Assembly (NCBI GenBank): GCA_024644015.1
Contig: JAHELV010000021.1
Location: 1 to 62,333 of the forward strand
Length of the DNA: 62,333 bases
DNA from: Nitriliruptorales bacterium
GTDB lineage: Bacteria; Actinomycetota; Nitriliruptoria; Euzebyales; JAHELV01
Reading direction: 5' to 3'
Below are positions 1-62,333 of the stretch, in pieces; the stretch's first letter is position 1, and the number at the start of each line of letters is the position of its first letter. Both the position numbers and the translations under genes were made by a program. Under the pieces are notes generated by a model, which saw nothing but the letters and a program-made list of their open reading frames with translations, did no database searches and was not told the DNA's origin.

Positions 1-351
1 CGCTCGAGTTCGCTCGTAGGCAACTCGGGTGGGGTCAGCTTGCCCAGCTCACGCTTGTTTCGTCGGCATAGCATGCTGCGGGATGATCTTCGATGACGCC
101 ACGGCACTGCTCGCGGCGATGCAGCGCGGGCGTCCGCCATGTGATGGTCGGATCTATGGCCATGGGCGGCCACAGGGATCGTGTGGGCCACGCGTGGCGT
201 CGACTTCGTAGTCGCCCCAGACGAGGACAACGTCCAGCGTCTCCGTCTGGGGCTGACACGATGCGCGAGCAGGACCGCCTTGATGCGCGGATGCTCAGGG
301 CATCCTCGATCTGGTCGGTCCACTGCAAAGGCGCTGGTCAGAGGTGGTTTG
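1..351. other. No gene recognised; one inverted repeat
   Basis: Open frames here overlap each other and translate to Arg/Ser/Pro-rich sequence without any family pattern. The only structure seen is a 10-bp perfect inverted repeat, GCCCCAGACG at 214-223 with its complement at 244-253, which could be a terminator hairpin for something to the left or for the tRNA read leftwards. The end of a gene lying mostly outside the window cannot be excluded. Confidence 0.4.
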
Positions 352-423
352 TGGGGGCGGCAGGTGTCGAACCTGCGACCTCTCGCTTGTAAGGCGAGCG
401 CTCTTCCGCTGAGCTACGCCCCC
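352..423 (-). tRNA. tRNA-Val (anticodon TAC)
   Basis: On the minus strand a 72-nt cloverleaf folds. The acceptor stem is GGGGGCG with CGCCCCC. The anticodon stem CTCGC/GCGAG encloses the loop CTTACAA, giving anticodon TAC, which reads GTA (Val) codons. The T arm is GCAGG-TTCGACA-CCTGC. The discriminator base is A and the 3' CCA is not encoded, since CAAAC follows. It is an isolated single tRNA with no neighbouring tRNA genes. Confidence 0.95.
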
Positions 424-781
424 CGAGCATGGAGCGCCCCAGCTTAGTGCGGACGTTCGCGTCCGCTGGACATGCGGTGTGGGAGCTACTGCACCTCAGC
501 CGTCAGTGATGCAGGCCTACGAACGGTCGACCCTGGCGATGAAGCGCTGCGCATCGGTTGTTCCGAGCGCATCGACCGCCCGTGTCCGCCACTCCTCGCG
601 TCGTGCGTGCCACACGCGCCGCGCCCGGCACCGGTGCTCGCTGCTCGCGGCCACCGCGCTGGTGCCGTCCCTTCCCTTATCTCGTGCGCGGCGCTGGCTG
701 CGGCCCGCGATCCGATCTGCCACGCTGCCCAGTCGCGGCAGCGGTGAATCGGAGGGGAGCGGCGCGGCGCCGTCGGTGGGT
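424..781. other. Intergenic stretch, no gene seen
   Basis: This lies between the leftward tRNA and the rightward nif3-like gene, so it should carry the divergent promoters of both. All open frames are short, mutually overlapping and compositionally like shadow frames. Apart from the -10 element of the nif3 gene at 782 I see no structured RNA or repeat. Confidence 0.5.
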
Positions 782-787
782 TAGCCT
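782..787 (+). promoter_or_regulatory. Probable -10 element, leaderless nif3-like gene
   Basis: TAGCCT fits the actinobacterial -10 pattern TAnnnT. Only 8 nt separate it from the ATG at 796, so transcription would begin at or next to the start codon. There is no Shine-Dalgarno sequence, which agrees with leaderless initiation. No -35 is evident. Confidence 0.45.
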
Positions 788-795
788 GTCCCGCC

Positions 796-1632
796 ATGGT
801 GACCGATCGGTTGTCTCAGTGGACGGACCTGGTCGCGGCGTGCTACGCGCCACATACCGCGGCGGCGTGGGACTCGATCGGCCTGCAGGTCGGCGACCCC
901 TCCGACGAGATCTCGGCAGTGATGATCAGCCTCGACGTGACGGCCGAGGTGCTCGACGAGGCGCGTGACCGGGCGGTCGATCTGATCGTTGCGCACCATC
1001 CGCTGCTGTTCGCGCCGTTGGCGCGACTGACCCCTTCGACGGCTGCGGGGCGCCTGGCGCTGCGGGCGGCGCGCGACCGGGTCGCGGTGATCGCGGTCCA
1101 CACCAACTTCGACGCGGCGGTGCCAGGTACGACCGAGCCGATGGTCGAGGCATTGCAGCTGACCGACGTGCGACCGCTCGAGCCGCTGCCTGACGAGCCC
1201 GAACACGGACTCGGGCGCATCGGAACGCTGCCACGTGCGATGCGGGTGCGGGCGGTTGCCGACCTGCTGGCCGGTGCGCTGCCGGCGCCGCACCTGCGGG
1301 TGGCGGGGCCGCTGGAGCGCCTGGTCGAGCGCGTGGCCGCGTGCGGGGGAGCGGGCGACAGCTTGCTCGATGCTGCTCACGCCGCCGGTGCGGACCTGTA
1401 CGTGACCGGTGATCTGCGCCATCACGTCGTGCTCGACGCGCTCACGGTCGGCATGGCCGTGATCGACGCAGGGCACTACGCGACGGAGGCTGCCGCACTG
1501 CCGGCTTTGAGAACGCGTCTGGCCACGATGGCTTCCAGTCGTGGCCTGTCTGCGGGGCTGCTAGCGTCGTCGACGACCACCGAGCCGTGGTCGCACTACT
1601 GCGCGCACCACGAGGCAAAGGCCGGACCGTGA
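796..1632 (+). CDS. Nif3-like dinuclear metal centre protein
   Basis: A 278-residue member of the Nif3/YqfO (GTP cyclohydrolase I type 2-like) family, which form toroidal hexamers with a two-metal site; the cellular function is not settled. The family hallmarks are present in order: LQVGDP near residue 30, the metal-binding VAHHP (His67-His68), VHTNFDAA near residue 102, and the C-terminal VTGDLRHH and DAGHYATE segments that supply the remaining metal ligands. The long insert domain of Bacillus YqfO is absent, so this is the short form. The ATG at 796 is chosen because a -10 element lies 8 nt upstream. The stop overlaps the next start by 4 bp (GTGA), the arrangement often seen with the zinc-ribbon protein that follows. 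Confidence 0.9.
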   Translation: MVTDRLSQWTDLVAACYAPHTAAAWDSIGLQVGDPSDEISAVMISLDVTAEVLDEARDRAVDLIVAHHPLLFAPLARLTPSTAAGRLALRAARDRVAVIAVHTNFDAAVPGTTEPMVEALQLTDVRPLEPLPDEPEHGLGRIGTLPRAMRVRAVADLLAGALPAPHLRVAGPLERLVERVAACGGAGDSLLDAAHAAGADLYVTGDLRHHVVLDALTVGMAVIDAGHYATEAAALPALRTRLATMASSRGLSAGLLASSTTTEPWSHYCAHHEAKAGP

Positions 1633-2369
1633 CCAACGCGAGCTCCGATGAACAACAGCGGCTGCTCCGGGTGCAACACATCGACTCGGCTGTCCGACGC
1701 CTGCAGCACCGCCGCGCAAACCTCCCAGAGCAGCAGCGACTCGACGAGAAGGCCGGACTGCTCGAGCGACTGACGTCCGATCAACTGGCGGCGCAGGACG
1801 AGCTGGTCGCGGTCGACCGTCGGCAGAAGCGTCTCGAGCACGACATCGGCGCCGTCGACAGTCGCCGCAAGGCCGAGGAGGCGCGCATGTACTCGGGCGT
1901 CATCGCCTCCGAACGGGAGGCGGAGGCGCTGCGCAACGAGCTGTCCTCCCTGAAGGCCAGGAAGCGGGATCTCGAGGACGAGCTGCTCGTCGCGATGGAA
2001 CGCCACGAGGAGCTCACGAGCACGATCACGACGCTGCAGCGCCGCGAGCGGGAGCTTCGCGACGAGGTTGCGCCGCTGGAGAAGGACCGCGACGCGGCCG
2101 CGACCGACATCGACACCGAGCTGGCCGACCATACCGTGGCCCGCGACCAGCTGGTCGCCGGCCTGACCCCTGGAATCGTCGCCCAGTACGAGCGTCTGCG
2201 GGCACGCAAGAATGGCGTGGCACTCGCCGAATTGCGCGACGGCACGTGCCAGGGCTGCCATCTGCAGTTGACTGCGGGTGAGCTCGAAGAGGGCCGCGAG
2301 ATGGGGGAGCTGGGCCTCGCGCGCTGCGTGCAGTGCGGGCGGCTGCTGGTCGAACCTGCGGACGGGTGA
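1629..2369 (+). CDS. Zinc-ribbon coiled-coil protein (DUF164 / CdsZ-like)
   Basis: A 246-residue protein. Residues from about 10 to 185 are heptad-rich and charged (Leu, Glu, Arg, Lys, Gln), predicting a long antiparallel coiled coil. A C4 zinc ribbon follows, with CQGCH and CVQCG about 25 residues apart. Actinobacterial homologues are annotated as zinc-ribbon domain proteins; some bacterial relatives contact RNA or the flagellar export machinery, so no function is assigned. GTG 1629 is preferred to the earlier in-frame codon at 1587 because it overlaps the stop of the nif3-like gene in a GTGA junction, implying translational coupling. The downstream decayed ABC gene uses the same GTGA overlap. 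Confidence 0.85.
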   Translation: MTNASSDEQQRLLRVQHIDSAVRRLQHRRANLPEQQRLDEKAGLLERLTSDQLAAQDELVAVDRRQKRLEHDIGAVDSRRKAEEARMYSGVIASEREAEALRNELSSLKARKRDLEDELLVAMERHEELTSTITTLQRRERELRDEVAPLEKDRDAAATDIDTELADHTVARDQLVAGLTPGIVAQYERLRARKNGVALAELRDGTCQGCHLQLTAGELEEGREMGELGLARCVQCGRLLVEPADG

Positions 2370-2570
2370 CTGCTCTCGGCCGCCCGCTGGTCGAACTCGA
2401 CGGGGTGACCCGGACGTTCGGCGATGTGACCGCGGTCGCGCGATCGCCCGAGCAGCGTCTCGGCGCATGACCTGGTCGCCGCCCCGATGTGTGATCGCGT
2501 CGCGGTGCTCCGACGTGGTGCGCTGGTCGCGCTGTCCAGGCCCCGTGCACTCGGGCGGCTGCGGCTGCAC
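2366..2570 (+). pseudogene. Decayed ABC transporter ATP-binding protein
   Basis: Two fragments of an ABC ATPase survive in different frames. From GTG 2366, overlapping the previous stop as GTGA, the frame reads LVELDGVTRTFGDVTAV, the canonical N-terminal strand region, and stops at 2468-2470. In another frame, from about 2454, comes SAHDLVAAPMCDRVAVLRRG and then ALVAL, the switch-histidine (H-loop) region and the end of the nucleotide-binding domain. Walker A, signature motif and Walker B, normally about 150 residues, are missing. An internal deletion plus a frame change therefore removed the function. The coupled start suggests the intact gene once belonged to the nif3/zinc-ribbon operon. 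Confidence 0.7.
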
Positions 2571-2585
2571 AGCATCGGTTGCGGC

Positions 2586-2720
2586 ATGGCCGACTTGGTG
2601 CGGACGTTCGGTGTTGCCCTACTTGTTGGACTGGGGTGCGTACTGTGGTTGATAACGTTGCTGCCACCGCGCGTGGCCGGGCGCAGGTTCCGTCGCGACC
2701 GATTGCTGTCGGGCTACTAA
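2586..2720 (+). CDS. Possible 44-residue membrane peptide or permease remnant
   Basis: ATG 2586 opens a 44-residue frame with one hydrophobic helix (FGVALLVGLGCVLWLITLLP) and a basic tail. It is in frame with the ABC C-terminal fragment just upstream, so it may be a leftover of the partner permease rather than a gene. No ribosome binding site is visible. Treat as doubtful. Confidence 0.2.
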   Translation: MADLVRTFGVALLVGLGCVLWLITLLPPRVAGRRFRRDRLLSGY

Positions 2721-2788
2721 CATCTGCAGGCGACGGTTCGGGCACGCCTACGCGTGAGCGCAGGCCGGAAGGTGTTGGCTTGGAGGAC

Positions 2789-4525
2789 ATGAACGAGGCA
2801 ACGGACACCGCGCCGTTGGTCACTGCGCTCAGCGACCTGCGTCAGGTGATCATGGCGTGCTCGTTCGCGCTGTCCGCGCAGCAGGCGGACGAGCGCCGGG
2901 CCGAACGAGATCATCTGCGACGGGAGATCGAGGGGCTTGTCGCGCGGATCAGCTCGCTGGGCTCGCCGCTGCTCGTCGTCGTCGGCGGGGTCACCGGGTC
3001 GGGCAAATCGACGATCGTGAACACGCTGGTTGGCCGAGCCGTGTCCCGTACCGGAGTGATCAGGCCGACCACGGACAATCCCGTGTTGATCGTGCATCCC
3101 GTCGATGCGCACTGGTTCTCGGATGACCGGGTGCTGTCAGAGTTCGTCCGCGTTGAGCTGGAGGGCGCGCGTACGAAGCTCAACGGCGAAGGCGACGCCG
3201 CCCGGTTGCAGCTCGTCCGGGACGAGGACATCCCGCTCGGACTGGCACTGGTCGACGCTCCGGACATCGACTCACTCAGCGCCCGCAACAGGGCGATCGC
3301 GGACGCACTGCTCGATGCGGCCGACGTGTGGCTGTGGTGCACATCGGCGGCCAAGTACGCCGATCAGGAGTCGATGCGCTATCTTGCGCGCGCCGGCGCC
3401 CGTCGCACCGCGCTGGCGGTCGCGTTGACGCGCGTCGAGACCGAGCATGTCGACGAGCTGGTCGGCGACTTCCGTGCGAAGCTGGCCGAGCGGGCGTCGA
3501 TCGAGCCTGACCTGTTCACGGTCGAGACGTCACGTGTGATCGACGAGCGCCTGCCGCGTCCAGCGGTCGGTGGCATCGAGCGCTGGCTGCGCGAACTGTC
3601 GGGCCCGCTGGTGCGCAGGTCGCGCCGTCGCCAGACGATCGAAGGCGCGCTGGACATCATGAGCGAGGACGTCGCCGGCCTCATCGCATGGGTCAAGGAC
3701 GAGACCGACACGCTCGGAGTGCTCACCGACGTGATCAATCGGACGGTCGCGCAATCCCGTCACGATTTCAGCAACGCGCTCGACGACGGGCGGGCGTTGC
3801 GTGACGAGGTGCTGCTGCGCTGGAACCGGTTCGCGGGAACCAGCGGGATGCTGGCGCTCGTCGAGCGCGCTGGCGAGCGCGCGGGCGCGTGGGCGCGTGG
3901 CCTCATGGGCGCGCTGAGCGGCGACCGCGCGGAGGAGGAGACCGAGGTACGCGAAGCGGTCGCCACCGACGTCGCGAGCCTCGCCACCCAGCTGCTCGAT
4001 CTGGCATCCGGACGAATCGTGACCGAGTGGGGGACCGTGCCGGCCGGACGGGATCTTCTGGAGGCACACCCCGAGCTTGCCGAGGCGCCGTCCGACCTCG
4101 AAGCGAACACGAGAAAGACCGTCGACGAATGGCAGTCCATGGTCGTTCGCCTGGTCGAGACAAAAGGTGCGAAGCGTCGCATGCGGGCCCGCTGGCTGAG
4201 TGCCGTGATCAACGCGACGGCGACCGGCGCCATCATCGCCACTCTCGCGCAGACCGGTGGGCTGACCGGAGCCGAAGCCGGCATCGCCACGGCGGCCGGG
4301 GCGGCGAACCAGGCACTGCTGACCCGGGTCCTGGGTGCGGCGAACATGCGCTGGTTGATCAACAATGCGCGTTCGGATCTCGAACGGCGCTTCACCGAGT
4401 TGGTTGCGGTGCATCGCCGCCGATTCACCGAGGTGCTCGCCGCCGCAGCGCCTTCGCCGAAGCTGATCGACCAGCTCGACGAACGCGCAGAAGCTGTGCA
4501 GAAGGTGCGGTCGTGGCTGAACTGA
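2789..4525 (+). CDS. Dynamin-like P-loop GTPase
   Basis: A 578-residue GTPase. G1 is GGVTGSGKST at residues 66-75, a conserved threonine (IRPTTDNP) follows as switch I, and G3 is DAPDID at about 156. The expected NKxD is replaced by LTRVE, so nucleotide specificity may be unusual. A hydrophobic Ala/Gly-rich stretch near residues 470-510 may contact membrane, and helical charged segments surround it, as in bacterial dynamin-like proteins and IniA/IniC. The ATG at 2789 has GGAGG only 2 nt upstream. TTG 2780, with GGAAGG 7 nt upstream, is an alternative. The open frame runs back to 2579, but that part looks noncoding. It overlaps the second GTPase by 13 bp, so the two are probably a functional pair. 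Some databases misname this family as ABC transporters. Confidence 0.75.
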   Translation: MNEATDTAPLVTALSDLRQVIMACSFALSAQQADERRAERDHLRREIEGLVARISSLGSPLLVVVGGVTGSGKSTIVNTLVGRAVSRTGVIRPTTDNPVLIVHPVDAHWFSDDRVLSEFVRVELEGARTKLNGEGDAARLQLVRDEDIPLGLALVDAPDIDSLSARNRAIADALLDAADVWLWCTSAAKYADQESMRYLARAGARRTALAVALTRVETEHVDELVGDFRAKLAERASIEPDLFTVETSRVIDERLPRPAVGGIERWLRELSGPLVRRSRRRQTIEGALDIMSEDVAGLIAWVKDETDTLGVLTDVINRTVAQSRHDFSNALDDGRALRDEVLLRWNRFAGTSGMLALVERAGERAGAWARGLMGALSGDRAEEETEVREAVATDVASLATQLLDLASGRIVTEWGTVPAGRDLLEAHPELAEAPSDLEANTRKTVDEWQSMVVRLVETKGAKRRMRARWLSAVINATATGAIIATLAQTGGLTGAEAGIATAAGAANQALLTRVLGAANMRWLINNARSDLERRFTELVAVHRRRFTEVLAAAAPSPKLIDQLDERAEAVQKVRSWLN

Positions 4526-6084
4526 GCAAAGAACCCGGACAGGATCTCGCGCCTCGTCTCCACGCCCTCGAACGCGCCGTCGAGGCCAGCCGCGGCATGA
4601 TGCCGCCTGACGTCGTCGATCGTGCGTCCGCCGTCCGCGTCAACGCCGGCGAGCGGCTGGCTCGTGGCGACGCGGCCATCGTTGTTGCGCTGGCTGGTGG
4701 GACGGGTAGTGGCAAGTCCACCCTGTTCAACAACCTCGCCGGCGACGACGTCGCCGAAGTGGGTGTCCGTCGCCCGACGACGACCGATCCGGTCGCGCTG
4801 GTCGTCGGAGAGATCGAGGGCGCCGACTCGCTGCTCGATTGGCTGGAGGTTCGCAAACGGTTCACCCCGGAGCGCAAGATCGGTCTCGAGAGTGGCCTGA
4901 TCGTGCTCGACCTGCCGGACCATGATTCGATACGCAGCGATCACAAGGAGACGGTCGACAGGCTCGTCCAGCGCGTCGATGTGTTGCTGTGGGTGCTCGA
5001 CCCGCAGAAGTACGCACAGGGCATCCTGCACCGTGGCTATCTGAAGGACCTGCGCCAGCACGCCGAGGTGCAGCTGGTCGCGCTCAACAAGGTCGACGAA
5101 CTGGTTGCCGCCGAACGCGACACCTGCGTGGCGGACCTGCGTCGGATCCTCGCGAGCGAAGGTCTCGGCAAGGTGCCCATCTACCCCATCTCGGCAACCG
5201 AGGGCACGGGGCTGGGCAAGCTGCGAGCCGCCATATCCGAGCTCGCGGACCGACGTACCGCGGCGTTGCAGCGTATCGATGGCGACCTGCGCAAGGCGGC
5301 GGACGATCTGGCGGCCCAGCTCGGTCTGCCTCCCGAGAAGCCGCTGGACCCCGACCCGCTGGTCGAAGTCGTCGGTGCCGCCGCCCGCGTCGACGATCGG
5401 GCGGCAGCCGAGGCCGACCGCTACAAGATCGCCGCGCGCCGCGCGACCAGGCCGCCCTTGCTGCGGGCCCTTTCCGGAATCGTCCGGCGGCGTGAGCCGT
5501 CGTCGACCTTCTCATGGCACGACTTCGATCCGGAGGCTCGTGATCCATCACCCGTAGCCGTGCAGCACGCGCTGCAGGAGCTGAGTGTCCGCTACGGGCG
5601 CGGCCTCACGCGTCCATGGCGGTCGCGGCTGCGCGAGGTCGCGTTGAACGCCAGCGAGCCGCTGCAACGCCTCACGAGCGACGCGCTTGGACGTGTCACC
5701 GCGACGCCACCCAAGCGCAGCTGGTGGCGGCCACTTTCACTGCTCTGGGGCGTGTTCGAATTGATCGCGCTGGTGGGGATCGTCTGGCTGCTCGTGCTCG
5801 CGGCGTCAACATTCCTGGGACTGCCCGCACTCGACCCGCCAGCCAGCGTGGGAGGGATCTCGCTGCCGATCGTGCTGAGCGTCGGAGGGATCGTTGGCTG
5901 GATCGTGTTCCGACTGGTGCGTGAGCGGCTGATCGCCACGGGCGCCAAGCGGTACGCGCAATGGGTCCGCCGCGCCTACCACACCGAGATCGCCGAGGCC
6001 GTCAAGGAGGCGATTGCGCCACTGGCCGTCGAGATCGCCGCGTATCAGCGGCTCGTCGAGGATCTGCGGGCCGTCGTCGGCTGA
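4513..6084 (+). CDS. YfjP-type membrane-anchored GTPase
   Basis: A 523-residue protein with a full set of GTPase motifs: G1 GGTGSGKST near residue 61, switch threonines in RRPTTTDP, G3 DLPDHDS, G4 NKVD at about 192, and G5 SATEG. Two transmembrane helices lie near residues 416-440 and 448-470, followed by a helical tail, the arrangement of actinobacterial YfjP-family GTPases. The role is unknown; coupling to membrane remodelling or stress is inference from dynamin-like relatives. GTG 4513 is chosen because it starts within the last codons of the upstream GTPase, giving a 13-bp overlap and a natural N-terminus (VAELSKEPG). The frame is open much further upstream only because it runs antiphase through the neighbour. 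Confidence 0.85.
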   Translation: MAELSKEPGQDLAPRLHALERAVEASRGMMPPDVVDRASAVRVNAGERLARGDAAIVVALAGGTGSGKSTLFNNLAGDDVAEVGVRRPTTTDPVALVVGEIEGADSLLDWLEVRKRFTPERKIGLESGLIVLDLPDHDSIRSDHKETVDRLVQRVDVLLWVLDPQKYAQGILHRGYLKDLRQHAEVQLVALNKVDELVAAERDTCVADLRRILASEGLGKVPIYPISATEGTGLGKLRAAISELADRRTAALQRIDGDLRKAADDLAAQLGLPPEKPLDPDPLVEVVGAAARVDDRAAAEADRYKIAARRATRPPLLRALSGIVRRREPSSTFSWHDFDPEARDPSPVAVQHALQELSVRYGRGLTRPWRSRLREVALNASEPLQRLTSDALGRVTATPPKRSWWRPLSLLWGVFELIALVGIVWLLVLAASTFLGLPALDPPASVGGISLPIVLSVGGIVGWIVFRLVRERLIATGAKRYAQWVRRAYHTEIAEAVKEAIAPLAVEIAAYQRLVEDLRAVVG

Positions 6085-6174
6085 CGACCATCGCCCGACG
6101 CCGCGTGTTCTTCGATTCGTTCGGATGCGGACCGGGTCCACCAACGCGGGAGTCGCGGCGCGATCGAATCAGCA

Positions 6175-6180
6175 TAGAAT
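6175..6180 (+). promoter_or_regulatory. -10 element of rnpB
   Basis: TAGAAT sits 5 nt before the inferred first base of the RNase P RNA at 6186, the normal distance from -10 to transcription start. No good -35 match is visible 16-18 nt further upstream. Confidence 0.6.
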
Positions 6181-6185
6181 TGCGT

Positions 6186-6552
<367 letters not shown>

Positions 6553-6646
6553 CCTTCCGCTTTCGCCTGTCCGCGGTCGCCGCCACACGTTCGCCACGGC
6601 CTTGTCACGCCGACGAACACCCTCGTGCCAACCAGGGCATCCTGTG

Positions 6647-7642
6647 TCAGTCGGGTCCGACATCCAGCTCGAGAGTCACCTCCTCGCCGAGATACCGGGC
6701 GACGAGGTGCTCCAGCTCGACGATCCTCGCTTCGTCGCGCGCGCGCCGGCGTCGCAACCGCTTGAGCTCGACCAGCGCGCGGCCGGGTACGTCGGGGCCG
6801 TCACCCTCGAACGCTGGACACAGGCCACGGTAGTCGCACCAGTCGCACAGTGGCGATGGACTCGCGGAGAACAGCTCGTCCCTCACCTTGCCGGCCACGG
6901 CACGGATGCGCTGCAACGCGCCGTCGACATCGATCTCGGGTCGCTCGACGATGACGCGCAGACCCGGAACGACGAAGTCGAGCGCAACCCACTCTGGTTC
7001 GCGTCCCCACAGCTCACGCGCGGCGAGCGTGTAGATGGCCAGCTGCAGGCTGTTGGCCACGTCGCGGCGGCTGCGTGCGCGCCGGTTGGTCTTCCAGTCG
7101 ACGATGCCCAGACCACCGGATGCGGTTCGCGCCACATGATCGATCGAGCCGCGGACCGCGACGCTGTCGCCGATGTCGAGCTCGAACCACTGTTCGCAGG
7201 CCACCGCTGGTCGGTAGTCGGTCGAGTACATCTCGTGGTGACGCGCGAGCACGTCGCGCGCGTGGCGATACCATTCGAGCTTGCGCTCGCGGTCCATCTC
7301 GGAGAATCCCGCGTCCTCCCAATGGTCGTAGAGGGCGCGGTACAGCACCTCGACCGGCGGAGGCTTGGGCAGCTTCTGGCTCCACCACACCTCGAGTGCC
7401 GCGTGGATCGCGGAACCCCACGACAGGTCGGGACTCGGGCTCGACGGCAGCTTGTCGATGTAGCGGAACTTGAACAGCAGCGGGCAGCGCTCGTACGTGT
7501 CGACCCTCGAGTAGGACAGCCGTATGTCTGGATCCCGCGGCGGCGGCGTCGGCATCCCCGGCAACGGTTCGGCCGCGGGGGTCAGGACGGGCACCGGCGG
7601 CGCGCCAGCGTCCGTGACCGGGCTCGATGCACGCGCGGACAT
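6647..7642 (-). CDS. PD-(D/E)XK nuclease with four-cysteine cluster
   Basis: A 331-residue RecB-family nuclease. The catalytic core is visible as GSIDH (Asp168), VDWKTN (Asp182-x-Lys184) and Q200xxxY204. Cys53 near the N-terminus and Cys266, Cys269 and Cys275 near the C-terminus form the one-plus-three pattern that binds a 4Fe-4S cluster in AddB, Cas4 and Dna2. A Pro-rich N-terminal 40 residues precede the core, and a basic, helical C-terminal 50 residues follow. No helicase, AddA or cas gene is nearby, so this is the free-standing actinobacterial RecB-like exonuclease type; a DNA repair role is inferred only from family. It is divergent from the DUF368 gene, with a 171-bp gap. Confidence 0.85.
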   Translation of the reverse strand: MSARASSPVTDAGAPPVPVLTPAAEPLPGMPTPPPRDPDIRLSYSRVDTYERCPLLFKFRYIDKLPSSPSPDLSWGSAIHAALEVWWSQKLPKPPPVEVLYRALYDHWEDAGFSEMDRERKLEWYRHARDVLARHHEMYSTDYRPAVACEQWFELDIGDSVAVRGSIDHVARTASGGLGIVDWKTNRRARSRRDVANSLQLAIYTLAARELWGREPEWVALDFVVPGLRVIVERPEIDVDGALQRIRAVAGKVRDELFSASPSPLCDWCDYRGLCPAFEGDGPDVPGRALVELKRLRRRRARDEARIVELEHLVARYLGEEVTLELDVGPD

Positions 7643-7813
7643 GGCGCAATGCTATCCACCCCGCGCTGCCACGCGGCGCAGGCGCGCGACCAGCCTGTGG
7701 ACGACCCCGGCACCTGCATCGGCTATGGTGCTCATCTGCGCCGGCGGGATGGTCACGCTCCTCCTCCGCCGGTCGGGAGCGCCGAGGAGCCCGCTCAACC
7801 CGTGGACACCTGG

Positions 7814-8752
7814 ATGACGACGAGCAAGAACGCCCGACACGACGCCGCGTCACGGCAGTCGATGTCGAAGAGGTCGGTCGCGCACGGCCTTCAGGGCCTG
7901 TTGATGGGGTCGGCTGACATCATCCCAGGTGTCAGCGGCGGGACGGTCGCGCTGATCCTGGGTATCTACGAACGGCTGATCGACACCATCCACGCCGTCG
8001 CGTCGGGAATCGTCTCGTTCGTTCGCGGTGATCGCGGTGGCGCACGCGAGCACTGGAGGCGCTCGGACTTCGGTCTGGTCGTACCGCTCGGGTTCGGGAT
8101 CCTGGTGGCGTTGGCGGTCGGCAGCGTCGTGCTGCCGGCGGTGATCGAGGACCATCCCGTGGCCACGGCGGCGATCTTCTTCGGGCTGATCTCCGGAGCC
8201 CTGCCCATCCCGTGGCGGCGCATCGGAGAGCACGGCCGTCGCCACCGCCTTCTGGCGCTTGGCGGCGGAGTGGCCGCCTTCGTGCTGGCGGGACTTGCGC
8301 CGGCGTCGATCGAGAACCCGTCGTTGCCGATGGTGTTCGCTGCGGCGGCGATCGCAATCTGCGCGATGATCCTGCCCGGCGTCAGCGGCGCGTACCTGCT
8401 GCTGATCATGGGCATGTACGACGTCACGCTCGAGGCCGTCAGTGGGCTCGACGCCGCCTACGTCGGCGTCTTTGCTGCCGGCGCCGCCATCGGTCTCGGC
8501 GTGTTCTCGAAGCTGCTGTCGTGGCTGCTCGACCAGCGGCACGACGCGACGATGGCCGTTCTGGTCGGCCTGATGGCTGGTTCGCTGCGTCGGCTGTGGC
8601 CCTGGCAGGACGAGGTCGGCGCGCTCCATGCCCCCGACGCGGCGGGAGATGTCGCCTTGGCGTTGGTCTGCGTCGCGATCGGCCTGACCGTCGTGACCGC
8701 GATGAGCCGCTTCGGCGATCGCCGCGACCAGAACGTCGAAGCGAACGGCTGA
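7814..8752 (+). CDS. DUF368 (PopT-type) polyprenyl-phosphate transporter
   Basis: A 312-residue polytopic membrane protein. The DUF368 signature GSADIIPGVSGGTVALILGI lies near residues 36-55 and is echoed by MILPGVSGAYLLLIMGMYD near 185-205, so the protein is an inverted-repeat transporter of about eight helices. DUF368 proteins were shown in other bacteria to return undecaprenyl phosphate across the membrane for envelope synthesis; that role is assigned here by family only. ATG 7814 gives a basic soluble start before the first helix. ATG 7862 is an alternative. It converges with the peptidase gene, only 18 bp away. Confidence 0.85.
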   Translation: MTTSKNARHDAASRQSMSKRSVAHGLQGLLMGSADIIPGVSGGTVALILGIYERLIDTIHAVASGIVSFVRGDRGGAREHWRRSDFGLVVPLGFGILVALAVGSVVLPAVIEDHPVATAAIFFGLISGALPIPWRRIGEHGRRHRLLALGGGVAAFVLAGLAPASIENPSLPMVFAAAAIAICAMILPGVSGAYLLLIMGMYDVTLEAVSGLDAAYVGVFAAGAAIGLGVFSKLLSWLLDQRHDATMAVLVGLMAGSLRRLWPWQDEVGALHAPDAAGDVALALVCVAIGLTVVTAMSRFGDRRDQNVEANG

Positions 8753-8770
8753 TCGCAGCCGGAACCGCCG

Positions 8771-10573
8771 TCATCTCGAGGCGCGCGGCGTGCCCAGGTG
8801 CGAGGCGACGAAGTCGAGCGACAGTGCTTGCTGGCGGACGTTCTCGGCGATCGCCATCGAGCCATGGCCAGCGTCGAAGACGTCGTACACGTGCGGTATC
8901 CCACACCGCTCGAGGGCGGCGACGTAGTTGTCGACTTGTCGTCGTGGGCACCGCGTGTCGTTGGCGCCGGTGATGATCAGAACTGGCACGCGCACCCTGC
9001 CGACGTAGGTGATCGGCGAGCGCTCGCGGTACAACTCCGGGCACTCGGCGGGCGTGCAACCGAAGAGGCCGTGGTCGAACTCGCGCAGCGCCGGCGACTC
9101 GTCTTCGTACGCGGTCAGGTAGTCCGCGACCGGCACCGTGGCGACCGCGACGGACCAGGCGTCGGGTTGTGTTCCGATGCCCTGCAACGTCAGATAGCCG
9201 CCCCACGACGCGCCCGCCAGGACGATCCGCTCGGGATCGGCGACGCCCGAGTCGACGAGATGGTCGCGACCCGCGCGCAGGTCGACGAGCTCAGGCCGAC
9301 CGGGGTCACCCTCGAGCGTGTCCTGCCACCGTTTGCCGTAGCCGGTCGAACCGCGGTAGTTGGGACTCAGCACTGCGAACCCGTGATCGACCCAGGCCTG
9401 CACGAACGGATCGAACGCGTCGCCGACCTGAGCGTGAGGTCCACCGTGGACATCGACGACCAGTGGATACGGGGCGTCGCCGGCAGGCAGCGTGAGGAAG
9501 GCGTGCACCGCGCTGTCGTCGGCGCTGGGATAACGGATCGATTCTGCCCTGGTTCCGGCGGGCGCAGGGCGCCCCGGTGCTGAGAGCAGCGTCGTGTCGG
9601 TGGCGTCGCGGCGCTCGCGTACCGTGGGTGCATCAGCGGTCGACTCGAAGACGTACCACAGGCTGCCGTCTGGTCTGACGCAGGCAGCGCTGACGGTTCC
9701 CGCACCCACCTCGACAGGCTCGGCGGTGCCGGTCCTCAGCTGGTATCGCAGCAGCGACCGCTGCCCCTGGTGTTCGTGTGCCAGCAGCAGGGCCGAGCCG
9801 TCGGGCCACCAGTCCTCCACGTCGATCTCGCCCGGTAGATCGACGTCGCACGCGATCCGCTCGCCGGAGCGCAGGTCCCAGACCTCGGCCTGTCGGCGTC
9901 CGCTGCAATCGGCGACCAGAGCGAGGCGGGCGTCGCCGCGAACTGGCGACCAGCCCGAAGGGTGGATCGTGTTGCCCAGGCCGTCGTAGACGGCGCCGAC
10001 CAGCGCGCCGTCGGCGTCGACGACCTGCACGGTGGGATGCAGGGTGTCGCCGTGCTCGGTGTGTGACAGTGCGAGCAGGTCTGCATCTCTGCTGAGGCCG
10101 CCCACCGACACGGGCCGCTCGCGCACGATGATGGTCCGTGCGTGTCCGTCCTCGACGATGGCGACTGAGAACCCGGTCGAATCGGCCCGGCCAATGGCAA
10201 GACGTTCGGCGCGCAATGACAGCCCCGCCGCCCACCCGGGCTCCAGCTCGACCGCTACCGGTGTGGCGCCGCCGCCGTCGAACGATGTGACGACGAACCT
10301 GCCGACCTCGCTGCCGGCGTCGTCGTCGAACCAGACCACCCCGGTGCCGTCCGGCAGCGGAACTCCCCAGCTCACGCCGGTCGGCTTGTCGGTCAGCGGA
10401 GTGTGTCGTTGTGTCTGCAGATCCCATGACCACAGCTGGCGCACGCCGGACGCGTTGGTGGTGTACGACGCCCGATGCGGAGCGTCTTGTGCCCACGACG
10501 GCAGTCCGAACCGGACCGCATGGAACCGTTGCTGCCAGAGCGGCATCACCGCTGGCGTCGCGGCAACGGTCAT
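8771..10573 (-). CDS. S9 family peptidase (prolyl oligopeptidase / acylaminoacyl peptidase type)
   Basis: A 600-residue serine peptidase with the usual two parts: an N-terminal beta-propeller-like region (about 30-330, repeated WSPVRGDARLALVAD-like blades) and a C-terminal alpha/beta hydrolase. The catalytic triad is visible as Ser456 in GASWGG, Asp539 in GANDTR and His570 in DAGHGSM. The oxyanion segment VHGGPHAQ lies ahead of the nucleophile. There is no signal peptide, so it is predicted cytoplasmic and would cleave short peptides or acylated N-termini. It is followed on the same strand, upstream, by the PEBP-like gene with a 43-bp gap; the two may share a transcript. Confidence 0.92.
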   Translation of the reverse strand: MTVAATPAVMPLWQQRFHAVRFGLPSWAQDAPHRASYTTNASGVRQLWSWDLQTQRHTPLTDKPTGVSWGVPLPDGTGVVWFDDDAGSEVGRFVVTSFDGGGATPVAVELEPGWAAGLSLRAERLAIGRADSTGFSVAIVEDGHARTIIVRERPVSVGGLSRDADLLALSHTEHGDTLHPTVQVVDADGALVGAVYDGLGNTIHPSGWSPVRGDARLALVADCSGRRQAEVWDLRSGERIACDVDLPGEIDVEDWWPDGSALLLAHEHQGQRSLLRYQLRTGTAEPVEVGAGTVSAACVRPDGSLWYVFESTADAPTVRERRDATDTTLLSAPGRPAPAGTRAESIRYPSADDSAVHAFLTLPAGDAPYPLVVDVHGGPHAQVGDAFDPFVQAWVDHGFAVLSPNYRGSTGYGKRWQDTLEGDPGRPELVDLRAGRDHLVDSGVADPERIVLAGASWGGYLTLQGIGTQPDAWSVAVATVPVADYLTAYEDESPALREFDHGLFGCTPAECPELYRERSPITYVGRVRVPVLIITGANDTRCPRRQVDNYVAALERCGIPHVYDVFDAGHGSMAIAENVRQQALSLDFVASHLGTPRASR

Positions 10574-10616
10574 GCGCGTTCTCTTTGCACAGCACGCAGT
10601 GGCGGTCGCCGACCGC

Positions 10617-11099
10617 TCATGCGATCACGACCAGTTCCGCGGTGCCGATCACGTGCCCCGCCGATGCCTTGCGGATCTCGTCGCGTCGGGCGCCCGGTGC
10701 GAGGCCGAGATCCTGGTCCACCGCGAACAACCGGAAGAAGTAGCGATGGGGCAGCGGCGGCGGATCGTCGAGATCGTCGACCGCGGTAGGGCCGGTGTAG
10801 CCGGCCTCGTCGAATTCGTTGAGACCCTGCATCAGCTCGACGGGCTCGTCGATCACGGCGTCACGTGGCACGCCCTCGGGCAGATGCCTCACGGTGCCGG
10901 CGATGCCGTAGGCGATCCAGTGGGTGAACACGCCAGATTCGGCGTCGGGATCGTCGCAGACGAGCACGAGCTCGGTTGTCCCGTCGGGCACGCCCTCCCA
11001 CGCAAGGGGGGGCGACACGTTGCCGCCGTCGGCAGAGAACCGGTCGGGTAGGTCTTGATCGTGCTCGAATGCAGGACTGGTCAGGCGGAACTCCGCCAT
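10617..11099 (-). CDS. YbhB/YbcL family (PEBP-like) protein
   Basis: A 160-residue protein of the phosphatidylethanolamine-binding/Raf kinase inhibitor-like family. Hallmarks are SPPLAWEGVPDGTTELVLVCDDPDA near residue 28, THWIAYGI near 58 and the GYTGPTAVDD...HRYFFRLFAVD block near 100-125. The bacterial function is unproven. GAGGAGGAT about 10 nt upstream supports the ATG at 11099. The ORF is full length for the family, with no signal peptide. Confidence 0.9.
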   Translation of the reverse strand: MAEFRLTSPAFEHDQDLPDRFSADGGNVSPPLAWEGVPDGTTELVLVCDDPDAESGVFTHWIAYGIAGTVRHLPEGVPRDAVIDEPVELMQGLNEFDEAGYTGPTAVDDLDDPPPLPHRYFFRLFAVDQDLGLAPGARRDEIRKASAGHVIGTAELVVIA

Positions 11100-11180
11100 G
11101 GTCTCGCTATCCTCCTCGATCGGTGCTCACGGGACCATCGATACCGGGTCCGGCCGGCAACGTCCGCTGACGGTCCTAGA

Positions 11181-12374
11181 TTATTGCAGCACCTCAGTGA
11201 TGCGGGTCAAGCCCCTTGCGAGATGCTCGTCAGACAACGCATAGGACAACCGGACGTGTCCCGGCGCGCCGAAGCCCTCGCCGGGCACCAGCGCCACCTG
11301 CGCCTCGTCGAGCAGCACGGCACACAGCTCGAGCGCTGTGGAGACCTTGCGACCGGCGACCGGGCGACCCAACCGCTGTTCGACGTGCGGGAACACGTAG
11401 AAGGCACCTTCGGGGAGTGGGCATTCGACGCCATCGATCGCGCTCAGTGCCTCGTGGACCCGGTGCCTCCTGCGATCGTAGGTCTGCCGCATCGCGTCGA
11501 CCTGGTCCATTGGCCCCGTGAGCGCCGCGAGCGCCGCACGCTGGGCGATGTTGCACACATGCGAGGTCACGTGGCTCTGCAAACGGTTGACCGCGGCGGC
11601 GACCGGCGCAGGGGCGATGGACCACCCGACCCGCCAGCCGGTCATCGCGAACGTCTTGGCGACCCCGTTGGCCACGACGCACCGCGGCTGCAGCTCCGGC
11701 ACCTCGACCGGCATGCTCGCGAACGCCGCGCCGCCGTACACGAGGTGCTCGTAGATCTCGTCGGTGATGACCCAGATGCCCGCTTCTGCCGCCCACCGTC
11801 CGATGTCGCGTATCTGCTCCGGGGTGTAGACCGCGCCGGTCGGGTTCGATGGCGAGACGAACACGAGCGCCTTGGTCGCCGCGGTACGCGCGGCGGCGAG
11901 CTGCTCGGGCGTGACCGTGTACCCGTTGGCGGCGGTGGTCGGCAGCGCGACGACGGTTCCGCCGGCCAGTCGGATCTGTTCGGGGTAGCTCACCCAGTAG
12001 GGGGCCGGCACGATCACCTCGTCGCCGGGATCGATCAGGGCGAGCAAGATGTTGCTCAACGCGTGCTTGCCGCCGTTCGAGACGATCACCTGATCGGGCG
12101 CGACGGCCAGGCCGCTGTCCCGCCGCGTCTTGTCCGCGATCGCCTCACGGAGCGCGGGTAGGCCCGCCGTCGGCGAATACTTGTGCATCGCGGACTCGGC
12201 GCACGCCTCACCGGCGGCTTCAACGATGTGTGCCGGCGTGGCGAAGTCGGGTTCGCCGGCTCCGAAGCTGATGACGTCGACGCCCTCGCCACGAAGGCGT
12301 GCGGCCTCGGCACTGATCGCCAGGGTCGGGCTCTCGCCGATCTCCCGTACCCGGCGGGAGATGCCGGAGGTCAT
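11181..12374 (-). CDS. PLP-dependent aminotransferase, aspartate aminotransferase type
   Basis: A 397-residue fold-type I class I aminotransferase. Visible motifs are GAGEPDF near residue 38, SNGGKHALSN near 103, PAPYWVSYPEQ near 123, SPSNPTGAVY near 172, ITDEIYEHLVYGG near 198, the Schiff-base Lys240 in VAKTFAMTGWRVGW, and the substrate-carboxylate-binding Arg in HVRLSYA near the C-terminus. The sequence resembles thermophile-type (Ib) aspartate aminotransferases, which move amino groups between aspartate and 2-oxoglutarate and sometimes act on prephenate. Exact specificity cannot be read from sequence. It is divergent from dps across 103 bp. Confidence 0.92.
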   Translation of the reverse strand: MTSGISRRVREIGESPTLAISAEAARLRGEGVDVISFGAGEPDFATPAHIVEAAGEACAESAMHKYSPTAGLPALREAIADKTRRDSGLAVAPDQVIVSNGGKHALSNILLALIDPGDEVIVPAPYWVSYPEQIRLAGGTVVALPTTAANGYTVTPEQLAAARTAATKALVFVSPSNPTGAVYTPEQIRDIGRWAAEAGIWVITDEIYEHLVYGGAAFASMPVEVPELQPRCVVANGVAKTFAMTGWRVGWSIAPAPVAAAVNRLQSHVTSHVCNIAQRAALAALTGPMDQVDAMRQTYDRRRHRVHEALSAIDGVECPLPEGAFYVFPHVEQRLGRPVAGRKVSTALELCAVLLDEAQVALVPGEGFGAPGHVRLSYALSDEHLARGLTRITEVLQ

Positions 12375-12477
12375 AGGTGGCGCCTGACGTCATGGGTTGC
12401 TGGTTATGTCGAAGGTCGGACGGGAATCCTAGCGACGTTCCACAGACCAGTCCCGGCCCAAGAGGAGCGCCAGACGC

Positions 12478-13020
12478 ATGTCATCCAACTACACCGTTCC
12501 CGGCATTGAACAGGCGGACGCCGAGCGCGTTGTCCAGACGCTGCAGCATCGCCTCACCGCACTGATCGATCTGCAGCTCACACTCAAGCACGTTCACTGG
12601 AACGTTGTTGGACCCATGTTCATTGGGGTGCACGAGATGCTCGACCCGCAGGTCGATGCGGTGCGGGTGATGACCGATGACCTCGCCGAGCGCATCGCGA
12701 CGATGGGTGGGCAGCCCGTCGGGACACCGGGCTTCGTCGCCAAGACGCGCGGTTGGGACGACTACAGTCTGCTGCGCGCGACGACGATCCAGCACCTGGC
12801 GGCGCTCGACCTGGTCTACACCGGCGTCGTGACCGACCACCGGGCGGCGATCGCGGAGTTCGACGATCTGGACCTTGTCTCCCAGGACAAGATGATCGCC
12901 CAGACCGAGCAGCTCGAGATGTTCCAGTGGTTCGTGCGGGCGCATCTCGAGGACTCCGCTGGCCAACTGCAACATGGCGGAACCGACACTGAGCAGGCGG
13001 CCGCCGCGGCGGTGGACTGA
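12478..13020 (+). CDS. dps: Dps family DNA-protection ferritin
   Basis: A 180-residue Dps/ferritin-like protein. The inter-subunit ferroxidase ligands are present: His in LKHVHWNVVG near residue 41 and the downstream D...D/E set in HEMLDPQVDAVRVMTDDLAERI. It would oxidise and store iron in a dodecamer and protect DNA under oxidative or starvation stress. An Ala/Glu-rich C-terminal tail (TEQAAAAAVD) is longer than the core requires. AAGAGGAGC about 8-14 nt upstream is the ribosome binding site. A strong hairpin follows the gene. Confidence 0.92.
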   Translation: MSSNYTVPGIEQADAERVVQTLQHRLTALIDLQLTLKHVHWNVVGPMFIGVHEMLDPQVDAVRVMTDDLAERIATMGGQPVGTPGFVAKTRGWDDYSLLRATTIQHLAALDLVYTGVVTDHRAAIAEFDDLDLVSQDKMIAQTEQLEMFQWFVRAHLEDSAGQLQHGGTDTEQAAAAAVD

Positions 13021-13086
13021 CCACCACGCGACCGGCGCAGTCGACCGTGCGTCGCTGACGATCGGTCGAGCCCGTCACGACACTCG

Positions 13087-13116
13087 GGCGCTCCGACGCA
13101 TGAAGGTCGGAGCGCC
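13087..13116 (+). terminator. Hairpin terminator after dps
   Basis: GGCGCTCCGAC at 13087-13097 pairs perfectly (11 bp) with GTCGGAGCGCC at 13106-13116 around an 8-nt loop. It lies 66 bp after the dps stop and ends before the EamA ribosome binding site. There is no U-tract, as is common in high-GC actinobacteria. Confidence 0.6.
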
Positions 13117-13145
13117 TCGCGCTGCATGGGACGGAGGTGTCCGGG

Positions 13146-14087
13146 ATGGCTGCGGTGCTGCCGCGGGCAAGCGCCGCCGCCCAGCGGTGGCCGCTGGCGC
13201 TGGTGGCCGCCGGTGTCGCGCTCTACTCGACCGGTCCGGTCATGCTGCAGGCGTCCAACCTGTCGGGGCCGGTATTCAGCTTCTGGCGGTTGTGGCTCGG
13301 CGTCGCCGGGCTTGGTGCGGTCGTGGTCGTCCAGCGCGGCCTTGGCATGCAGTGGCCGACGCGGCAGGCGTGGACGGTCGCGGTCTGGGCCGGTGTCGCA
13401 TTCGGGTTCCATCAACTGCTGTTCTTCTCCGCCGTGCGCGTCACCACGGTCGTGGACGTCTCGTTGATGAACGCACTCGCACCAGTCGTGACCGCGGTCG
13501 GCGCGCGCTGGATGTTCGCGGAGCGACCCGGTCGACGGTTCTGGGTTTGGGCGGGCGTCGCGATCGGCGGTGCGGCCCTGCTTGCCGTCGCCGCGTCGAA
13601 TGCGCGGCCCGGCAACGCCCTCGGTATGGCGATGGCGCTGGCCAACGTGGGGTTCTTCGCCGCCTTCTTCCTGTTGTCGAAGAAGGGCCGCGACCATCTT
13701 CCAGTCGTGCCGTTCCTGTTCGGCACGATCGTTGTCGCAGCGCTGCTCGTCAGCACGTTCGTGCTGGTGACCGGTGCACATGCGACCGACGTCGGCAGCG
13801 TCGATCTGATGCTCGCCGCAGGGGTGGCGCTCGGGCCCGGACTCGTTGGCCACTTCGTCATGACCTGGCCGCTGCGCTACGTGCCGGCCAACATCCCTCC
13901 GGTGATGCGCCTGGCGCAGCCGTTCGTGGCAGGCGCGCTCGCCTGGTGGCTGCTCGCGGAGGCGTTGTCGTGGCGCCATCTGTTCGCCGGGACCCTGGTG
14001 GTCATCGGCGCCGCCGGGACGGTGCTGTCACACGACGGCCGACGGTTGCGTGCACAGGCGCGGCAGCAGGCGGCCGGCCAGGGATGA
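13146..14087 (+). CDS. EamA/DMT superfamily transporter
   Basis: A 313-residue inner-membrane protein with about ten hydrophobic helices arranged as two EamA repeats (about 15-145 and 160-300). The repeat signatures are the early FSFWRLWLGVAG segment and the late AQPFVAGALAWWLLAEALSWRH segment. Members export or import metabolites such as amino acids, but the substrate cannot be assigned. ATG 13146 is preferred to GTG 13137 because GGAGG at 13133-13137 lies 8 nt upstream of it. The three-armed inverted repeat starts 27 bp after the stop. Confidence 0.85.
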   Translation: MAAVLPRASAAAQRWPLALVAAGVALYSTGPVMLQASNLSGPVFSFWRLWLGVAGLGAVVVVQRGLGMQWPTRQAWTVAVWAGVAFGFHQLLFFSAVRVTTVVDVSLMNALAPVVTAVGARWMFAERPGRRFWVWAGVAIGGAALLAVAASNARPGNALGMAMALANVGFFAAFFLLSKKGRDHLPVVPFLFGTIVVAALLVSTFVLVTGAHATDVGSVDLMLAAGVALGPGLVGHFVMTWPLRYVPANIPPVMRLAQPFVAGALAWWLLAEALSWRHLFAGTLVVIGAAGTVLSHDGRRLRAQARQQAAGQG

Positions 14088-14114
14088 CCGCGGCTGTGGA
14101 TGTCGATGACAACT

Positions 14115-14209
14115 TGTGCGGGGTGGTCGTCATTTGATGTCGTAGACACTCCAAACGACGACCACCCCGCACATCGTGGTCGAAGGTGGTGGTCGCTGTG
14201 CGGGGTGGT
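14115..14209. repeat. Three-armed inverted repeat with two competing hairpins
   Basis: TGTGCGGGGTGGTCGTC at 14115-14131 has a perfect 17-bp complement at 14157-14173 (25-nt loop). A third arm at 14197-14209 repeats the first 13 bases of arm 1 directly, so arm 2 can pair with either neighbour (loops of 25 and 23 nt). It fills the gap between the convergent EamA and hypothetical genes and ends 1 bp from the latter's stop, so a bidirectional terminator is the simplest reading. A partial duplication of a small repeat element is the alternative. Confidence 0.75.
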
Positions 14210-14210
14210 G

Positions 14211-14960
14211 TCAGTGGCGGGCGTCGTCCGCGTAGGCACGGAACGCGCGGACCGGCTGGCCGCCGAGGTCGAGACGATCCATCTCGTCCTCCCATATCGC
14301 GAGCACGGTCGACCATGATGTCGCGTGCAGCTCGACCTCGGGCGGCGCGTCTCTCCATGGGAGCAGCGTCGTCAGCGCTGCGGCCGTCGCAAGATCGGGT
14401 ACGTGGGAGTCCAGCAGGTCGCTACCGGCCTCGACGACAAGACCGATGGACAGCCGCGACGACAGCCGCCGCGCGTGCTCGAGGCCGGCGTCGACGATCT
14501 CGGCGATCCGGTCGCGACCCCCCGCACCAGTGCGCAGGCGTTGGCGTCCCGTGTCGACGAGGAGCAATACGTCGGGTGTCTCGATCCGGACGGGAACCTC
14601 GATCGGTTCCTCGAACACCGCGATGCCGTCGGCAACGCCGTGTTGTACGCCGGTGCGCTCGTGGACGGCACGTATGTAGCTCGGACTCGGTCGCAGGTAC
14701 GGCGTTCGACGCCGGCCCGAGAACAGCGACACGCGCACGGGTGCGCGCAGACGGGGTCCACCGATCTCCTGCAGTCGGTACGCCAGCCAGCCCGGATCGT
14801 CGTGGGTGTCCAGCGACGAGAAGACGTTCCACGTCAGCAGATCTGTGTTTTCGGGCTCGGAGCGCATGCGCTCGAGCCGCTCGGGTTCGTCGCGGAGGAT
14901 CAGCTCCAGACGGTCCTGGTAGAAGATCGGGTTGGTGCGGGTCCGGGTGAACAGCGGCAT
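14211..14960 (-). CDS. Hypothetical protein, possibly a degenerate PD-(D/E)XK fold
   Basis: A 249-residue soluble protein I cannot assign with confidence. Its start is clear: ATG at 14960 with AAGGAG 9 nt upstream, placed just after serB on the same strand (16-bp gap), so it is probably co-transcribed with it. Segments NPIFYQDRLELILRDEPERL, DLLTWNVFSSL and PIEVPVRIETPDVLLLVDT resemble a PD-(D/E)XK-like family whose members carry a pattern like D-x-(10)-VFVEAK. Here the acidic residue is replaced (PVRIETP) and the E-x-K is VDT, so catalytic residues appear lost. The fold proposal is inference. The gene stops 1 bp before the three-armed repeat. Confidence 0.6.
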   Translation of the reverse strand: MPLFTRTRTNPIFYQDRLELILRDEPERLERMRSEPENTDLLTWNVFSSLDTHDDPGWLAYRLQEIGGPRLRAPVRVSLFSGRRRTPYLRPSPSYIRAVHERTGVQHGVADGIAVFEEPIEVPVRIETPDVLLLVDTGRQRLRTGAGGRDRIAEIVDAGLEHARRLSSRLSIGLVVEAGSDLLDSHVPDLATAAALTTLLPWRDAPPEVELHATSWSTVLAIWEDEMDRLDLGGQPVRAFRAYADDARH

Positions 14961-14976
14961 CACTCGTGACTCCTTG

Positions 14977-16185
14977 TCATACGGGATCGTCGGGCCGGCC
15001 GCGCGCAGCGTCCAGCTCGGCGGCGTCGATCTCCTCCCGCGTGATGCCCAACAGGAAGAGGATCGCATCAAGATACGGCACATTGACGGTGGTGTCGGCC
15101 GCCGCCCGCAGCACGGGCTTGGCATTGAATGCGATGCCAAGCCCGGCGATGCCCAGCATGTCCAGGTCGTTGGCGCCGTCACCGACCGCCACCGTCTGGC
15201 TGACGGGCACTCCGGCCGTCCGTGCCAGCGAGCGCAGCGCGTTGGCCTTACCGGCCCGGTCGACGATCTCTCCGAGCAGTCGGCCGGTCACCCGACCGTC
15301 GATGATCTCGAGCTCGTTGGCCACCGCGTAGTCGAGACCGAGCTGCTTGCGGATCGGGTCGACGATCTGGCGGAATCCGCCACTGACGATCGCGGTCGTG
15401 AACCCGAGCCGACGCAACGTCCGTGCCAGCAGCGGTGCGCCAGGCGTCAGGCGCAGCCGGCCGCGGACGCGATCGACGACCTCGACGGGGCAGCCGGCCA
15501 ACAGCTGCACCCGCTCGCGCAGCGACTCGGCGAAGTCCAGCTCTCCCTCCATGGCACGTGCCGTGATCTCCTGGACCTTGTCCGCGCATCCGAGCTCTTC
15601 GGCCAGCAACTCGATTGCCTCGTCCTGCACCAGGGTCGAGTCGAGATCCATCACGATCAGCCGTTTGGCGCGGCGGTACAGGTTGGCCGGTTGGACCGCG
15701 ACGTCGACGCGCTGCCGGGCGGCCTCGATCGCCAACCCCTCGCGCAGATGGATGCCGTTGCTGCCCGAAACGGTCAATTGGAAACTGGTGATGGGATAGC
15801 GCGACAGGCGTTCGATGCGATCGATGTTGCCGCCCTGATCGGCGATCACCGCCGTGATCGCCGCGACGGCGGCCGGCCGCAGCGGCTGGCCCAGTAGCAC
15901 CACAGAATGACGTTCGACCGGGCTGCCTGCCCGCCGGGACGCCATCCGCTCGATGTCGATGAACATCCCGGTCTCGTGCGCGATGCGGTCGACGGCTGCA
16001 CGCAGCGGCGCTTCGTCGCTGCCGAGCGACACGAGGATGCCAAGGATCAGACGGTCATGGATGACCACCTGTTCCATGTCGAGAATCCGGGCGCCGTGCT
16101 CTTCGAGCGCAGCGCACAGGGCGGCGGTGATGCCTGGGCGGTCGCGCCCGGTCACCGTGATCAGCAACGCGCTTGCATCAGTCAC
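14977..16185 (-). CDS. serB: Phosphoserine phosphatase with N-terminal ACT domains
   Basis: A 402-residue HAD phosphatase that releases serine from phosphoserine, the last step of serine synthesis. Residues 1-75 are an ACT domain (LLITVTGRDRPGI). Residues 85-165 are a second, weaker ACT-like region, as in mycobacterial SerB2. The catalytic domain starts at MDLDSTL (about 180), with nucleophile and general-acid aspartates, then SGGF and GDGANDLDML, which hold the conserved Ser/Gly and Mg-binding Asp residues. GTG 16185 is chosen because TAAGCT, a -10 element, ends 6 nt upstream, implying a leaderless mRNA. The in-frame GTG at 16191 is the alternative. ACT domains suggest serine feedback. Confidence 0.92.
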   Translation of the reverse strand: MTDASALLITVTGRDRPGITAALCAALEEHGARILDMEQVVIHDRLILGILVSLGSDEAPLRAAVDRIAHETGMFIDIERMASRRAGSPVERHSVVLLGQPLRPAAVAAITAVIADQGGNIDRIERLSRYPITSFQLTVSGSNGIHLREGLAIEAARQRVDVAVQPANLYRRAKRLIVMDLDSTLVQDEAIELLAEELGCADKVQEITARAMEGELDFAESLRERVQLLAGCPVEVVDRVRGRLRLTPGAPLLARTLRRLGFTTAIVSGGFRQIVDPIRKQLGLDYAVANELEIIDGRVTGRLLGEIVDRAGKANALRSLARTAGVPVSQTVAVGDGANDLDMLGIAGLGIAFNAKPVLRAAADTTVNVPYLDAILFLLGITREEIDAAELDAARGRPDDPV

Positions 16186-16191
16186 TCGCAC

Positions 16192-16197
16192 AGCTTA
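16192..16197 (-). promoter_or_regulatory. Probable -10 element of serB
   Basis: Read on the minus strand, TAAGCT is followed by six bases and then the GTG at 16185, so transcription would start at the initiation codon. No Shine-Dalgarno sequence is visible. A -35 element is not recognisable. Confidence 0.45.
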
Positions 16198-16280
16198 GAC
16201 GTCGGGCCACGTGAGCCGCTCGGGCCGCGCCCGGCCGCCGACTGGGTGGTGTCACCGCTTGCGGGTAGCGTGGGCCGTGC

Positions 16281-16790
16281 ATGGACGAGATCCCCAAGCC
16301 ACGCGAGTTGCTGGCGATTCGTGGCGCCACGGAGGACCTCTTTGCGTTGTTGCGCAAGTGGTTCGCCGTGCCGACGACGGTCACCCTCGACCTGCGCGCT
16401 GTCGACTCGGCGGTGGCCGAGCTGGGCGAGCCGCGCCTGGTCATAGCCATGGCGATGCGCAAGCTCCAGGCGCTGCATCTGCTGACGACCCCTGGCGTCG
16501 TCACGACGACCGATGTCGTCCTGACGGTCATCCAGGACCTCGAACGCGCGCTGCTGCAGGCACCCGCCATGCATCTGCGCGACACCGCAGCGGCCACGGA
16601 CTGGGACGCTGCGCTCGCGGCCCTCGACGATGTGCGCGACACTGGGGGTTCTGGTGACCCTGGGGAGCTGGGGGACCCTGAGGACGCCAATGATGACATC
16701 ACCTTGTTCCGTACCCACCATGCTGCCCTGCACAATGCCGCACGGGCCGTGCTCCATGCGTCCGACGGCCGAATCCGCAGATTGGTGTGA
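16281..16790 (+). CDS. Hypothetical protein, 169 residues
   Basis: No family recognised. The ATG at 16281 follows TAGCGT by 9 nt, which may be the -10 of another leaderless gene. Residues 1-110 look like a compact helical domain (LLAIRGATEDLFALLRKWF; a helix rich in Val/Leu/Asp after DVVLTVIQDLERALLQAP). Residues 118-140 are an acidic Gly/Asp/Pro linker, then a short basic helix ends in DGRIRRLV. There are no cysteines, signal peptide or membrane segments. It is followed by the MarP gene after 33 bp, so the two may be co-transcribed, but MarP partners of this kind are not known to me. Confidence 0.6.
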   Translation: MDEIPKPRELLAIRGATEDLFALLRKWFAVPTTVTLDLRAVDSAVAELGEPRLVIAMAMRKLQALHLLTTPGVVTTTDVVLTVIQDLERALLQAPAMHLRDTAAATDWDAALAALDDVRDTGGSGDPGELGDPEDANDDITLFRTHHAALHNAARAVLHASDGRIRRLV

Positions 16791-16823
16791 CCTGCAGATG
16801 ACCACGGGGCGCACACGACCGTG

Positions 16824-18008
16824 ATGAACGGGCTGGACTACGTGCTGCTGATCCTGTTCGTCGTCGTGTGTGTGCGCGGCGGCAGGCTGGGCGGCCTGTC
16901 ACAGGTGGCGTCGTACGGGACCGCCGCCATCGGCCTGATCCTGGGAGCCTTGATCGCTCCGAAGCTCGCAGCCCTTCTGGCTGACGGACCCGGGCCGACG
17001 CTGTCGCTGCTGACCCTCACGATCCTGCTCGCGTGCCTGCTGGCCGCGCAATCCGTCGGCATCGCCGTCGGGATGCGGCTGCGTCATGCCGCCGAGCGCG
17101 CGGGCGCAGGCAGCGTTGATGCGTTCGCCGGCATAGCCGTGGCCGCGGCCGGCATGATCCTCACGATCTGGCTGCTTGCTGCGCCGCTGTCCCGCGGTCC
17201 TTCGCAGATCCTCGCCAACACCCTGCACGATTCACGCCTGGTCAACCTGATCGATCGGGCCCTGCCATCGCCGCCCGACGTGGTCGCGCGGGTCGGTACC
17301 TACCTGGATCAGCAGGGCTTTCCGGAGGTCTTCAGCGGCATCCGGCCGGATGTCACCGCTCCGCCCGCGCCAACGCCGCGGGGGTCGGCGGTCGCCGCGG
17401 CCGAGGCAGCGGCACGTGACAGCGTCGTGCAGGTCGAGGCGTCGGGCTGCGACAGCATCTCGTTCGGAAGCGGCTTCGTGACCCAGCCGGGCGTCGTCGT
17501 GACCAACGCGCACGTGGTCGCTGGGGGACAATCCGTGCGGGTCCGCGGTCTCGGTGGAACCGAGCGTGCCCGCGTGGTGCTGTTCGACCCGCAACTGGAT
17601 CTCGCGGTGCTGAGCGCTCCCGGGCTCGACGCGCCACCACTCTCGTGGTCGTCCGAGCCCACGGGCAGAGGCCTGACCGGAGCGACGCTGGGGTATCCCG
17701 GCGGTCGGAAGAAGCTGAAGGTCAAACCGGCCGCCGTGCGACGGCGTGTCCAGGCGGTCGGCCGTGACATCTACGGGCGCGAAACGGTGACCCGGGACGT
17801 GCTCATCCTGGCGGACGAGGTCAAGCGCGGCGACTCGGGTGGACCGTTCGTCACGGAGGACGGCGTGGTGGCCGGCGTCGTGTTCGCCGCAGCGGTCACC
17901 GAGTCGAGCACCGGGTACGCGCTGGCCGCGGACACGATCCGCGACGTGGTGGCCGACGGAGCCGGCAACACGACCGCCGTCGACACCGGCGCCTGCCGCT
18001 TCAGCTAG
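16824..18008 (+). CDS. marP: MarP-type membrane serine protease (CvpA domain + trypsin-like domain)
   Basis: A 394-residue protein. Residues 1-130 form a four-helix CvpA-like membrane domain. The extracytoplasmic protease domain has the triad His230 (TNAHVV), Asp259 (LDLAVL) and Ser338 (GDSGGP). Cysteines in [13 protein letters not shown] near 208 and in the last residues GACRFS match the disulfide that gates activity of mycobacterial MarP (Rv3671c), a protease required for acid and oxidative stress resistance. The function here is assigned from that similarity. ATG 16824 directly follows a GTG at 16821. The stop shares a CTAG tetramer with the stop of the convergent DAHP synthase gene. Confidence 0.9.
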
Positions 18009-19363
18009 CTGCGCAGCATCTCTGCGACGAGGAACGCAAGCTCCAACGACTGCTTGTTGTTCAACCGTGGGTCGCAGGCCGTCTCGTACCGGTGCGACAG
18101 ATGCGCGTCGACGATCTCCTGCGCACCACCGAGGCACTCGGTCACGTCCTCGCCCGTCAGTTCGAAGTGCACGCCGCCGGGCACTGTGCCTTCCTGCGCG
18201 TGGACGCCGAAGAAGGTCCGCAGTTCGTCGAGCACATCAGTGAAGCGTCGGGTCTTGTATCCGGTTTCGCTGGTGAACGTGTTGCCGTGCATCGGGTCGC
18301 ACGACCAGACCACCGACAGGCCGCTGCGGTCCACTCCGCGCACCAGTTCCGGCAGCCGTTCGGGTGCCACCGCGGCACCCATGCGGACGATCAGCGTCAG
18401 GCGACCCGGTTCGTTGGTGGGGTTCAGCCGTTCAGCGAGCGCGACGACCTCGTCCACCGCTGCCGTCGGACCGAGTTTGACGCCGACAGGATTGCCGACC
18501 CCGGACAGGAAGTGCACATGGGCACCGTCGGGGTCACGCGTGCGCTCGCCGATCCATGGCATGTGCGTGCTGCAGTCGTACCATTCGCCGGTGAGCGAAT
18601 CACGCCGCGTCAACGCCTCCTCGTATGTCAGCAGAAGGGCTTCGTGCGAGGTCCAGAAGTCCACGGTGTGGAAGGTCGGATCGTTCGCCACGTCGACGCC
18701 GCACGCTCGCAGGAATCGCAGCGCTCGCGCGATCTCGTCCGCGACGGCCGCGTACCGCTGACCCTGCCGGCTGTCACGTACGAACTCCTGGTTCCAAAGG
18801 TGGACCTTCTCCAGGTCGGCGAAGCCACCACGGGTGAACGCGCGCAGGAGGTTCAACGTGGCGGCCGACTGGTGGTACGCGCGTGCCAGCCGGTCGGGAT
18901 CGGGCTCCCGCGCCTCGGGTGAGAACGTGAGATCGTTGACCGCGTCGCCGCGGTAGGAGGGGAGCACGTGCTCGTCGCGTTGCTCGGTCGGCGACGAGCG
19001 CGGCTTCGCGAACTGGCCGGCGATCCGTCCGACCTTGACCACCGGAAGCTGGGCTGCGTACGTGAGAACGACCGCCATCTGCAGCAGGATCTTCAGTTTG
19101 TCGCGGATGGCGTCGGCCGAGAAGGCGGCGAACGTCTCGGCGCAGTCGCCGCCCTGCAACAGGAACGCCTCGCCGTTGCCGACATCCGCCAGCGCATCCC
19201 GGAGCAGGCGGGCTTCGCCGGCGAACACGAGGGGAGGCTGTGCTGACAGCTCCAGCAGTACGCGCTCCAGGCCACCGGCGTCGGGCCAGTCCGGTTGTTG
19301 GGTGGCGTGCAGTCGTCTCCAGGACTCTGGCGTCCAGGTGTCAGCCAGTCGCATGGTGCTCAT
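18005..19363 (-). CDS. aroG: Type II 3-deoxy-7-phosphoheptulonate synthase (DAHP synthase)
   Basis: A 452-residue class II enzyme that joins phosphoenolpyruvate and erythrose 4-phosphate, the first step of aromatic amino acid synthesis. Family features are WTPESWRR near the N-terminus, [11 protein letters not shown] near residue 74, [12 protein letters not shown] near 108, [24 protein letters not shown] near 215, VKLGP, and the metal-binding segment [11 protein letters not shown] near 360. Length matches the plant/mycobacterial type II enzymes, and it carries the extended N-terminus and alpha2-alpha3 elements that confer allostery in them. No other shikimate gene is adjacent. The stop overlaps that of marP by 4 bp. 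Confidence 0.95.
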
Positions 19364-19449
19364 CGCAGTGCTTCACCTACCAACGGGGGCCGCGTGGGAT
19401 GCGCGGGCAGAAACAGTGGCCGCAGCCAGTGTGGCGCTGGCTCGTGGGG

Positions 19450-20328
19450 TCAGCGCAGCAGACTCCATGCCGCGGCATCGATCGTATACGTCACGTCCGT
19501 CAGCCCGTACCGCAACTCGCCATCTCGGCTGTGGTCGACCGCGTCGCCGCGGATGCGAAGTTGCGTGCCCTGCCACTGTTGTACGCCGCCGTGATCCAGG
19601 TGGGTACCCCGTTGGATGCGCAAGGCGAGCCCGGCACGGTCCGGCACCGACACGTCGCCGATGAGCATGATGTCCAGCACTCCGTCGGTGACATCGGCGC
19701 CGGCACACAGCCGCGCACCGCCGCCGAGGCACGGCCCGTTGGCAGCCAGGACGAGCAGCGCAGCGCCGTCGTGGACGACATCGCCGTCAAGCGTGACCTC
19801 GAGGTCGTAGCCCCGCTCGGACGCACCGGCGAACACGGCCGCCAGCGGGTATGCCAACGGACCGACCACCGGTTTGGCGCTCTGGGCGCGCTCCGACGCC
19901 ACCGCTCCCAGGCCAGCGTGTGCGGCGTTGGCGACGACCTCCCCGTCGTCGGCGACGAGCAGGTCCATCGGCGTTGGTGCGTCGCGCAGGCACACCCGAG
20001 CGGCCGCGACCGGATCATCGGGCAGGCCGATGCCCGACGCGAAGTCGTTGCCGGTGCCCATCGGGATGAGCCCGACGGTGGTCCTGCTCAACCGTCCGGT
20101 CGTTGACAGCAGGTTCAGCAGAAGGTGCAGGCTGCCATCGCCCCCCGCGACGATGACGCGTTCGCCGTCGAACGCATCGAGTGCGACGCGCAGGTCATCG
20201 GGGCCGCTGGAACTGACCGCCGTCACGTCGAACCCCTGCCGGAGCACGTCGGCCACGTCGGCGACCTGCGACCTGGTCGTCGAGCCGGCACTGCTGTTGC
20301 TCACCAGCAACGCGGATGGGAAAGCCAT
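19450..20328 (-). CDS. Diacylglycerol kinase-family lipid kinase
   Basis: A 292-residue DagK/YegS-like kinase. The nucleotide-binding signature VAGGDGSLHLLLNLL is near residue 68 and LIPMGTGNDFASGIGLP near 98. A C-terminal beta-rich domain completes the family fold. These enzymes phosphorylate diacylglycerol or sphingoid-like lipids; the actual lipid is unknown. ATG 20328 is chosen over GTG 20343 because GAAGGGTG precedes it by about 6 nt. It starts 4 bp after the pruA stop on the same strand, so they are probably one operon, though no metabolic link is obvious. Confidence 0.85.
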   Translation of the reverse strand: MAFPSALLVSNSSAGSTTRSQVADVADVLRQGFDVTAVSSSGPDDLRVALDAFDGERVIVAGGDGSLHLLLNLLSTTGRLSRTTVGLIPMGTGNDFASGIGLPDDPVAAARVCLRDAPTPMDLLVADDGEVVANAAHAGLGAVASERAQSAKPVVGPLAYPLAAVFAGASERGYDLEVTLDGDVVHDGAALLVLAANGPCLGGGARLCAGADVTDGVLDIMLIGDVSVPDRAGLALRIQRGTHLDHGGVQQWQGTQLRIRGDAVDHSRDGELRYGLTDVTYTIDAAAWSLLR

Positions 20329-20332
20329 CGCG

Positions 20333-21961
20333 TCACCCTTCACCGAGATGCGGATATCGCCAGTCCGTCGGCGGCACGAACGTCTCCTTGATCACCCGTG
20401 GGCTGACCCAACGCTGCAGATTCAAGATCGAGCCGGCCTTGTCATTCGTGCCCGATCGTCGCGCGCCGCCGAACGGCTGCTGTCCGACGACCGCGCCGGT
20501 GGGCTTGTCGTTGATGTAGAAGTTGCCCGCCGCGTGCCGCAGTGCCCCGGCCGCCTCAATGGTGGCCGCCCGGTCCTGCGAGAAGACCGCGCCGGTGAGT
20601 GCGTACGGGCTGGTGTCGTCGACCAGTTCGAGGGTCTCGGCCCAACGCGCGTCGTCGTACACGAACACCGTCAGGATCGGACCGAACAGCTCGGTGCGCA
20701 TCGTCTGCGAGCGCGGGTCCTCGGTCACCAGCACGGTCGGCTCGACGAACCACCCGACCTCGTCGTCGGTGCCGCCGCCGACCAGGACCTTTGCGCCCGC
20801 GTCGGTCGCCCGGGCGATGGCGTCGCCGTGCTTGCGGAACGCGGCCTCGTCGATCACCGCACCGAAGAACACGCCGGGATCCGCCACGTCGCCCATCGGG
20901 ATCGCGGTCGCCAGATCGGCGAGCCCGTCGCGGACCTCGCTCCACAGGCTCTGCGGGATGTAGGCGCGACTGGCGGCGGAGCACTTCTGTCCCTGGTACT
21001 CGAAGGCGCCACGGCCCAGTGCCACCACCAGTTCGTCTACCAGTGCCGACGGATGCGCGACCACGAAATCCTTGCCGCCGCTCTCGCCAACGATCCTGGG
21101 GAACGCCCGATAGGTCTCGAGCCGCTCCGCGGCGCGCTGCCACAGTCCCAGCAGGACCGTTGACGAGCCGGTGAAATGAAGGCCCGCGAAGTGTGGGTCG
21201 TCCATCACCACGTCGCTGACCAGCTCCCCGTCACCGTGGACCAGGTTGATGACGCCGGGAGGCAACCCCGCGTCGGCGAGCAGCTGCATCGTCCAATGCG
21301 CCGCGAGGGCCTGCTTCTCCGACGGCTTCCACACGACCGTGTTGCCGAGCAGCGCCGGTGCGGTCGGCAGGTTCAGTGCGATCGCCGTGAAGTTGAACGG
21401 CGTGATCGCCAGCACGAAGCCCTCGAGCGGGCGGTAGTCCATGCGGTTCCACGTCCCATGGCCGCTGAGCGGCTGGTTGCCGAGCAGATCGCGGGCGAAC
21501 GAGACGTTGAAGCGCAGAAAGTCGATCGCCTCACAGGCTGCGTCGATCTCGGCCTGGTGCCATGACTTGGACTGGCCGAGCACCGTTGCGGCGTTGATGC
21601 GATCGCGCCAGGGACCCGCCAGCAGATCGGCGGCCCGCAGGAAGACGGCCGCCCGATCCTCGAAGGACGTCGCGGCCCACTGCCGGGCGGCGCCGCGGGC
21701 GGCGGCGACGGCGGCCTCGACGTGCCGGCGGCTTGCCTGGTGGGCCTGTGCGAGGAGCAGGTCGCGGCGATGCGGCGCCCTGACCTCGAAGGTCTGGTCG
21801 GCCGGTACGGCTTCGCCGGCGATGATGTGGGGCGCGTCGACCACCGTCGCAGCGACCGCGCCGATCTCCGCGGCCAGGGACTCGCGCTCCGCGCTGCCCG
21901 GCACGTACCAGCGGATCGGCTCGTTTCTCGGATCGGGCGCCTCGGTGATGCTACTGACCAT
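20333..21961 (-). CDS. pruA: L-glutamate gamma-semialdehyde dehydrogenase (delta-1-pyrroline-5-carboxylate dehydrogenase)
   Basis: A 542-residue aldehyde dehydrogenase that oxidises glutamate semialdehyde to glutamate with NAD in proline and arginine breakdown. The P5CDH-specific segment LGQSKSWHQAEIDAACEAIDFLRFNV lies near residue 125-150. The cofactor motif FTGSSTVL follows, with general-base Glu in GESGGKDF and catalytic Cys in YQGQKCSAASRAYIP near 320. The C-terminal FGPILTVFVYDD and PFGGARRSGTNDKAG blocks are intact. AGGAAGGG about 6 nt upstream supports ATG 21961. PutA proline dehydrogenase is not adjacent. Confidence 0.95.
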   Translation of the reverse strand: MVSSITEAPDPRNEPIRWYVPGSAERESLAAEIGAVAATVVDAPHIIAGEAVPADQTFEVRAPHRRDLLLAQAHQASRRHVEAAVAAARGAARQWAATSFEDRAAVFLRAADLLAGPWRDRINAATVLGQSKSWHQAEIDAACEAIDFLRFNVSFARDLLGNQPLSGHGTWNRMDYRPLEGFVLAITPFNFTAIALNLPTAPALLGNTVVWKPSEKQALAAHWTMQLLADAGLPPGVINLVHGDGELVSDVVMDDPHFAGLHFTGSSTVLLGLWQRAAERLETYRAFPRIVGESGGKDFVVAHPSALVDELVVALGRGAFEYQGQKCSAASRAYIPQSLWSEVRDGLADLATAIPMGDVADPGVFFGAVIDEAAFRKHGDAIARATDAGAKVLVGGGTDDEVGWFVEPTVLVTEDPRSQTMRTELFGPILTVFVYDDARWAETLELVDDTSPYALTGAVFSQDRAATIEAAGALRHAAGNFYINDKPTGAVVGQQPFGGARRSGTNDKAGSILNLQRWVSPRVIKETFVPPTDWRYPHLGEG

Positions 21962-22100
21962 GCGCTGCCCTTCCTACCGCACCATAGCGACGGCCGCAGC
22001 CGCCGCGCTCGCGTCCGAAACCTACCCGCGTGCGCGCGGGTTTCATCACGCCGACGCGGTCGGGCACGCCCGAGGTCCGCGCTCTAGGCTCGTCACCATC

Positions 22101-22120
22101 CGGGCGTCGTGTGACGCCCG
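22101..22120. promoter_or_regulatory. Palindrome in the mutM leader
   Basis: CGGGCGTC and GACGCCCG form a perfect 8-bp inverted repeat around GTGT, 24 bp before the mutM start. A second 6-bp repeat (CCCGCG at 22025-22030 with CGCGGG at 22035-22040) is nearer pruA. An operator for this divergent promoter region or an mRNA hairpin is possible; nothing distinguishes them. Confidence 0.3.
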
Positions 22121-22144
22121 AACGATCCTGACGAGACGACGACA

Positions 22145-22957
22145 GTGCCGGAGCTGCCCGAGGTCGAGAGCGTGGCGCGTCAGCTGCGACCACGTCTTGT
22201 CAACCGTCGCATCACCAGCGTGTGGACCGACCCGCAGTCGCGCTTCGTCGACGTGCAGGCCGCCACAGGTGCCCGCGTGGCCGGCCTGCGGCGCCGCGGC
22301 AAGTACCTGCTGGCCGGGCTCACCGCTGCGGAGGCGCCCCGACGGGAGCTCGTGATGCACCTGGGCATGACCGGGGCGTTCCGGTTCCGTGACGGGGACT
22401 GGACGCCGGACGCATATGTGCGGGCGACTCTCACGCTCGACGACGGCGTGCTCGACTTCCGGGACGTCCGCAGGTTCGGCAGACTCACGGTGGTGCCCGC
22501 CGGCGACTACAGCACAATCGCCACGCTCGCGCAGATGGGTCCCGAGCCGTTGGGGCCGGACTTCCGACCGACGGACTTCCACGCGGCGTTGCGCCGCTCC
22601 CGCATGCCCGTCAAGGCCCAGCTGTTGTCGCAGCGCCCGGTCGCCGGTGTCGGCAACATCTATGCCGATGAGGCGCTGTGGCTGTCCGGGATCCATCCGC
22701 GGGCCAGGCGGGTCGGCCCGCAGCGGGCGGCGCGTCTGTGGGGAGCGATCCGTCAGGTGCTGCAGGCCGCGATCGAACGCGAAGGGACCACGTTTCGGGA
22801 CTACCAGATGGTCAACGGTCAGTCCGGACGCAACGCGACGTTCCTGATCGCCTATGGGCAGCAGGGCCGGCCGTGCCCGCGCTGCAGCACCGCGCTGCGC
22901 AAGACCGACGTCGGAGGCCGCGGGACCACATACTGCCCCCGCTGCCAGCGCGCCTAG
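22145..22957 (+). CDS. mutM: Formamidopyrimidine-DNA glycosylase
   Basis: A 270-residue Fpg/MutM repair enzyme that removes 8-oxoguanine and formamidopyrimidines and nicks the abasic site. After the initiator, PELPEVE supplies the catalytic Pro1 and Glu2. RRRGKYLL holds the conserved Lys. HLGMTG and the helix-two-turn-helix GVGNIYADEALW follow. The C-terminal zinc finger CPRC...CPRC carries the beta-hairpin Arg (GGRGTTYC) that contacts the lesion strand. Translation starts at GTG 22145. The stop shares a CTAG with the stop of the convergent clpP gene. Confidence 0.93.
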   Translation: MPELPEVESVARQLRPRLVNRRITSVWTDPQSRFVDVQAATGARVAGLRRRGKYLLAGLTAAEAPRRELVMHLGMTGAFRFRDGDWTPDAYVRATLTLDDGVLDFRDVRRFGRLTVVPAGDYSTIATLAQMGPEPLGPDFRPTDFHAALRRSRMPVKAQLLSQRPVAGVGNIYADEALWLSGIHPRARRVGPQRAARLWGAIRQVLQAAIEREGTTFRDYQMVNGQSGRNATFLIAYGQQGRPCPRCSTALRKTDVGGRGTTYCPRCQRA

Positions 22958-23571
22958 ACGCCGCCGCGCTGGCGGACCTCGTCGATCGCGCCGTACTCGA
23001 CCGCATCCGGTGCCGACAGCCAGAAGTCACGGTCGGCGTCCCGGCGGATCACGTCGATGTCCTTGTCCGTGCGCTCCGCGAGGATCTCGTACAGGCGCTC
23101 GCGCAGGAAGACGATCTGCTTGGCCTGGATCTGGATGTCGACGGCCTGACCGCGCGCGCCGCCCAGCGGCTGGTGGAACATGATCCGCGCGTTCGGGGTG
23201 GCCGCGCGGATGCCGGTGCCCGTGGCCAGCAGGAACGCCGCAGCGGACGCAGCGATGCCCACACAGATCGTGTTGACCTTCGAGCGCATCAGCTGCATGA
23301 CGTCGTAGACCGCGAACATGCCGCTGACCAGGCCGCCAGGCGAGTTGATGTAGAGCGTGACGTCCTTCTCGGAGTCCGCATCGAGCGCCATGAGCTGGGC
23401 GACCAGCGTGTCGGCGACGGTGTCCTCGATGGGACCGCGCAGGTACAGGATCCGGTTGTCGTACAGCGTGCGGAACACGCTGGCTCCGGCGAGGAAGTCG
23501 AGCTCCGACTTGCCCTCGTGGGCTCTACTCGTCGCGATCGGATCGGCAGGGGTCACAGCAGACTTGGACAC
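22954..23571 (-). CDS. clpP: ATP-dependent Clp protease proteolytic subunit
   Basis: A 205-residue ClpP serine peptidase, the barrel subunit that degrades proteins fed by ClpX or ClpC. The catalytic Ser is in CVGIAASAAAFLLATG, His in ARIMFHQPLGGARGQAVD, and Asp in DADRDFWLSAPDAVEYGAID. The GIAAS block has Ala where most ClpPs have a second Ser/Met, a variation found in some actinobacterial paralogues. GTG 23571, with GAAAG 8 nt upstream, is my choice; GTG 23580 is equally open. It is a single clpP here; ClpX and a second ClpP are not in the window. It is transcribed away from the iclR-type regulator. Confidence 0.88.
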   Translation of the reverse strand: MSKSAVTPADPIATSRAHEGKSELDFLAGASVFRTLYDNRILYLRGPIEDTVADTLVAQLMALDADSEKDVTLYINSPGGLVSGMFAVYDVMQLMRSKVNTICVGIAASAAAFLLATGTGIRAATPNARIMFHQPLGGARGQAVDIQIQAKQIVFLRERLYEILAERTDKDIDVIRRDADRDFWLSAPDAVEYGAIDEVRQRGGV

Positions 23572-23667
23572 GATGCGCACTTTCGGATGCGTGGTCTGGA
23601 GTGCTTCGCATCGAAGCCTAGCAGTGGCCCTATGTTCCGGAGCGGCCCGCTGTAAGAGAGAGTTTCT

Positions 23668-23682
23668 GTGCGCTGCGCGCAC
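23668..23682. promoter_or_regulatory. Inverted repeat GTGCGC-TGC-GCGCAC
   Basis: A perfect 6-bp inverted repeat with a 3-bp centre, 17 bp from the larger palindrome at 23700. A third one, GCTTCG-CAT-CGAAGC at 23603-23617, lies closer to clpP. All three are in the clpP/iclR divergent promoter region and are candidates for regulator binding. Confidence 0.4.
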
Positions 23683-23699
23683 GTTCATGCCACACAGAG

Positions 23700-23721
23700 C
23701 ACAGAGCGCATGCGCTCTGTG
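23700..23721. promoter_or_regulatory. Perfect 22-bp palindrome, candidate operator
   Basis: CACAGAGCGCA at 23700-23710 is followed immediately by its exact reverse complement, with no spacer or mismatch. A 10-bp outer repeat, CACACAGAGC at 23691-23700, can also pair with GCTCTGTGTG at 23714-23723. It lies 102 bp before the IclR-family start and 128 bp before clpP. IclR-type regulators bind palindromes near their own gene, so autoregulation is a reasonable inference. Confidence 0.5.
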
Positions 23722-23823
23722 TGATGATCCGAAGAGTGAACGGGTAGCCCGCAGCACCAGACACCACCGTTCATCCGACGTGATGGCACGTGCTGCGAAG
23801 GCGGACGAGGACGGGTGTGACCC

Positions 23824-24564
23824 ATGATGAACACGCAGGTTGGTGGCTCGCGAACGCTTGGCCGCGGTCTCGAAGTGCTCAAGGCACTCAGTCAGGCGCC
23901 CGACGGCGCCACCGTCGCCGGGCTGTCGAAGAGGACGGGACTGGACCGCGCGGTCCTGTATCGGCTGCTCGACACTCTGTGCGCGGAAGGCTTCGCGGTC
24001 CGCGACTCCGACACCCGGAAGTTCCACCTCGGTGTGTCACTGATCGAACTGGGCATCCGTGCGACGCGGCAACTCGACGTCCGCCGCTATGCCCTGCCCG
24101 GCATGCGCTCGTTGATGGAGCAGTCGCACGAGGCTGTGTGCCTGGCCGTGCAGGATCGGCGCGACGTCGTGGTGGTCGACCGCGTGGAGCCGCGCGGCCT
24201 GAGCGTCCGGGTCCACTATCCGGTCGGTACCCGCCACCCACTCACGTCCGGTGCGCACGGCCGCGCGCTGCTGTCGCAGCTCGAGCCGGAGGCGCGGCGC
24301 GACCTCGGCGCGTCACCGGAGCTGTCGGCCGAGCTCGAGACCAGCCGCACCCGTGGCTACGCGCTGTCCATCGATGAGATCGACCGTGGCGTCGTCGGCG
24401 TCGCAGCGCCGATCGTTGGCAGACGTGGGAAGCCCGTGGCCAGCATCGGGATCGTCGCCCCCTCGTTGCGGCTGCGCGACCCCGCCAAGCTCGGTCCGCG
24501 CGTGCGTGCGCTCGCCATGGAGGTGTCGCGACGGCTCGTGCACCCTCCGGTGCCGGTCGGCTGA
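23824..24564 (+). CDS. IclR-family transcriptional regulator
   Basis: A 246-residue regulator. The N-terminal winged helix-turn-helix (about 10-75: TLGRGLEVLKALSQAPDGAT, then VAGLSKRTGLDRAVLYRLLDTL) is followed by an effector-binding GAF-like domain (85-240) with the family's HEAVCLAVQ, HYPVGTRHPLTSGAHGRALL and GYALSIDEIDRGVVGVAAPI blocks. IclR proteins often control catabolism of aromatic or carboxylic acids and act as repressors or activators. No catabolic gene is adjacent. Two in-frame ATGs (23824, 23827) are possible starts. Only the upstream palindromes suggest a target, and the regulator may act on itself and possibly on clpP. Confidence 0.88.
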   Translation: MMNTQVGGSRTLGRGLEVLKALSQAPDGATVAGLSKRTGLDRAVLYRLLDTLCAEGFAVRDSDTRKFHLGVSLIELGIRATRQLDVRRYALPGMRSLMEQSHEAVCLAVQDRRDVVVVDRVEPRGLSVRVHYPVGTRHPLTSGAHGRALLSQLEPEARRDLGASPELSAELETSRTRGYALSIDEIDRGVVGVAAPIVGRRGKPVASIGIVAPSLRLRDPAKLGPRVRALAMEVSRRLVHPPVPVG

Positions 24565-24660
24565 CCCGGCGCCCGGACGCGCGAGAACATGGCGACAGCT
24601 CCGAAACGCGGTGCTCACCTCGTGTGACGCGGACCACACGCAGCGATTAAGCGGCGGCCG

Positions 24661-26574
24661 TCAGATGAGCGCTTGTCCGAGCATGATGCCGACCGCGGCG
24701 CCCGCAGCGATCAGCAGCAGGACCACGAGCCAACGCAGCACGCTGTTGCCGGTCCCCTCCGTCTCAGGGCTCGCCAGACCTGCGACCGCTGCCTGGTTCT
24801 CGCCTGGTGGCCGGGCGGGGGGCGGCGGCGTCGGTCGCCGCGCCGCCGGAAGCGTCGGCGCGGTCATGTTCGACACATGGTCGGCCCCGGCATCCGGTGC
24901 ATCGGATGCGGAGTCCGTCCCCCGGCCGAACAGGTCGTCGACGCGTGGGTCGCTGTCGTCGCGCTGGATCGGCGTCTTCACGGTGGCATCGGCGTCGTGC
25001 ACCGCAGGCCGGTCGACGTGCGCACCCCGATCCTGATGACCCGTGAACGCCTGGGGCGCGGTGTCGAGCTCCCGGCCCTGCTGTGGGGTGGGCCCGGCCG
25101 GCGCGGGCCGCCGCAGGGGTGACTCGGCCTCGGTATCGCGCTCCGAGAGCGGACGCTGTCGTTCCGGTCCGGTCAGCGGCGACGGTGCGGGTCCGCCACC
25201 GGGGTCGAACGCCAACGGGTTCGCGGCCGGCTGGGGCGCGCGTGATGACCCGACGTCGTCACCGGGCCGGGGCCGCACACCACCGGGTGGCGCCGTGACG
25301 TCTTGACCGGCGTCACGTCCCGGACTCGCGGTCTCGGGGTCGTCGTCGGGCCGCTTCGGAGAAAACGCGTCCCGGCCGCGTGCGGTGGCCAGCTTGGTGC
25401 GGCCAGCGCGCTGCAACGGCATGCGCACGAGTTCCTCGCTGGCCTCGTCGTCCGGTTCCGCCTCGTGCGGCGCCAAGGCTGGCGCGGTGTTGCCGAATGC
25501 CGGCGGCGCGGCACCGGCAGCGGCACCGGCCAACGCAGGTGGGATGGCCGGTGCACGCAGCGCGGTCGGCTGTTCGTAGTCGCTGCCCTGAGGGCCACCG
25601 TCGTCAGGCATCCGCGCCGCCGGCGCCGCGCTGGCCTCCTGTTGGAGCGCGCTGATCGGCTGATGGTCGTTGTCTGCGGCCGGCGTCGCGGGCAGCGTCA
25701 TGTCCAGCGACGAACGCGGTGCGTCATGGCCCCGGGCGCCGCGATCGAGGTTGGTCGAGGCGATGCGCAGGTCAGAGTCCAGGCGCGATGCGCGTGTCTC
25801 CTGCGTGTCACGGGACTGACCGTTGCCGAGCACCCATGCCAAGACCCGATGCCCGAGGTCAGGGGTAGGTGGCAGCGGCTCGAAGCGCCGTCGCGCGCGA
25901 CGCAGGACGCCGGCGAGCCGACCGCACGGCGTCGGCTCCGCAGCGGTGCCAGGTACCGTCGCCGCCTCGTGCGGTGGCAGCAGTCCGAAGATCCAGTTGG
26001 CCAGCGAGACGCCACTGGAGCACATCTCAGCCGCGTGACGCTCCTCGTCGGTGAGTGGGCTGGCCAGCAGCAGCAACGCGTGCTGGAGCGCCTCGCCGGC
26101 ATTCGCGTCGTCCTGCTCCGTCGTCCGGATGCCCTGATCGTGGGCACGGACGAGCGCTGCCTGCTGCGCGGGGGTCAGCTCGGCGATCATCCGCTCGAGC
26201 GGATCGTTGCTGTCCTGCCGCTCGGCGTCGACGCCTGAGGTCCACTCGGCCAGCGAGGGCGACGGCGCGTGGAGGTCGCGTTGACGCAGGTAGCCGGTGC
26301 CGAGGGCGAAGCAGCGTGCGCGCACCCAGCCCTCGAGGGCCTCGTCGACCGGTGGCTCCTGCCACAACTCGTTGAAGACCGAGCGCAGCAGCGCCTCGAT
26401 CTCGACCGGCGAGGCGAGCAACCTGCGCGCGCACGCGTGCGCAGCGGTGATCGTCCGGTGGTACGCCTCGGCGAGCGCGATCGCGTCGCCATCGGCGACC
26501 GCTCGCACGAGCCTGGCGTCGTCGGTGCCGCGGTGATCGGTGAGGTCGGTGCGTAGCACGTGGTCCTCCAACAT
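24661..26574 (-). CDS. ECF-sigma-like protein with long linker and C-terminal membrane anchor
   Basis: A 637-residue protein of unusual build. Residues 18-105 resemble sigma region 2 (DARLVRAVADGDAIALAEAY, a dAEd-like SPVEIEALLRSVFNELW, then RARCFALGTGYLRQRD). Residues 125-175 resemble a degenerate region 4 (LTPAQQAALVRAHDQGIRTTE...LQHALLLLASPL). Next comes about 400 residues of low-complexity Pro/Ala/Asp/Arg-rich linker. A single hydrophobic helix (RWLVVLLLIAAGAAVGIMLG) lies in the last 28 residues, so the protein is tail-anchored with the sigma-like part in the cytoplasm. ECF factors with fused membrane regions are known; whether this one binds RNA polymerase is unproven. No separate anti-sigma gene is adjacent. 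Confidence 0.65.
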   Translation of the reverse strand: MLEDHVLRTDLTDHRGTDDARLVRAVADGDAIALAEAYHRTITAAHACARRLLASPVEIEALLRSVFNELWQEPPVDEALEGWVRARCFALGTGYLRQRDLHAPSPSLAEWTSGVDAERQDSNDPLERMIAELTPAQQAALVRAHDQGIRTTEQDDANAGEALQHALLLLASPLTDEERHAAEMCSSGVSLANWIFGLLPPHEAATVPGTAAEPTPCGRLAGVLRRARRRFEPLPPTPDLGHRVLAWVLGNGQSRDTQETRASRLDSDLRIASTNLDRGARGHDAPRSSLDMTLPATPAADNDHQPISALQQEASAAPAARMPDDGGPQGSDYEQPTALRAPAIPPALAGAAAGAAPPAFGNTAPALAPHEAEPDDEASEELVRMPLQRAGRTKLATARGRDAFSPKRPDDDPETASPGRDAGQDVTAPPGGVRPRPGDDVGSSRAPQPAANPLAFDPGGGPAPSPLTGPERQRPLSERDTEAESPLRRPAPAGPTPQQGRELDTAPQAFTGHQDRGAHVDRPAVHDADATVKTPIQRDDSDPRVDDLFGRGTDSASDAPDAGADHVSNMTAPTLPAARRPTPPPPARPPGENQAAVAGLASPETEGTGNSVLRWLVVLLLIAAGAAVGIMLGQALI

Positions 26575-26595
26575 TGACCGCTAGGACAAATGCAT

Positions 26596-26630
26596 CCGTG
26601 TGCGCGTGAAGACTACCCAAACGCACACGG
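26596..26630 (-). terminator. Hairpin terminator after the DUF427 gene
   Basis: CCGTGTGCG at 26596-26604 pairs with CGCACACGG at 26622-26630 (9 bp, 17-nt loop). It lies 7 bp past the DUF427 stop and before the start of the sigma-like gene on the same strand, with a short T-containing run following in the minus direction. It should separate the two transcripts. Confidence 0.45.
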
Positions 26631-26637
26631 GCGATGT

Positions 26638-27141
26638 TCACCAGCCTACGGTTCCGAATTCGCCCTTGAATGGTCCGACGACATCGTCGGTTATCCAGCC
26701 TCCATAGAAGCCTCCAGCCTGGCTGCGCACGTGTTGATCGTCAACCAGGCAACGGTCCATACGGGCCGGGTAGACACTGAAGTGGTCTGCGAGTGCCACA
26801 TACCCGTCCGACGGCTGCGGGTACGTCCATGCGGCGTCTGCGGCCAGCACCCGTCCGTCGTGATCGACGATGTCGTGGTACGCCGCCTGTCCCTTGTACT
26901 CGCACCAGCTCGCTCGACCGGTGGGCGCGAGCGCGGCGTCGCGCAGTTCCGCGATCGGCATGTACCAGCAGGGTGGATGGCTCGTCTCCAGCACCCGCAC
27001 AGCGGCCGTCGTGTCGATGATCGTCCGGCCGCCACAGACGATGCGGACTCGGCGGTCGTCAGCCTCGATCCGCGGTGGGCGCGGGTAGTCCCATACGGAC
27101 TCCTGACCAGGGCCCGCCGGAATTGGTTTCGGTCTGAACAT
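26638..27141 (-). CDS. DUF427 domain protein
   Basis: A 167-residue protein matching the DUF427 family almost end to end: SVWDYPRPPRIE, GGRTIIDTTAAVRVLETSHPP, WYMPIAELRDAAL, SWCEYKGQAAYHDIV, AAWTYPQPSDGY, YPARMDRCLVD and FYGGWITDDVVGPFKG. The family forms a small beta-rich fold of unknown biochemical role and is common in actinobacteria. GGGAG 5 nt upstream supports ATG 27141. The open frame continues upstream to 27264 but that part reads as noncoding and would overlap the ftsH start. It diverges from ftsH across 113 bp. Confidence 0.88.
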   Translation of the reverse strand: MFRPKPIPAGPGQESVWDYPRPPRIEADDRRVRIVCGGRTIIDTTAAVRVLETSHPPCWYMPIAELRDAALAPTGRASWCEYKGQAAYHDIVDHDGRVLAADAAWTYPQPSDGYVALADHFSVYPARMDRCLVDDQHVRSQAGGFYGGWITDDVVGPFKGEFGTVGW

Positions 27142-27254
27142 GGCCTCTCCCGGCGTGGTGGCCCGTCCACGTGTGTGGGACTCCTTCGCGGGCACTGGTG
27201 GGTTGCGGCAAGTGAGGGTAGGAATGGTGCAGTCGGAAATGTAGCGAGGCACAG

Positions 27255-29198
27255 GTGAATCCAACCAGTCGCAACCGTTTGCTGATCGGCCTGCTCATCG
27301 CTCTGGGGCTGCTGTGGCTGCTCAATCCGATCGCGTCGGGCGAACAGTTGACCTATGACGAGTTTCTCGCCGCGGTCGAGGACGGCAGGGTCGACTCGGT
27401 CACCTTCACCGGGCAGTCGATCGATGGCACTTTCTCCGACGCCGGGACAGACGACAACACCGGACCCGGCGGATTCACGTCGACGCTGCCGCCGGCGACC
27501 GTGATCGGCCAGAACGGCATCGAGGACTTCCTGACGAACAACGACGTCCAGATCGATGCGCGTGTCGAGGGCGAGAGCATCGCGTCGCTGCTTCTGCTGT
27601 TCGGCTTGCCGATCCTGCTGTTCGTCGGGTTCTTCTGGTACCTCAACCGTCAGGCACGCGGGCAGATGGGCCCGCTGGCGCGGGTCGGCAAGTCCACCGC
27701 GCGGTTGTGGAAGCCGCACGAGCCCACCACGCGCTTCGACGACATCGCCGGCTACCGGGAGGTCAAGCAGGAGATCAAAGAGGTCGTCGACTTCCTGCGT
27801 GAGCCGGACCGGTTCAGGCGCGCCGGCGCCGAGGTGCCCAAGGGGATGCTGCTGATCGGTCCACCGGGCACCGGCAAGACGCTGTTGGCCAAGGCGACGG
27901 CCGGCGAGGCGGGCGTACCGTTCATCTCGGTGACCGGGTCGGACTTCATGGAGATGTTCGTCGGCGTCGGAGCCAGTCGCGTGCGCGACCTGTTCAAGAC
28001 CGCACGCGAGAACGCGCCGTCGATCATCTTCATCGACGAGCTGGACTCGATCGGACGCAAGCGCGGCGCTGGCCTCGGCGGCGGCCATGACGAACGCGAG
28101 CAGACGCTGAACCAGCTGCTGGGCGAGATCGATGGCTTCGAAGGCTCCGAGGGCGTCGTCATCATGGCAGCGACCAATCGCCCGGACGTGCTGGATCCGG
28201 CGCTGCAGCGTCCTGGTCGGTTCGACCGCCAGATCGTCGTTCCGTTGCCGACGCTGGAGGAGCGGGAGCAGATCCTGGAGGTGCACACCAAGGGCAAGCC
28301 GATGGCCGAGAACGTCGACCTCGCCGTGCTGGCCCGCGGCACGCCCGGCATGGCCGGTGCGGATCTGAAGAACCTGATAAACGAGGCCGCGCTCATAGCC
28401 GTGCGCGACGGCTCGGACGACATCCGGATGCGTGACATCGAGCAGGCCAGGGAGCGGCACACCATCGGTCGGGAGCGCTCCAGCCTGCGGCTCGACGAGA
28501 AGGAGAAGCTGGCGGTCGCCTACCACGAGGGCGGGCATGCGCTGGCGGCCTTCCTCGACGATGAGGCCGATCCCGTCTACAAGGTGACGGTGCTGCCGAC
28601 CGGCATGGCGCTCGGTGTCACCCAGCAGCTGCCCATCGACGAGCGTCACATCTACATGCTGAGCTACCTCGAGGCCAAGATCAAGGTCATGCTCGGTGGC
28701 CGCGCCGCAGAGATGGTTGTCCTTGGTCAGCCGACGACCGGTGGGCAGCACGATCTGGTGCAGGCCACCAAGCTGGCCCGCGCGATCGTACGCGAGTACG
28801 GCATGAGCGAGGCGCTCGGCCCGATCGGCTACGGCAGCCAGCAGCAGGTGTTCCTCGGTGAGGAGCTGACCCGCGGGCACGAGTACTCCGAGCAGACCGC
28901 CGAGGTGATCGACCGGGAGGTCCAGCGCATCCTCACATCCGCCCTCGGCGAGCTTGTAGAGCAGTTCGCCGACCTGCGCCCCGGCCTTGATGCGATCGCG
29001 GACGAGCTCGTGGAGCGGGAGTCGCTGACCGGCGAGGAGGTCCTGCGGGCGGCCCTGTCCGGGCTCGACGCGCGCCAACAGGCGGTGCTGGCCGGCGCGC
29101 AGACGGTGGCGACCACGCCGCCGATGGTGCGCGGCGCCGGCGACGACGGTGGCGGCGGGGCGACGCGCCAGCCAGAGACCGCCGGCTCCGGACGCTGA
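27255..29198 (+). CDS. ftsH: ATP-dependent zinc metalloprotease FtsH
   Basis: A 647-residue membrane AAA protease that extracts and degrades membrane and short-lived proteins. Two transmembrane helices (7-24 and about 110-128) flank a small extracytoplasmic domain. The AAA module has Walker A GPPGTGKT near 202-209, Walker [12 protein letters not shown] and an SRH with PGRFDRQI. The protease has the zinc site HEGGH near 424-428 and the third ligand region in [12 protein letters not shown]. The C-terminus ends in a Gly/Ala-rich tail. Translation starts at GTG 27255 with GAGG 6-7 nt upstream. The NpdG gene follows after 6 bp. Confidence 0.97.
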
Positions 29199-29204
29199 CC
29201 GGTC

Positions 29205-29882
29205 GTGGCTGACAGATCGCTGACCGTCGGGGTCCTCGGTGGCACCGGACCGCAGGGCCGCGGGCTCGGTCTGCGCCTGGCGTCCGCCGGCTACCGGGTG
29301 GTGGTGGGCTCACGGGTTCCGCAGCGGGCGGCCGACACGGTCGCGCGGTTGCGCGACCGCTACGACGTCGACGTCGACGCCATGTCCGGTGGCCCGAATC
29401 GCGAGGCCGCGGACAGTGACGTCGTGATCGTCGCGGTGCCCTTCGACGGTGTCCAACCGCTGATCGAGTCCATCGCCGATCGGCTGCGCCGCAAGATCGT
29501 TGTCAGCTGTGTCAACCGCCTGGGGTTCGACGAGCACGGGCCGCACCCCATACCTGTCGACGAGCGCAGCGCCACCGAGCTCATCGCGGGCCTGGCACCC
29601 GGAGCCCGCGTGGTCGGGGCCTTCCATCACGTGCCGGCGGGTCGGCTCGCGGACGACGCCGGCGCGGTCGACATGGACGTGCTGGTGACTGGTGACGACG
29701 CGGACGCCTGTGACGTGGTGTGCGGGCTGGCCGACGCCATCCCCGGCATGCGGGGTGTGCGCGTCGGCCCGCTGCGGCTCAGCCGGCCCATCGAGGAGTT
29801 GACCGCCGTCGTGCTGTCGGTCAACAAGCGCTACGGCACGACCGCGGGCGTCCGGCTGACGGGCCTGCCCGACGACGTCTGA
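29205..29882 (+). CDS. npdG: F420-dependent NADP reductase (NADPH:F420 oxidoreductase)
   Basis: A 225-residue NADP-binding protein. The start GVLGGTGPQGRGLGLRLASAGY is the variant Rossmann motif of F420H2:NADP oxidoreductase, followed by VVVGSR, the NADP 2'-phosphate-binding Ser-Arg, and by ADSDVVIVAVPFDGV. GAFHHVPAGRLAD matches the F420/nicotinamide contact region. The enzyme links the coenzyme F420 and NADP pools, so the organism probably makes F420; the biosynthesis genes are elsewhere. GTG 29205 starts 6 bp after ftsH, suggesting co-transcription. Confidence 0.88.
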   Translation: MADRSLTVGVLGGTGPQGRGLGLRLASAGYRVVVGSRVPQRAADTVARLRDRYDVDVDAMSGGPNREAADSDVVIVAVPFDGVQPLIESIADRLRRKIVVSCVNRLGFDEHGPHPIPVDERSATELIAGLAPGARVVGAFHHVPAGRLADDAGAVDMDVLVTGDDADACDVVCGLADAIPGMRGVRVGPLRLSRPIEELTAVVLSVNKRYGTTAGVRLTGLPDDV

Positions 29883-29935
29883 CCCGACCCGTGTGGCGCG
29901 CAGCAACCGCACCGGGTGGCTTGGGAGCGCGAGAC

Positions 29936-30745
29936 TCAGTAGCGGTGTTCGGGTCCGGGGTACTCGCCGGAGGCTACCTCCGACTGGAACGACTTGACGG
30001 CGTCGCGGATCACGCTGCGACCGTCGATGTAGGCCTTGACGAAGCGCGGCATCGGACCGTCCGTCAGGCCGAGCAGGTCAGGCAGCACCAGTACCTGCGC
30101 ATCGGTGTCGGCGCCGGCCCCGATCCCGATGGTGGGGATGTCCACGGCCTCCGTTGCGCGACGGCCAACGTCGCTGGGCACACACTCGATCACGACCGCG
30201 AAGGCCCCGGCCGCCTCGAGCGCGACAATGTCGTCGACGATCCGATCGGCCGCGTCCTGCGTGCGGCCCTGCACCTTGAACCCTCCGAACTGGTTGACCG
30301 ATTGCGGGGTGAGGCCCAGGTGGCCCATCACCGGGACGCCGATGCGGACCAGGTCGGCAACCAGGTCGGTCATTGGTCCGCCGCCCTCGATCTTGACGGC
30401 GGTCGCGCCGGCTTCCTTGAGTAGCCGTGTCGCGTTCCGCTTTGCCGCGGTCATGTCGGTCTGGAAGCTGCCGAACGGCATGTCGGCGACCACCAGGGCA
30501 GTGGGCGCGCCGCGGCGGACGGCGGCCGTGTGATGCACCATGTCGTCCATGGTCACCGGTACTGTCGAGCTGTGACCCATGACGACCATGCCCAGGGAGT
30601 CGCCGACGAGCAGCAAAGGAATGCCGGCCTCGTCCAGGATCGCGGCGGACAGCGCGTCGTATGCGGTCACCATCGCAAAGCGCTCGCCACGTCGCTTGAA
30701 AGCCCGGAGGTCATGAATGGACCGTGGTCCGGTGCTCGCGTTCAT
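29936..30745 (-). CDS. panB: 3-methyl-2-oxobutanoate hydroxymethyltransferase
   Basis: A 269-residue TIM-barrel enzyme that adds a hydroxymethyl group from methylene-tetrahydrofolate to 3-methyl-2-oxobutanoate, giving ketopantoate for pantothenate and CoA. Key motifs are MVTAYDALSA, LLVGDSLGMVVMGH with the metal-binding Asp, the second metal Asp in VADMPFGSFQ, VKIEGG, and catalytic Glu in FAVVIECVPSDV, then GIGAGADTDAQVLVLPDLLGL. ATG 30745 has GAGG 5 nt upstream; the longer frame to 30985 is noncoding in appearance. panC/panD are not adjacent. It diverges from dtd across 135 bp. Confidence 0.96.
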   Translation of the reverse strand: MNASTGPRSIHDLRAFKRRGERFAMVTAYDALSAAILDEAGIPLLLVGDSLGMVVMGHSSTVPVTMDDMVHHTAAVRRGAPTALVVADMPFGSFQTDMTAAKRNATRLLKEAGATAVKIEGGGPMTDLVADLVRIGVPVMGHLGLTPQSVNQFGGFKVQGRTQDAADRIVDDIVALEAAGAFAVVIECVPSDVGRRATEAVDIPTIGIGAGADTDAQVLVLPDLLGLTDGPMPRFVKAYIDGRSVIRDAVKSFQSEVASGEYPGPEHRY

Positions 30746-30880
30746 ATCACCCTCGCATCCTGCCGGCCCGTGGACGTCCGATGACGCCCTGGTGCGGGTC
30801 CAGCGGTCTGCAACCAACGGTACCCGCGATGTCGCCGCCGTGAACGACGGCCGCGGGGTCCCGGTCATCCGGGACGAGCC

Positions 30881-31318
30881 GTGCGGGTAGTGCTGCAACG
30901 GGTGTCGAAGGCCGCCGTGCATGTCGACGGGAACGTCGTGGGCGCCATCGGCCCGGGCCTGCTGGCGCTCGTCGGGGTCGGACAACGGTCCACGGCTGAC
31001 GACGCGCGGTGGCTGGCTGCCAAGACCGCGGACCTGCGCGTGTTCGCCGACGACGAGGGGCGCATGAATCGCTCGGTTCGCGACATCGCGGGATCGATAC
31101 TGGTAGTGAGTCAGTTCACACTCTATGGTGACGTTGCCAAGGGGCGGCGGCCGTCCTTCGTCCGTGCGTCCGCACCGCAGCGCGCACGTGAGCTGTATGA
31201 CATGTACTGTTCGGCACTACCGGTGGCGGTCGAACGTGGTGTGTTCGGCGCGCACATGATCATCTGTGCCGAAGCGGATGGTCCCGTCACACTGCTGCTT
31301 GAGCGAGAGGGGTCTTGA
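30881..31318 (+). CDS. dtd: D-aminoacyl-tRNA deacylase
   Basis: A 145-residue DTD that hydrolyses D-amino acids, and glycine mischarged on tRNA-Ala, from tRNA, using RNA-based catalysis at the dimer interface. The two hallmark motifs are intact: SQFTLYGD near residue 76 and the Gly-cisPro motif GPVT near 134. The start MRVVLQRVSKAAVHVDG is typical and uses GTG 30881. The EAL-domain gene begins 8 bp after its stop, probably on the same transcript. Confidence 0.95.
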   Translation: MRVVLQRVSKAAVHVDGNVVGAIGPGLLALVGVGQRSTADDARWLAAKTADLRVFADDEGRMNRSVRDIAGSILVVSQFTLYGDVAKGRRPSFVRASAPQRARELYDMYCSALPVAVERGVFGAHMIICAEADGPVTLLLEREGS

Positions 31319-31325
31319 CTCACCG

Positions 31326-32414
31326 ATGGTTGGACTGCTGCCCAGGGGCGTCAGGCTCGCGACGACCCAGCCGGCGCGAGACACGGCGGACGCCGTGCTC
31401 GCGGGCAAGACTGCGGCGGCCCTGCAACTGGTGGTGGAGGAGCTAGGTCTGCGGCGCGCCATTCTCGTCGCCGCCGACGAGCCCGAATCCGAGTGTGAGC
31501 ACATCGATCTGCCGCTCGTACGGGACGGCATCGAGTGGGCGGTCCTGCGCGTCGTCGGCCCCAATGCGGCCCAGCGCACGGCCAACCCTTCGGTACGAAG
31601 CCTGATCACCCGCCTGGTCCTCGACGGCATGGTGGCCGATGTGGGCGGTACCGAAGCCGACGGTGACGATCGGGCGGCTGTCGCACAGGTCCTCGCCGAC
31701 AACTCGCTCGAATTGGCGCTCCAGCCCATCGTCGAGCTCGACTCCGGTCGCATCGTCGGGGTCGAGGCGTTGTCGCGCTTCCCGACCAACGTCAAGCGGT
31801 CGACGGAGGGATGGTTCGCGCTGGCCGGCGCTGCCGGGCTGGGCGTCGAGCTCGAAGCGGCGGCGCTGCGCCGTGCCGTGGCGGTGATCGACGACCTGCG
31901 CGAAGGCGTCTACCTTTCGGTCAACGTGTCGCCGCGCGCGTTGCTGTCGAAGGAGCTTCAGGAGATCCTCGGTGACATCCCGCTCGACGGCATCGTGCTC
32001 GAGATCACCGAGCATGCGCGTGTCGCCGACTACGAGGCGCTCGCTGACGTGCTCCAGCCGTTCCGCGCCCGCGGTGCGCGGGTCGCGGTCGACGACACCG
32101 GCTCGGGGTTCGCGAGCCTGCGTCATGTGCTGCGGCTCGAGCCCGAGATCGTGAAGCTCGATTCCAGTCTGACCCACCACATCGACAGCGACGCCGTCCT
32201 GCGCGCGCTCGGTTACACCCTCAAGGCGTTCGCCGGCGCCATCGGTGCCGAGACCGTCGCCGAGGGCATCGAGAACGAACGCGAGCTGTACGCGCTCAGG
32301 TTCCTCGGTGTGCCGTACGGCCAGGGCTTCTTCCTGCACCAGGCGCTCGAGGTCGATCCGGACACGTGGCCCGAGCAGATGCGCTCAGCCGCCCCACGCA
32401 TTGGTGATGGGTAG
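31326..32414 (+). CDS. EAL-domain protein (cyclic-di-GMP phosphodiesterase type)
   Basis: A 362-residue soluble protein. Residues 15-110 form a small alpha/beta domain, perhaps GAF-like but not firmly identified. The EAL domain (120-355) retains the signature VEALSRF and the residues expected of an active enzyme: Asn in SVNVSPRALL, Glu in LEITEHA, the Asp pair in VDDTGSGFASL, Lys in EIVKLDSSL, and Glu residues in ETVAEGIEN. It should hydrolyse cyclic di-GMP, though GGDEF is absent and a sensor-only role is possible. It starts 8 bp after dtd. Its last 30 bp overlap the convergent nadE 3' end. Confidence 0.88.
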   Translation: MVGLLPRGVRLATTQPARDTADAVLAGKTAAALQLVVEELGLRRAILVAADEPESECEHIDLPLVRDGIEWAVLRVVGPNAAQRTANPSVRSLITRLVLDGMVADVGGTEADGDDRAAVAQVLADNSLELALQPIVELDSGRIVGVEALSRFPTNVKRSTEGWFALAGAAGLGVELEAAALRRAVAVIDDLREGVYLSVNVSPRALLSKELQEILGDIPLDGIVLEITEHARVADYEALADVLQPFRARGARVAVDDTGSGFASLRHVLRLEPEIVKLDSSLTHHIDSDAVLRALGYTLKAFAGAIGAETVAEGIENERELYALRFLGVPYGQGFFLHQALEVDPDTWPEQMRSAAPRIGDG

Positions 32415-34064
32415 CCGGCGTTCCCGCCCGAACGCGCGACGGGTCACCTTGACGCCCGGCGGTGCCTGGCGACGCTTGTACTCGGCCCGGTCGACCATCC
32501 TCGTCACCTTCGTCACCAGCGCGCGGTCGTGGCCGTCGGCGACCAGACGGTCGACGCTGTCGTACCGCTCGACGTAGCCCTCCAGCACCGCGTCCAGCTG
32601 CTCGTACTCGGGCAGGCTGTCGGTATCAAGCTGGTCGGGTCGCAGTTCGGCCGACGGCGGCTTGTCGATGATGGCCTGCGGGATGACCGTCCCCGCCGGG
32701 CCCAGCCAGTTCTCGCGGTGCGCGGCGTTGCGGTACGCGCACAACTCGTACACGACGGTCTTGTACACGTCCTTCAGCGGCGCGAATCCGCCCGCCATGT
32801 CGCCGTACAGGGTGGCGTAGCCGACCGCGTACTCGCTCTTGTTGCCAGTGGCCAGCACCAGGTGTCCCAGCTTGTTCGACAGCGCCATCAGCAGGGTGCC
32901 GCGGATGCGGGACTGGATGTTCTCCTCTGCCACGCCTTCTTCGGTCCCGGCGAAGGGCGCCGCCAGTGTCGACGAGAACGCGTCCATGATCTCGTCGATG
33001 CGCAGCTCGATCCAGTTGCATCCGAGCGCGCCCACCAGGGCCTTGGCGTCCGTGATCGACCCCGCCGACGAGTGCGGCGAGGGCATCGCGACGCCACTGA
33101 CGTGCTCGGGTCCGAGCGCGTCGACAGCGACCGCGAGCGTCAGCGCGCTGTCGATCCCACCCGACACGCCGATCAGCGCGCGATCGAAGCCGTTCTTGTC
33201 CAGGTAGTCGCGCGTGCCGACGACGATCGCCTCGTAGATCGCCGCCCGGTGCTCCAACCGGGGTGTCCATGGCGCGGCTTGTGCCGACGACACCACCGGG
33301 TCGATCTCAACGATGAGCAGGTCTTCGGCGAACTGCGCGGCGCGCGCGACCACCGTGCCGTCGGGTGCCATCACGAAGGAATCCCCGTCGTATGCCACAT
33401 CGTCCTGGCCGCCAACCAGGTTGACGTACACGATCCAGACCCCGCCGTCGAGTGCGTGCCGCCGCGCCCAACGCTCACGCTCGTCACGCTTGCCGTGGTG
33501 GAACGGGCTGGCGTTCGGGCTGAGCACCACCTTCGCGCCGCGGCGTGCCGACTCGGTCACGGGGCCGCCCGGACCCCACAGATCCTCGCACACGGTCAGG
33601 CCGACCGCTGTCCCGCCGACGTCGGCGACCACCAGGTCGGTGCCTGCGCGGAAGTACCGGGCCTCGTCGAACACGCCGTAGTTGGGGATGCGCTGCTTGC
33701 GGTACACGTGCGCGATGCGCCCGTCGACGAGCAGGGCGGCGCTGTTGGCCAGACCCTGCGGGGTCGCGTCCTCGCCGATCACGCCGAGGGCGTCGTCGAC
33801 GTCGCGGACGTCCTCGGGGAACCCGACCAGCAGAGGCGGTACGCCGACCCGCCTGGCCAGCGTCGCGAGCTGCTCGCCCACCGTCGCGATGAACGCGGGC
33901 TTGAGCAGCAGATCGTCAGGCGGGTAGCCGGTCAGTCCCAGCTCGCCGCTGACAACGAGGTCAGCACCACCGTCGACGGCCGTCTGGTAGGCGGTGGTGA
34001 GTGCGGCCGCGTTTGCCTCAACGGCACCGACCGTCGGGTTGAGTTGTGCGAGTGCGATCCGCAT
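32385..34064 (-). CDS. nadE: Glutamine-dependent NAD+ synthetase
   Basis: A 559-residue two-domain enzyme. The N-terminal nitrilase-type glutaminase (1-260) has the Glu-Lys-Cys triad in SGELGLTGY, YRKQRIPNYGVFDE and LTVCEDLWGPGG. Ammonia is channelled to the C-terminal NAD synthase domain, whose PP-loop is GVSGGIDSALTLAVAVDAL near 290 and which includes ATGNKSEYAVGYATLYGDMAGGFAPLKD. The reaction amidates nicotinic acid adenine dinucleotide. ATG 34064 has AAGG 6 nt upstream. It diverges from amt, and the GlnR-like element at 34075 lies 11 bp from its start, so nitrogen control of nadE is conceivable. Confidence 0.96.
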   Translation of the reverse strand: MRIALAQLNPTVGAVEANAAALTTAYQTAVDGGADLVVSGELGLTGYPPDDLLLKPAFIATVGEQLATLARRVGVPPLLVGFPEDVRDVDDALGVIGEDATPQGLANSAALLVDGRIAHVYRKQRIPNYGVFDEARYFRAGTDLVVADVGGTAVGLTVCEDLWGPGGPVTESARRGAKVVLSPNASPFHHGKRDERERWARRHALDGGVWIVYVNLVGGQDDVAYDGDSFVMAPDGTVVARAAQFAEDLLIVEIDPVVSSAQAAPWTPRLEHRAAIYEAIVVGTRDYLDKNGFDRALIGVSGGIDSALTLAVAVDALGPEHVSGVAMPSPHSSAGSITDAKALVGALGCNWIELRIDEIMDAFSSTLAAPFAGTEEGVAEENIQSRIRGTLLMALSNKLGHLVLATGNKSEYAVGYATLYGDMAGGFAPLKDVYKTVVYELCAYRNAAHRENWLGPAGTVIPQAIIDKPPSAELRPDQLDTDSLPEYEQLDAVLEGYVERYDSVDRLVADGHDRALVTKVTRMVDRAEYKRRQAPPGVKVTRRAFGRERRLPITNAWGG

Positions 34065-34074
34065 GCGAAGCCTT

Positions 34075-34112
34075 TTTACCCGGTCGAAACAGTGGGGCAA
34101 TCGAGCAGAGAT
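34075..34112 (+). promoter_or_regulatory. GlnR-like box between nadE and amt
   Basis: The pattern TTTAC-n6-GAAAC-n6-GCAAT-n6-GAGAT follows the exact spacing of the streptomycete GlnR box (gTnAC-n6-GaAAc twice). The first half-site fits well and the second is weak (about half the conserved positions). It lies 180 bp before amt and next to the nadE start. A similar box occurs before glnA1. Confidence 0.45.
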
Positions 34113-34291
34113 CAGTCACTCGTACGGTTCTACCCGTCGCAGGCCGCCCACGCGCCCACGGGTCACAGACGGGGTGGTGGGTGACGTGTGTTGCCGGGCC
34201 GTCTTCCCATCCAGCGCAGATTCGTGCGACTGGCGGACCACGGAGTCTCGGGGCGCGCGGCGCCAGGTTGCAGAAGCCGATTGGAGGCACG

Positions 34292-35719
34292 ATGGCGAGA
34301 CGAATGCTGTTGATGGCGGGGTCCGCCCTGGGCATGCTGCTGGTTCTGGCCGGACCGGCCGCGGCGCAGGAACTCGATCCGACCGCGACGCTGCAGATGA
34401 ACATCGACGTGGTGTTCTACATGCTCGCGATCGCGCTGGTGTTCTTCATGCAGGCCGGCTTCGCGATGCTCGAGACGGGCCTGACCCGCTCGAAGAACGC
34501 CGCCAACATCATGATGAAGAACATCGCTGACATGGCGTTCGGCATCGTCGCGTACTTCCTGATCGGCTTCGGTCTGATGTACGGCGCGTCCGCAGGCGGT
34601 TTCCTCGGCACGGACACGTTCGCCTTGATGCCCGGCAGCTACACCGACGGCCTGACCGCACCGGTGACCGAGCCGGGCGCGATCCCGATAGGCGTCGACT
34701 TCCTGTATCAGGCCGTTTTTGCCGCGACCGCCGGCACCATCGTCAGCGGTGCGGTCGCCGGACGGATCAAGTTCGGCGCCTTCGTCGCGATCTCGATCGC
34801 CCTGACCGCCGTGATCTACCCGATCGTGGGGCACTGGGTGTGGGGCGGCGGCTGGCTCAGTGAGCTCGGGTACCTCGACTTCGCCGGATCGAGCGTCGTG
34901 CACATGACCGGTGGCGTCGCTGCGCTGACGATCGCGGCCATCCTCGGACCGCGGCGAGGAAAGTTCGCCAGTGATGGCAGCGCCCGGGTGATTCCTGGCC
35001 ACTCCGCGCCGTTCGTCGCGTTGGGTACGCTCATCCTGTTCTTCGGCTGGTTCGGTTTCAACGGCGGCTCCGTCCTCGCGGCAGACGGTGTCGCAGTGGC
35101 TCCCGTGCTGACCACGACGGTGTTGGCCGGATGTGCCGGTGGCATCTCGGCGATGCTGTTCACCTGGTTCCGCTACCACAAGCCCGATCTGTCAATGACG
35201 TGCAACGGGATCCTGGCCGGTCTGGTCGGCATCACCGCAGGCCCCGACCTCGTCGGTGGGGTTGGTGCGCTGGGCGTGGGCATCGTCGCGGGTGTGCTCG
35301 TCACGCTGTCCGTGGCCGCTGTCGACCGGATGGGCATCGACGATGCCGTCGGCGCGTTCAGCGTGCACGGCGTCTGCGGTGCGCTCGGCTGCGTGTGGCT
35401 CGCCATCTTCGGCGACGGCGTCGGCCTGCTGACCGGCAACGGTGTCACCCAACTGGTCGTCCAGTTGGCCGGCATCGTGGCGATCGCGGTGTTCGTGGCG
35501 GCTCTGGCCGCCGTGGTCGCGCTCGCGCTCAAGTCGGCGGGCGCGCTGCGTGTCAGCGAGGAGGAGGAGATCGAAGGCCTCGACATCCACGAGCACGGCA
35601 TGTACGGCTACCCGGAGGCCGCGCTCGGCGCGTCGGTCTATCCGGCCGGGCCGCGCACGTCGGCGAGCGGTGAAGTGGTCGCCCCCTCAGCAGCGGGCGA
35701 CAAGGTGCTCCAGGACTAG
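34292..35719 (+). CDS. amt: Ammonium transporter
   Basis: A 475-residue Amt/Mep/Rh channel that takes up ammonium. A signal sequence (MARRMLLMAGSALGMLLVLAGPAAAQ) is followed by the 11-helix core. Core motifs are FFMQAGFAMLETGLTRSKNA, VHMTGGVAALTIAAILGPR, WFGFNGGS and DDAVGAFSVHGVCGALG with the paired pore histidines. A cytoplasmic tail of about 60 residues, with DIHEHGMYGYPE, resembles the GlnB/GlnK-sensitive tail seen in other Amts, but no glnK is adjacent. GGAGG lies 4 nt before ATG 34292. A strong terminator follows, so amt is monocistronic. Confidence 0.96.
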   Translation: MARRMLLMAGSALGMLLVLAGPAAAQELDPTATLQMNIDVVFYMLAIALVFFMQAGFAMLETGLTRSKNAANIMMKNIADMAFGIVAYFLIGFGLMYGASAGGFLGTDTFALMPGSYTDGLTAPVTEPGAIPIGVDFLYQAVFAATAGTIVSGAVAGRIKFGAFVAISIALTAVIYPIVGHWVWGGGWLSELGYLDFAGSSVVHMTGGVAALTIAAILGPRRGKFASDGSARVIPGHSAPFVALGTLILFFGWFGFNGGSVLAADGVAVAPVLTTTVLAGCAGGISAMLFTWFRYHKPDLSMTCNGILAGLVGITAGPDLVGGVGALGVGIVAGVLVTLSVAAVDRMGIDDAVGAFSVHGVCGALGCVWLAIFGDGVGLLTGNGVTQLVVQLAGIVAIAVFVAALAAVVALALKSAGALRVSEEEEIEGLDIHEHGMYGYPEAALGASVYPAGPRTSASGEVVAPSAAGDKVLQD

Positions 35720-35752
35720 CGCCCACGACGATCGATCGCGGCGCATGAACGT

Positions 35753-35796
35753 GACCCGACCGGGCCCCGCGCACCAGCGCGGGGCCCCGTCGGGTC
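35753..35796 (+). terminator. Strong hairpin terminator after amt
   Basis: The arms at 35753-35772 and 35777-35796 are complementary over 20 positions with one C-C mismatch. The inner 11 bp, GGGCCCCGCGC with its complement, are perfect and the loop is ACCA. It lies 33 bp after the amt stop. There is no U-tract. Confidence 0.8.
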
Positions 35797-35917
35797 GGCT
35801 CAGCAACGTGTGTCGGGCGGTGCGATGACCTCTGCGACGACGCCACCGGCGGTACCATCCCCGTCATCACCCGACGCCACCGGCGTCCGGTTCCGGCGGG
35901 CGAGAGAGGCTGCCGAC

Positions 35918-37264
35918 GTGGACAAGCAACAGGAGTACGTGCTCCGCACAGTCGAGGAGCGCGACATCCGGTTCATCCGGCTGTGGTTCACCGATGTGCT
36001 CGGCATGCTCAAGTCGGTGGCCATCACATCCTCGGAGGTCGAGAGCGCCTTCCGCGAGGGTATCGGCTTCGACGGTTCCGCGGTCGACGGCTTCGCGCGT
36101 GTCCAGGAATCCGACATGCTGGCCGTACCCGACGCGACGACGTTCCAGGTGCTGCCCTGGCGTCCCAGTGATCGCGGCGTTGCACGGATGTTCTGCGACA
36201 TCTTCACACCGCACGGTGAGCCCTTCGTCGGCGATCCTCGCCATGTGCTGCGCCGCAACCTGCAGCGCGCCCAGGACCTCGGTTTCACGTACTACGTCCA
36301 CCCCGAGATCGAGTTCTTCCTCTTCCGCTCTGCCGACGATCCGACACCACTGGACGCCGGTGGCTACTTCGACCTGACGCCGACCGAGATGCAGTCCGAC
36401 TTCCGGCGCGACGCGATCCATACGCTGGAGGCGATGGGCATCAGCGTCGAGTACTCGCATCACGAGGTTGCACCCAGCCAGCACGAGATCGACCTGCGCT
36501 ACGCCGACGCCCTGTCGATGGCTGACAACGTGATGACCTACCGCATGGTCGTCAAAGAGGTCGCCATGCAGCACGGGGTGTACGCGACGTTCATGCCCAA
36601 GCCGCTGGCTGAACACTGGGGCAGTGCGATGCACACCCACGTGTCGCTCTTCGAAGGCGACACCAACGCCTTCCACGATCCCGACGACGCCGACAACCTC
36701 TCGCCGGTCGCCAAGCAGTTCACCGCCGGCGTCCTGACCCACGCACGCGAGATCACCGCCGTCTGCTGCCAGTGGGTGAATTCCTACAAGCGTCTGTCGG
36801 CGGCGATGAGCGGCCCGTTTCCGACCGGTGAGGCCCCGGTGCACGTCTCGTGGGGCCGTAACAACCGGTCCGCGCTCGTCCGGGTACCGCTGTACAAGCC
36901 GTCAAAACGCGCGTCGGCCCGGGTCGAGTTACGGGCCCCGGACCCGGCGTGCAACCCCTACCTGATGTTCTCGGTCGTGCTCGCCGCCGGGTTGCGCGGC
37001 ATCGAGAAGGGCTACGACCTTCCGCCTGAAACCGAGGACAACATCTTCGAGATGACCGCTGCGCAGCGTCGCGCGGCCGGTATCGTCAGCCTGCCCGGCA
37101 ACCTGGATGAAGCGCTGCGCGAGATGGAGGGGTCGGAGCTCGTCGCCGAGACGCTCGGCGAGCACGTGTTCGACTACTTCCTGCGCAACAAACGCGTCGA
37201 GTGGGACGCCTATCGCGCACAGATAACCCCGTACGAGGTGCAGCGCTACCTGCCGATGCTGTAG
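35918..37264 (+). CDS. glnA2: Glutamine synthetase, GlnA2-like (type I)
   Basis: A 448-residue glutamine synthetase family enzyme, shorter than GlnA1. It has the GS motifs GFDGSAVDGFA, PEIEFFLF and HHEVAPSQHEIDL, HTHVSLF, and the ATP/glutamate-site RNNRSALVRVPLY and RVELRAPDPACNPYL. At the position of the adenylylated tyrosine it has Phe377 (NIFEMTAAQRR), so GlnE cannot modify it in the usual way. GTG 35918 is chosen because GAGAGG lies 8 nt upstream and VDKQQEYVLRTVEERDIRF matches the start of mycobacterial GlnA2; the frame opens earlier at 35810. Related enzymes may act on other substrates such as polyamines. glnE begins 10 bp later. Confidence 0.9.
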   Translation: MDKQQEYVLRTVEERDIRFIRLWFTDVLGMLKSVAITSSEVESAFREGIGFDGSAVDGFARVQESDMLAVPDATTFQVLPWRPSDRGVARMFCDIFTPHGEPFVGDPRHVLRRNLQRAQDLGFTYYVHPEIEFFLFRSADDPTPLDAGGYFDLTPTEMQSDFRRDAIHTLEAMGISVEYSHHEVAPSQHEIDLRYADALSMADNVMTYRMVVKEVAMQHGVYATFMPKPLAEHWGSAMHTHVSLFEGDTNAFHDPDDADNLSPVAKQFTAGVLTHAREITAVCCQWVNSYKRLSAAMSGPFPTGEAPVHVSWGRNNRSALVRVPLYKPSKRASARVELRAPDPACNPYLMFSVVLAAGLRGIEKGYDLPPETEDNIFEMTAAQRRAAGIVSLPGNLDEALREMEGSELVAETLGEHVFDYFLRNKRVEWDAYRAQITPYEVQRYLPML

Positions 37265-37274
37265 CTCGCGGCCA

Positions 37275-40139
37275 ATGGTCACCCTCGATGGGCGTCTGCT
37301 CGCACTGTTCGGGTTGGACGACGAACGCGCCGGTATCCGACTGGCGCCGTTGTGCCTCGACGACGACCAGCTCACGCGTGTGCTCGAGCTGCTGGGTCTC
37401 GGTGCGCATCCGACGACCGCGCTCGCAGCGGTGCTTGACCTCGCGGAGCGCGACGCACGCGGCTGGCAGCGGCTTGCCGCGTCCGACGAGCATCTGCGCC
37501 GGCTCGCCTTCCTCGCGGGAGCGAGCGACGCCCTGCCCGACCTGATCGTGCGGTCGGCCGATGCTCGGGCGGTGCTGTGCGGTGACCTGGCGCCCTGGTC
37601 GGCCGCCGACGTTCGGCTGCGTGCGGGTGAGGCGCTCGCGGCGCACGGGGCATCGGCCGAGGCGTTGGCGGGTCTGCAGCGGCTGGGCGCGCTGCGCGTC
37701 GCGTTGCGCGATCTGCTGGGGATGGCTGACACGCCCACGGCGGCCGCTGAGCTGTCGCAGCTCGCCGAGGGCATCGTCGCCGCCGCCCACGATCATGTCG
37801 TGGGCGGAGACGCCGCACTCGCGGTGGTCGCCATGGGCAAGCTCGGCGGCCGCGAGCTCAACTACGTCTCCGACGTGGATCTGCTGTTCGTGGCGCACGA
37901 CGCCGGCGCAGCTGCGGGTTCGGCCCGGGCGTTGGTGGACCTGCTCGGCACCGTCACGCCATCCGGCCGCGTCTACGAGATCGACACCAATCTCCGACCC
38001 GAGGGCCGGGACGGCCCGCTGGTGCGCAGTCTCGACGCCTACCGCAGCTACTACGAGCGGTGGGCCAGCACGTGGGAGTTCCAGGCCCTGCTCAAGGCGC
38101 GGCCGATCGCCGGGGACGTCGAGCTGGGCCAGCAGTTCCGCACGCTGATCGAGCCGTTCGTCTGGCCCGAGCGACTTGTCGACGACGCTGTCGCCGACAT
38201 CCAGAAGATGAAAGGCGCGGTCGAACGCAGCGCGCCTGTGCGTGCTGCCGGGTCGCGTCAGCTGAAGCTGGCGCCGGGAGGCCTGCGCGACATCGAGTTC
38301 GCGGTGCAACTGCTGCAGTTGGTGCACGGGCGCGCGGACCCCAGCCTGCGGTCGGCGAACACGCTCGAGGGCCTCATGGCGCTCGCGGCCGGCGGCTACG
38401 TCGACGACGGCGACGCCAACCTGTTCAGCGACGCGTATCAGTTCCTCCGGACGGTCGAGCATCGGCTCCAGCTGCGACGCATGCGACGCACGCACGTCGT
38501 GCCGGCTGATCCAGCGGACCGCCGACGGCTTGCGCGCGCAGTGGGCTTCCGTGACATCAGGGCCGCGGACGCGCTGGAGCAGTTCGACCGGGAGTTCAAC
38601 CGGGTCCAGGGCTACGTGCGCCGGCTGCACGAGAAGCTGTTCTACCGGCCGTTGCTGACCCGTTTCGGCGAGCTGACGGCGCGCGAGCAGCGCCAGCTCG
38701 GCAGCGGTCTCAACGAGGCGGCCGCCGTCCAGCGCCTGGCGGCGCTCGGGTTCTCGGCGCCCAAACGGGCCGTTGCACACCTCGACGCGTTGGTTGGTGG
38801 CACGACGCGTCTGGCGCGGGTACTTCGCACCACGTTGCCGGCGATCCTGCCATCGCTGGCGTCGGCGCCCGACCCCGACGGTGGGCTGACCGAGCTGCGG
38901 ACGCTGTGCGAACGTCTGGTCCACGACCCGACCCTGCTGACCACCCTGCGTGACGCTCCGCCGAGCGGCGAGCTGCTGGTCGACCTGCTCGGGCGCTCGC
39001 GGCTGATCGGGGAGTGGCTGGTCCGGGACCCGGACCTGATCGGCAACCTCGGCGACCCGTCGACCCTCGACGAGCCGTTCGACGCCGACGCGCTGCACAC
39101 GCAGCTCGAGGCGCTGCTCCAGCGTTCCGCCGACCCGCAGTATCGGGCGCAGGCGATTGGCCGGCGCCTGCGCCGCGAGCTGGTGTGGACGGCGATCCGC
39201 GATCTGTCGCGCCGCACCGACGTCGAGTCTGTGGCCGACCACCTGACCGATGTCGCGGATGCCGTACTCGACGCAGCCTGTCGACTGGCGCTGACCGATG
39301 GCGACCTCCGCCTGGCCGTCATCGGTCTTGGCAAGCTGGGAGCGGGGGAGCTGGGGTACGCCAGTGACCTCGACGTCATCGTCGTGTTCGATCCGCCAGC
39401 TGCGCGCGACGATGCATTGGCGGCCGCCGAACGCGTCATGTCCCTCGTGTCGGTGATCGCCCCGAGTGCGCCCGCGTTCACGCTCGACCTCAACCTGCGC
39501 CCCGAGGGTCGGGACGGGCCGCTGGCCCGCACGATGGAGTCCTACGAGCGGTACTACGAACGCTGGGCCCGGCCGTGGGAGTTCCTGGCGCTCACCCAGG
39601 CACGGGTGGTGGCCGGCGATCGCGAGCTGGGACAGCGGTGGCTGGGCGCGATCGGCGAACTCGTGTTCCAGACACGGCCGTCGGTGCAACGGCTGAGCAG
39701 CGTCCGGCAGATGAAGGCGCGGGTCGAGAGCGAGCGTGCGCGGACACGTCAGGGCGACGTCGACATCAAGCTCGGTCCAGGTGGCCTGTCCGACATCGAA
39801 TGGACCGTGCAGCTGCTGGCGCTGGCGCACGGCGGCGCGCATCCGCGCCTGCGTCCGCCAGGCACGCGCGCCGGTCTGGCCGCCGCGGCCGAGGCCGGCC
39901 TGATCGACGACCGCCAGCACGGATGGCTGCTGCACGGATGGCGGATGATGACCCAGCTGCGCAACGTGCTGTATCTGATCGGGGAGCGCAACAGCCACGT
40001 GCTGCGAGCCAAGAGCGAGACGCGGGCGCACGCCGCTCAGGTGCTCGGCTACGACCCGCCCGGCATTCAGCGCCTCGAGGAGGATCTGCGCCGGGCAATG
40101 CGGCGGGTCCGCAATGTGCACGAGCAGGTGTTCTATTGA
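37275..40139 (+). CDS. glnE: Bifunctional glutamine synthetase adenylyltransferase/deadenylase
   Basis: A 954-residue enzyme that adds or removes AMP on the GlnA1 tyrosine according to nitrogen state. Two nucleotidyltransferase domains are visible: the deadenylase GKLGGRELNYVSDVDLLFVA near 190 and the adenylylase GKLGAGELGYASDLDVIVVFD near 690, both with the catalytic GxSDxD pattern. Each is followed by the duplicated LNLRPEGRDGPL (or LRPEGRDGPL) and the RxMKxxVE signature (QKMKGAVERS, RQMKARVESE). A regulatory middle domain links them. It lies directly after glnA2, and glnA1 is nearby on the other strand, as in mycobacteria. Confidence 0.96.
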   Translation: MVTLDGRLLALFGLDDERAGIRLAPLCLDDDQLTRVLELLGLGAHPTTALAAVLDLAERDARGWQRLAASDEHLRRLAFLAGASDALPDLIVRSADARAVLCGDLAPWSAADVRLRAGEALAAHGASAEALAGLQRLGALRVALRDLLGMADTPTAAAELSQLAEGIVAAAHDHVVGGDAALAVVAMGKLGGRELNYVSDVDLLFVAHDAGAAAGSARALVDLLGTVTPSGRVYEIDTNLRPEGRDGPLVRSLDAYRSYYERWASTWEFQALLKARPIAGDVELGQQFRTLIEPFVWPERLVDDAVADIQKMKGAVERSAPVRAAGSRQLKLAPGGLRDIEFAVQLLQLVHGRADPSLRSANTLEGLMALAAGGYVDDGDANLFSDAYQFLRTVEHRLQLRRMRRTHVVPADPADRRRLARAVGFRDIRAADALEQFDREFNRVQGYVRRLHEKLFYRPLLTRFGELTAREQRQLGSGLNEAAAVQRLAALGFSAPKRAVAHLDALVGGTTRLARVLRTTLPAILPSLASAPDPDGGLTELRTLCERLVHDPTLLTTLRDAPPSGELLVDLLGRSRLIGEWLVRDPDLIGNLGDPSTLDEPFDADALHTQLEALLQRSADPQYRAQAIGRRLRRELVWTAIRDLSRRTDVESVADHLTDVADAVLDAACRLALTDGDLRLAVIGLGKLGAGELGYASDLDVIVVFDPPAARDDALAAAERVMSLVSVIAPSAPAFTLDLNLRPEGRDGPLARTMESYERYYERWARPWEFLALTQARVVAGDRELGQRWLGAIGELVFQTRPSVQRLSSVRQMKARVESERARTRQGDVDIKLGPGGLSDIEWTVQLLALAHGGAHPRLRPPGTRAGLAAAAEAGLIDDRQHGWLLHGWRMMTQLRNVLYLIGERNSHVLRAKSETRAHAAQVLGYDPPGIQRLEEDLRRAMRRVRNVHEQVFY

Positions 40140-40218
40140 GCGCCGCGGCGGGCCCCCGCTCGGGTGTGCGGGCAGGCGGCAGCGGGCGGGCGACCGTGCG
40201 CAGGCCGGAGGTACCGGG

Positions 40219-41028
40219 ATGACCGGGCCTGCGGCGTTGCCGGCGCTGGCGGCGATCGACTTCGACGGCACCCTCGTGCGCAGCGACGGAACCATCAGCG
40301 ACCGGACCGCGACGGCCGTGCGCCGCGTGGGCGAGGCCGGGATCCGCGTCATCGTCGTCACGGGCCGTCCCCCCCGCTGGCTCGGGCCGATCGCGGAGCT
40401 GCTCGGCCATCGCGGGACGGCGATCGCGGCGAACGGCGCGTTGGTCGTCGATCTCGCGACGTCGCAGGTGCTCTCGAGCCGCCATCTGGACGTCCCGACC
40501 GCGCGGACGGTGGTGGCCAGGGTGCGCGCGCTGTTCCCCAGCGCGACGTTCGGGGTCGAGCGTGCCCACGGGTTCGCGCACGAGCGCGGGTACCCCCGAG
40601 GCATCCGCAACTCGGAGCGGATGCCGCTGGTCGCCTACGCCGACACGGTCGACGAGTTGCTGGCCGAACCGCCGATCAAGATCCTCGCGCGTGTGTCCGA
40701 CGTCGACATCGACACCGCTGCGGAGCGGGCACGCGCGGCCCTCGACGGCGCCGCGAGCGTCTACTTCTCGGGTGCCCACCTGCTGGAGATCGCCGCCGCC
40801 GACGTCAGCAAGGCCGCCACGCTGGAACGGGTGGCCGCGCAGTGGGACATCGCCGCCGACGCGGTGATGGCATTCGGCGACATGCCCAACGACATCCCGA
40901 TGCTGGAGTGGGCCGGCCACGCGGTGGCGGTCGCCAACGCGCACCCGACCGTCCACGCCGTCGCCGACACCATCACCGCGTCCAACGACGACGACGGCGT
41001 GGCCCAGGTCCTCGAACGCCTCCTGTGA
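40219..41028 (+). CDS. HAD-superfamily (Cof-type) phosphatase
   Basis: A 269-residue HAD hydrolase of class IIB (Cof/YidA-like). The nucleophile motif is AAIDFDGTLVRSDG near residue 14 (two Asp). VVTGRPPRWLGPI follows as motif II, the lysine lies in the DVSKAATLERV segment, and GDMPNDIPMLEWAG near 222 is motif IV. The C2B cap lies between 85 and 190. Substrates of such phosphatases are sugar phosphates or flavin precursors; none is predictable here. GGAGG 7 nt upstream of ATG 40219 fixes the start. It follows glnE by 79 bp. Confidence 0.87.
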   Translation: MTGPAALPALAAIDFDGTLVRSDGTISDRTATAVRRVGEAGIRVIVVTGRPPRWLGPIAELLGHRGTAIAANGALVVDLATSQVLSSRHLDVPTARTVVARVRALFPSATFGVERAHGFAHERGYPRGIRNSERMPLVAYADTVDELLAEPPIKILARVSDVDIDTAAERARAALDGAASVYFSGAHLLEIAAADVSKAATLERVAAQWDIAADAVMAFGDMPNDIPMLEWAGHAVAVANAHPTVHAVADTITASNDDDGVAQVLERLL

Positions 41029-41063
41029 TCCACCACCCGGGCAACCACCACACATCGCACATC

Positions 41064-41126
41064 GTGGGGAGCCAACCGCTCAGATGGAGCAGACGACTCC
41101 CCGGCCGGTTGCGGTTGGCTCCCCAC
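41064..41126. repeat. 16-bp perfect inverted repeat
   Basis: GTGGGGAGCCAACCGC at 41064-41079 pairs perfectly with 41111-41126 across a 31-nt loop. It lies 35 bp after the HAD stop in the HAD/glnA1 convergent gap, beside a second hairpin. Its left flank, GCACATCGTGG, also occurs beside the repeat at 14115, hinting at a common family. A terminator for the HAD gene is the simplest function. Confidence 0.65.
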
Positions 41127-41132
41127 GCGCCG

Positions 41133-41164
41133 AACGGCCCGCCTCGTATCCGCGGCGGGCCGTT
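41133..41164 (-). terminator. Hairpin terminator of glnA1
   Basis: AACGGCCCGCC at 41133-41143 pairs perfectly with GGCGGGCCGTT at 41154-41164 around a 10-nt loop. It is 36 bp past the glnA1 stop. Read on the minus strand the hairpin is not followed by a clear U-tract. Confidence 0.6.
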
Positions 41165-41199
41165 GCAGCGTCTGGCCCTTGGCGTGGGCCGCCGGGCTG

Positions 41200-42621
41200 T
41201 CAGATGTCGTAGTACATGTGGAACTCGTAGGGGTTCGGGCGCAGTCGGACCTGGGACACCTCGTTGTCCATCTTGTACTCGACCCAGGTCTCGATGACGT
41301 CCTCGGTGAAGACCCCGCCCTCCAGCAGGTACTCGTGGTCCTCGGTCAGGTTGGAAAGCGCCTCCTCGAGGCTCGCCGGGACTGAAGGCAGGTTGAGCAG
41401 CTCCTCCCGGGGCATCTCGTAGATGTCCTTGTCCACGGGGTCCGGTGGCTCGATCTTGTTGCGCACGCCGTCGAGCCCGGCCATCATCATCGCGCTGAAC
41501 GCAAGGTACGGGTTGCACGAAGGGTCCGGTACGCGGAACTCGACCCGCTTCGCCTTGGGTGACTGCGAGATCAGGGGGATGCGGCACGCCGCCGAGCGGT
41601 TGCGCTGGCTGTAGACCAGGTTCACCGGTGCCTCGTATCCCGGCACGAGACGCCGGTACGAGTTGGTGGTCGGATTGCTGAACGCCAGGATGCTCGGGGC
41701 ATGGTGCAGCAGACCGCCGATGTACCAGCGACCCAGATCCGACAGACCTGCGTACCCGGCCTCGTCGTAGAACAGCGGATCGTCACCGTTCCACAGCGAC
41801 TGGTGGGTATGCATGCCCGACCCGTTGTCACCGAAGATGGGCTTGGGCATGAACGTGACGGTCTTGTTGTACTTGTGCGCAACGTTCTTGGTGATGTACT
41901 TGAACAGCATCAACTTGTCCGACATTCGCAGCAGCGTGTCGAACTTGACGTCGATCTCGGCCTGGCCGGCGGTGCCGACCTCGTGGTGCTGCAACTCGAT
42001 CTCGATGCCGACCTTCTCGAGCTCGAGGACCATCTCGGACCGCAGGTCAGTGAAGTGGTCCATCGGCGGGACCGGGAAGTAGCCCTCCTTGTGGCGGGGC
42101 TTGTAGCCCAGGTTCGGACCTTCATCCTTGCCGGTGTTCCACGCGGCCTCGACCGAGTCGATGTAGTAGTAGGCGGCCTGCGCCGTCGTGTCGAAGCGGA
42201 TGTCGTCGAAGATGAAGAACTCCGCCTCCGGACCGAAGTACGCCGTGTCGGCGATGCCGGTGCCGGCCAGGTGCTGCTCGGCCTTCTTGGCGATGTAGCG
42301 CGGGTCGCGGGAGTAGGACTCACCGGTGACCGGGTCGTGCACGTAGCAGTTGAGGTTCAACGTCGGGTGCTGCCGGAAGGGGTCGACCACACTGGTGTCG
42401 GGGTCCGGGATCAGGATCATGTCCGATTCCTGGATCTCCTGGAAACCGCGGATGGACGAGCCGTCGAAACCGAGTCCGTCGGCGAACACATCCTCGGTCA
42501 GTTCGTGAGCCGGCAGCGTGTAGTGCTGCATCAGCCCCGGCAGGTCGCAGAATCTGAAGTCGACGAACTGGATGCCCTCGTCTTCGATCCTGGCCAGAAC
42601 GTCGTCAGGTGAGCTCGCCAA
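41200..42621 (-). CDS. glnA: Glutamine synthetase type I (GlnA1)
   Basis: A 473-residue main ammonia-assimilating enzyme. The motifs [64 protein letters not shown] and [19 protein letters not shown] cover the glutamate, metal and ATP sites. The adenylylation loop reads [11 protein letters not shown] with Tyr401, so GlnE (37275) should regulate it. The start is TTG 42621, with GAGAGGAGC upstream at 5-6 nt and length matching the family; the longer frame to 42684 lacks support. A GlnR-like box and a promoter precede it. Two hairpins lie after it. Dodecamer formation is typical of the family. Confidence 0.95.
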
Positions 42622-42723
42622 TGTTGCTCCTCTCGTGTGGGGCGGCGCGTTCGATCCGGTCGGTGCCGGACGCCGTCCGGCCACCGCGCACGCCGTGACC
42701 GCGCTGTCTTCACGCGCCCGCCA

Positions 42724-42751
42724 ACCCTAGCGACCGTGCTTGTCGCAGCAA
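42724..42751 (-). promoter_or_regulatory. Predicted glnA1 promoter (-35/-10)
   Basis: On the minus strand TTGCTG (42751-42746) and TAGGGT (42729-42724) are separated by 16 nt. The same -35 hexamer and spacing occur before the leaderless nuclease gene at 62299. The predicted transcript would have a leader of about 95 nt before TTG 42621. The -35 overlaps the GlnR-like box. Confidence 0.5.
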
Positions 42752-42777
42752 TTACTCGACTGTTTCTTCGCGGTTAC
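42740..42777 (-). promoter_or_regulatory. GlnR-like box upstream of glnA1
   Basis: Read on the minus strand from 42777 the sequence is GTAAC-n6-GAAAC-n6-GTAAT-n6-GACAA. The first half-site is a perfect match to the actinobacterial GlnR consensus gTnAC-n6-GaAAc and the second fits seven of ten positions (4/5 and 3/5) with exact spacing. It begins about 120 bp before the start codon and overlaps the predicted -35, consistent with nitrogen control. No glnR gene is in the window. Confidence 0.6.
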
Positions 42778-42829
42778 ATCGACGGCGGCCTGCGGCCCTC
42801 GCATTCGCTCACAACGGGTAACGCCAGTG

Positions 42830-43987
42830 TCAGCGGTCGTCGCTGTAGGCGTCGTCGCCACCGTCGCGCGCCGCCGGCGGTGCGGAATCGTACTCACCCG
42901 TACGCGCGCGGTGCCGCGGACGGGTGCCGTCCGCGGCGAACAGGGCCCGTTCGCCGGTGCCCTGCGAATCGTCTCCATCGTGCTCTGTGCGCATCCACAC
43001 CGTCTGTTGCGGGAACGGGATCTCAATGCCCGCGTCGTCGAACGCCGCCTTGAGGCGCATACGCAGCTCCCGGCTGACCGCCCACTGCTGAGCGGGCACG
43101 ACCTTCAGCACCAGGCGGATGACGACCGCGCTGTCGCCGAAGGCTTCGACTCCCCACACGTCCGGCTCTTCGAGGATCAGGCCGCGCCAGTCACGGTCGT
43201 CCCACATCCTGTCCGCGGTGCGTTTGATGACGTCGATGGCCTCGCCGATGTCGGTCGCATAGCTGACCGGAATGTCGAGCAGCGACCGCGACCACTCCTG
43301 GCTGAGGTTGCCGACGCGGGTGATCTCACCGTTGGGCACGTGCCACAACACGCCTTCGATGTCGCGCAGCCGCGTCGTGCGAAGGGTGATGCCCTCCACG
43401 ACCCCCGTAGCCGGGCCGGCGTCGATGATGTCACCGACGCCGTACTGGTCCTCGAGAAGCATGAACAGCCCCGACAGGAAGTCCTTGACCAGCGACTGCG
43501 ATCCGAAGCCGAGCGCGACACCGACGACGCCGGCTCCGGCGATCAGTGGGCCGAGATTGATGTCGATGGTCTGAAGCGAGGCGACGGCGACGAACACCGC
43601 CGAGGTCCAGACGATCAGACTCGCCAGACTCCGCAGGACGTTGCCGAGCGTCTCGGTACGCATCGCCGCGCGGATCGGATCCAGGGACTGCGTCGAGGCG
43701 ATGGAGAAGCGCTTACGGCTACCGTTGGCGCGCTCCTGTCCGCGCTCGACCATGTCGCGGACGATCCGGCGGATCGCCTTGCGGACGACGCGCACCACCA
43801 GCCACGCGATGGCGAAGATCACGACGGTTCGCAGGATGTCGGGGATCAGGACCCCGAGGAACTGTGCCACGTAGTCGTTGTCGACGACGTTGTCCTTGAT
43901 GGCTTGGCACAGCGTTCCGTCGCCACAGGCTTCGGCGGCTTCCTGGGTGATGTTGCCCTCGGCGGCAAGAAGCATGGTGGTCCACAC
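42830..43987 (-). CDS. MscS-family mechanosensitive ion channel
   Basis: A 385-residue small-conductance mechanosensitive channel homologue that opens on membrane tension to release solutes. Residues 25-150 hold three hydrophobic helices, with the pore helix and Gly-rich LIAGAGVVGVALGFGSQSLVKDFLSGLFML near 165-195. The beta domain with VEGITLRTTRLRDIEGVLWHVPNGEI follows, as does the alpha/beta vestibule. The last 60 residues form a charged disordered tail (DDSQGTGER...). GTG 43987 has AAGGTGA 7 nt upstream; ATG 43975 is an alternative. The gap to glnA1 is 208 bp. Confidence 0.92.
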   Translation of the reverse strand: MWTTMLLAAEGNITQEAAEACGDGTLCQAIKDNVVDNDYVAQFLGVLIPDILRTVVIFAIAWLVVRVVRKAIRRIVRDMVERGQERANGSRKRFSIASTQSLDPIRAAMRTETLGNVLRSLASLIVWTSAVFVAVASLQTIDINLGPLIAGAGVVGVALGFGSQSLVKDFLSGLFMLLEDQYGVGDIIDAGPATGVVEGITLRTTRLRDIEGVLWHVPNGEITRVGNLSQEWSRSLLDIPVSYATDIGEAIDVIKRTADRMWDDRDWRGLILEEPDVWGVEAFGDSAVVIRLVLKVVPAQQWAVSRELRMRLKAAFDDAGIEIPFPQQTVWMRTEHDGDDSQGTGERALFAADGTRPRHRARTGEYDSAPPAARDGGDDAYSDDR

Positions 43988-44062
43988 GTGCGCTCACCTT
44001 TTCATGCGCATTGGTGGGGTGGAGGAGCAAGCTCGCAACGCTAGCGCGCGCGTCGGGGTGTG

Positions 44063-45013
44063 TCAGCCGGCAACGGCAACTGAACTCGGACGGGTCCACA
44101 CGCCGGCGCGTTCGGCCTGACGGCCGGCGCGGTACGACGAGCGGACCAGCGGTCCGGACTCGACCCACGAGAAGCCCATCTGCATGCCCAGCCGGTGGTA
44201 GCGCTCGAACTCCTCCGGCTCGACGTAGCGCTGCAGCGCGAGGTGCCGGTGCGTGGGCTGCAGGTACTGGTTGATGGTCAGCAGCATGCACCCGGCCGAG
44301 CGCAGGTCGGCCATTGCTTCGACGACCTCGTCGGGGGTCTCGCCCATGCCGAGCATCAGGTTGGACTTCGTGGCGCTGTCAGACCAGCGACGGGCGCGGT
44401 CGAGCAGTTCCAGGCTGCGGTCGTAGCGGAAACCGGGACGGACGTGCCGGAACAGCCGTCGGGGTGTCTCGAGATTGTGGGCGAGCACCTCGGGCTGCGC
44501 ATCGAGCACCATGCGCAGCGGCTCCTCGCGACCGCGAAAATCGTCGACCAGAAGCTCGACGCCGCACTGCGGTAGACGCTCTTTGATCTGCCGGCAGGTC
44601 TCGGCGTAGAGCCACGCCGCGCCGTTCGGCAGGTCGTCGCGCGCCACACCGGTCACGACGGCGAAGTTGAGTTCCATCTTCGCGACCGCGTCAGCGACCC
44701 GGCGCGGCTCGTCGGTGTCGTACTCTGCCGGCCTACCCGTGGCGATCTCGCAGAACCCGCACCGGCGAGTGCAGTCGGGCCCGCCGATCAACACGGTGGC
44801 GTCACGGTCCTCCCAGCATTCGTGGATGTTGGGACAGCCCGCCTCCTCACACACCGTGTGCAGGTCGTTCTCACGCATCGTGCGCTTCAGGTCGCGGTAG
44901 TTGGGGCCTGCCAGCGGCACCTGCCGCTTGATCCACGACGGCTTGCGCTGCGCCACGGTGGGGACGCCCACGACGGTCAGTCGCTCCGCGCCCTCCGGGA
45001 TGATCGACGTCAC
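44063..45013 (-). CDS. lipA: Lipoyl synthase
   Basis: A 316-residue radical-SAM enzyme that inserts two sulfurs into octanoyl groups on lipoyl domains. The auxiliary cluster motif CEEAGCPNIHEC lies near residue 50, the radical-SAM CTRRCGFC near 80, and the C-terminal RSSYRA near 300 supplies the Ser ligand. KSNLMLGMGET and INQYLQPTHRHLALQRYVEPEEFE are typical. GTG 45013 has GGGAG 3 nt upstream. The partner lipB lies 83 bp upstream on the same strand and the E2 substrate before that, so this cluster supplies lipoate to 2-oxoacid dehydrogenases. Confidence 0.96.
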   Translation of the reverse strand: MTSIIPEGAERLTVVGVPTVAQRKPSWIKRQVPLAGPNYRDLKRTMRENDLHTVCEEAGCPNIHECWEDRDATVLIGGPDCTRRCGFCEIATGRPAEYDTDEPRRVADAVAKMELNFAVVTGVARDDLPNGAAWLYAETCRQIKERLPQCGVELLVDDFRGREEPLRMVLDAQPEVLAHNLETPRRLFRHVRPGFRYDRSLELLDRARRWSDSATKSNLMLGMGETPDEVVEAMADLRSAGCMLLTINQYLQPTHRHLALQRYVEPEEFERYHRLGMQMGFSWVESGPLVRSSYRAGRQAERAGVWTRPSSVAVAG

Positions 45014-45096
45014 GGTCTCCCTCGTCGGTCGACTACCGCCCACAGTCTAGGTCCGCGCGCACCTGCAGGATCCTGTTGGCAACCGCGCACGAGCCG

Positions 45097-45744
45097 TCAT
45101 GGCCTTCGCAGACCGACGTCGGCGGGGTCCTTCCACTGCACTGGTCGGTCCAACGCCTCCGCGACGGCGGCGACCAGTTCGTCGCGCACCGTTCGTCGAT
45201 CGGTGTCGACACCCAGCGATTGCAGCGAGCACACGCCGCCGTCCGTGATGCCGCACGGCACGATCCCGGCGTAGTGCGTCAGGTCTGGATCGACATTGAA
45301 CGCCAGGCCATGACTGGTCGCGCCGCGTCGGATCCGCACGCCTACCGCGGCGAGCTTGTCGTCACCGACCCACACTCCGGGCCGGGTCTGTTCGGTGCGC
45401 GCGGTGACGCCGTGCTGGAAGGCCACGCGGATGCACGCGGCCTGCAGCGCCTCGACGTACGCGCGAACCCGCCGCGGCCCGGCCAGCCGCACGATCGGAT
45501 AGACCACAACCTGTCCCGGACCGTGGTAGGTCACGTCACCGCCACGGTCGGCTCGGACCACCGGTATCGCCGACGCATCGAGCACGTTGGCAAGATCCGC
45601 GTGGCGCCCGGCGGTGTACACCGGGTCGTGCTCGCACACGATCACGGTGTCGTCCACATCGTCGCTGGTGCGGGCGGCGACCAGGTGGTGCTGCAGCCGC
45701 AGCGTGTCGACGTAGTCGACACGACCAAGGTCGACCGCGATCAC
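45097..45744 (-). CDS. lipB: Octanoyltransferase (lipoyl/octanoyl-ACP:protein transferase)
   Basis: A 215-residue LipB that moves octanoyl from acyl carrier protein to the lipoyl-domain lysine. Motifs are DPVYTAGRHAD near 40, the substrate pocket RGGDVTYHGPGQVVVYPIV near 67, Lys in DDKLAAVGVRIRRG near 128 and catalytic Cys in GIVPCGITDGGV near 165. GTG 45744 is the start. The E2 gene precedes it by 27 bp on the same strand, supporting an operon sucB-lipB-lipA. Confidence 0.96.
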   Translation of the reverse strand: MIAVDLGRVDYVDTLRLQHHLVAARTSDDVDDTVIVCEHDPVYTAGRHADLANVLDASAIPVVRADRGGDVTYHGPGQVVVYPIVRLAGPRRVRAYVEALQAACIRVAFQHGVTARTEQTRPGVWVGDDKLAAVGVRIRRGATSHGLAFNVDPDLTHYAGIVPCGITDGGVCSLQSLGVDTDRRTVRDELVAAVAEALDRPVQWKDPADVGLRRP

Positions 45745-45771
45745 ACCCGTGTCCCCGGGCTCACCTCATGC

Positions 45772-47508
45772 CTAGAGCCCGAGCTCGGCCTCCCAGTCAT
45801 GGGTCTCGACGACCTCCTTGACATCAGTCACGTACCGAGCGGCGTCGGCGCCGTCGAGGATCTGGTGATCGTACGTCAGGCACAGATACACCATGTCACG
45901 GATCGCGATCGTCGAACCCAGCCCATCCTCGACGACGACGGGCCGCCGCTGGATCGCGCCGGTGCCCATGATCGCCACCTCGGGGTAGTTGAGGATCGGG
46001 GTGTCGATCAGCACGCCACGGCTCCCGGTGTTGGTGATCGTGAACGTGCCGCCCTGGATGTCGCTCATCTCGAGCTGGCCCTTGCCGCGCGCTCGTCCCG
46101 CCACGTCGGCGATGTTGCGGGACAACGCGGCCAAAGTCAGGTCGTCGGCGTTCTTGACGTTCGGTACCAGCAGGCCCTTTTCGGTGTCTACCGCGATCCC
46201 GAGGTTCACGTAGTCGCGGTACAGCACCTCGCCGCCGTCCCAATCGACCTTCGCGTTGACGGTCGGGTGTCGCTTGATCGCGAGCAGCGCCGCGCGGGCG
46301 AGGAAGGCGAACGGCGACAGCGACGTGCCCTCACGCTGCTTGAATTCGTCCTTGTGCCGGGCGCGCAGCTGCATGATGTACGTCATGTCGGCTTCCTGCA
46401 CCGTGGTCAGTTGCGCGGTGTTGGCCAACGACTCCTGCATCTTGGCCGCGATGCGTTGGCGGATGCGGCTGAGCTTCTCCACGTGCTCGCGCTCGCCGGG
46501 CTCGAACACCGAAGCCGCGGTGCCTTTGGCGCTGGTCTCCTTGCGCGCGGTCTCCCTGCGGGCGGGCTGCTGCCCGGACGGCACCGCGTCGGCGCCGGCG
46601 GCGCTTCCGGACGAAGAGATCGCCGCTTCGACGTCGTCGCGGGTGATCCGTCCGCCCTGCCCCGAGCCCGCGATCTGCGCGGGATCGAGATCGTGCTCGG
46701 CCATCATGCGCCGCACGATCGGTGACATGAGAGCGTCACCGCCGGCCACGCCCCCGTTGCCTCTGGTCGTCGTCGCTGCCCCGCTGTCGGCAACCCCACT
46801 GTCGTCAGCGCGCGAGGATGGTGGCGCGTCGTCGGTCCGTGGCTCCTCGGATGTGCTCTCAGGGGCAGGCTCGCCGCCACCGCCGATGATGGCGACGACG
46901 GTGCCGACCTCGACAGTCTCGTCGACGTCGACTCTGATCTCCTTGAGGACGCCGCTGGCGGGGGAGGGGACCTCGGTGTCGATCTTGTCGGACGACAGCT
47001 CGAACAGCGGGTCGTCTTCGTTGACCTCGTCGCCGACCGCGACCAGCCACTCGGTGATCGTGCCCTCGGTGACTGACTCTCCGAGCTCCGGAAGCGTCAC
47101 TTCGACGTCTCCGCCGCCGGAACCGGGTCCGGCGGCCGCGTCGCCGTCATCGACGGCCCCGACGTCCGCCTGCGCGGTCCCGGTATCTGCCCGGTCGTCG
47201 GCGCGGCTCGCGTCACGCTCCTCGCGCGCGTCGGCGACTGGGGTGTCCTCGCCGCCGCCGGCGTCGTCACCGGCGTCGCCGATGATGGCGACGACCGTGC
47301 CGACCTCGACAGTCTCGTCGACGTCGACTCTGATCTCCTTGAGGACGCCGCTGGCGGGGGAGGGGACCTCGGTGTCGATCTTGTCGGACGACAGCTCGAA
47401 CAGCGGGTCGTCTTCGTTGACCTCGTCGCCGACCGCGACCAGCCACTCGGTGATCGTGCCCTCGGTGACTGACTCTCCGAGCTCCGGAAGGGTGACTTCA
47501 GTGGCCAC
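45772..47508 (-). CDS. sucB: 2-oxoglutarate dehydrogenase E2 (dihydrolipoamide acyltransferase), two lipoyl domains
   Basis: A 578-residue acyltransferase. Two lipoyl domains (1-80 and 133-212) each carry SSDKIDTEVPSP, with lipoylated Lys43 and Lys175. They are joined by Ala/Asp/Gly/Ser-rich flexible linkers. A peripheral subunit-binding domain (MSPIVRRMMAEHDLDPAQI, then SGQGGRITRDDVEA) follows near 260-300. The catalytic domain ends with TYDHQILDGADAARYV, which has the active-site His and Asp. The two lipoyl domains are nearly identical at DNA level. Actinobacterial E2 enzymes of this type can serve both pyruvate and 2-oxoglutarate dehydrogenases. GTG 47508 has AGGAG about 8 nt upstream. Confidence 0.93.
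   Translation of the reverse strand: MATEVTLPELGESVTEGTITEWLVAVGDEVNEDDPLFELSSDKIDTEVPSPASGVLKEIRVDVDETVEVGTVVAIIGDAGDDAGGGEDTPVADAREERDASRADDRADTGTAQADVGAVDDGDAAAGPGSGGGDVEVTLPELGESVTEGTITEWLVAVGDEVNEDDPLFELSSDKIDTEVPSPASGVLKEIRVDVDETVEVGTVVAIIGGGGEPAPESTSEEPRTDDAPPSSRADDSGVADSGAATTTRGNGGVAGGDALMSPIVRRMMAEHDLDPAQIAGSGQGGRITRDDVEAAISSSGSAAGADAVPSGQQPARRETARKETSAKGTAASVFEPGEREHVEKLSRIRQRIAAKMQESLANTAQLTTVQEADMTYIMQLRARHKDEFKQREGTSLSPFAFLARAALLAIKRHPTVNAKVDWDGGEVLYRDYVNLGIAVDTEKGLLVPNVKNADDLTLAALSRNIADVAGRARGKGQLEMSDIQGGTFTITNTGSRGVLIDTPILNYPEVAIMGTGAIQRRPVVVEDGLGSTIAIRDMVYLCLTYDHQILDGADAARYVTDVKEVVETHDWEAELGL
46881..47490. repeat. Direct repeat of the lipoyl-domain DNA
   Basis: The segment at 46881-47094 and the one at 47277-47490 are 214 bp each, offset by 396 bp (132 codons), and differ at a single base (46900 G versus 47296 C). 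This is far more alike than needed to encode two lipoyl domains, pointing to a recent duplication or ongoing gene conversion. Confidence 0.9.
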
Positions 47509-47570
47509 GGGCGTGCTCCTCTCGTTTCACGGGCGCTTGGTCGGCGGAGTCGACAACATGTAGATGGTGG

Positions 47571-48977
47571 TCACCCGTGCAGGGCCATCCCGAACAGCCC
47601 GAGGTGCGCCTCTCCCACGGCCTCGGACAGCGTCGGGTGCGGATGGACGAACTGCCCGACCTCCGTCGGCAGCGCCTCCCAGTTGTAGATGAGCTGACCC
47701 TCGGCGATCATGTCGGTCGCGCGCGGACCGACGATGTGGACGCCCAGCACCCGGCCGCCGTCCGCCTCCGCGATGACCTTGACCTGTCCGCCCTCGCGCA
47801 TCATCATCGCGCGAGCGTTGTGAGAGTACGGGAACGTCTTGATCTCGTACTCGATGCCCTCGTCGTCGAGCTCCTGCTGGTTCCAGCCGACGCTGGCGAC
47901 CTCGGGGTGGCAGTAGGTGACGCGCGGCACGCCCTTGTAGTCGATCGGGGGTGTCGACTGCCCGGCCGCGAGCCGGGCGACCATCATGCCCTCCTGGAAT
48001 GACGAGTGCGCGAGCCCGAGCGTGTACAGCGGCAGGATGTCGCCGACCGCATAGAGCCGGTCGGGGCCCGGGCGGCAGTACTCGTCGACCTCGACGTAGC
48101 CACGGTCGAGGGTCACGCCGGCGTCCTCGAAGCCCATGTCCTCGGTCACCGGGCGGCGGCCGATCGCGACCATCAGCGTGTCGCCTTCGATCTGGGACTG
48201 CTCGCCCCTGGCGTTCTCAACGGTCGCACGCAGGCCGCCGGAGCCCCGTTCGACCTTGACCAGCTTGGTCTTGACCCGCACGTCCATCCCGCGCCGTTTG
48301 AGCAGCTTCGCGAGCGTCTTCTGCGTGTCGACATCCTCGTTGGGCACGACGTTGTCGAGCATCTCGACGATGGTGACGTCGGAACCGAAGGCGTTCCAGA
48401 CCGTGGCGAACTCGACGCCGATTGCCCCGGCGCCGAGCACGATCGGCTTCTCGGGGATCCGGTCCATGTACAGCGCGTGGTCCGAGTTGATCACGACCTC
48501 GCCGTCCGTCTCCGCGCCTTCGACCGGCACGTCCCTGGGCACCGACCCGGTCGCGAGCACCAGGCCGCGGGTCGCCGAGATCGTGCGCTCCCCCTCGTCG
48601 GTCTGGACGACCACGGTCTTGGCGTCCTTCAGCACACCGTGGCCAGACACGGTCACGACGCCTTTGCCTTTGAGCGTGGCCTGCAGGCCCTTGAAGTTGG
48701 TCTGCACGATGGTGTTCTTGTAGTCGTGCAGGGCCGACAGTTCGACGGCCTCGAACGACGCCCTGATGCCGTAGTCGCCGGCGTGCTGCGTGTGCTCGGC
48801 CACCTCGGCCGCCTGCAGCAGCGCCTTGGTCGGGATGCACCCCCAGTGCAGGCAGGTCCCTCCGACTTTCGCCTTCTCGACCAGCGTGACCTCCATCCCG
48901 AGGTTCGCGGCGAACAGCGCGGTCGAGTAGCCACCGGTGCCTCCACCAAGCACGATCAACTCGCAGGTCTCCGACAT
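47571..48977 (-). CDS. lpdA: Dihydrolipoyl dehydrogenase (E3)
   Basis: A 468-residue flavoprotein that reoxidises dihydrolipoamide with NAD. FAD binding is seen in VLGGGTGGYSTALFAANLG, the redox disulfide in GGTCLHWGCIPTK, NAD binding in LGAGAIGVEFATVWNAFGSDVTIVE, and the catalytic His-Glu dyad in HPHPTLSEAVGE near the C-terminus. AAGGAG 5 nt upstream supports ATG 48977; the frame to 49073 is not convincing. It is followed at 62 bp by sucB on the same strand, so E3-E2-LipB-LipA is probably one transcription unit. Confidence 0.96.
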   Translation of the reverse strand: MSETCELIVLGGGTGGYSTALFAANLGMEVTLVEKAKVGGTCLHWGCIPTKALLQAAEVAEHTQHAGDYGIRASFEAVELSALHDYKNTIVQTNFKGLQATLKGKGVVTVSGHGVLKDAKTVVVQTDEGERTISATRGLVLATGSVPRDVPVEGAETDGEVVINSDHALYMDRIPEKPIVLGAGAIGVEFATVWNAFGSDVTIVEMLDNVVPNEDVDTQKTLAKLLKRRGMDVRVKTKLVKVERGSGGLRATVENARGEQSQIEGDTLMVAIGRRPVTEDMGFEDAGVTLDRGYVEVDEYCRPGPDRLYAVGDILPLYTLGLAHSSFQEGMMVARLAAGQSTPPIDYKGVPRVTYCHPEVASVGWNQQELDDEGIEYEIKTFPYSHNARAMMMREGGQVKVIAEADGGRVLGVHIVGPRATDMIAEGQLIYNWEALPTEVGQFVHPHPTLSEAVGEAHLGLFGMALHG

Positions 48978-49146
48978 CTCAGCTCCTTGCGTCCCGTGAC
49001 CGCGGCACGGGGATGATCTTAGCCAGGGTATGAATGCTTTAGGCTCCTGAATTTGAAACCGTCGCCGCCCCACGACCGGGGCCTGCCGCCACGCCGTCTG
49101 ACCGCTCCGAGCGGGTCGTCGGGCACGGATCGATCAAAGGACTGTG

Positions 49147-50274
49147 ATGCCGACGCAAGGGTCCCCACGCCAGTCGCCGCTGGCCGATCGGCATCGGCGG
49201 CTCGGTGCGACGATGACCTCGTTCGCCGGCTGGGAGATGCCGCTGGACTACGGCAGCGTCGTCGCCGAGCACGATGCCGTGCGGTCGTCCTGCGGTGTGT
49301 TCGATCTCTCCCACCTCGGGATGTTCACCGTGACCGGTGATGACGCGGCACCGGCGCTGCAGCACGCCTTCACCAACGACATCGGTCGGCTGAGCGTGGG
49401 CCGCGCCCACTACACGCTGTGCTGCGACGACAGCGGCGGCATCGTCGACGACCTGCTCGTGTACCGGCTCGGGTGGGGGTATCTGGTCGTCTGCAACGCG
49501 GCCAACGTCGACGCGGTGCGGACGAGTGTCGCCGATGGCCCGGGTTCGCCTGCGATCGTGGGCCACAACGGCGAGTACGCCTGCATCGCGGTCCAGGGCC
49601 CCGCGTCGGCGCAGGTTGCACTGGCGGCCGGGTTGGACGTCCACGGCATGGCGTTCCTGGATTGCCGCGAGCTCGGCATGGCGACGCCGGGTCCGTCCGC
49701 CAGCGCGTCGTCGACGCCGGAAGGGCTGCGTGACGGTGTGCTGGCGCGCAGTGGCTACACGGGCGAACGTGGGTACGAGATCGTGGTGCGGGCGTCGCGC
49801 GGAGGAGATCTGTGGGACCGCCTGCTCGCCGTCGACGGCGTCGCGCCGGCCGGGCTCGGCGCCCGGGACCTGCTGCGGCTGGAGATGGGATATCCGCTCC
49901 ACGGCAGCGAGCTGCACTCCGCCACCACGCCCGCCGAGGCGGGCGTCTGGTTCGCCGTCGCCGACGACACCGACTTCCGCGGAGCCGAGGCGGTGCGCGC
50001 AGCCAGAGCGGCGCCGCGCACCAGACGCCTGCGGGGGCTGCGTGCCACTGGTCGAGGCGTGCCGCGGGCCGAGCAGCGTGTGCGCGTCGGAGATCGCGAC
50101 GTGGGCCAGACAACGAGCGGCTCGTTCTCTCCCACACTGGGCTGCGGCATCGCTTTGGCCTACCTCGACGCCGGTGTGGAGATCGACGACGAGGTGCAGA
50201 TCGACGTCCGGGGCCGGGCACTGCCCGCGGTCGTCACGCGCCCGCCGTTCGTCGACGCCGACCCGCGCGACTAG
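49147..50274 (+). CDS. gcvT: Aminomethyltransferase (glycine cleavage T protein)
   Basis: A 375-residue tetrahydrofolate-dependent enzyme. Motifs are FAGWEMPLDYGSVVAEHDAVR near 20, GVFDLSHLGMFTVTG with catalytic Asp, FTNDIGRLSVGRAHYTLCCDD and GGIVDDLLVYRL, ARSGYTGERGYEIVV, and LLRLEMGYPLHGSEL. It releases ammonia from the lipoylated H protein and makes methylene-tetrahydrofolate. gcvH and gcvP are not adjacent. ATG 49147 is chosen over GTG 49144 directly before it. It is divergent from lpdA (E3, which also serves glycine cleavage), and glycerate kinase starts 9 bp after it. Confidence 0.93.
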   Translation: MPTQGSPRQSPLADRHRRLGATMTSFAGWEMPLDYGSVVAEHDAVRSSCGVFDLSHLGMFTVTGDDAAPALQHAFTNDIGRLSVGRAHYTLCCDDSGGIVDDLLVYRLGWGYLVVCNAANVDAVRTSVADGPGSPAIVGHNGEYACIAVQGPASAQVALAAGLDVHGMAFLDCRELGMATPGPSASASSTPEGLRDGVLARSGYTGERGYEIVVRASRGGDLWDRLLAVDGVAPAGLGARDLLRLEMGYPLHGSELHSATTPAEAGVWFAVADDTDFRGAEAVRAARAAPRTRRLRGLRATGRGVPRAEQRVRVGDRDVGQTTSGSFSPTLGCGIALAYLDAGVEIDDEVQIDVRGRALPAVVTRPPFVDADPRD

Positions 50275-50283
50275 CGGCCGGTC

Positions 50284-51366
50284 ATGCGAGTCGTCGTCGC
50301 GCCCGACAAGTTCGCCGGCACGATGTCGGCGGCCGACGCCGCCGACGCCATCGCCACGGGTTGGCGTACTGCCCGCCCCGACGACGAGGTGATCGTCGTC
50401 CCGATGGCCGACGGCGGCGCAGGCACGCTGGAGGTCGTCAAGGCCGCGGTGCCGGATGCGCAGTACTTCGAGGTCGAAGTCGCCGACGCTCGCGGCCGTG
50501 CACGCACGGGACGGTGGCTGCGCCTGCCCGACGGTCGTGGGCTGATCGAGGCCGCGGAAGCGTGCGGGATCGCCTGGCTCGCACCGTCCGAGCGCGACCC
50601 GCTGCACGCGACAAGCTACGGCGTCGGGCAGCTGATCGCGGCTGCACAGCTCGAGGCGCCGTCGGAGATCCTCGTCGGGCTCGGTGGGAGTGCCACCAAC
50701 GATGGCGGTGCCGGCATGGCGCTCGCACTGGGGCACCGGCTGCTCCGTGCCGACGGCAGCGGGCTCAAGGTCGGGGCCCGCTACCTGCGTGACCTCGCGC
50801 GTGTGGAACCTGTGGGACGCCAGTTGGCGCCCGTGACGATCATGAGCGACGTGACCAACCCGCTGCTCGGACCCGATGGCGCCGTCGCGGTGTTCGCACC
50901 ACAGAAGGGCGCCCGCGAGGCTGACCTCGACGAGCTCGAAGCGGCGCTGCGCCGGTTCGCCGATGTCGTCGAGCGTGATCTGACCGGAGGGCCGTGGCGC
51001 GAGCTGCCCGGTTCCGGTGCCGCCGGCGGCCTGGGGTTCGGACTGCTCGCGTTCTGCGCCGCACGCATGGCCGATGGGGCTGAAGCGGTCGCCGACCTGG
51101 TCGGCTTCGCCGAGCAGCTGCACGGCGCCGACGTCGTCATCGCTGGTGAGGGCAAGCTCGACGATCAGACACTGGCCGGCAAGACGCCGGCGTTCGTCGC
51201 CGCGCGGGCGCGCGCTGCCGGTGCGGCCGTGCTGGCGGTCGCAGGTCAGGTCGACGGGCGCGGCGCCGTGCTGTTCGACCGTGTCGCGACGCTCGGCGCC
51301 CAGGGCTTGGACCGCCCGATCGAGCTCACGCGCGACCGGGCGGCGGCGCTGGCCGCGGCACAGTAG
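50284..51366 (+). CDS. Glycerate kinase (GlxK/GarK type)
   Basis: A 360-residue class II glycerate kinase. Hallmarks are MRVVVAPDKFAGTMSA at the start, MADGGAGTLEV, SYGVGQLI and GLGGSATNDGGAGMALALGHR near 130-160, VMSDVTNPLLGPDGA-like TIMSDVTNPL near 200, and AGEGKLDDQTLAGKTP near 290. It phosphorylates D-glycerate, giving a phosphoglycerate. Located 9 bp after gcvT, it could act downstream of one-carbon or glyoxylate metabolism. Confidence 0.92.
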   Translation: MRVVVAPDKFAGTMSAADAADAIATGWRTARPDDEVIVVPMADGGAGTLEVVKAAVPDAQYFEVEVADARGRARTGRWLRLPDGRGLIEAAEACGIAWLAPSERDPLHATSYGVGQLIAAAQLEAPSEILVGLGGSATNDGGAGMALALGHRLLRADGSGLKVGARYLRDLARVEPVGRQLAPVTIMSDVTNPLLGPDGAVAVFAPQKGAREADLDELEAALRRFADVVERDLTGGPWRELPGSGAAGGLGFGLLAFCAARMADGAEAVADLVGFAEQLHGADVVIAGEGKLDDQTLAGKTPAFVAARARAAGAAVLAVAGQVDGRGAVLFDRVATLGAQGLDRPIELTRDRAAALAAAQ

Positions 51367-51432
51367 CCGGGCGTCGTGCCGGCCGGTCTAGTCAGGCCGC
51401 TGCGCCGGTGCCGGTGCCTGTCCGGGCCGAGA

Positions 51433-51924
51433 TCACCCCGTCGCGGCGTGGCCCTCGGCGACGTCGGCCGGCGCGGCGCCGGTGGCCTCGACCAGCGTGC
51501 CGGGGGCGATCGGGAACACGGCGTGGGGCGTGCCGGCAGCAGCCCAGATGACGTCGTAGGTCAGCAGGTCGCGATCGATCAGCGTCAACAACGGCGCGGG
51601 GTGGCCGAACGGCGACACGCCACCGACCGGATACGACGTCGCCGCGCGGACGGCGTCGGCGTTGCAGCGCCCGACGGCGGTTCTGCCCGTGACCGCCTCG
51701 ACCTTGCCATAGCTCACGCGGTTGTCGCCGCTGGCGAGCACCATCAGGGGCCCGTCGGCCGAGTCGAGCACGAGCGACTTGACGATCGCACCGACCGGAC
51801 AACCGATCGCGGCGGCGGCGTCGTCGGCGGTGCGCGTGCCCTGCGGGAAGTGGTGCACGTCGAGATCGAGTCCGAGCTCGGCCGCCGCTGCGAGGGCGCG
51901 CCGGGTGTTGCGGTGGAGTTCCAT
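51433..51924 (-). CDS. YbaK/EbsC family aminoacyl-tRNA deacylase
   Basis: A 163-residue protein of the YbaK/ProX trans-editing family, which remove wrong amino acids from tRNA (for example Cys or Ala from tRNA-Pro). The catalytic Lys lies in VGAIVKSLVL near residue 50, and the family motif GGVSPFGH near 100 is present, with SYGKVEAVTG between. Specificity is not predictable. A TACGCT -10-like element 8 nt before ATG 51924 suggests a leaderless mRNA. It is convergent with glycerate kinase and divergent from the A-type Fe-S carrier. Confidence 0.85.
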   Translation of the reverse strand: MELHRNTRRALAAAAELGLDLDVHHFPQGTRTADDAAAAIGCPVGAIVKSLVLDSADGPLMVLASGDNRVSYGKVEAVTGRTAVGRCNADAVRAATSYPVGGVSPFGHPAPLLTLIDRDLLTYDVIWAAAGTPHAVFPIAPGTLVEATGAAPADVAEGHAATG

Positions 51925-52039
51925 GGCGCTGCAGCGTATCCGTCGTCTACGTCGTCACGCCGTGCTCGTCGATTGCCGGAGTCACCGCTAGACTGGCCGA
52001 CGGCAACGATGGCAAGGGACCGAAAGGTCGAATCACCCG

Positions 52040-52405
52040 ATGAGCGATGTAACCGCCACTCCGACGAGCGTGCAGGATCAGGTCATCACCCTGACCGAGG
52101 GCGCGGCCACCAAGGTCCGTGAGCTGATGGATCGCGAAGAGACCCCGGACGCGATCGCACTCCGGATCGCTGTGCAACCCGGTGGATGCTCGGGTATGCG
52201 CTACGCGCTGTTCTTCGACGACCGCCAGCTCGACGGCGACCGGATCTCAGACGTGCAGGGCGTGCCGGTCCGCATCGACAAGATGTCGGCACCGTATCTG
52301 CGCGACACCACGATCGACTGGGTCGACAGCCTTCAGGGCGCCGGATTCTCGATCAACAACCCGAACGCTCAGAACACCTGCGCCTGCGGAGACAGCTTCC
52401 ACTAG
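52040..52405 (+). CDS. erpA: HesB/IscA-type iron-sulfur carrier (ErpA-like)
   Basis: A 121-residue A-type carrier that passes Fe-S clusters to apo-enzymes. The three cluster cysteines are in QPGGCSGMRYALFFDD and in NTCACGDSFH at the C-terminus. The core TLTEGAATKVRELMDRE and VDSLQGAGFSINNPNAQNTC matches ErpA. No suf or isc operon is adjacent. It probably serves Fe-S enzymes such as LipA and KorAB nearby, but this is inference from function only. An AAGGGACCGAAAGG purine stretch precedes the start. Confidence 0.88.
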   Translation: MSDVTATPTSVQDQVITLTEGAATKVRELMDREETPDAIALRIAVQPGGCSGMRYALFFDDRQLDGDRISDVQGVPVRIDKMSAPYLRDTTIDWVDSLQGAGFSINNPNAQNTCACGDSFH

Positions 52406-52466
52406 CAGTCCAGCCGCGGATCCAACCACCGGACCTGACGGTCGTTGCCCCTTGCCGCGTGGACTC

Positions 52467-52691
52467 TCAGGTGACCCGTACGGTGAAGCGCCAGAAGCCG
52501 GCGCGCTCGACGGTCTCCACCAGCGCGTGGCGCTTGAGGCGGCACCACACCGGCACGTCGACGCGCGCATTCGGGTCGTCCGCCAGCAGGACGACGACGC
52601 GTGGCCCGCGGTCGACGATCGCCCGTGACAGCTCGATGATCGGCGTGGGACAGCGGGTGCCGCGAGCGTCGACCGTCAGGTCGGCGTCCAT
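52467..52691 (-). CDS. TusA-family sulfurtransferase
   Basis: A 74-residue protein with the TusA motif DARGTRCPTPIIELSRAI (active Cys in CPxP) followed by VVVLLADDPNARVDVPVWCRLKRH. TusA-like proteins relay persulfide sulfur for tRNA thiolation or other cofactors. ATG 52691 gives the compact family length; the frame is open to 52790 without start support. It is divergent from korA across 113 bp. Confidence 0.88.
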   Translation of the reverse strand: MDADLTVDARGTRCPTPIIELSRAIVDRGPRVVVLLADDPNARVDVPVWCRLKRHALVETVERAGFWRFTVRVT

Positions 52692-52804
52692 GCGTGCGCG
52701 TCCGTTCTCGTCGATCGGCGGACCTCGGCGATGGTCCCCACCGGGCTCACTACTATGGTGACCGCTCCATCTCGCCCAACGTGACCTCAATCGAGGATTC
52801 TTCC

Positions 52805-54661
52805 ATGACCACCAAGACGGTGCAGCAGCGCGGCACCGTGACCATTCGCTTCGCCGGCGACTCTGGTGACGGCATGCAACTGACCGGCAACCGCTTCACG
52901 TCCGTCAGCGCGGTGCTCGGCAACGACGTGGCCACCCAGCCGGACTTCCCGGCCGAGATCCGAGCGCCGGCCGGCTCGCTGCCGGGTGTCTCGGGGTTCC
53001 AGCTGCACTTCGCCGACCACGACATCCTTACACCCGGCGACGCGCCCGATGTGCTTGTTGCGATGAACCCTGCGGCGCTCAAGACCAATGTGGACGATCT
53101 CGAGCCGGGCGCCACCATCGTGGTCAACAGCGACGCGTTCTCGGTGGGCAATCTGCGCAAGGCGCGGTACGAGTCCAATCCGCTCGACGACGCGACGCTC
53201 TCGGCCTACAACGTGGTCAGCGTGCCGCTGTCCACGCTGACCGTCGGTGCGCTCGAGGACACCGATCTGGGCAAGAAGGACAAGGAACGCGCGAAGAACA
53301 TGTTCGCGCTCGGCCTGATGTCATGGATGTTCAGCCGGCCGACCCAACCGACGATCGACTGGGTGTGGTCACGATTCGGCAGTCAGCCCGAGCTGGCGGA
53401 GGCCAACATCGCGGCGTTCACAGCCGGTTTCGCGTTTGGCGAGACGACCGAGTTGTTCGCGCACAGCTACGAGGTGAAACCAGCGGCACTGCCACCCGGC
53501 CGCTACCGCCAGATCACCGGCAACACCGCGGTGGCCTACGGGCTGGTCGCCGCGGCCGAACGGACCGGTCTGCCGCTGTTCCTGGGCGGCTATCCGATCA
53601 CGCCGGCCAGCGACGTGCTGCACGAGCTCGCGCGGCTCAAGCACTTCGGTGTGCGGACCTTCCAGGCGGAGGACGAGATCGCGGGAGTCGGTGCCGCGTT
53701 GGGCGCCGCCTTCGCCGGCAACCTCGCCGCCACGGTCACATCCGGTCCCGGCGTTGCGCTGAAGGCCGAGACGATCGGGCTGGCCGTCAGCGTCGAGCTT
53801 CCACTGCTGATCCTCAACATCCAGCGCGGTGGACCGTCGACCGGGCTGCCGACCAAGACCGAGCAGGCCGACCTCCTGCAGGCCATGTACGGACGCAATG
53901 GCGAAGCGCCGGTGCCGATCGTCGCCGCGTCGACCCCGGGCGACTGCTTCGACGCCACGATCGAGGCCGCACGCATCGCCGTCGCGTACCGGACGCCGGT
54001 GTTTCTGCTGTCGGACGGCTATCTGGCCAACGGCGCCGAACCGTGGCGGATCCCGTCAGTCGACGAGCTGCCGGATCTGCGCGGGATCGTCGACTTCGCC
54101 GGCGGCCCGAACCACGACGGTGAGTTCTGGCCCTTCCAACGCGATCCGACGACGCTTGCGCGCCCGTGGGCGCCACCGGGGGTCGCCGGCCTCGAGCACA
54201 GGATCGGTGGGCTCGAGAAAGCCGACGGCACAGGCAACATCTCGTACGACCCCGACAACCACCAGCGCATGACCGAGTTGCGCGCCGCCAAGGTTGCGCG
54301 CATCGCCGACACGATTCCGCCGCTGGCCGTCGACCACGAGGACGGCGCACGGCTGCTCGTGCTGGGCTGGGGCTCGACCTACGGGCCGATCCGGGCCGCG
54401 GTGCGCCGTGCCCGCGCCGACGGCGCAGCCGTCGCGGTCGCGCACCTGCGCCACCTCAACCCGTTCCCATCGAACCTGGCAGATGTGCTGCACAGCTACG
54501 AGCGTGTGCTGGTGCCCGAGATGAACTTCGGGCAGTTGCAGCGCCTGCTGCGGGCGGACTTCCTGGTCGACGTAAAGGGCTACCACCGGGTCAATGGTCT
54601 GCCGTTCACCACGGCAGAGCTGGTCGACGCGATCTCCCACGAGCTGAAAGGTCTGTCGTGA
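52805..54661 (+). CDS. korA: 2-oxoacid:ferredoxin oxidoreductase subunit alpha (KorA)
   Basis: A 618-residue fused gamma-alpha subunit. Residues 1-190 are the gamma domain (FAGDSGDGMQLTGNRF; LPGVSGFQLHF). Residues 200-600 are the pyrimidine-binding and transketolase-like domains with GNTAVAYGLVAAAERTGLPLFLGGYPITPASDVLHE, QAEDEIAGVGAALGAAFAGNLAATVTSGPG and NIQRGGPSTGLPTKTEQADLL, as in mycobacterial KorA. With KorB it decarboxylates 2-oxoglutarate or another 2-oxoacid using ferredoxin, linking the TCA cycle to low-potential electrons. ATG 52805 has GAGG 8 nt upstream. The stop overlaps korB by 4 bp (GTGA). Confidence 0.94.
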   Translation: MTTKTVQQRGTVTIRFAGDSGDGMQLTGNRFTSVSAVLGNDVATQPDFPAEIRAPAGSLPGVSGFQLHFADHDILTPGDAPDVLVAMNPAALKTNVDDLEPGATIVVNSDAFSVGNLRKARYESNPLDDATLSAYNVVSVPLSTLTVGALEDTDLGKKDKERAKNMFALGLMSWMFSRPTQPTIDWVWSRFGSQPELAEANIAAFTAGFAFGETTELFAHSYEVKPAALPPGRYRQITGNTAVAYGLVAAAERTGLPLFLGGYPITPASDVLHELARLKHFGVRTFQAEDEIAGVGAALGAAFAGNLAATVTSGPGVALKAETIGLAVSVELPLLILNIQRGGPSTGLPTKTEQADLLQAMYGRNGEAPVPIVAASTPGDCFDATIEAARIAVAYRTPVFLLSDGYLANGAEPWRIPSVDELPDLRGIVDFAGGPNHDGEFWPFQRDPTTLARPWAPPGVAGLEHRIGGLEKADGTGNISYDPDNHQRMTELRAAKVARIADTIPPLAVDHEDGARLLVLGWGSTYGPIRAAVRRARADGAAVAVAHLRHLNPFPSNLADVLHSYERVLVPEMNFGQLQRLLRADFLVDVKGYHRVNGLPFTTAELVDAISHELKGLS

Positions 54662-55695
54662 CAGACACCGCGACGCGCAGCGCGAACGCCGAAGAGGCGC
54701 CGCTGCGCAAGAAGGACTTCCAGAGCGATCAAGAGGTGCGTTGGTGCCCGGGCTGTGGGGACTACGCGATCCTCGCCAACGTGCAAGGGGTCATGCCCGG
54801 CCTGGGCATCGCACGCGAGAACCTCGTGTTCGTGTCGGGCATCGGCTGCGCCGCGCGCTTCCCGTACTACATGGAGACGTACGGGTTCCACTCGATCCAC
54901 GGACGCGCGCCCGCAATTGCCACCGGGATCAGCGCGACGCGGCCGGATCTGAAGGTGTTCGTCGTCACCGGCGACGGTGATGCGTTGTCGATCGGTGGCA
55001 ACCACCTGATCCACGCCATGCGGCGCAACGCCAACCTGACGATCCTGCTGTTCAACAACCAGATCTACGGGTTGACGAAAGGCCAGTACTCGCCGACCAG
55101 CGAGCTCGGGAAGATCACCAAGTCGACGCCGATGGGCTCGCTGGACCATCCGTTCAACCCCGTGAGCGTCGCGCTCGGAGCCGAGGCGACGTTCGTCGGG
55201 CGGTCGATCGACAACGAGCGTGAGCACCTGACCGAAATGCTCATCCAGGCGGCAGCGCACGAAGGCACTGCATTTGTCGAGATCTATCAGAACTGCAACA
55301 TCTTCAACGACGGGGCGTTCGACGCCGTCCGCCGGAACCGACCGCAGCAGATCCGGCTCGAGCACGGCAAGCCGATCCGCTTCGGCAACGAGGACGAGTT
55401 CGGGGTCGCGCTCAAGCGGACCGGGGAGCTCGAGATCGTCGACGTTGCCACCGTCGGCCAAGACGCACTGCTCGTGCACGACGCGCACCGCGACGACCCC
55501 GGTCTGGCGTTCATGCTGTCCAGGTTGTCGCACACACCGACCGGCCCGACGCCGATCGGGTTGTTCCGGCAGGTCGAACGTCCCGTCTACGGCACCGAGC
55601 TGAACCGCCAGGTCGCGGACGCCATCGCCCGTCGGGGCCCCGGCGATCTGTCCGACCTGCTGGCGGGTGCCGACAGCTGGACCGTGACGGGCTGA
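54658..55695 (+). CDS. korB: 2-oxoacid:ferredoxin oxidoreductase subunit beta (KorB)
   Basis: A 345-residue thiamine diphosphate- and Fe-S-binding beta subunit. A CxxC with flanking residues (VRWCPGCGDYAILANVQ) starts the fold. GIGCAARFPYYMETYGFHSIHGRAPA supplies a third Cys near 60. The TPP-binding motif is GDGDALSIGGNHLIHAMRRN...LFNNQIYGLTKGQYSPTS. Another Cys, in YQNCNIFND near 217, completes the [4Fe-4S] set of KorB. GTG 54658 overlaps the korA stop, so the subunits are translated together. Confidence 0.95.
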   Translation: MTDTATRSANAEEAPLRKKDFQSDQEVRWCPGCGDYAILANVQGVMPGLGIARENLVFVSGIGCAARFPYYMETYGFHSIHGRAPAIATGISATRPDLKVFVVTGDGDALSIGGNHLIHAMRRNANLTILLFNNQIYGLTKGQYSPTSELGKITKSTPMGSLDHPFNPVSVALGAEATFVGRSIDNEREHLTEMLIQAAAHEGTAFVEIYQNCNIFNDGAFDAVRRNRPQQIRLEHGKPIRFGNEDEFGVALKRTGELEIVDVATVGQDALLVHDAHRDDPGLAFMLSRLSHTPTGPTPIGLFRQVERPVYGTELNRQVADAIARRGPGDLSDLLAGADSWTVTG

Positions 55696-55740
55696 CGGTC
55701 GAGCGGGGCGCGGCCGCCGCATCCGGTTCCGGGAGGCCAC

Positions 55741-56700
55741 GTGAGCGACGAGACGCAGCGGTCCGAGGGCTCCGAGCTCGGCGAGCCGACGGCTGAGGGC
55801 GAAGGGCACGGTCACAACTTCGGCAAGCACCAGGATGGCGACATCGACTACGAACGTGCGACCGGGGAGGGCCGTCCACGCGCCGAGAACGATCCCGAGC
55901 TCGAATCGACGTTCCAGTCCGCGGTCGAGGAAGGCACGCTGCGGCTCCGGCGCAGCGCACCGACCCTCCTGGCCACGGGCCTCATCGGCGGGATCGATCT
56001 GTCGATCGGCGTCATCGCGCTGATCGTCGTCGAACACGAGACCGGCAGCCACCTGCTGGGGTCGCTGGCGTTCACGATCGGCTTCGTCGCCCTGACACTG
56101 GCGCGCGGCGAACTGTTCACCGAGAACTTCCTGGTGCCGGTCGCCGCAATCATCGCCCACCAGGCGCGTGTCCGGGAGCTCGCGCGGCTGTGGATCGGCA
56201 CCGGCGTCCTGAACCTGGTGGGTGGCTGGGTCGTGATGAACGTGTTCATGTCGGCCATGCCGGATCTCGGCCCGACGGCGATCGAGATCGCAGAGTTCTA
56301 TCCGGACCTGGGAATCGGCTGGCGGTCCTTCGCCCTGGCGCTCCTCGGCGGTGCCGTGATCACGGTCATGACGTGGATGGACAGCAACAGCGAGACGCAG
56401 GGGCCGAGGATCGTCGCGGCGGTTGCCGCGTCGTTCGTGCTGGCCGCGGTGCCGCTGAACCACGTGATCGTGAGCTCGCACGAGATGTTCGCCGCCCTCC
56501 ACGTCGGCGCTCCCTTCGGCTACGCCGCCTGGCTCACCACCATGGCGTGGTCGACGCTCGGCAACATGGTCGGCGGTCTGCTGCTGGTGACCCTCGTCCG
56601 CTTCGTCCAGGTCGGTCGCGGTCCGATCGAGCAGGCGCGCCGGACGCCGTTCAGGCGCCTGCATCCGTCCGACGACGGCACCGGCTCGCACGTTGACTAG
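55741..56700 (+). CDS. Formate/nitrite transporter (FNT) family channel
   Basis: A 319-residue membrane protein. The first 65 residues are acidic and contain HGHNFGKHQDGD, longer than the usual FNT N-terminus. Six hydrophobic helices follow with the family blocks SAPTLLATGLIGGIDLSIG, LARGELFTENFLVPVAAI, NLVGGWVV and LNHVIVSSHEMFAAL, resembling the YfdC branch more than FocA or NirC. Such proteins pass small monovalent anions; the substrate here is not assignable. It starts at GTG 55741, 46 bp after korB. Confidence 0.83.
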   Translation: MSDETQRSEGSELGEPTAEGEGHGHNFGKHQDGDIDYERATGEGRPRAENDPELESTFQSAVEEGTLRLRRSAPTLLATGLIGGIDLSIGVIALIVVEHETGSHLLGSLAFTIGFVALTLARGELFTENFLVPVAAIIAHQARVRELARLWIGTGVLNLVGGWVVMNVFMSAMPDLGPTAIEIAEFYPDLGIGWRSFALALLGGAVITVMTWMDSNSETQGPRIVAAVAASFVLAAVPLNHVIVSSHEMFAALHVGAPFGYAAWLTTMAWSTLGNMVGGLLLVTLVRFVQVGRGPIEQARRTPFRRLHPSDDGTGSHVD

Positions 56701-56763
56701 GCGGTTCGGCCCGACGGTGCGTGGCATGATGCGCCGATCAGCATCGTCCATCGGGAGCGCAGT

Positions 56764-57273
56764 GTGAACATTCTGCTCGTGTCGGGTGGCCCGTCGCTCA
56801 CGCGGCAGGTCACGACGGCGTTACCTGCCGACGCGGACGTGCTGGAGGTGCGCACGCCGCAGCGCGGGCTGGCGGTCCTGGACGACGGCGACCACACGTT
56901 CGACGTCATCCTCGCGGATGCGGATACGCATCCGACCGGTGGCTTCTATCTGGTACGCGAGGTCAAGGCGCGGGTCACCGACGGCCACGACCTTGCGCCG
57001 GTCATCCTCATGATCTCCCGTCCGCAGGACGAATACCTGTGCCGTTGGGCCCAGGCCGACGCCTGGATCGTCAAGCCCGTCGACCCGTTCGACCTCGCCG
57101 AGCTGCTTGGCGCGCTGGCGTCGGGATCGTCGGTCCCCGCACTGCCCGGGGTCGGCACGCTCGGCCACGCGGCCAGACTCGGTCCGGGCGGGGGCGTCAA
57201 CGCCGACCGCACGCTGCTGGGCGGCGGACGCGTCACGGCGCTCACCCCGGGACCCGAGGACGACGATGACTGA
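56764..57273 (+). CDS. Atypical response-regulator receiver protein
   Basis: A 169-residue receiver-like fold with no output domain. Asp52 (VILADADTHP) takes the phosphoacceptor place, Ser85 (LMISRP) and Lys104 (WIVKPVDPFDL) match the other conserved residues, but the acidic pair near residues 6-8 is absent (LLVSGG), so phosphorylation may be lost. Residues 125-169 are a Gly-rich then acidic tail. The gene starts at GTG 56764 and its last 8 bp overlap the trpD start (ATGACTGA), so it is translationally coupled to tryptophan synthesis. Whether it affects TrpD is unknown. Confidence 0.7.
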   Translation: MNILLVSGGPSLTRQVTTALPADADVLEVRTPQRGLAVLDDGDHTFDVILADADTHPTGGFYLVREVKARVTDGHDLAPVILMISRPQDEYLCRWAQADAWIVKPVDPFDLAELLGALASGSSVPALPGVGTLGHAARLGPGGGVNADRTLLGGGRVTALTPGPEDDDD

Positions 57274-58306
57274 GACGCCCGAAGGGCTGTCGTGGCCTGA
57301 CCTCACCGAGCGTCTGCTGAACGGGCGGGACCTGTCGGCCGCCGACGCCCAGGACGCAATGGCCGAGATCATGCAGGGGTCCGCGTCGGCCGTGCAGATC
57401 GCCGGCTTCCTGGTCGCGTTGCGCGCGAAGGGCGAGACGAGCAATGAGATCGCCGGGCTCGTGCGTGCGATGCGACAGTTCGCCGTCCCGGTCCCGGTCG
57501 AGGCCCCCACGGTCGACACCTGCGGGACCGGTGGAGACCGCGCCGGCACCTTCAACATCTCCACTGTGGCCGCCATCGTCGCCGCCGGCGCCGGCGCGAA
57601 GGTCGCGAAGCACGGCAACCGCGCAGCCAGCGGACGGTGCGGCTCTGCGGATCTGCTCGAATCTTGGGGTGTCGCGATCAGCCTGCCGCCCGCCGCCGTC
57701 GCGCGCTGCATCGACGACGTCGGCATCGGCTTCTGCTTCGCGCCCACCTATCATCCGGCGATGCGCCATGTGATGCCGACGCGGCGTGAGCTGGCGATCC
57801 CGACGGTGTTCAACTTCCTGGGGCCGCTGACCAACCCCGCTGGCGCGGCGCACCAGACGATCGGCGTGAGCAGTCCGGTCATGGCCGAGCGGATGGCTGC
57901 CGTGCTGGCGCAGCTCGACACGTCCCATGCGCTGGTGTTCCACGGTGGCGACGGACTCGACGAGCTCACGACGACCGGGGTGTCACGGGTGTGGGAGATC
58001 CGTGGCGACCGCGTGGACGCGTACGAGTTCGACCCCGCCGACCTCGGCATCGCTCGCGCGGGACCCGACGATCTGACCGGCGGCGACGTCGAGACGAACC
58101 GCGCCATCGCGGATGCGGTCCTCGACGGCAAGCCGGGTCCGGCCATGGACGTGGTCGTGTTGGGTGCGGCCGCCGCACTCTACGCAGCCGACCGCGTCGC
58201 TGATCTTGGATCCGGCGTGCAGGCGGCCGCAGAGTCCATCGACTCGGGTGCGGCGCGCCGGGTGCGCGACCGCTGGGTCAGCCTGTCGCAGCAGCTGCGC
58301 CACTGA
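57266..58306 (+). CDS. trpD: Anthranilate phosphoribosyltransferase
   Basis: A 346-residue enzyme that joins anthranilate and phosphoribosyl pyrophosphate in tryptophan synthesis. Core motifs are the PRPP site VDTCGTGGDRAGTFNIST near 92, KHGNRAASGRCGSADLLE near 120, FCFAPTYHPAMRHVMPTRRELAIPTVFNFLGPLTNPAGA near 150-190, and GGDGLDELTTTG near 230. The enzyme is full length and apparently active. The other trp genes are not adjacent. In mycobacteria trpD also lies beside a DEDDh/GIY-YIG nuclease gene, here two genes further on. Confidence 0.96.
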   Translation: MTETPEGLSWPDLTERLLNGRDLSAADAQDAMAEIMQGSASAVQIAGFLVALRAKGETSNEIAGLVRAMRQFAVPVPVEAPTVDTCGTGGDRAGTFNISTVAAIVAAGAGAKVAKHGNRAASGRCGSADLLESWGVAISLPPAAVARCIDDVGIGFCFAPTYHPAMRHVMPTRRELAIPTVFNFLGPLTNPAGAAHQTIGVSSPVMAERMAAVLAQLDTSHALVFHGGDGLDELTTTGVSRVWEIRGDRVDAYEFDPADLGIARAGPDDLTGGDVETNRAIADAVLDGKPGPAMDVVVLGAAAALYAADRVADLGSGVQAAAESIDSGAARRVRDRWVSLSQQLRH

Positions 58307-58353
58307 CATGCCGGCCAAGGATGGCCGTCGCGACTGACGGCTAGTATCGCTCG

Positions 58354-60540
58354 ATGGCCGGCGAGGAGCGCGTGCGACCCCGGCGGTACGGCACGTTCGA
58401 AGGCGTGTTCGTCCCGACGCTGCTGACGATCCTGGGAGTCATCCTTTACCTGCGTGTCGGCTGGATGGTCGGCAACGCCGGCCTGCTCGGTGCGATGGCA
58501 ATCGTCCTGCTGGCGTACACCATCACCGGCTCGACAGGCATGTCCATCGCGTCGATCTCGACGAACACACCGATCGCGGGCGGTGGTGCCTACGCGATCA
58601 TCTCGCGCTCGCTCGGACTGGAGGCCGGCGGGGCGATCGGCGTGCCGCTGTACCTGTCACAGACTCTGGCGATCGCACTCTACGTGTTCGGCTTCCGTGG
58701 CGGCTGGGAGTTCGTCTTCCCGCAGCACCCCGCCCTGATCGTCGACATTGTGACGTTCGCTTCGCTCATGCTGATCGCCTCGATCAGCGCGCGGTTCGCG
58801 TTCCGTGTGCAGTACGTGATCCTGGCGCTGGTGCTCCTGTCAGTCGTGGTTATCGCGCTGGCCGCCGTTCAGGGGTCGATGGTCTTCGCGCCGACCTGGC
58901 GTGGCAGCTACCCGGGGGCGCCCGAGGCGGGGTTTCCCGGGACCGATTTCTGGGGGGTCTTCGCCGTCTTCTTCCCGGCGACGACGGGCATCATGGCGGG
59001 CGTCAACATGTCCGGCGAGTTGCGGGACTCGCGACGCAGCATCCCGCTGGGCACGCTCGGTGCGATCGGGCTGACGCTCGTGGTCTACCTGGCCGCGGCG
59101 TACTGGATCGGTCGATCGGCGCCGCCGGACGTGCTGGTCAGTGACTACCTCGTGATGCTGAAGCGCTCGGCCTGGGGCCCAGGTGTCGTCGCGGGGCTGC
59201 TGGGGGCGACGTTCTCGTCGGGTCTTGCGTCAATCGTGGGTGCTCCGCGAATCCTCCAGGCGCTGGGCGCCGCGGAGCTTCTTCCACGATCGCAGTGGTT
59301 CGCCCGTCGCACCGCGGGGGGCGAACCACGCAACGCGCTCATCTTCACCGGCGGGATCGCACTGGCGGCGATCCTCGTGCGCGACCTCAACGTGCTCGCA
59401 CCGATCATCACGCTGTTCTTCCTGATCACCTATGGAACGATCAACGTGGTGGTGCTGGTCGAGGAGACGCTGGATCTGCCGACGTTCCGCCCCACATTGC
59501 GGTTCCCTCGCATCGTGCCGCTGGTCGGGACCGTGGGGTGTATCGTCGCAATGGTGGTGGTCAACGTGCTGTTCACCGTCATCGCCGTCACCGTCGTGGT
59601 CGGGTTCTTCGTCGTGTTGCTGCGCCGGCGCCTTGACAGCCCGTTCAGCGACGTACGCAGCGACATGTTCGCCGCCATCGCACAGTGGGCGTCGAAGCGG
59701 GCCGTCGCGTCGCGGCAGTCGGCCGAGCGAGGGTGGCGGCCTCGCGTGCTCGCGCCGATCGAGGACACACGGCAGTTGCGTGCCGCGACGGCGTTCCTGC
59801 GCGACGTGACCTACCCGAAGGGAGCCGTGAAGATGGTCGGCGTCCGTCACGGCGGCGACCAGTCCCTGGCAGAGGGGTTGACGACGGTCAGCAGGCAGCT
59901 GCGCGGCGAGCAGATCTCCACGACCTGGTCGGTCGTGGAGGAGGAGACGTTCGAGCAGGGCTTCCTCGCGTCGATGCGTGCGTCCGGCAACGGCCTGGTG
60001 CGGTCGAACATCGTCTTCCTCGCATTCCCAGGTACGGCAGCGGCCGAGGATCATGCCCTGCGGGTGCTCGACGAGGCCGCCCGTCAGAAGCTCGGCGTCC
60101 TGATGACCTCGACGGTGCACGCGGGCCGGCTCGGCGGCCGCGGCGTGATCAATCTGTGGATCCGTGAGCAGGGACCGGAATGGAAGGTCAGCACCGACCT
60201 CCAGCACTCGCACCTCGCGATCCTGATGGCCTACAAGCTACGGGCGAACTGGGGCGGCGACCTCAACCTCGTCACGGCGGTCGCCAATGCCGCCGAGCTC
60301 GCGCACGCGGACCATTACCTGCACGGGCTGGCCGATCTGGCCCGGCTGCCGGGGCCGCCCGGTGTGCACGTCCTCAACACCAACTTCGTCGACGCGCTGA
60401 CAACGGCGCCGTTCGCCGACCTGAGCATCTTCGCCCTGCCGCCCGACATCGACTTCGACTTCCTGCGCAGCGTCATCGACGGAGCCGACACACCGTGCGC
60501 GTTCGTGCGTGACTCGGGGGCCGAGAGCGCCTTCATCTGA
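58354..60540 (+). CDS. Cation-chloride cotransporter homologue (APC superfamily)
   Basis: A 728-residue transporter. Twelve hydrophobic helices (20-430) include the CCC hallmark FFPATTGIMAGVNMSGELRDSRRSIPLGTL, and the first helix region TLLTILGVILYLRVGWMVG matches SLC12 proteins. A C-terminal cytoplasmic domain of about 270 residues (MVGVRHGGDQ...IREQGPEW) resembles the universal-stress-like domain of bacterial CCC homologues. Substrates of the bacterial members (amino acids, or K/Na with Cl) vary, so none is assigned. ATG 58354 follows trpD by 47 bp. Confidence 0.88.
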   Translation: MAGEERVRPRRYGTFEGVFVPTLLTILGVILYLRVGWMVGNAGLLGAMAIVLLAYTITGSTGMSIASISTNTPIAGGGAYAIISRSLGLEAGGAIGVPLYLSQTLAIALYVFGFRGGWEFVFPQHPALIVDIVTFASLMLIASISARFAFRVQYVILALVLLSVVVIALAAVQGSMVFAPTWRGSYPGAPEAGFPGTDFWGVFAVFFPATTGIMAGVNMSGELRDSRRSIPLGTLGAIGLTLVVYLAAAYWIGRSAPPDVLVSDYLVMLKRSAWGPGVVAGLLGATFSSGLASIVGAPRILQALGAAELLPRSQWFARRTAGGEPRNALIFTGGIALAAILVRDLNVLAPIITLFFLITYGTINVVVLVEETLDLPTFRPTLRFPRIVPLVGTVGCIVAMVVVNVLFTVIAVTVVVGFFVVLLRRRLDSPFSDVRSDMFAAIAQWASKRAVASRQSAERGWRPRVLAPIEDTRQLRAATAFLRDVTYPKGAVKMVGVRHGGDQSLAEGLTTVSRQLRGEQISTTWSVVEEETFEQGFLASMRASGNGLVRSNIVFLAFPGTAAAEDHALRVLDEAARQKLGVLMTSTVHAGRLGGRGVINLWIREQGPEWKVSTDLQHSHLAILMAYKLRANWGGDLNLVTAVANAAELAHADHYLHGLADLARLPGPPGVHVLNTNFVDALTTAPFADLSIFALPPDIDFDFLRSVIDGADTPCAFVRDSGAESAFI

Positions 60541-60554
60541 CAGGCCGGCGGCTG

Positions 60555-62291
60555 TCAGGATGCGGGCGCCAGACGACGCAACCGTTTGCTGTGCAGCTCG
60601 TCGGCTCCCGAACCCGCGCGGCGCCGCCGACGTCGCAGGCGGCGCACCGTGTGCTGCAACGTGTCACCGCCGGCGATCGGCTCCGTGTAGGTACCGTCGG
60701 CCCACAGCAGCGTGGTGAGGTCCGACGACAGCCAGCGGTGCAGCATGGCGCGCTCGTGCATCACCACGAACGGATCGTGGTCGGACGGTTCGTCGAGCGG
60801 GAGCGTCATGGCTGCCTGCGCCACCCGCGTGCGGTCGCAGCGCGCGCTGCCCGTCAGGCGCCCGTCGGCGACGCGTATCACCTCGGCCTCGCCTGAACCC
60901 GTCGGTCTCCAGGCGGCGAGATCGACGCCGGTGAGCGCTCGCGAGGAGCGTTGTCGTAGGACGGCCTCGATCAGTGCCGACAAACGGTCGCGCCGCCACT
61001 GCGCCTCGTGGTATCGCTCGGCCTCGCCCAGCGTCGTCATCCGGGCCACGAGCCAGCCCGCAGCCGGGCCGGAGCCGTCCCGCATGGCGGCGCGGGCGTG
61101 CTCGACGACCGTCTCGTACACACCCGGTGACACCTCGCCGGTGCACGGCGCGTGGCACCGTCCGAGCTCGGCGAGCGCACAGGCCGGGACGCGGGTGCGC
61201 GCAGTGATCGCCATCGTGCAGCGCCGCAACGGCAGCGCGTCGTGCAGCCCGTCGCGGATCTGCTCGGCGTCACGGGCCGACCGCAGCGGGCCGAGATAGG
61301 TGGCGCCGTCGTCACGGACCGTGCGGACGATCGACAGCCGAGGGAACCGCTCGATGGTGAGCTTGAGCCAGACCGCGCGGGGTGGTGGCTTGTCGCGCCG
61401 ATTGAATCGGGGTCGCCAGCGTGCGATCGCCCGGATCTCACGGATCCCGGCCTCGAGCTCGGTTGGACACTCCCGATGGTCGATGCGTGCCGTCTCCCGC
61501 AGAAGACCGCGGACCATGCGGCGTGGGTCCGAGCCGAAGTAGGTTCGCACCCGTGCGCGAAGGTCCGTGGCCTTGCCCACGTAGAGCACCTCTCCGGCCG
61601 CCGAGCGGAACGCGTACACGCCCGGACGGGGCGGCAGCCCGTCGGTGAGTCGGTGGCGCCGGTCAACGGTCTCCAGGTCGCGCCGGCGACACAACTCGAG
61701 CAACCCGGCCACCGTGGTCACGCCGAGACCAGCTGCCCGCTCCAACAGTGCGTGCAGGACCTCGACGGTCGCGCGTGCGTCCGGCAGAGCGCGGTGGCTG
61801 GGCTCGGTGTGGGTGCGCAGGTGGCGCGCCAGCGTCGCCAGCTTGCAGTTGCGGACCTCGTCCCGGATCAGGCGTCGCGCCAGCGTCGCGGTGCACACGA
61901 CCGGCAGGTCGATTTCCTGGTAGCCGTGACGGCGGAGCGCCGCGTTCAGGAACGATACGTCGAAGCGCGCCGAGTGCGCCACCAGCACCGAGCCACGCCA
62001 CAGCTCGAGCAGCATCGGCAGCACGGCGGTGATCGGCGGCGCATCGGCGACCAGTCGGTCCGTGATGCCGGTCAGCGCGGTGATGGAACGCGGGATGACC
62101 AGGCCCGGTCTGACCAGCGTCGACAGCTCCGCCTCGCGCTCCCCGCCGCGGACCCTGACCGCGCCCACTTCGGTGATCGCGCACGAGTCGGGCGACCCGC
62201 CCGTGGTCTCCAGATCGACCACGGTGAACGACACCGCGCGCAACGGCGTCTCGCCGTCCACGGTGTCGCTGCGAGGAAGCGGGGGCGCCAT
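60555..62291 (-). CDS. DEDDh exonuclease / GIY-YIG nuclease fusion
   Basis: A 578-residue fusion. Residues 18-185 are a DnaQ-like DEDDh 3'-5' exonuclease with VVDLETTG, VAHSARFDVSFLN and the His/Asp of HRALPDARATVEVL. Residues 205-300 are a UvrC-like GIY-YIG domain (RPGVYAFRSAAGEVLYVGKATDLRARVRTYFG). The remainder resembles the UvrC middle region with CALAELGRCHAPCTG. It matches the mycobacterial Rv2191 type, a free-standing repair or replication nuclease of unknown in vivo role. ATG 62291 is chosen because TATGCT lies 7 nt upstream, giving a leaderless mRNA; ATG 62303 lies within that -10 element. Confidence 0.9.
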   Translation of the reverse strand: MAPPLPRSDTVDGETPLRAVSFTVVDLETTGGSPDSCAITEVGAVRVRGGEREAELSTLVRPGLVIPRSITALTGITDRLVADAPPITAVLPMLLELWRGSVLVAHSARFDVSFLNAALRRHGYQEIDLPVVCTATLARRLIRDEVRNCKLATLARHLRTHTEPSHRALPDARATVEVLHALLERAAGLGVTTVAGLLELCRRRDLETVDRRHRLTDGLPPRPGVYAFRSAAGEVLYVGKATDLRARVRTYFGSDPRRMVRGLLRETARIDHRECPTELEAGIREIRAIARWRPRFNRRDKPPPRAVWLKLTIERFPRLSIVRTVRDDGATYLGPLRSARDAEQIRDGLHDALPLRRCTMAITARTRVPACALAELGRCHAPCTGEVSPGVYETVVEHARAAMRDGSGPAAGWLVARMTTLGEAERYHEAQWRRDRLSALIEAVLRQRSSRALTGVDLAAWRPTGSGEAEVIRVADGRLTGSARCDRTRVAQAAMTLPLDEPSDHDPFVVMHERAMLHRWLSSDLTTLLWADGTYTEPIAGGDTLQHTVRRLRRRRRRAGSGADELHSKRLRRLAPAS

Positions 62292-62298
62292 CGGTCGC

Positions 62299-62326
62299 AG
62301 CATAACCGAACAGGTGTTCGCAGCAA
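62299..62326 (-). promoter_or_regulatory. Promoter of the DEDDh/GIY-YIG gene
   Basis: On the minus strand TTGCTG (62326-62321), a 16-nt spacer and TATGCT (62304-62299) precede ATG 62291 by 7 nt. This is the best match in the window to a housekeeping promoter. It makes the mRNA leaderless and rules out the start at 62303, which would lie within the -10. Confidence 0.6.
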
Positions 62327-62333
62327 AGCCCCC

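Follow-up and report, generated by a model that had tools for sequence, protein, structure and literature searches.

A gene on the minus strand of a 62,333-nucleotide contig from a Nitriliruptorales bacterium (JAHELV010000021.1; this whole stretch is referred to below as the window) encodes a member of a protein family of the order Euzebyales in which a degenerate, SigK-like sigma factor appears to be fused to an anti-sigma domain and carried, through a long linker, on a C-terminal membrane helix. We favor, at a probability of about one half, the reading that this degenerate sigma/anti-sigma fusion works through protein contacts as a sigma mimic, paired with itself and tethered to the membrane. 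The homology, the domain order, the motif losses, the membrane helix and the selection on the protein rest directly on sequence. Sigma/anti-sigma fusions and sigma mimics are each already known in a few cases; in the Euzebyales family, a single membrane protein appears to unite fusion and mimicry, and the family's conservation extends over an order with cultured members (Euzebya). With this family one could ask by what route a sigma factor that no longer recognizes promoters turns into a regulator, and whether the two cysteines left over from a zinc anti-sigma site can still sense redox.

Gene, distribution and selection

The open frame (24661-26574, minus strand) agrees exactly with the bounds given in a preliminary description of this DNA and comprises 637 aa when counted from its ATG. 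The first five residues of that longer form found no coding-start support among the homologues. GTG 26559 is the likely start, giving a protein of 632 aa, because in the homologue alignment the conserved domain begins at the codon immediately after it and because a GGAGG lies upstream (Table 1). Domain positions are counted from the leucine that follows this GTG, as in the family alignment, A1. From N- to C-terminus, the protein consists of a conserved domain (residues 1-245), about 360 low-complexity residues and a membrane helix. As a single query it had no match in Pfam or the PDB, and the family alignment was required.

Table 1 Features of the gene and of its conserved neighbors in the window
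Feature	Position	Strand	Description	Basis
Whole gene	24661..26559	-	GTG start 26559, stop 24661-24663, 632 aa	Open frame and homologue domain start
Shine-Dalgarno GGAGG	26565..26569	-	5 nt before GTG	Read from sequence
Sigma-2-like helices	26278..26526	-	Domain residues 11-93	hhalign to ECF and SigK-like profiles; NCBIfam sigma models; 4nqw SigK
Sigma-4-like region, collapsed helix-turn-helix	26059..26205	-	Domain residues 118-166	Helix-turn-helix length and K/R counts
Class-I anti-sigma-like domain	25828..26031	-	Domain residues 176-243	hhalign to RskA-type anti-sigma domain; NF052375 in family
Cys179 of domain	26020..26022	-	Position of first zinc ligand / RsrA Cys11	
Cys211 of domain	25924..25926	-	Position of last zinc ligand / RsrA Cys44	
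Pro/Ala/Asp low-complexity linker	24748..25821	-	Probably disordered	Composition and length variation
Linker motif PRSSLD	25702..25719	-	Pattern P(x)S[AVS]L[DE]	Counts in text
Linker motif PRVDDLF	24928..24948	-	Pattern [LMPV]R[LVF]xD[ILVF]	Counts in text
C-terminal membrane helix with short tail	24676..24747	-		Hydropathy; homologue position
DUF427 gene	26638..27264	-	Upstream, conserved neighbor; matched in 8/20 loci	PF04248, 2.5e-26
ftsH	27255..29198	+	Divergent neighbor; matched in 19/20 loci	TIGR01241
IclR-type regulator	23824..24564	+	Convergent neighbor; matched in 14/20 loci	PF01614 and PF09339

A genome search found homologues in most genomes of Euzebyales, including Euzebya pacifica (class Nitriliruptoria), with E-values below 1e-160 within the genus and mostly between 1e-19 and 1e-60 for the other families of the order; a few Euzebyales genomes yielded only fragments, weak matches or none. 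When the search was run within the class Nitriliruptoria, full-length members scored 290-367 bits, against at most 40 bits for ordinary sigmas, and no family member was seen in the 36 class genomes outside Euzebyales. The other genomes sampled from the phylum also gave no member, the best score outside the order being at most 57 bits and covering the sigma part only. One genome carries two copies on separate contigs; these may come from two strains, since its contamination estimate is 5%. Two further copies are disrupted, by an in-frame TGA and a frame change, which reflect either assembly error or decay.

Within the genus, simple NG86 counts put dN/dS at about 0.16-0.22 in the sigma part and at 0.007-0.04 in the anti-sigma part; this purifying selection shows that the protein is functional. 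The gene is missing from at least one related genus, where 25 bases separate the flanking frames and the block of genes around the site (aldehyde dehydrogenase, Fpg, ClpP, IclR, DUF427, FtsH, NpdG) is intact; this clean absence shows that the gene is dispensable there. Because the block is unchanged where the gene is absent, a functional tie to ftsH or clpP was not relied on. In another genome, a frame resembling L-aspartate oxidase, as judged by eye, lies between ftsH and iclR, at the expected site of the gene. An open reading frame at 26590-27258 on the plus strand was rejected as a gene, DUF427 being encoded on the opposite strand.

The sigma-like half, the anti-sigma domain and the anchor

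Using hhalign, A1 matched the ECF sigmas of the same genome (probability 97%, score 74.8) and the SigK-like sigmas of the class (score 74), with scores of 73.9-74.8 overall, while 60 column shuffles scored at most 19.2. Judged by these profile comparisons, the ECF-sigma similarity over sigma-2 and sigma-4 is real, and the preliminary description was right to read the N-terminus as a divergent sigma region 2. The NCBIfam sigma model PRK05602 was matched by 21 of the 22 members, and the best PDB match was SigK of M. tuberculosis (4nqw, E 2e-4). In the tree, the family is monophyletic (support 1.0) and sister to the SigK-like sigmas (0.949). Homologues were also checked for a lack of sigma similarity and were found to keep that similarity.

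The same half has lost much of what characterizes a functional ECF sigma. Family members keep 11-18 of 44 sigma-consensus positions, compared with 20-43 in true sigmas. The core-binding Gln of region 2.2, present in 94-95% of sigmas, is found in 18% of the family and is replaced by Arg in the window protein. The basic helix-turn-helix of region 4 is no longer intact either: the stretch is 22-23 aa long instead of 29, with six residues missing in all 22 members, and holds 0-3 K/R instead of 4-7, in line with the degenerate region 4 that had been proposed. These losses are consistent over the whole family and do not represent the decay of one copy. It should be noted that motif loss is not proof that the sigma half has ceased to bind polymerase. 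AlphaFold models built from 1-2 input sequences were of low quality, with a pLDDT of 49 for the domain and of 69 for the first 100 aa; the low-pLDDT model of the first 100 aa has four helices about where the sigma-2 helices are expected. Foldseek gave no significant match with either model, and both models were given no weight on either side.

In class-I anti-sigma factors, published structures and co-evolution place helix 1 on sigma-4 and helix 4 on the face of sigma-2 that binds core polymerase, and types without zinc exist, such as RskA (PMC7406223). The tail of the family domain aligned with the RskA-type anti-sigma domain from helix 1 through helix 4 in order (hhalign score 23.1 versus a shuffle maximum of 17.4; probability 30%), and A1 aligned end to end with concatenated SigK+RskA over 225 columns, with a probability of 95%. 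In addition, the NCBIfam model NF052375 ('anti-sigma factor') was matched by 7 of 20 tails (best 4e-6). The tail of the window protein itself did not match this model; for this reason the anti-sigma assignment, which comes from sequence profiles, can be called good at the level of the family and moderate for the window protein by itself. In Nitriliruptoria, the nearest true sigmas adjoin separate RskA-like anti-sigma genes, which together with the internal anti-sigma domain points to a SigK/RskA-type fusion. As first described, no separate anti-sigma gene adjoins the gene in the window. The suggestion that sigma and anti-sigma are combined therefore stands in so far as both lie in one chain, but the anti-sigma domain itself, which occupies residues ~176-243 and separates the sigma part from the linker, had been overlooked.

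The remaining two elements, the long Pro/Ala/Asp linker and the C-terminal membrane helix, were found as originally described. The linker spans about 360 residues (~246-603 in domain numbering); of 354 residues counted, 33% are Pro or Ala, 53 are acidic and 36 are basic. Homologue linkers range from 101 to 354 aa and are likewise rich in Pro, Ala and acidic residues. The terminal hydrophobic segment of the window protein (mean KD 2.4) is followed by a tail of 6 residues. A C-terminal membrane helix recurs in all 18 complete rows of the full-length alignment, that is, those neither cut by a contig end nor frame-broken. In these 18 rows at most 12 residues follow the helix, and no extracytoplasmic sensor is present there. 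Basic residues precede the membrane helix in many members, which suggests that the N-terminus lies inside.

Possible modes of action

In the reading we prefer, a SigK-like (ECF19-type) sigma would have become joined, in Euzebyales, to its RskA-type partner's anti-sigma domain; the outside sensor domain would have disappeared and the membrane anchor would have stayed, placed behind a long flexible linker. The sigma half would no longer read promoters or bind core polymerase normally. The anti-sigma half would fold back onto it, so that the head, we propose, would form a permanently linked sigma/anti-sigma pair tethered at the inner face of the membrane. This head would most likely act through protein-protein contact: following the logic of PhyR, it would mimic a sigma and compete for sigma or anti-sigma partners or hold them, and the cysteine pair possibly sets its state. 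We infer the fold-back, the loss of activity, the mimicry, and the switch and its partners; the protein could equally be worded as a membrane-tethered sigma mimic or closed switch instead of a promoter-reading sigma. Since the promoter-reading parts are lost, it is probably a membrane-held signalling decoy and not a working sigma. The membrane-held decoy that the preliminary description offered as a possibility is close to this reading.

The two cysteines of the anti-sigma domain are both present in 20 of the 22 members and both absent from the other two, which the tree does not place as sisters; the spacing of the cysteines in the family is 30-32 residues. In RsrA, the trigger disulfide joins Cys11 and Cys44, 33 apart (PMC4960319). 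We therefore hypothesize a redox role for Cys179 and Cys211, whose disulfide would open or close the head and set its binding, a switch that could be combined with the preferred reading. This is possible but somewhat unlikely, as the other two zinc ligands are gone (of the motif Hx3Cx2C, the His and the first Cys are missing and only the last Cys is kept), two members manage without the pair, and the cytoplasm is normally reducing.

The same fusion might instead be a latent sigma, its divergent head still working once released by proteolysis (RIP, FtsH or Clp). The architecture fits, ftsH and clpP are neighbors of the gene, and for known fused proteins such activation is either established or has been proposed (PMC8999054, PMC5826349). 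Nevertheless, we consider such a release unlikely. Every member has a shortened helix-turn-helix depleted of basic residues, and most lack the core-binding Gln, which weakens the earlier idea that proteolysis frees a working sigma; the short C-terminal tail and the missing extracytoplasmic sensor leave little for a site-1 protease to cut, and the ftsH-clpP block is found unaltered even without the gene.

Another reading places the function in the linker and anchor, which would serve a role outside transcription, with the sigma/anti-sigma fold exapted as a structural or adaptor head. Two short linker motifs occur above chance: P(x)S[AVS]L[DE], carried by 10 of 16 linkers against a mean of 0.15 after shuffling, and [LMPV]R[LVF]xD[ILVF], carried by 8 of 16 against a shuffled mean of 0.015; the significance of both is overstated because they were picked after looking. 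Moreover, the most conserved stretches include anti-sigma helix 4 and RRGRRRxEGLPPTPD, while the sigma half is degenerate. We regard this exaptation as doubtful, since a linked pair with both halves under purifying selection is explained more simply by a sigma-related role.

A composite version of our preferred reading, in which a membrane-tethered SigK/RskA-fusion mimic would switch partners by redox through its RsrA-like cysteine pair and dock a further partner through the linker motifs, seems quite improbable as a whole. Finally, that a helical protein rich in alanine should resemble sigma factors by chance or composition is very improbable and was rejected by the column shuffles: Pfam gives no match for the window protein by itself and helical, Ala-rich proteins do give false hits, but column shuffles of the same composition stayed at or below 19 against 74, a single NCBIfam sigma model matched 21 of 22 members, and the domain order agrees end to end with SigK+RskA.

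Comparison with known systems

The family shares with the redox-sensing, zinc-binding anti-sigma factor RsrA the cysteine pair at the Cys11 and Cys44 positions; the equivalents of His37 and Cys41 are absent, and there is thus no complete zinc site. PhyR, whose ECF-like sigma-2/sigma-4 domain serves as a sigma mimic (PMC4598750), resembles by description the reading proposed for the Euzebyales family, in which a sigma-like domain would act as a mimic instead of a sigma. However, PhyR is an alphaproteobacterial protein that has a receiver domain and binds NepR, whereas in the Euzebyales family an anti-sigma domain accompanies the sigma-like part and a membrane helix anchors the chain. Pfam found no PhyR-type receiver domain in the window protein.

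The preliminary description contrasted the protein with classic ECF pairs, which keep sigma and anti-sigma apart, but the one-chain form is known: ECF48, ECF52, ECF53 and IutY (ECF243) are fusions of sigma, anti-sigma and membrane helix (PMC8999054, PMC5826349). Activation by proteolysis was shown for IutY and proposed for ECF52 (PMC8999054, PMC5826349). As in ECF52 and ECF53, the Euzebyales family carries sigma, anti-sigma and transmembrane segment in one chain, and it differs from all these fusions in its incomplete zinc motif and degenerate sigma part. SCO4117 (ECF52) has its Pro-rich region, together with a carbohydrate-binding domain, after the membrane helix; in the Euzebyales family the long linker comes before the helix, almost nothing comes after, and such a carbohydrate-binding region is absent. 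A 529-aa frame elsewhere in the genome studied here contains a second ECF sigma (G000:C26, sigma match 9152-9355). The sigma is followed by an anti-sigma-like stretch with CxxC and by a hydrophobic segment, and the whole resembles an ECF52-type fusion; Pfam confirms the sigma regions only.

By sequence, the closest system is SigK/RskA (ECF19; 4nqw, PRK09646). SigK and RskA are two chains, whereas the Euzebyales family is one; it has no RskA_C outside domain, and in the window protein a linker of about 360 residues precedes the membrane helix and the sigma motifs are lost. Both share the order sigma-2, sigma-4, anti-sigma helices 1-4 and membrane helix, and the nearest intact relatives of the family within the class are such SigK/RskA pairs.
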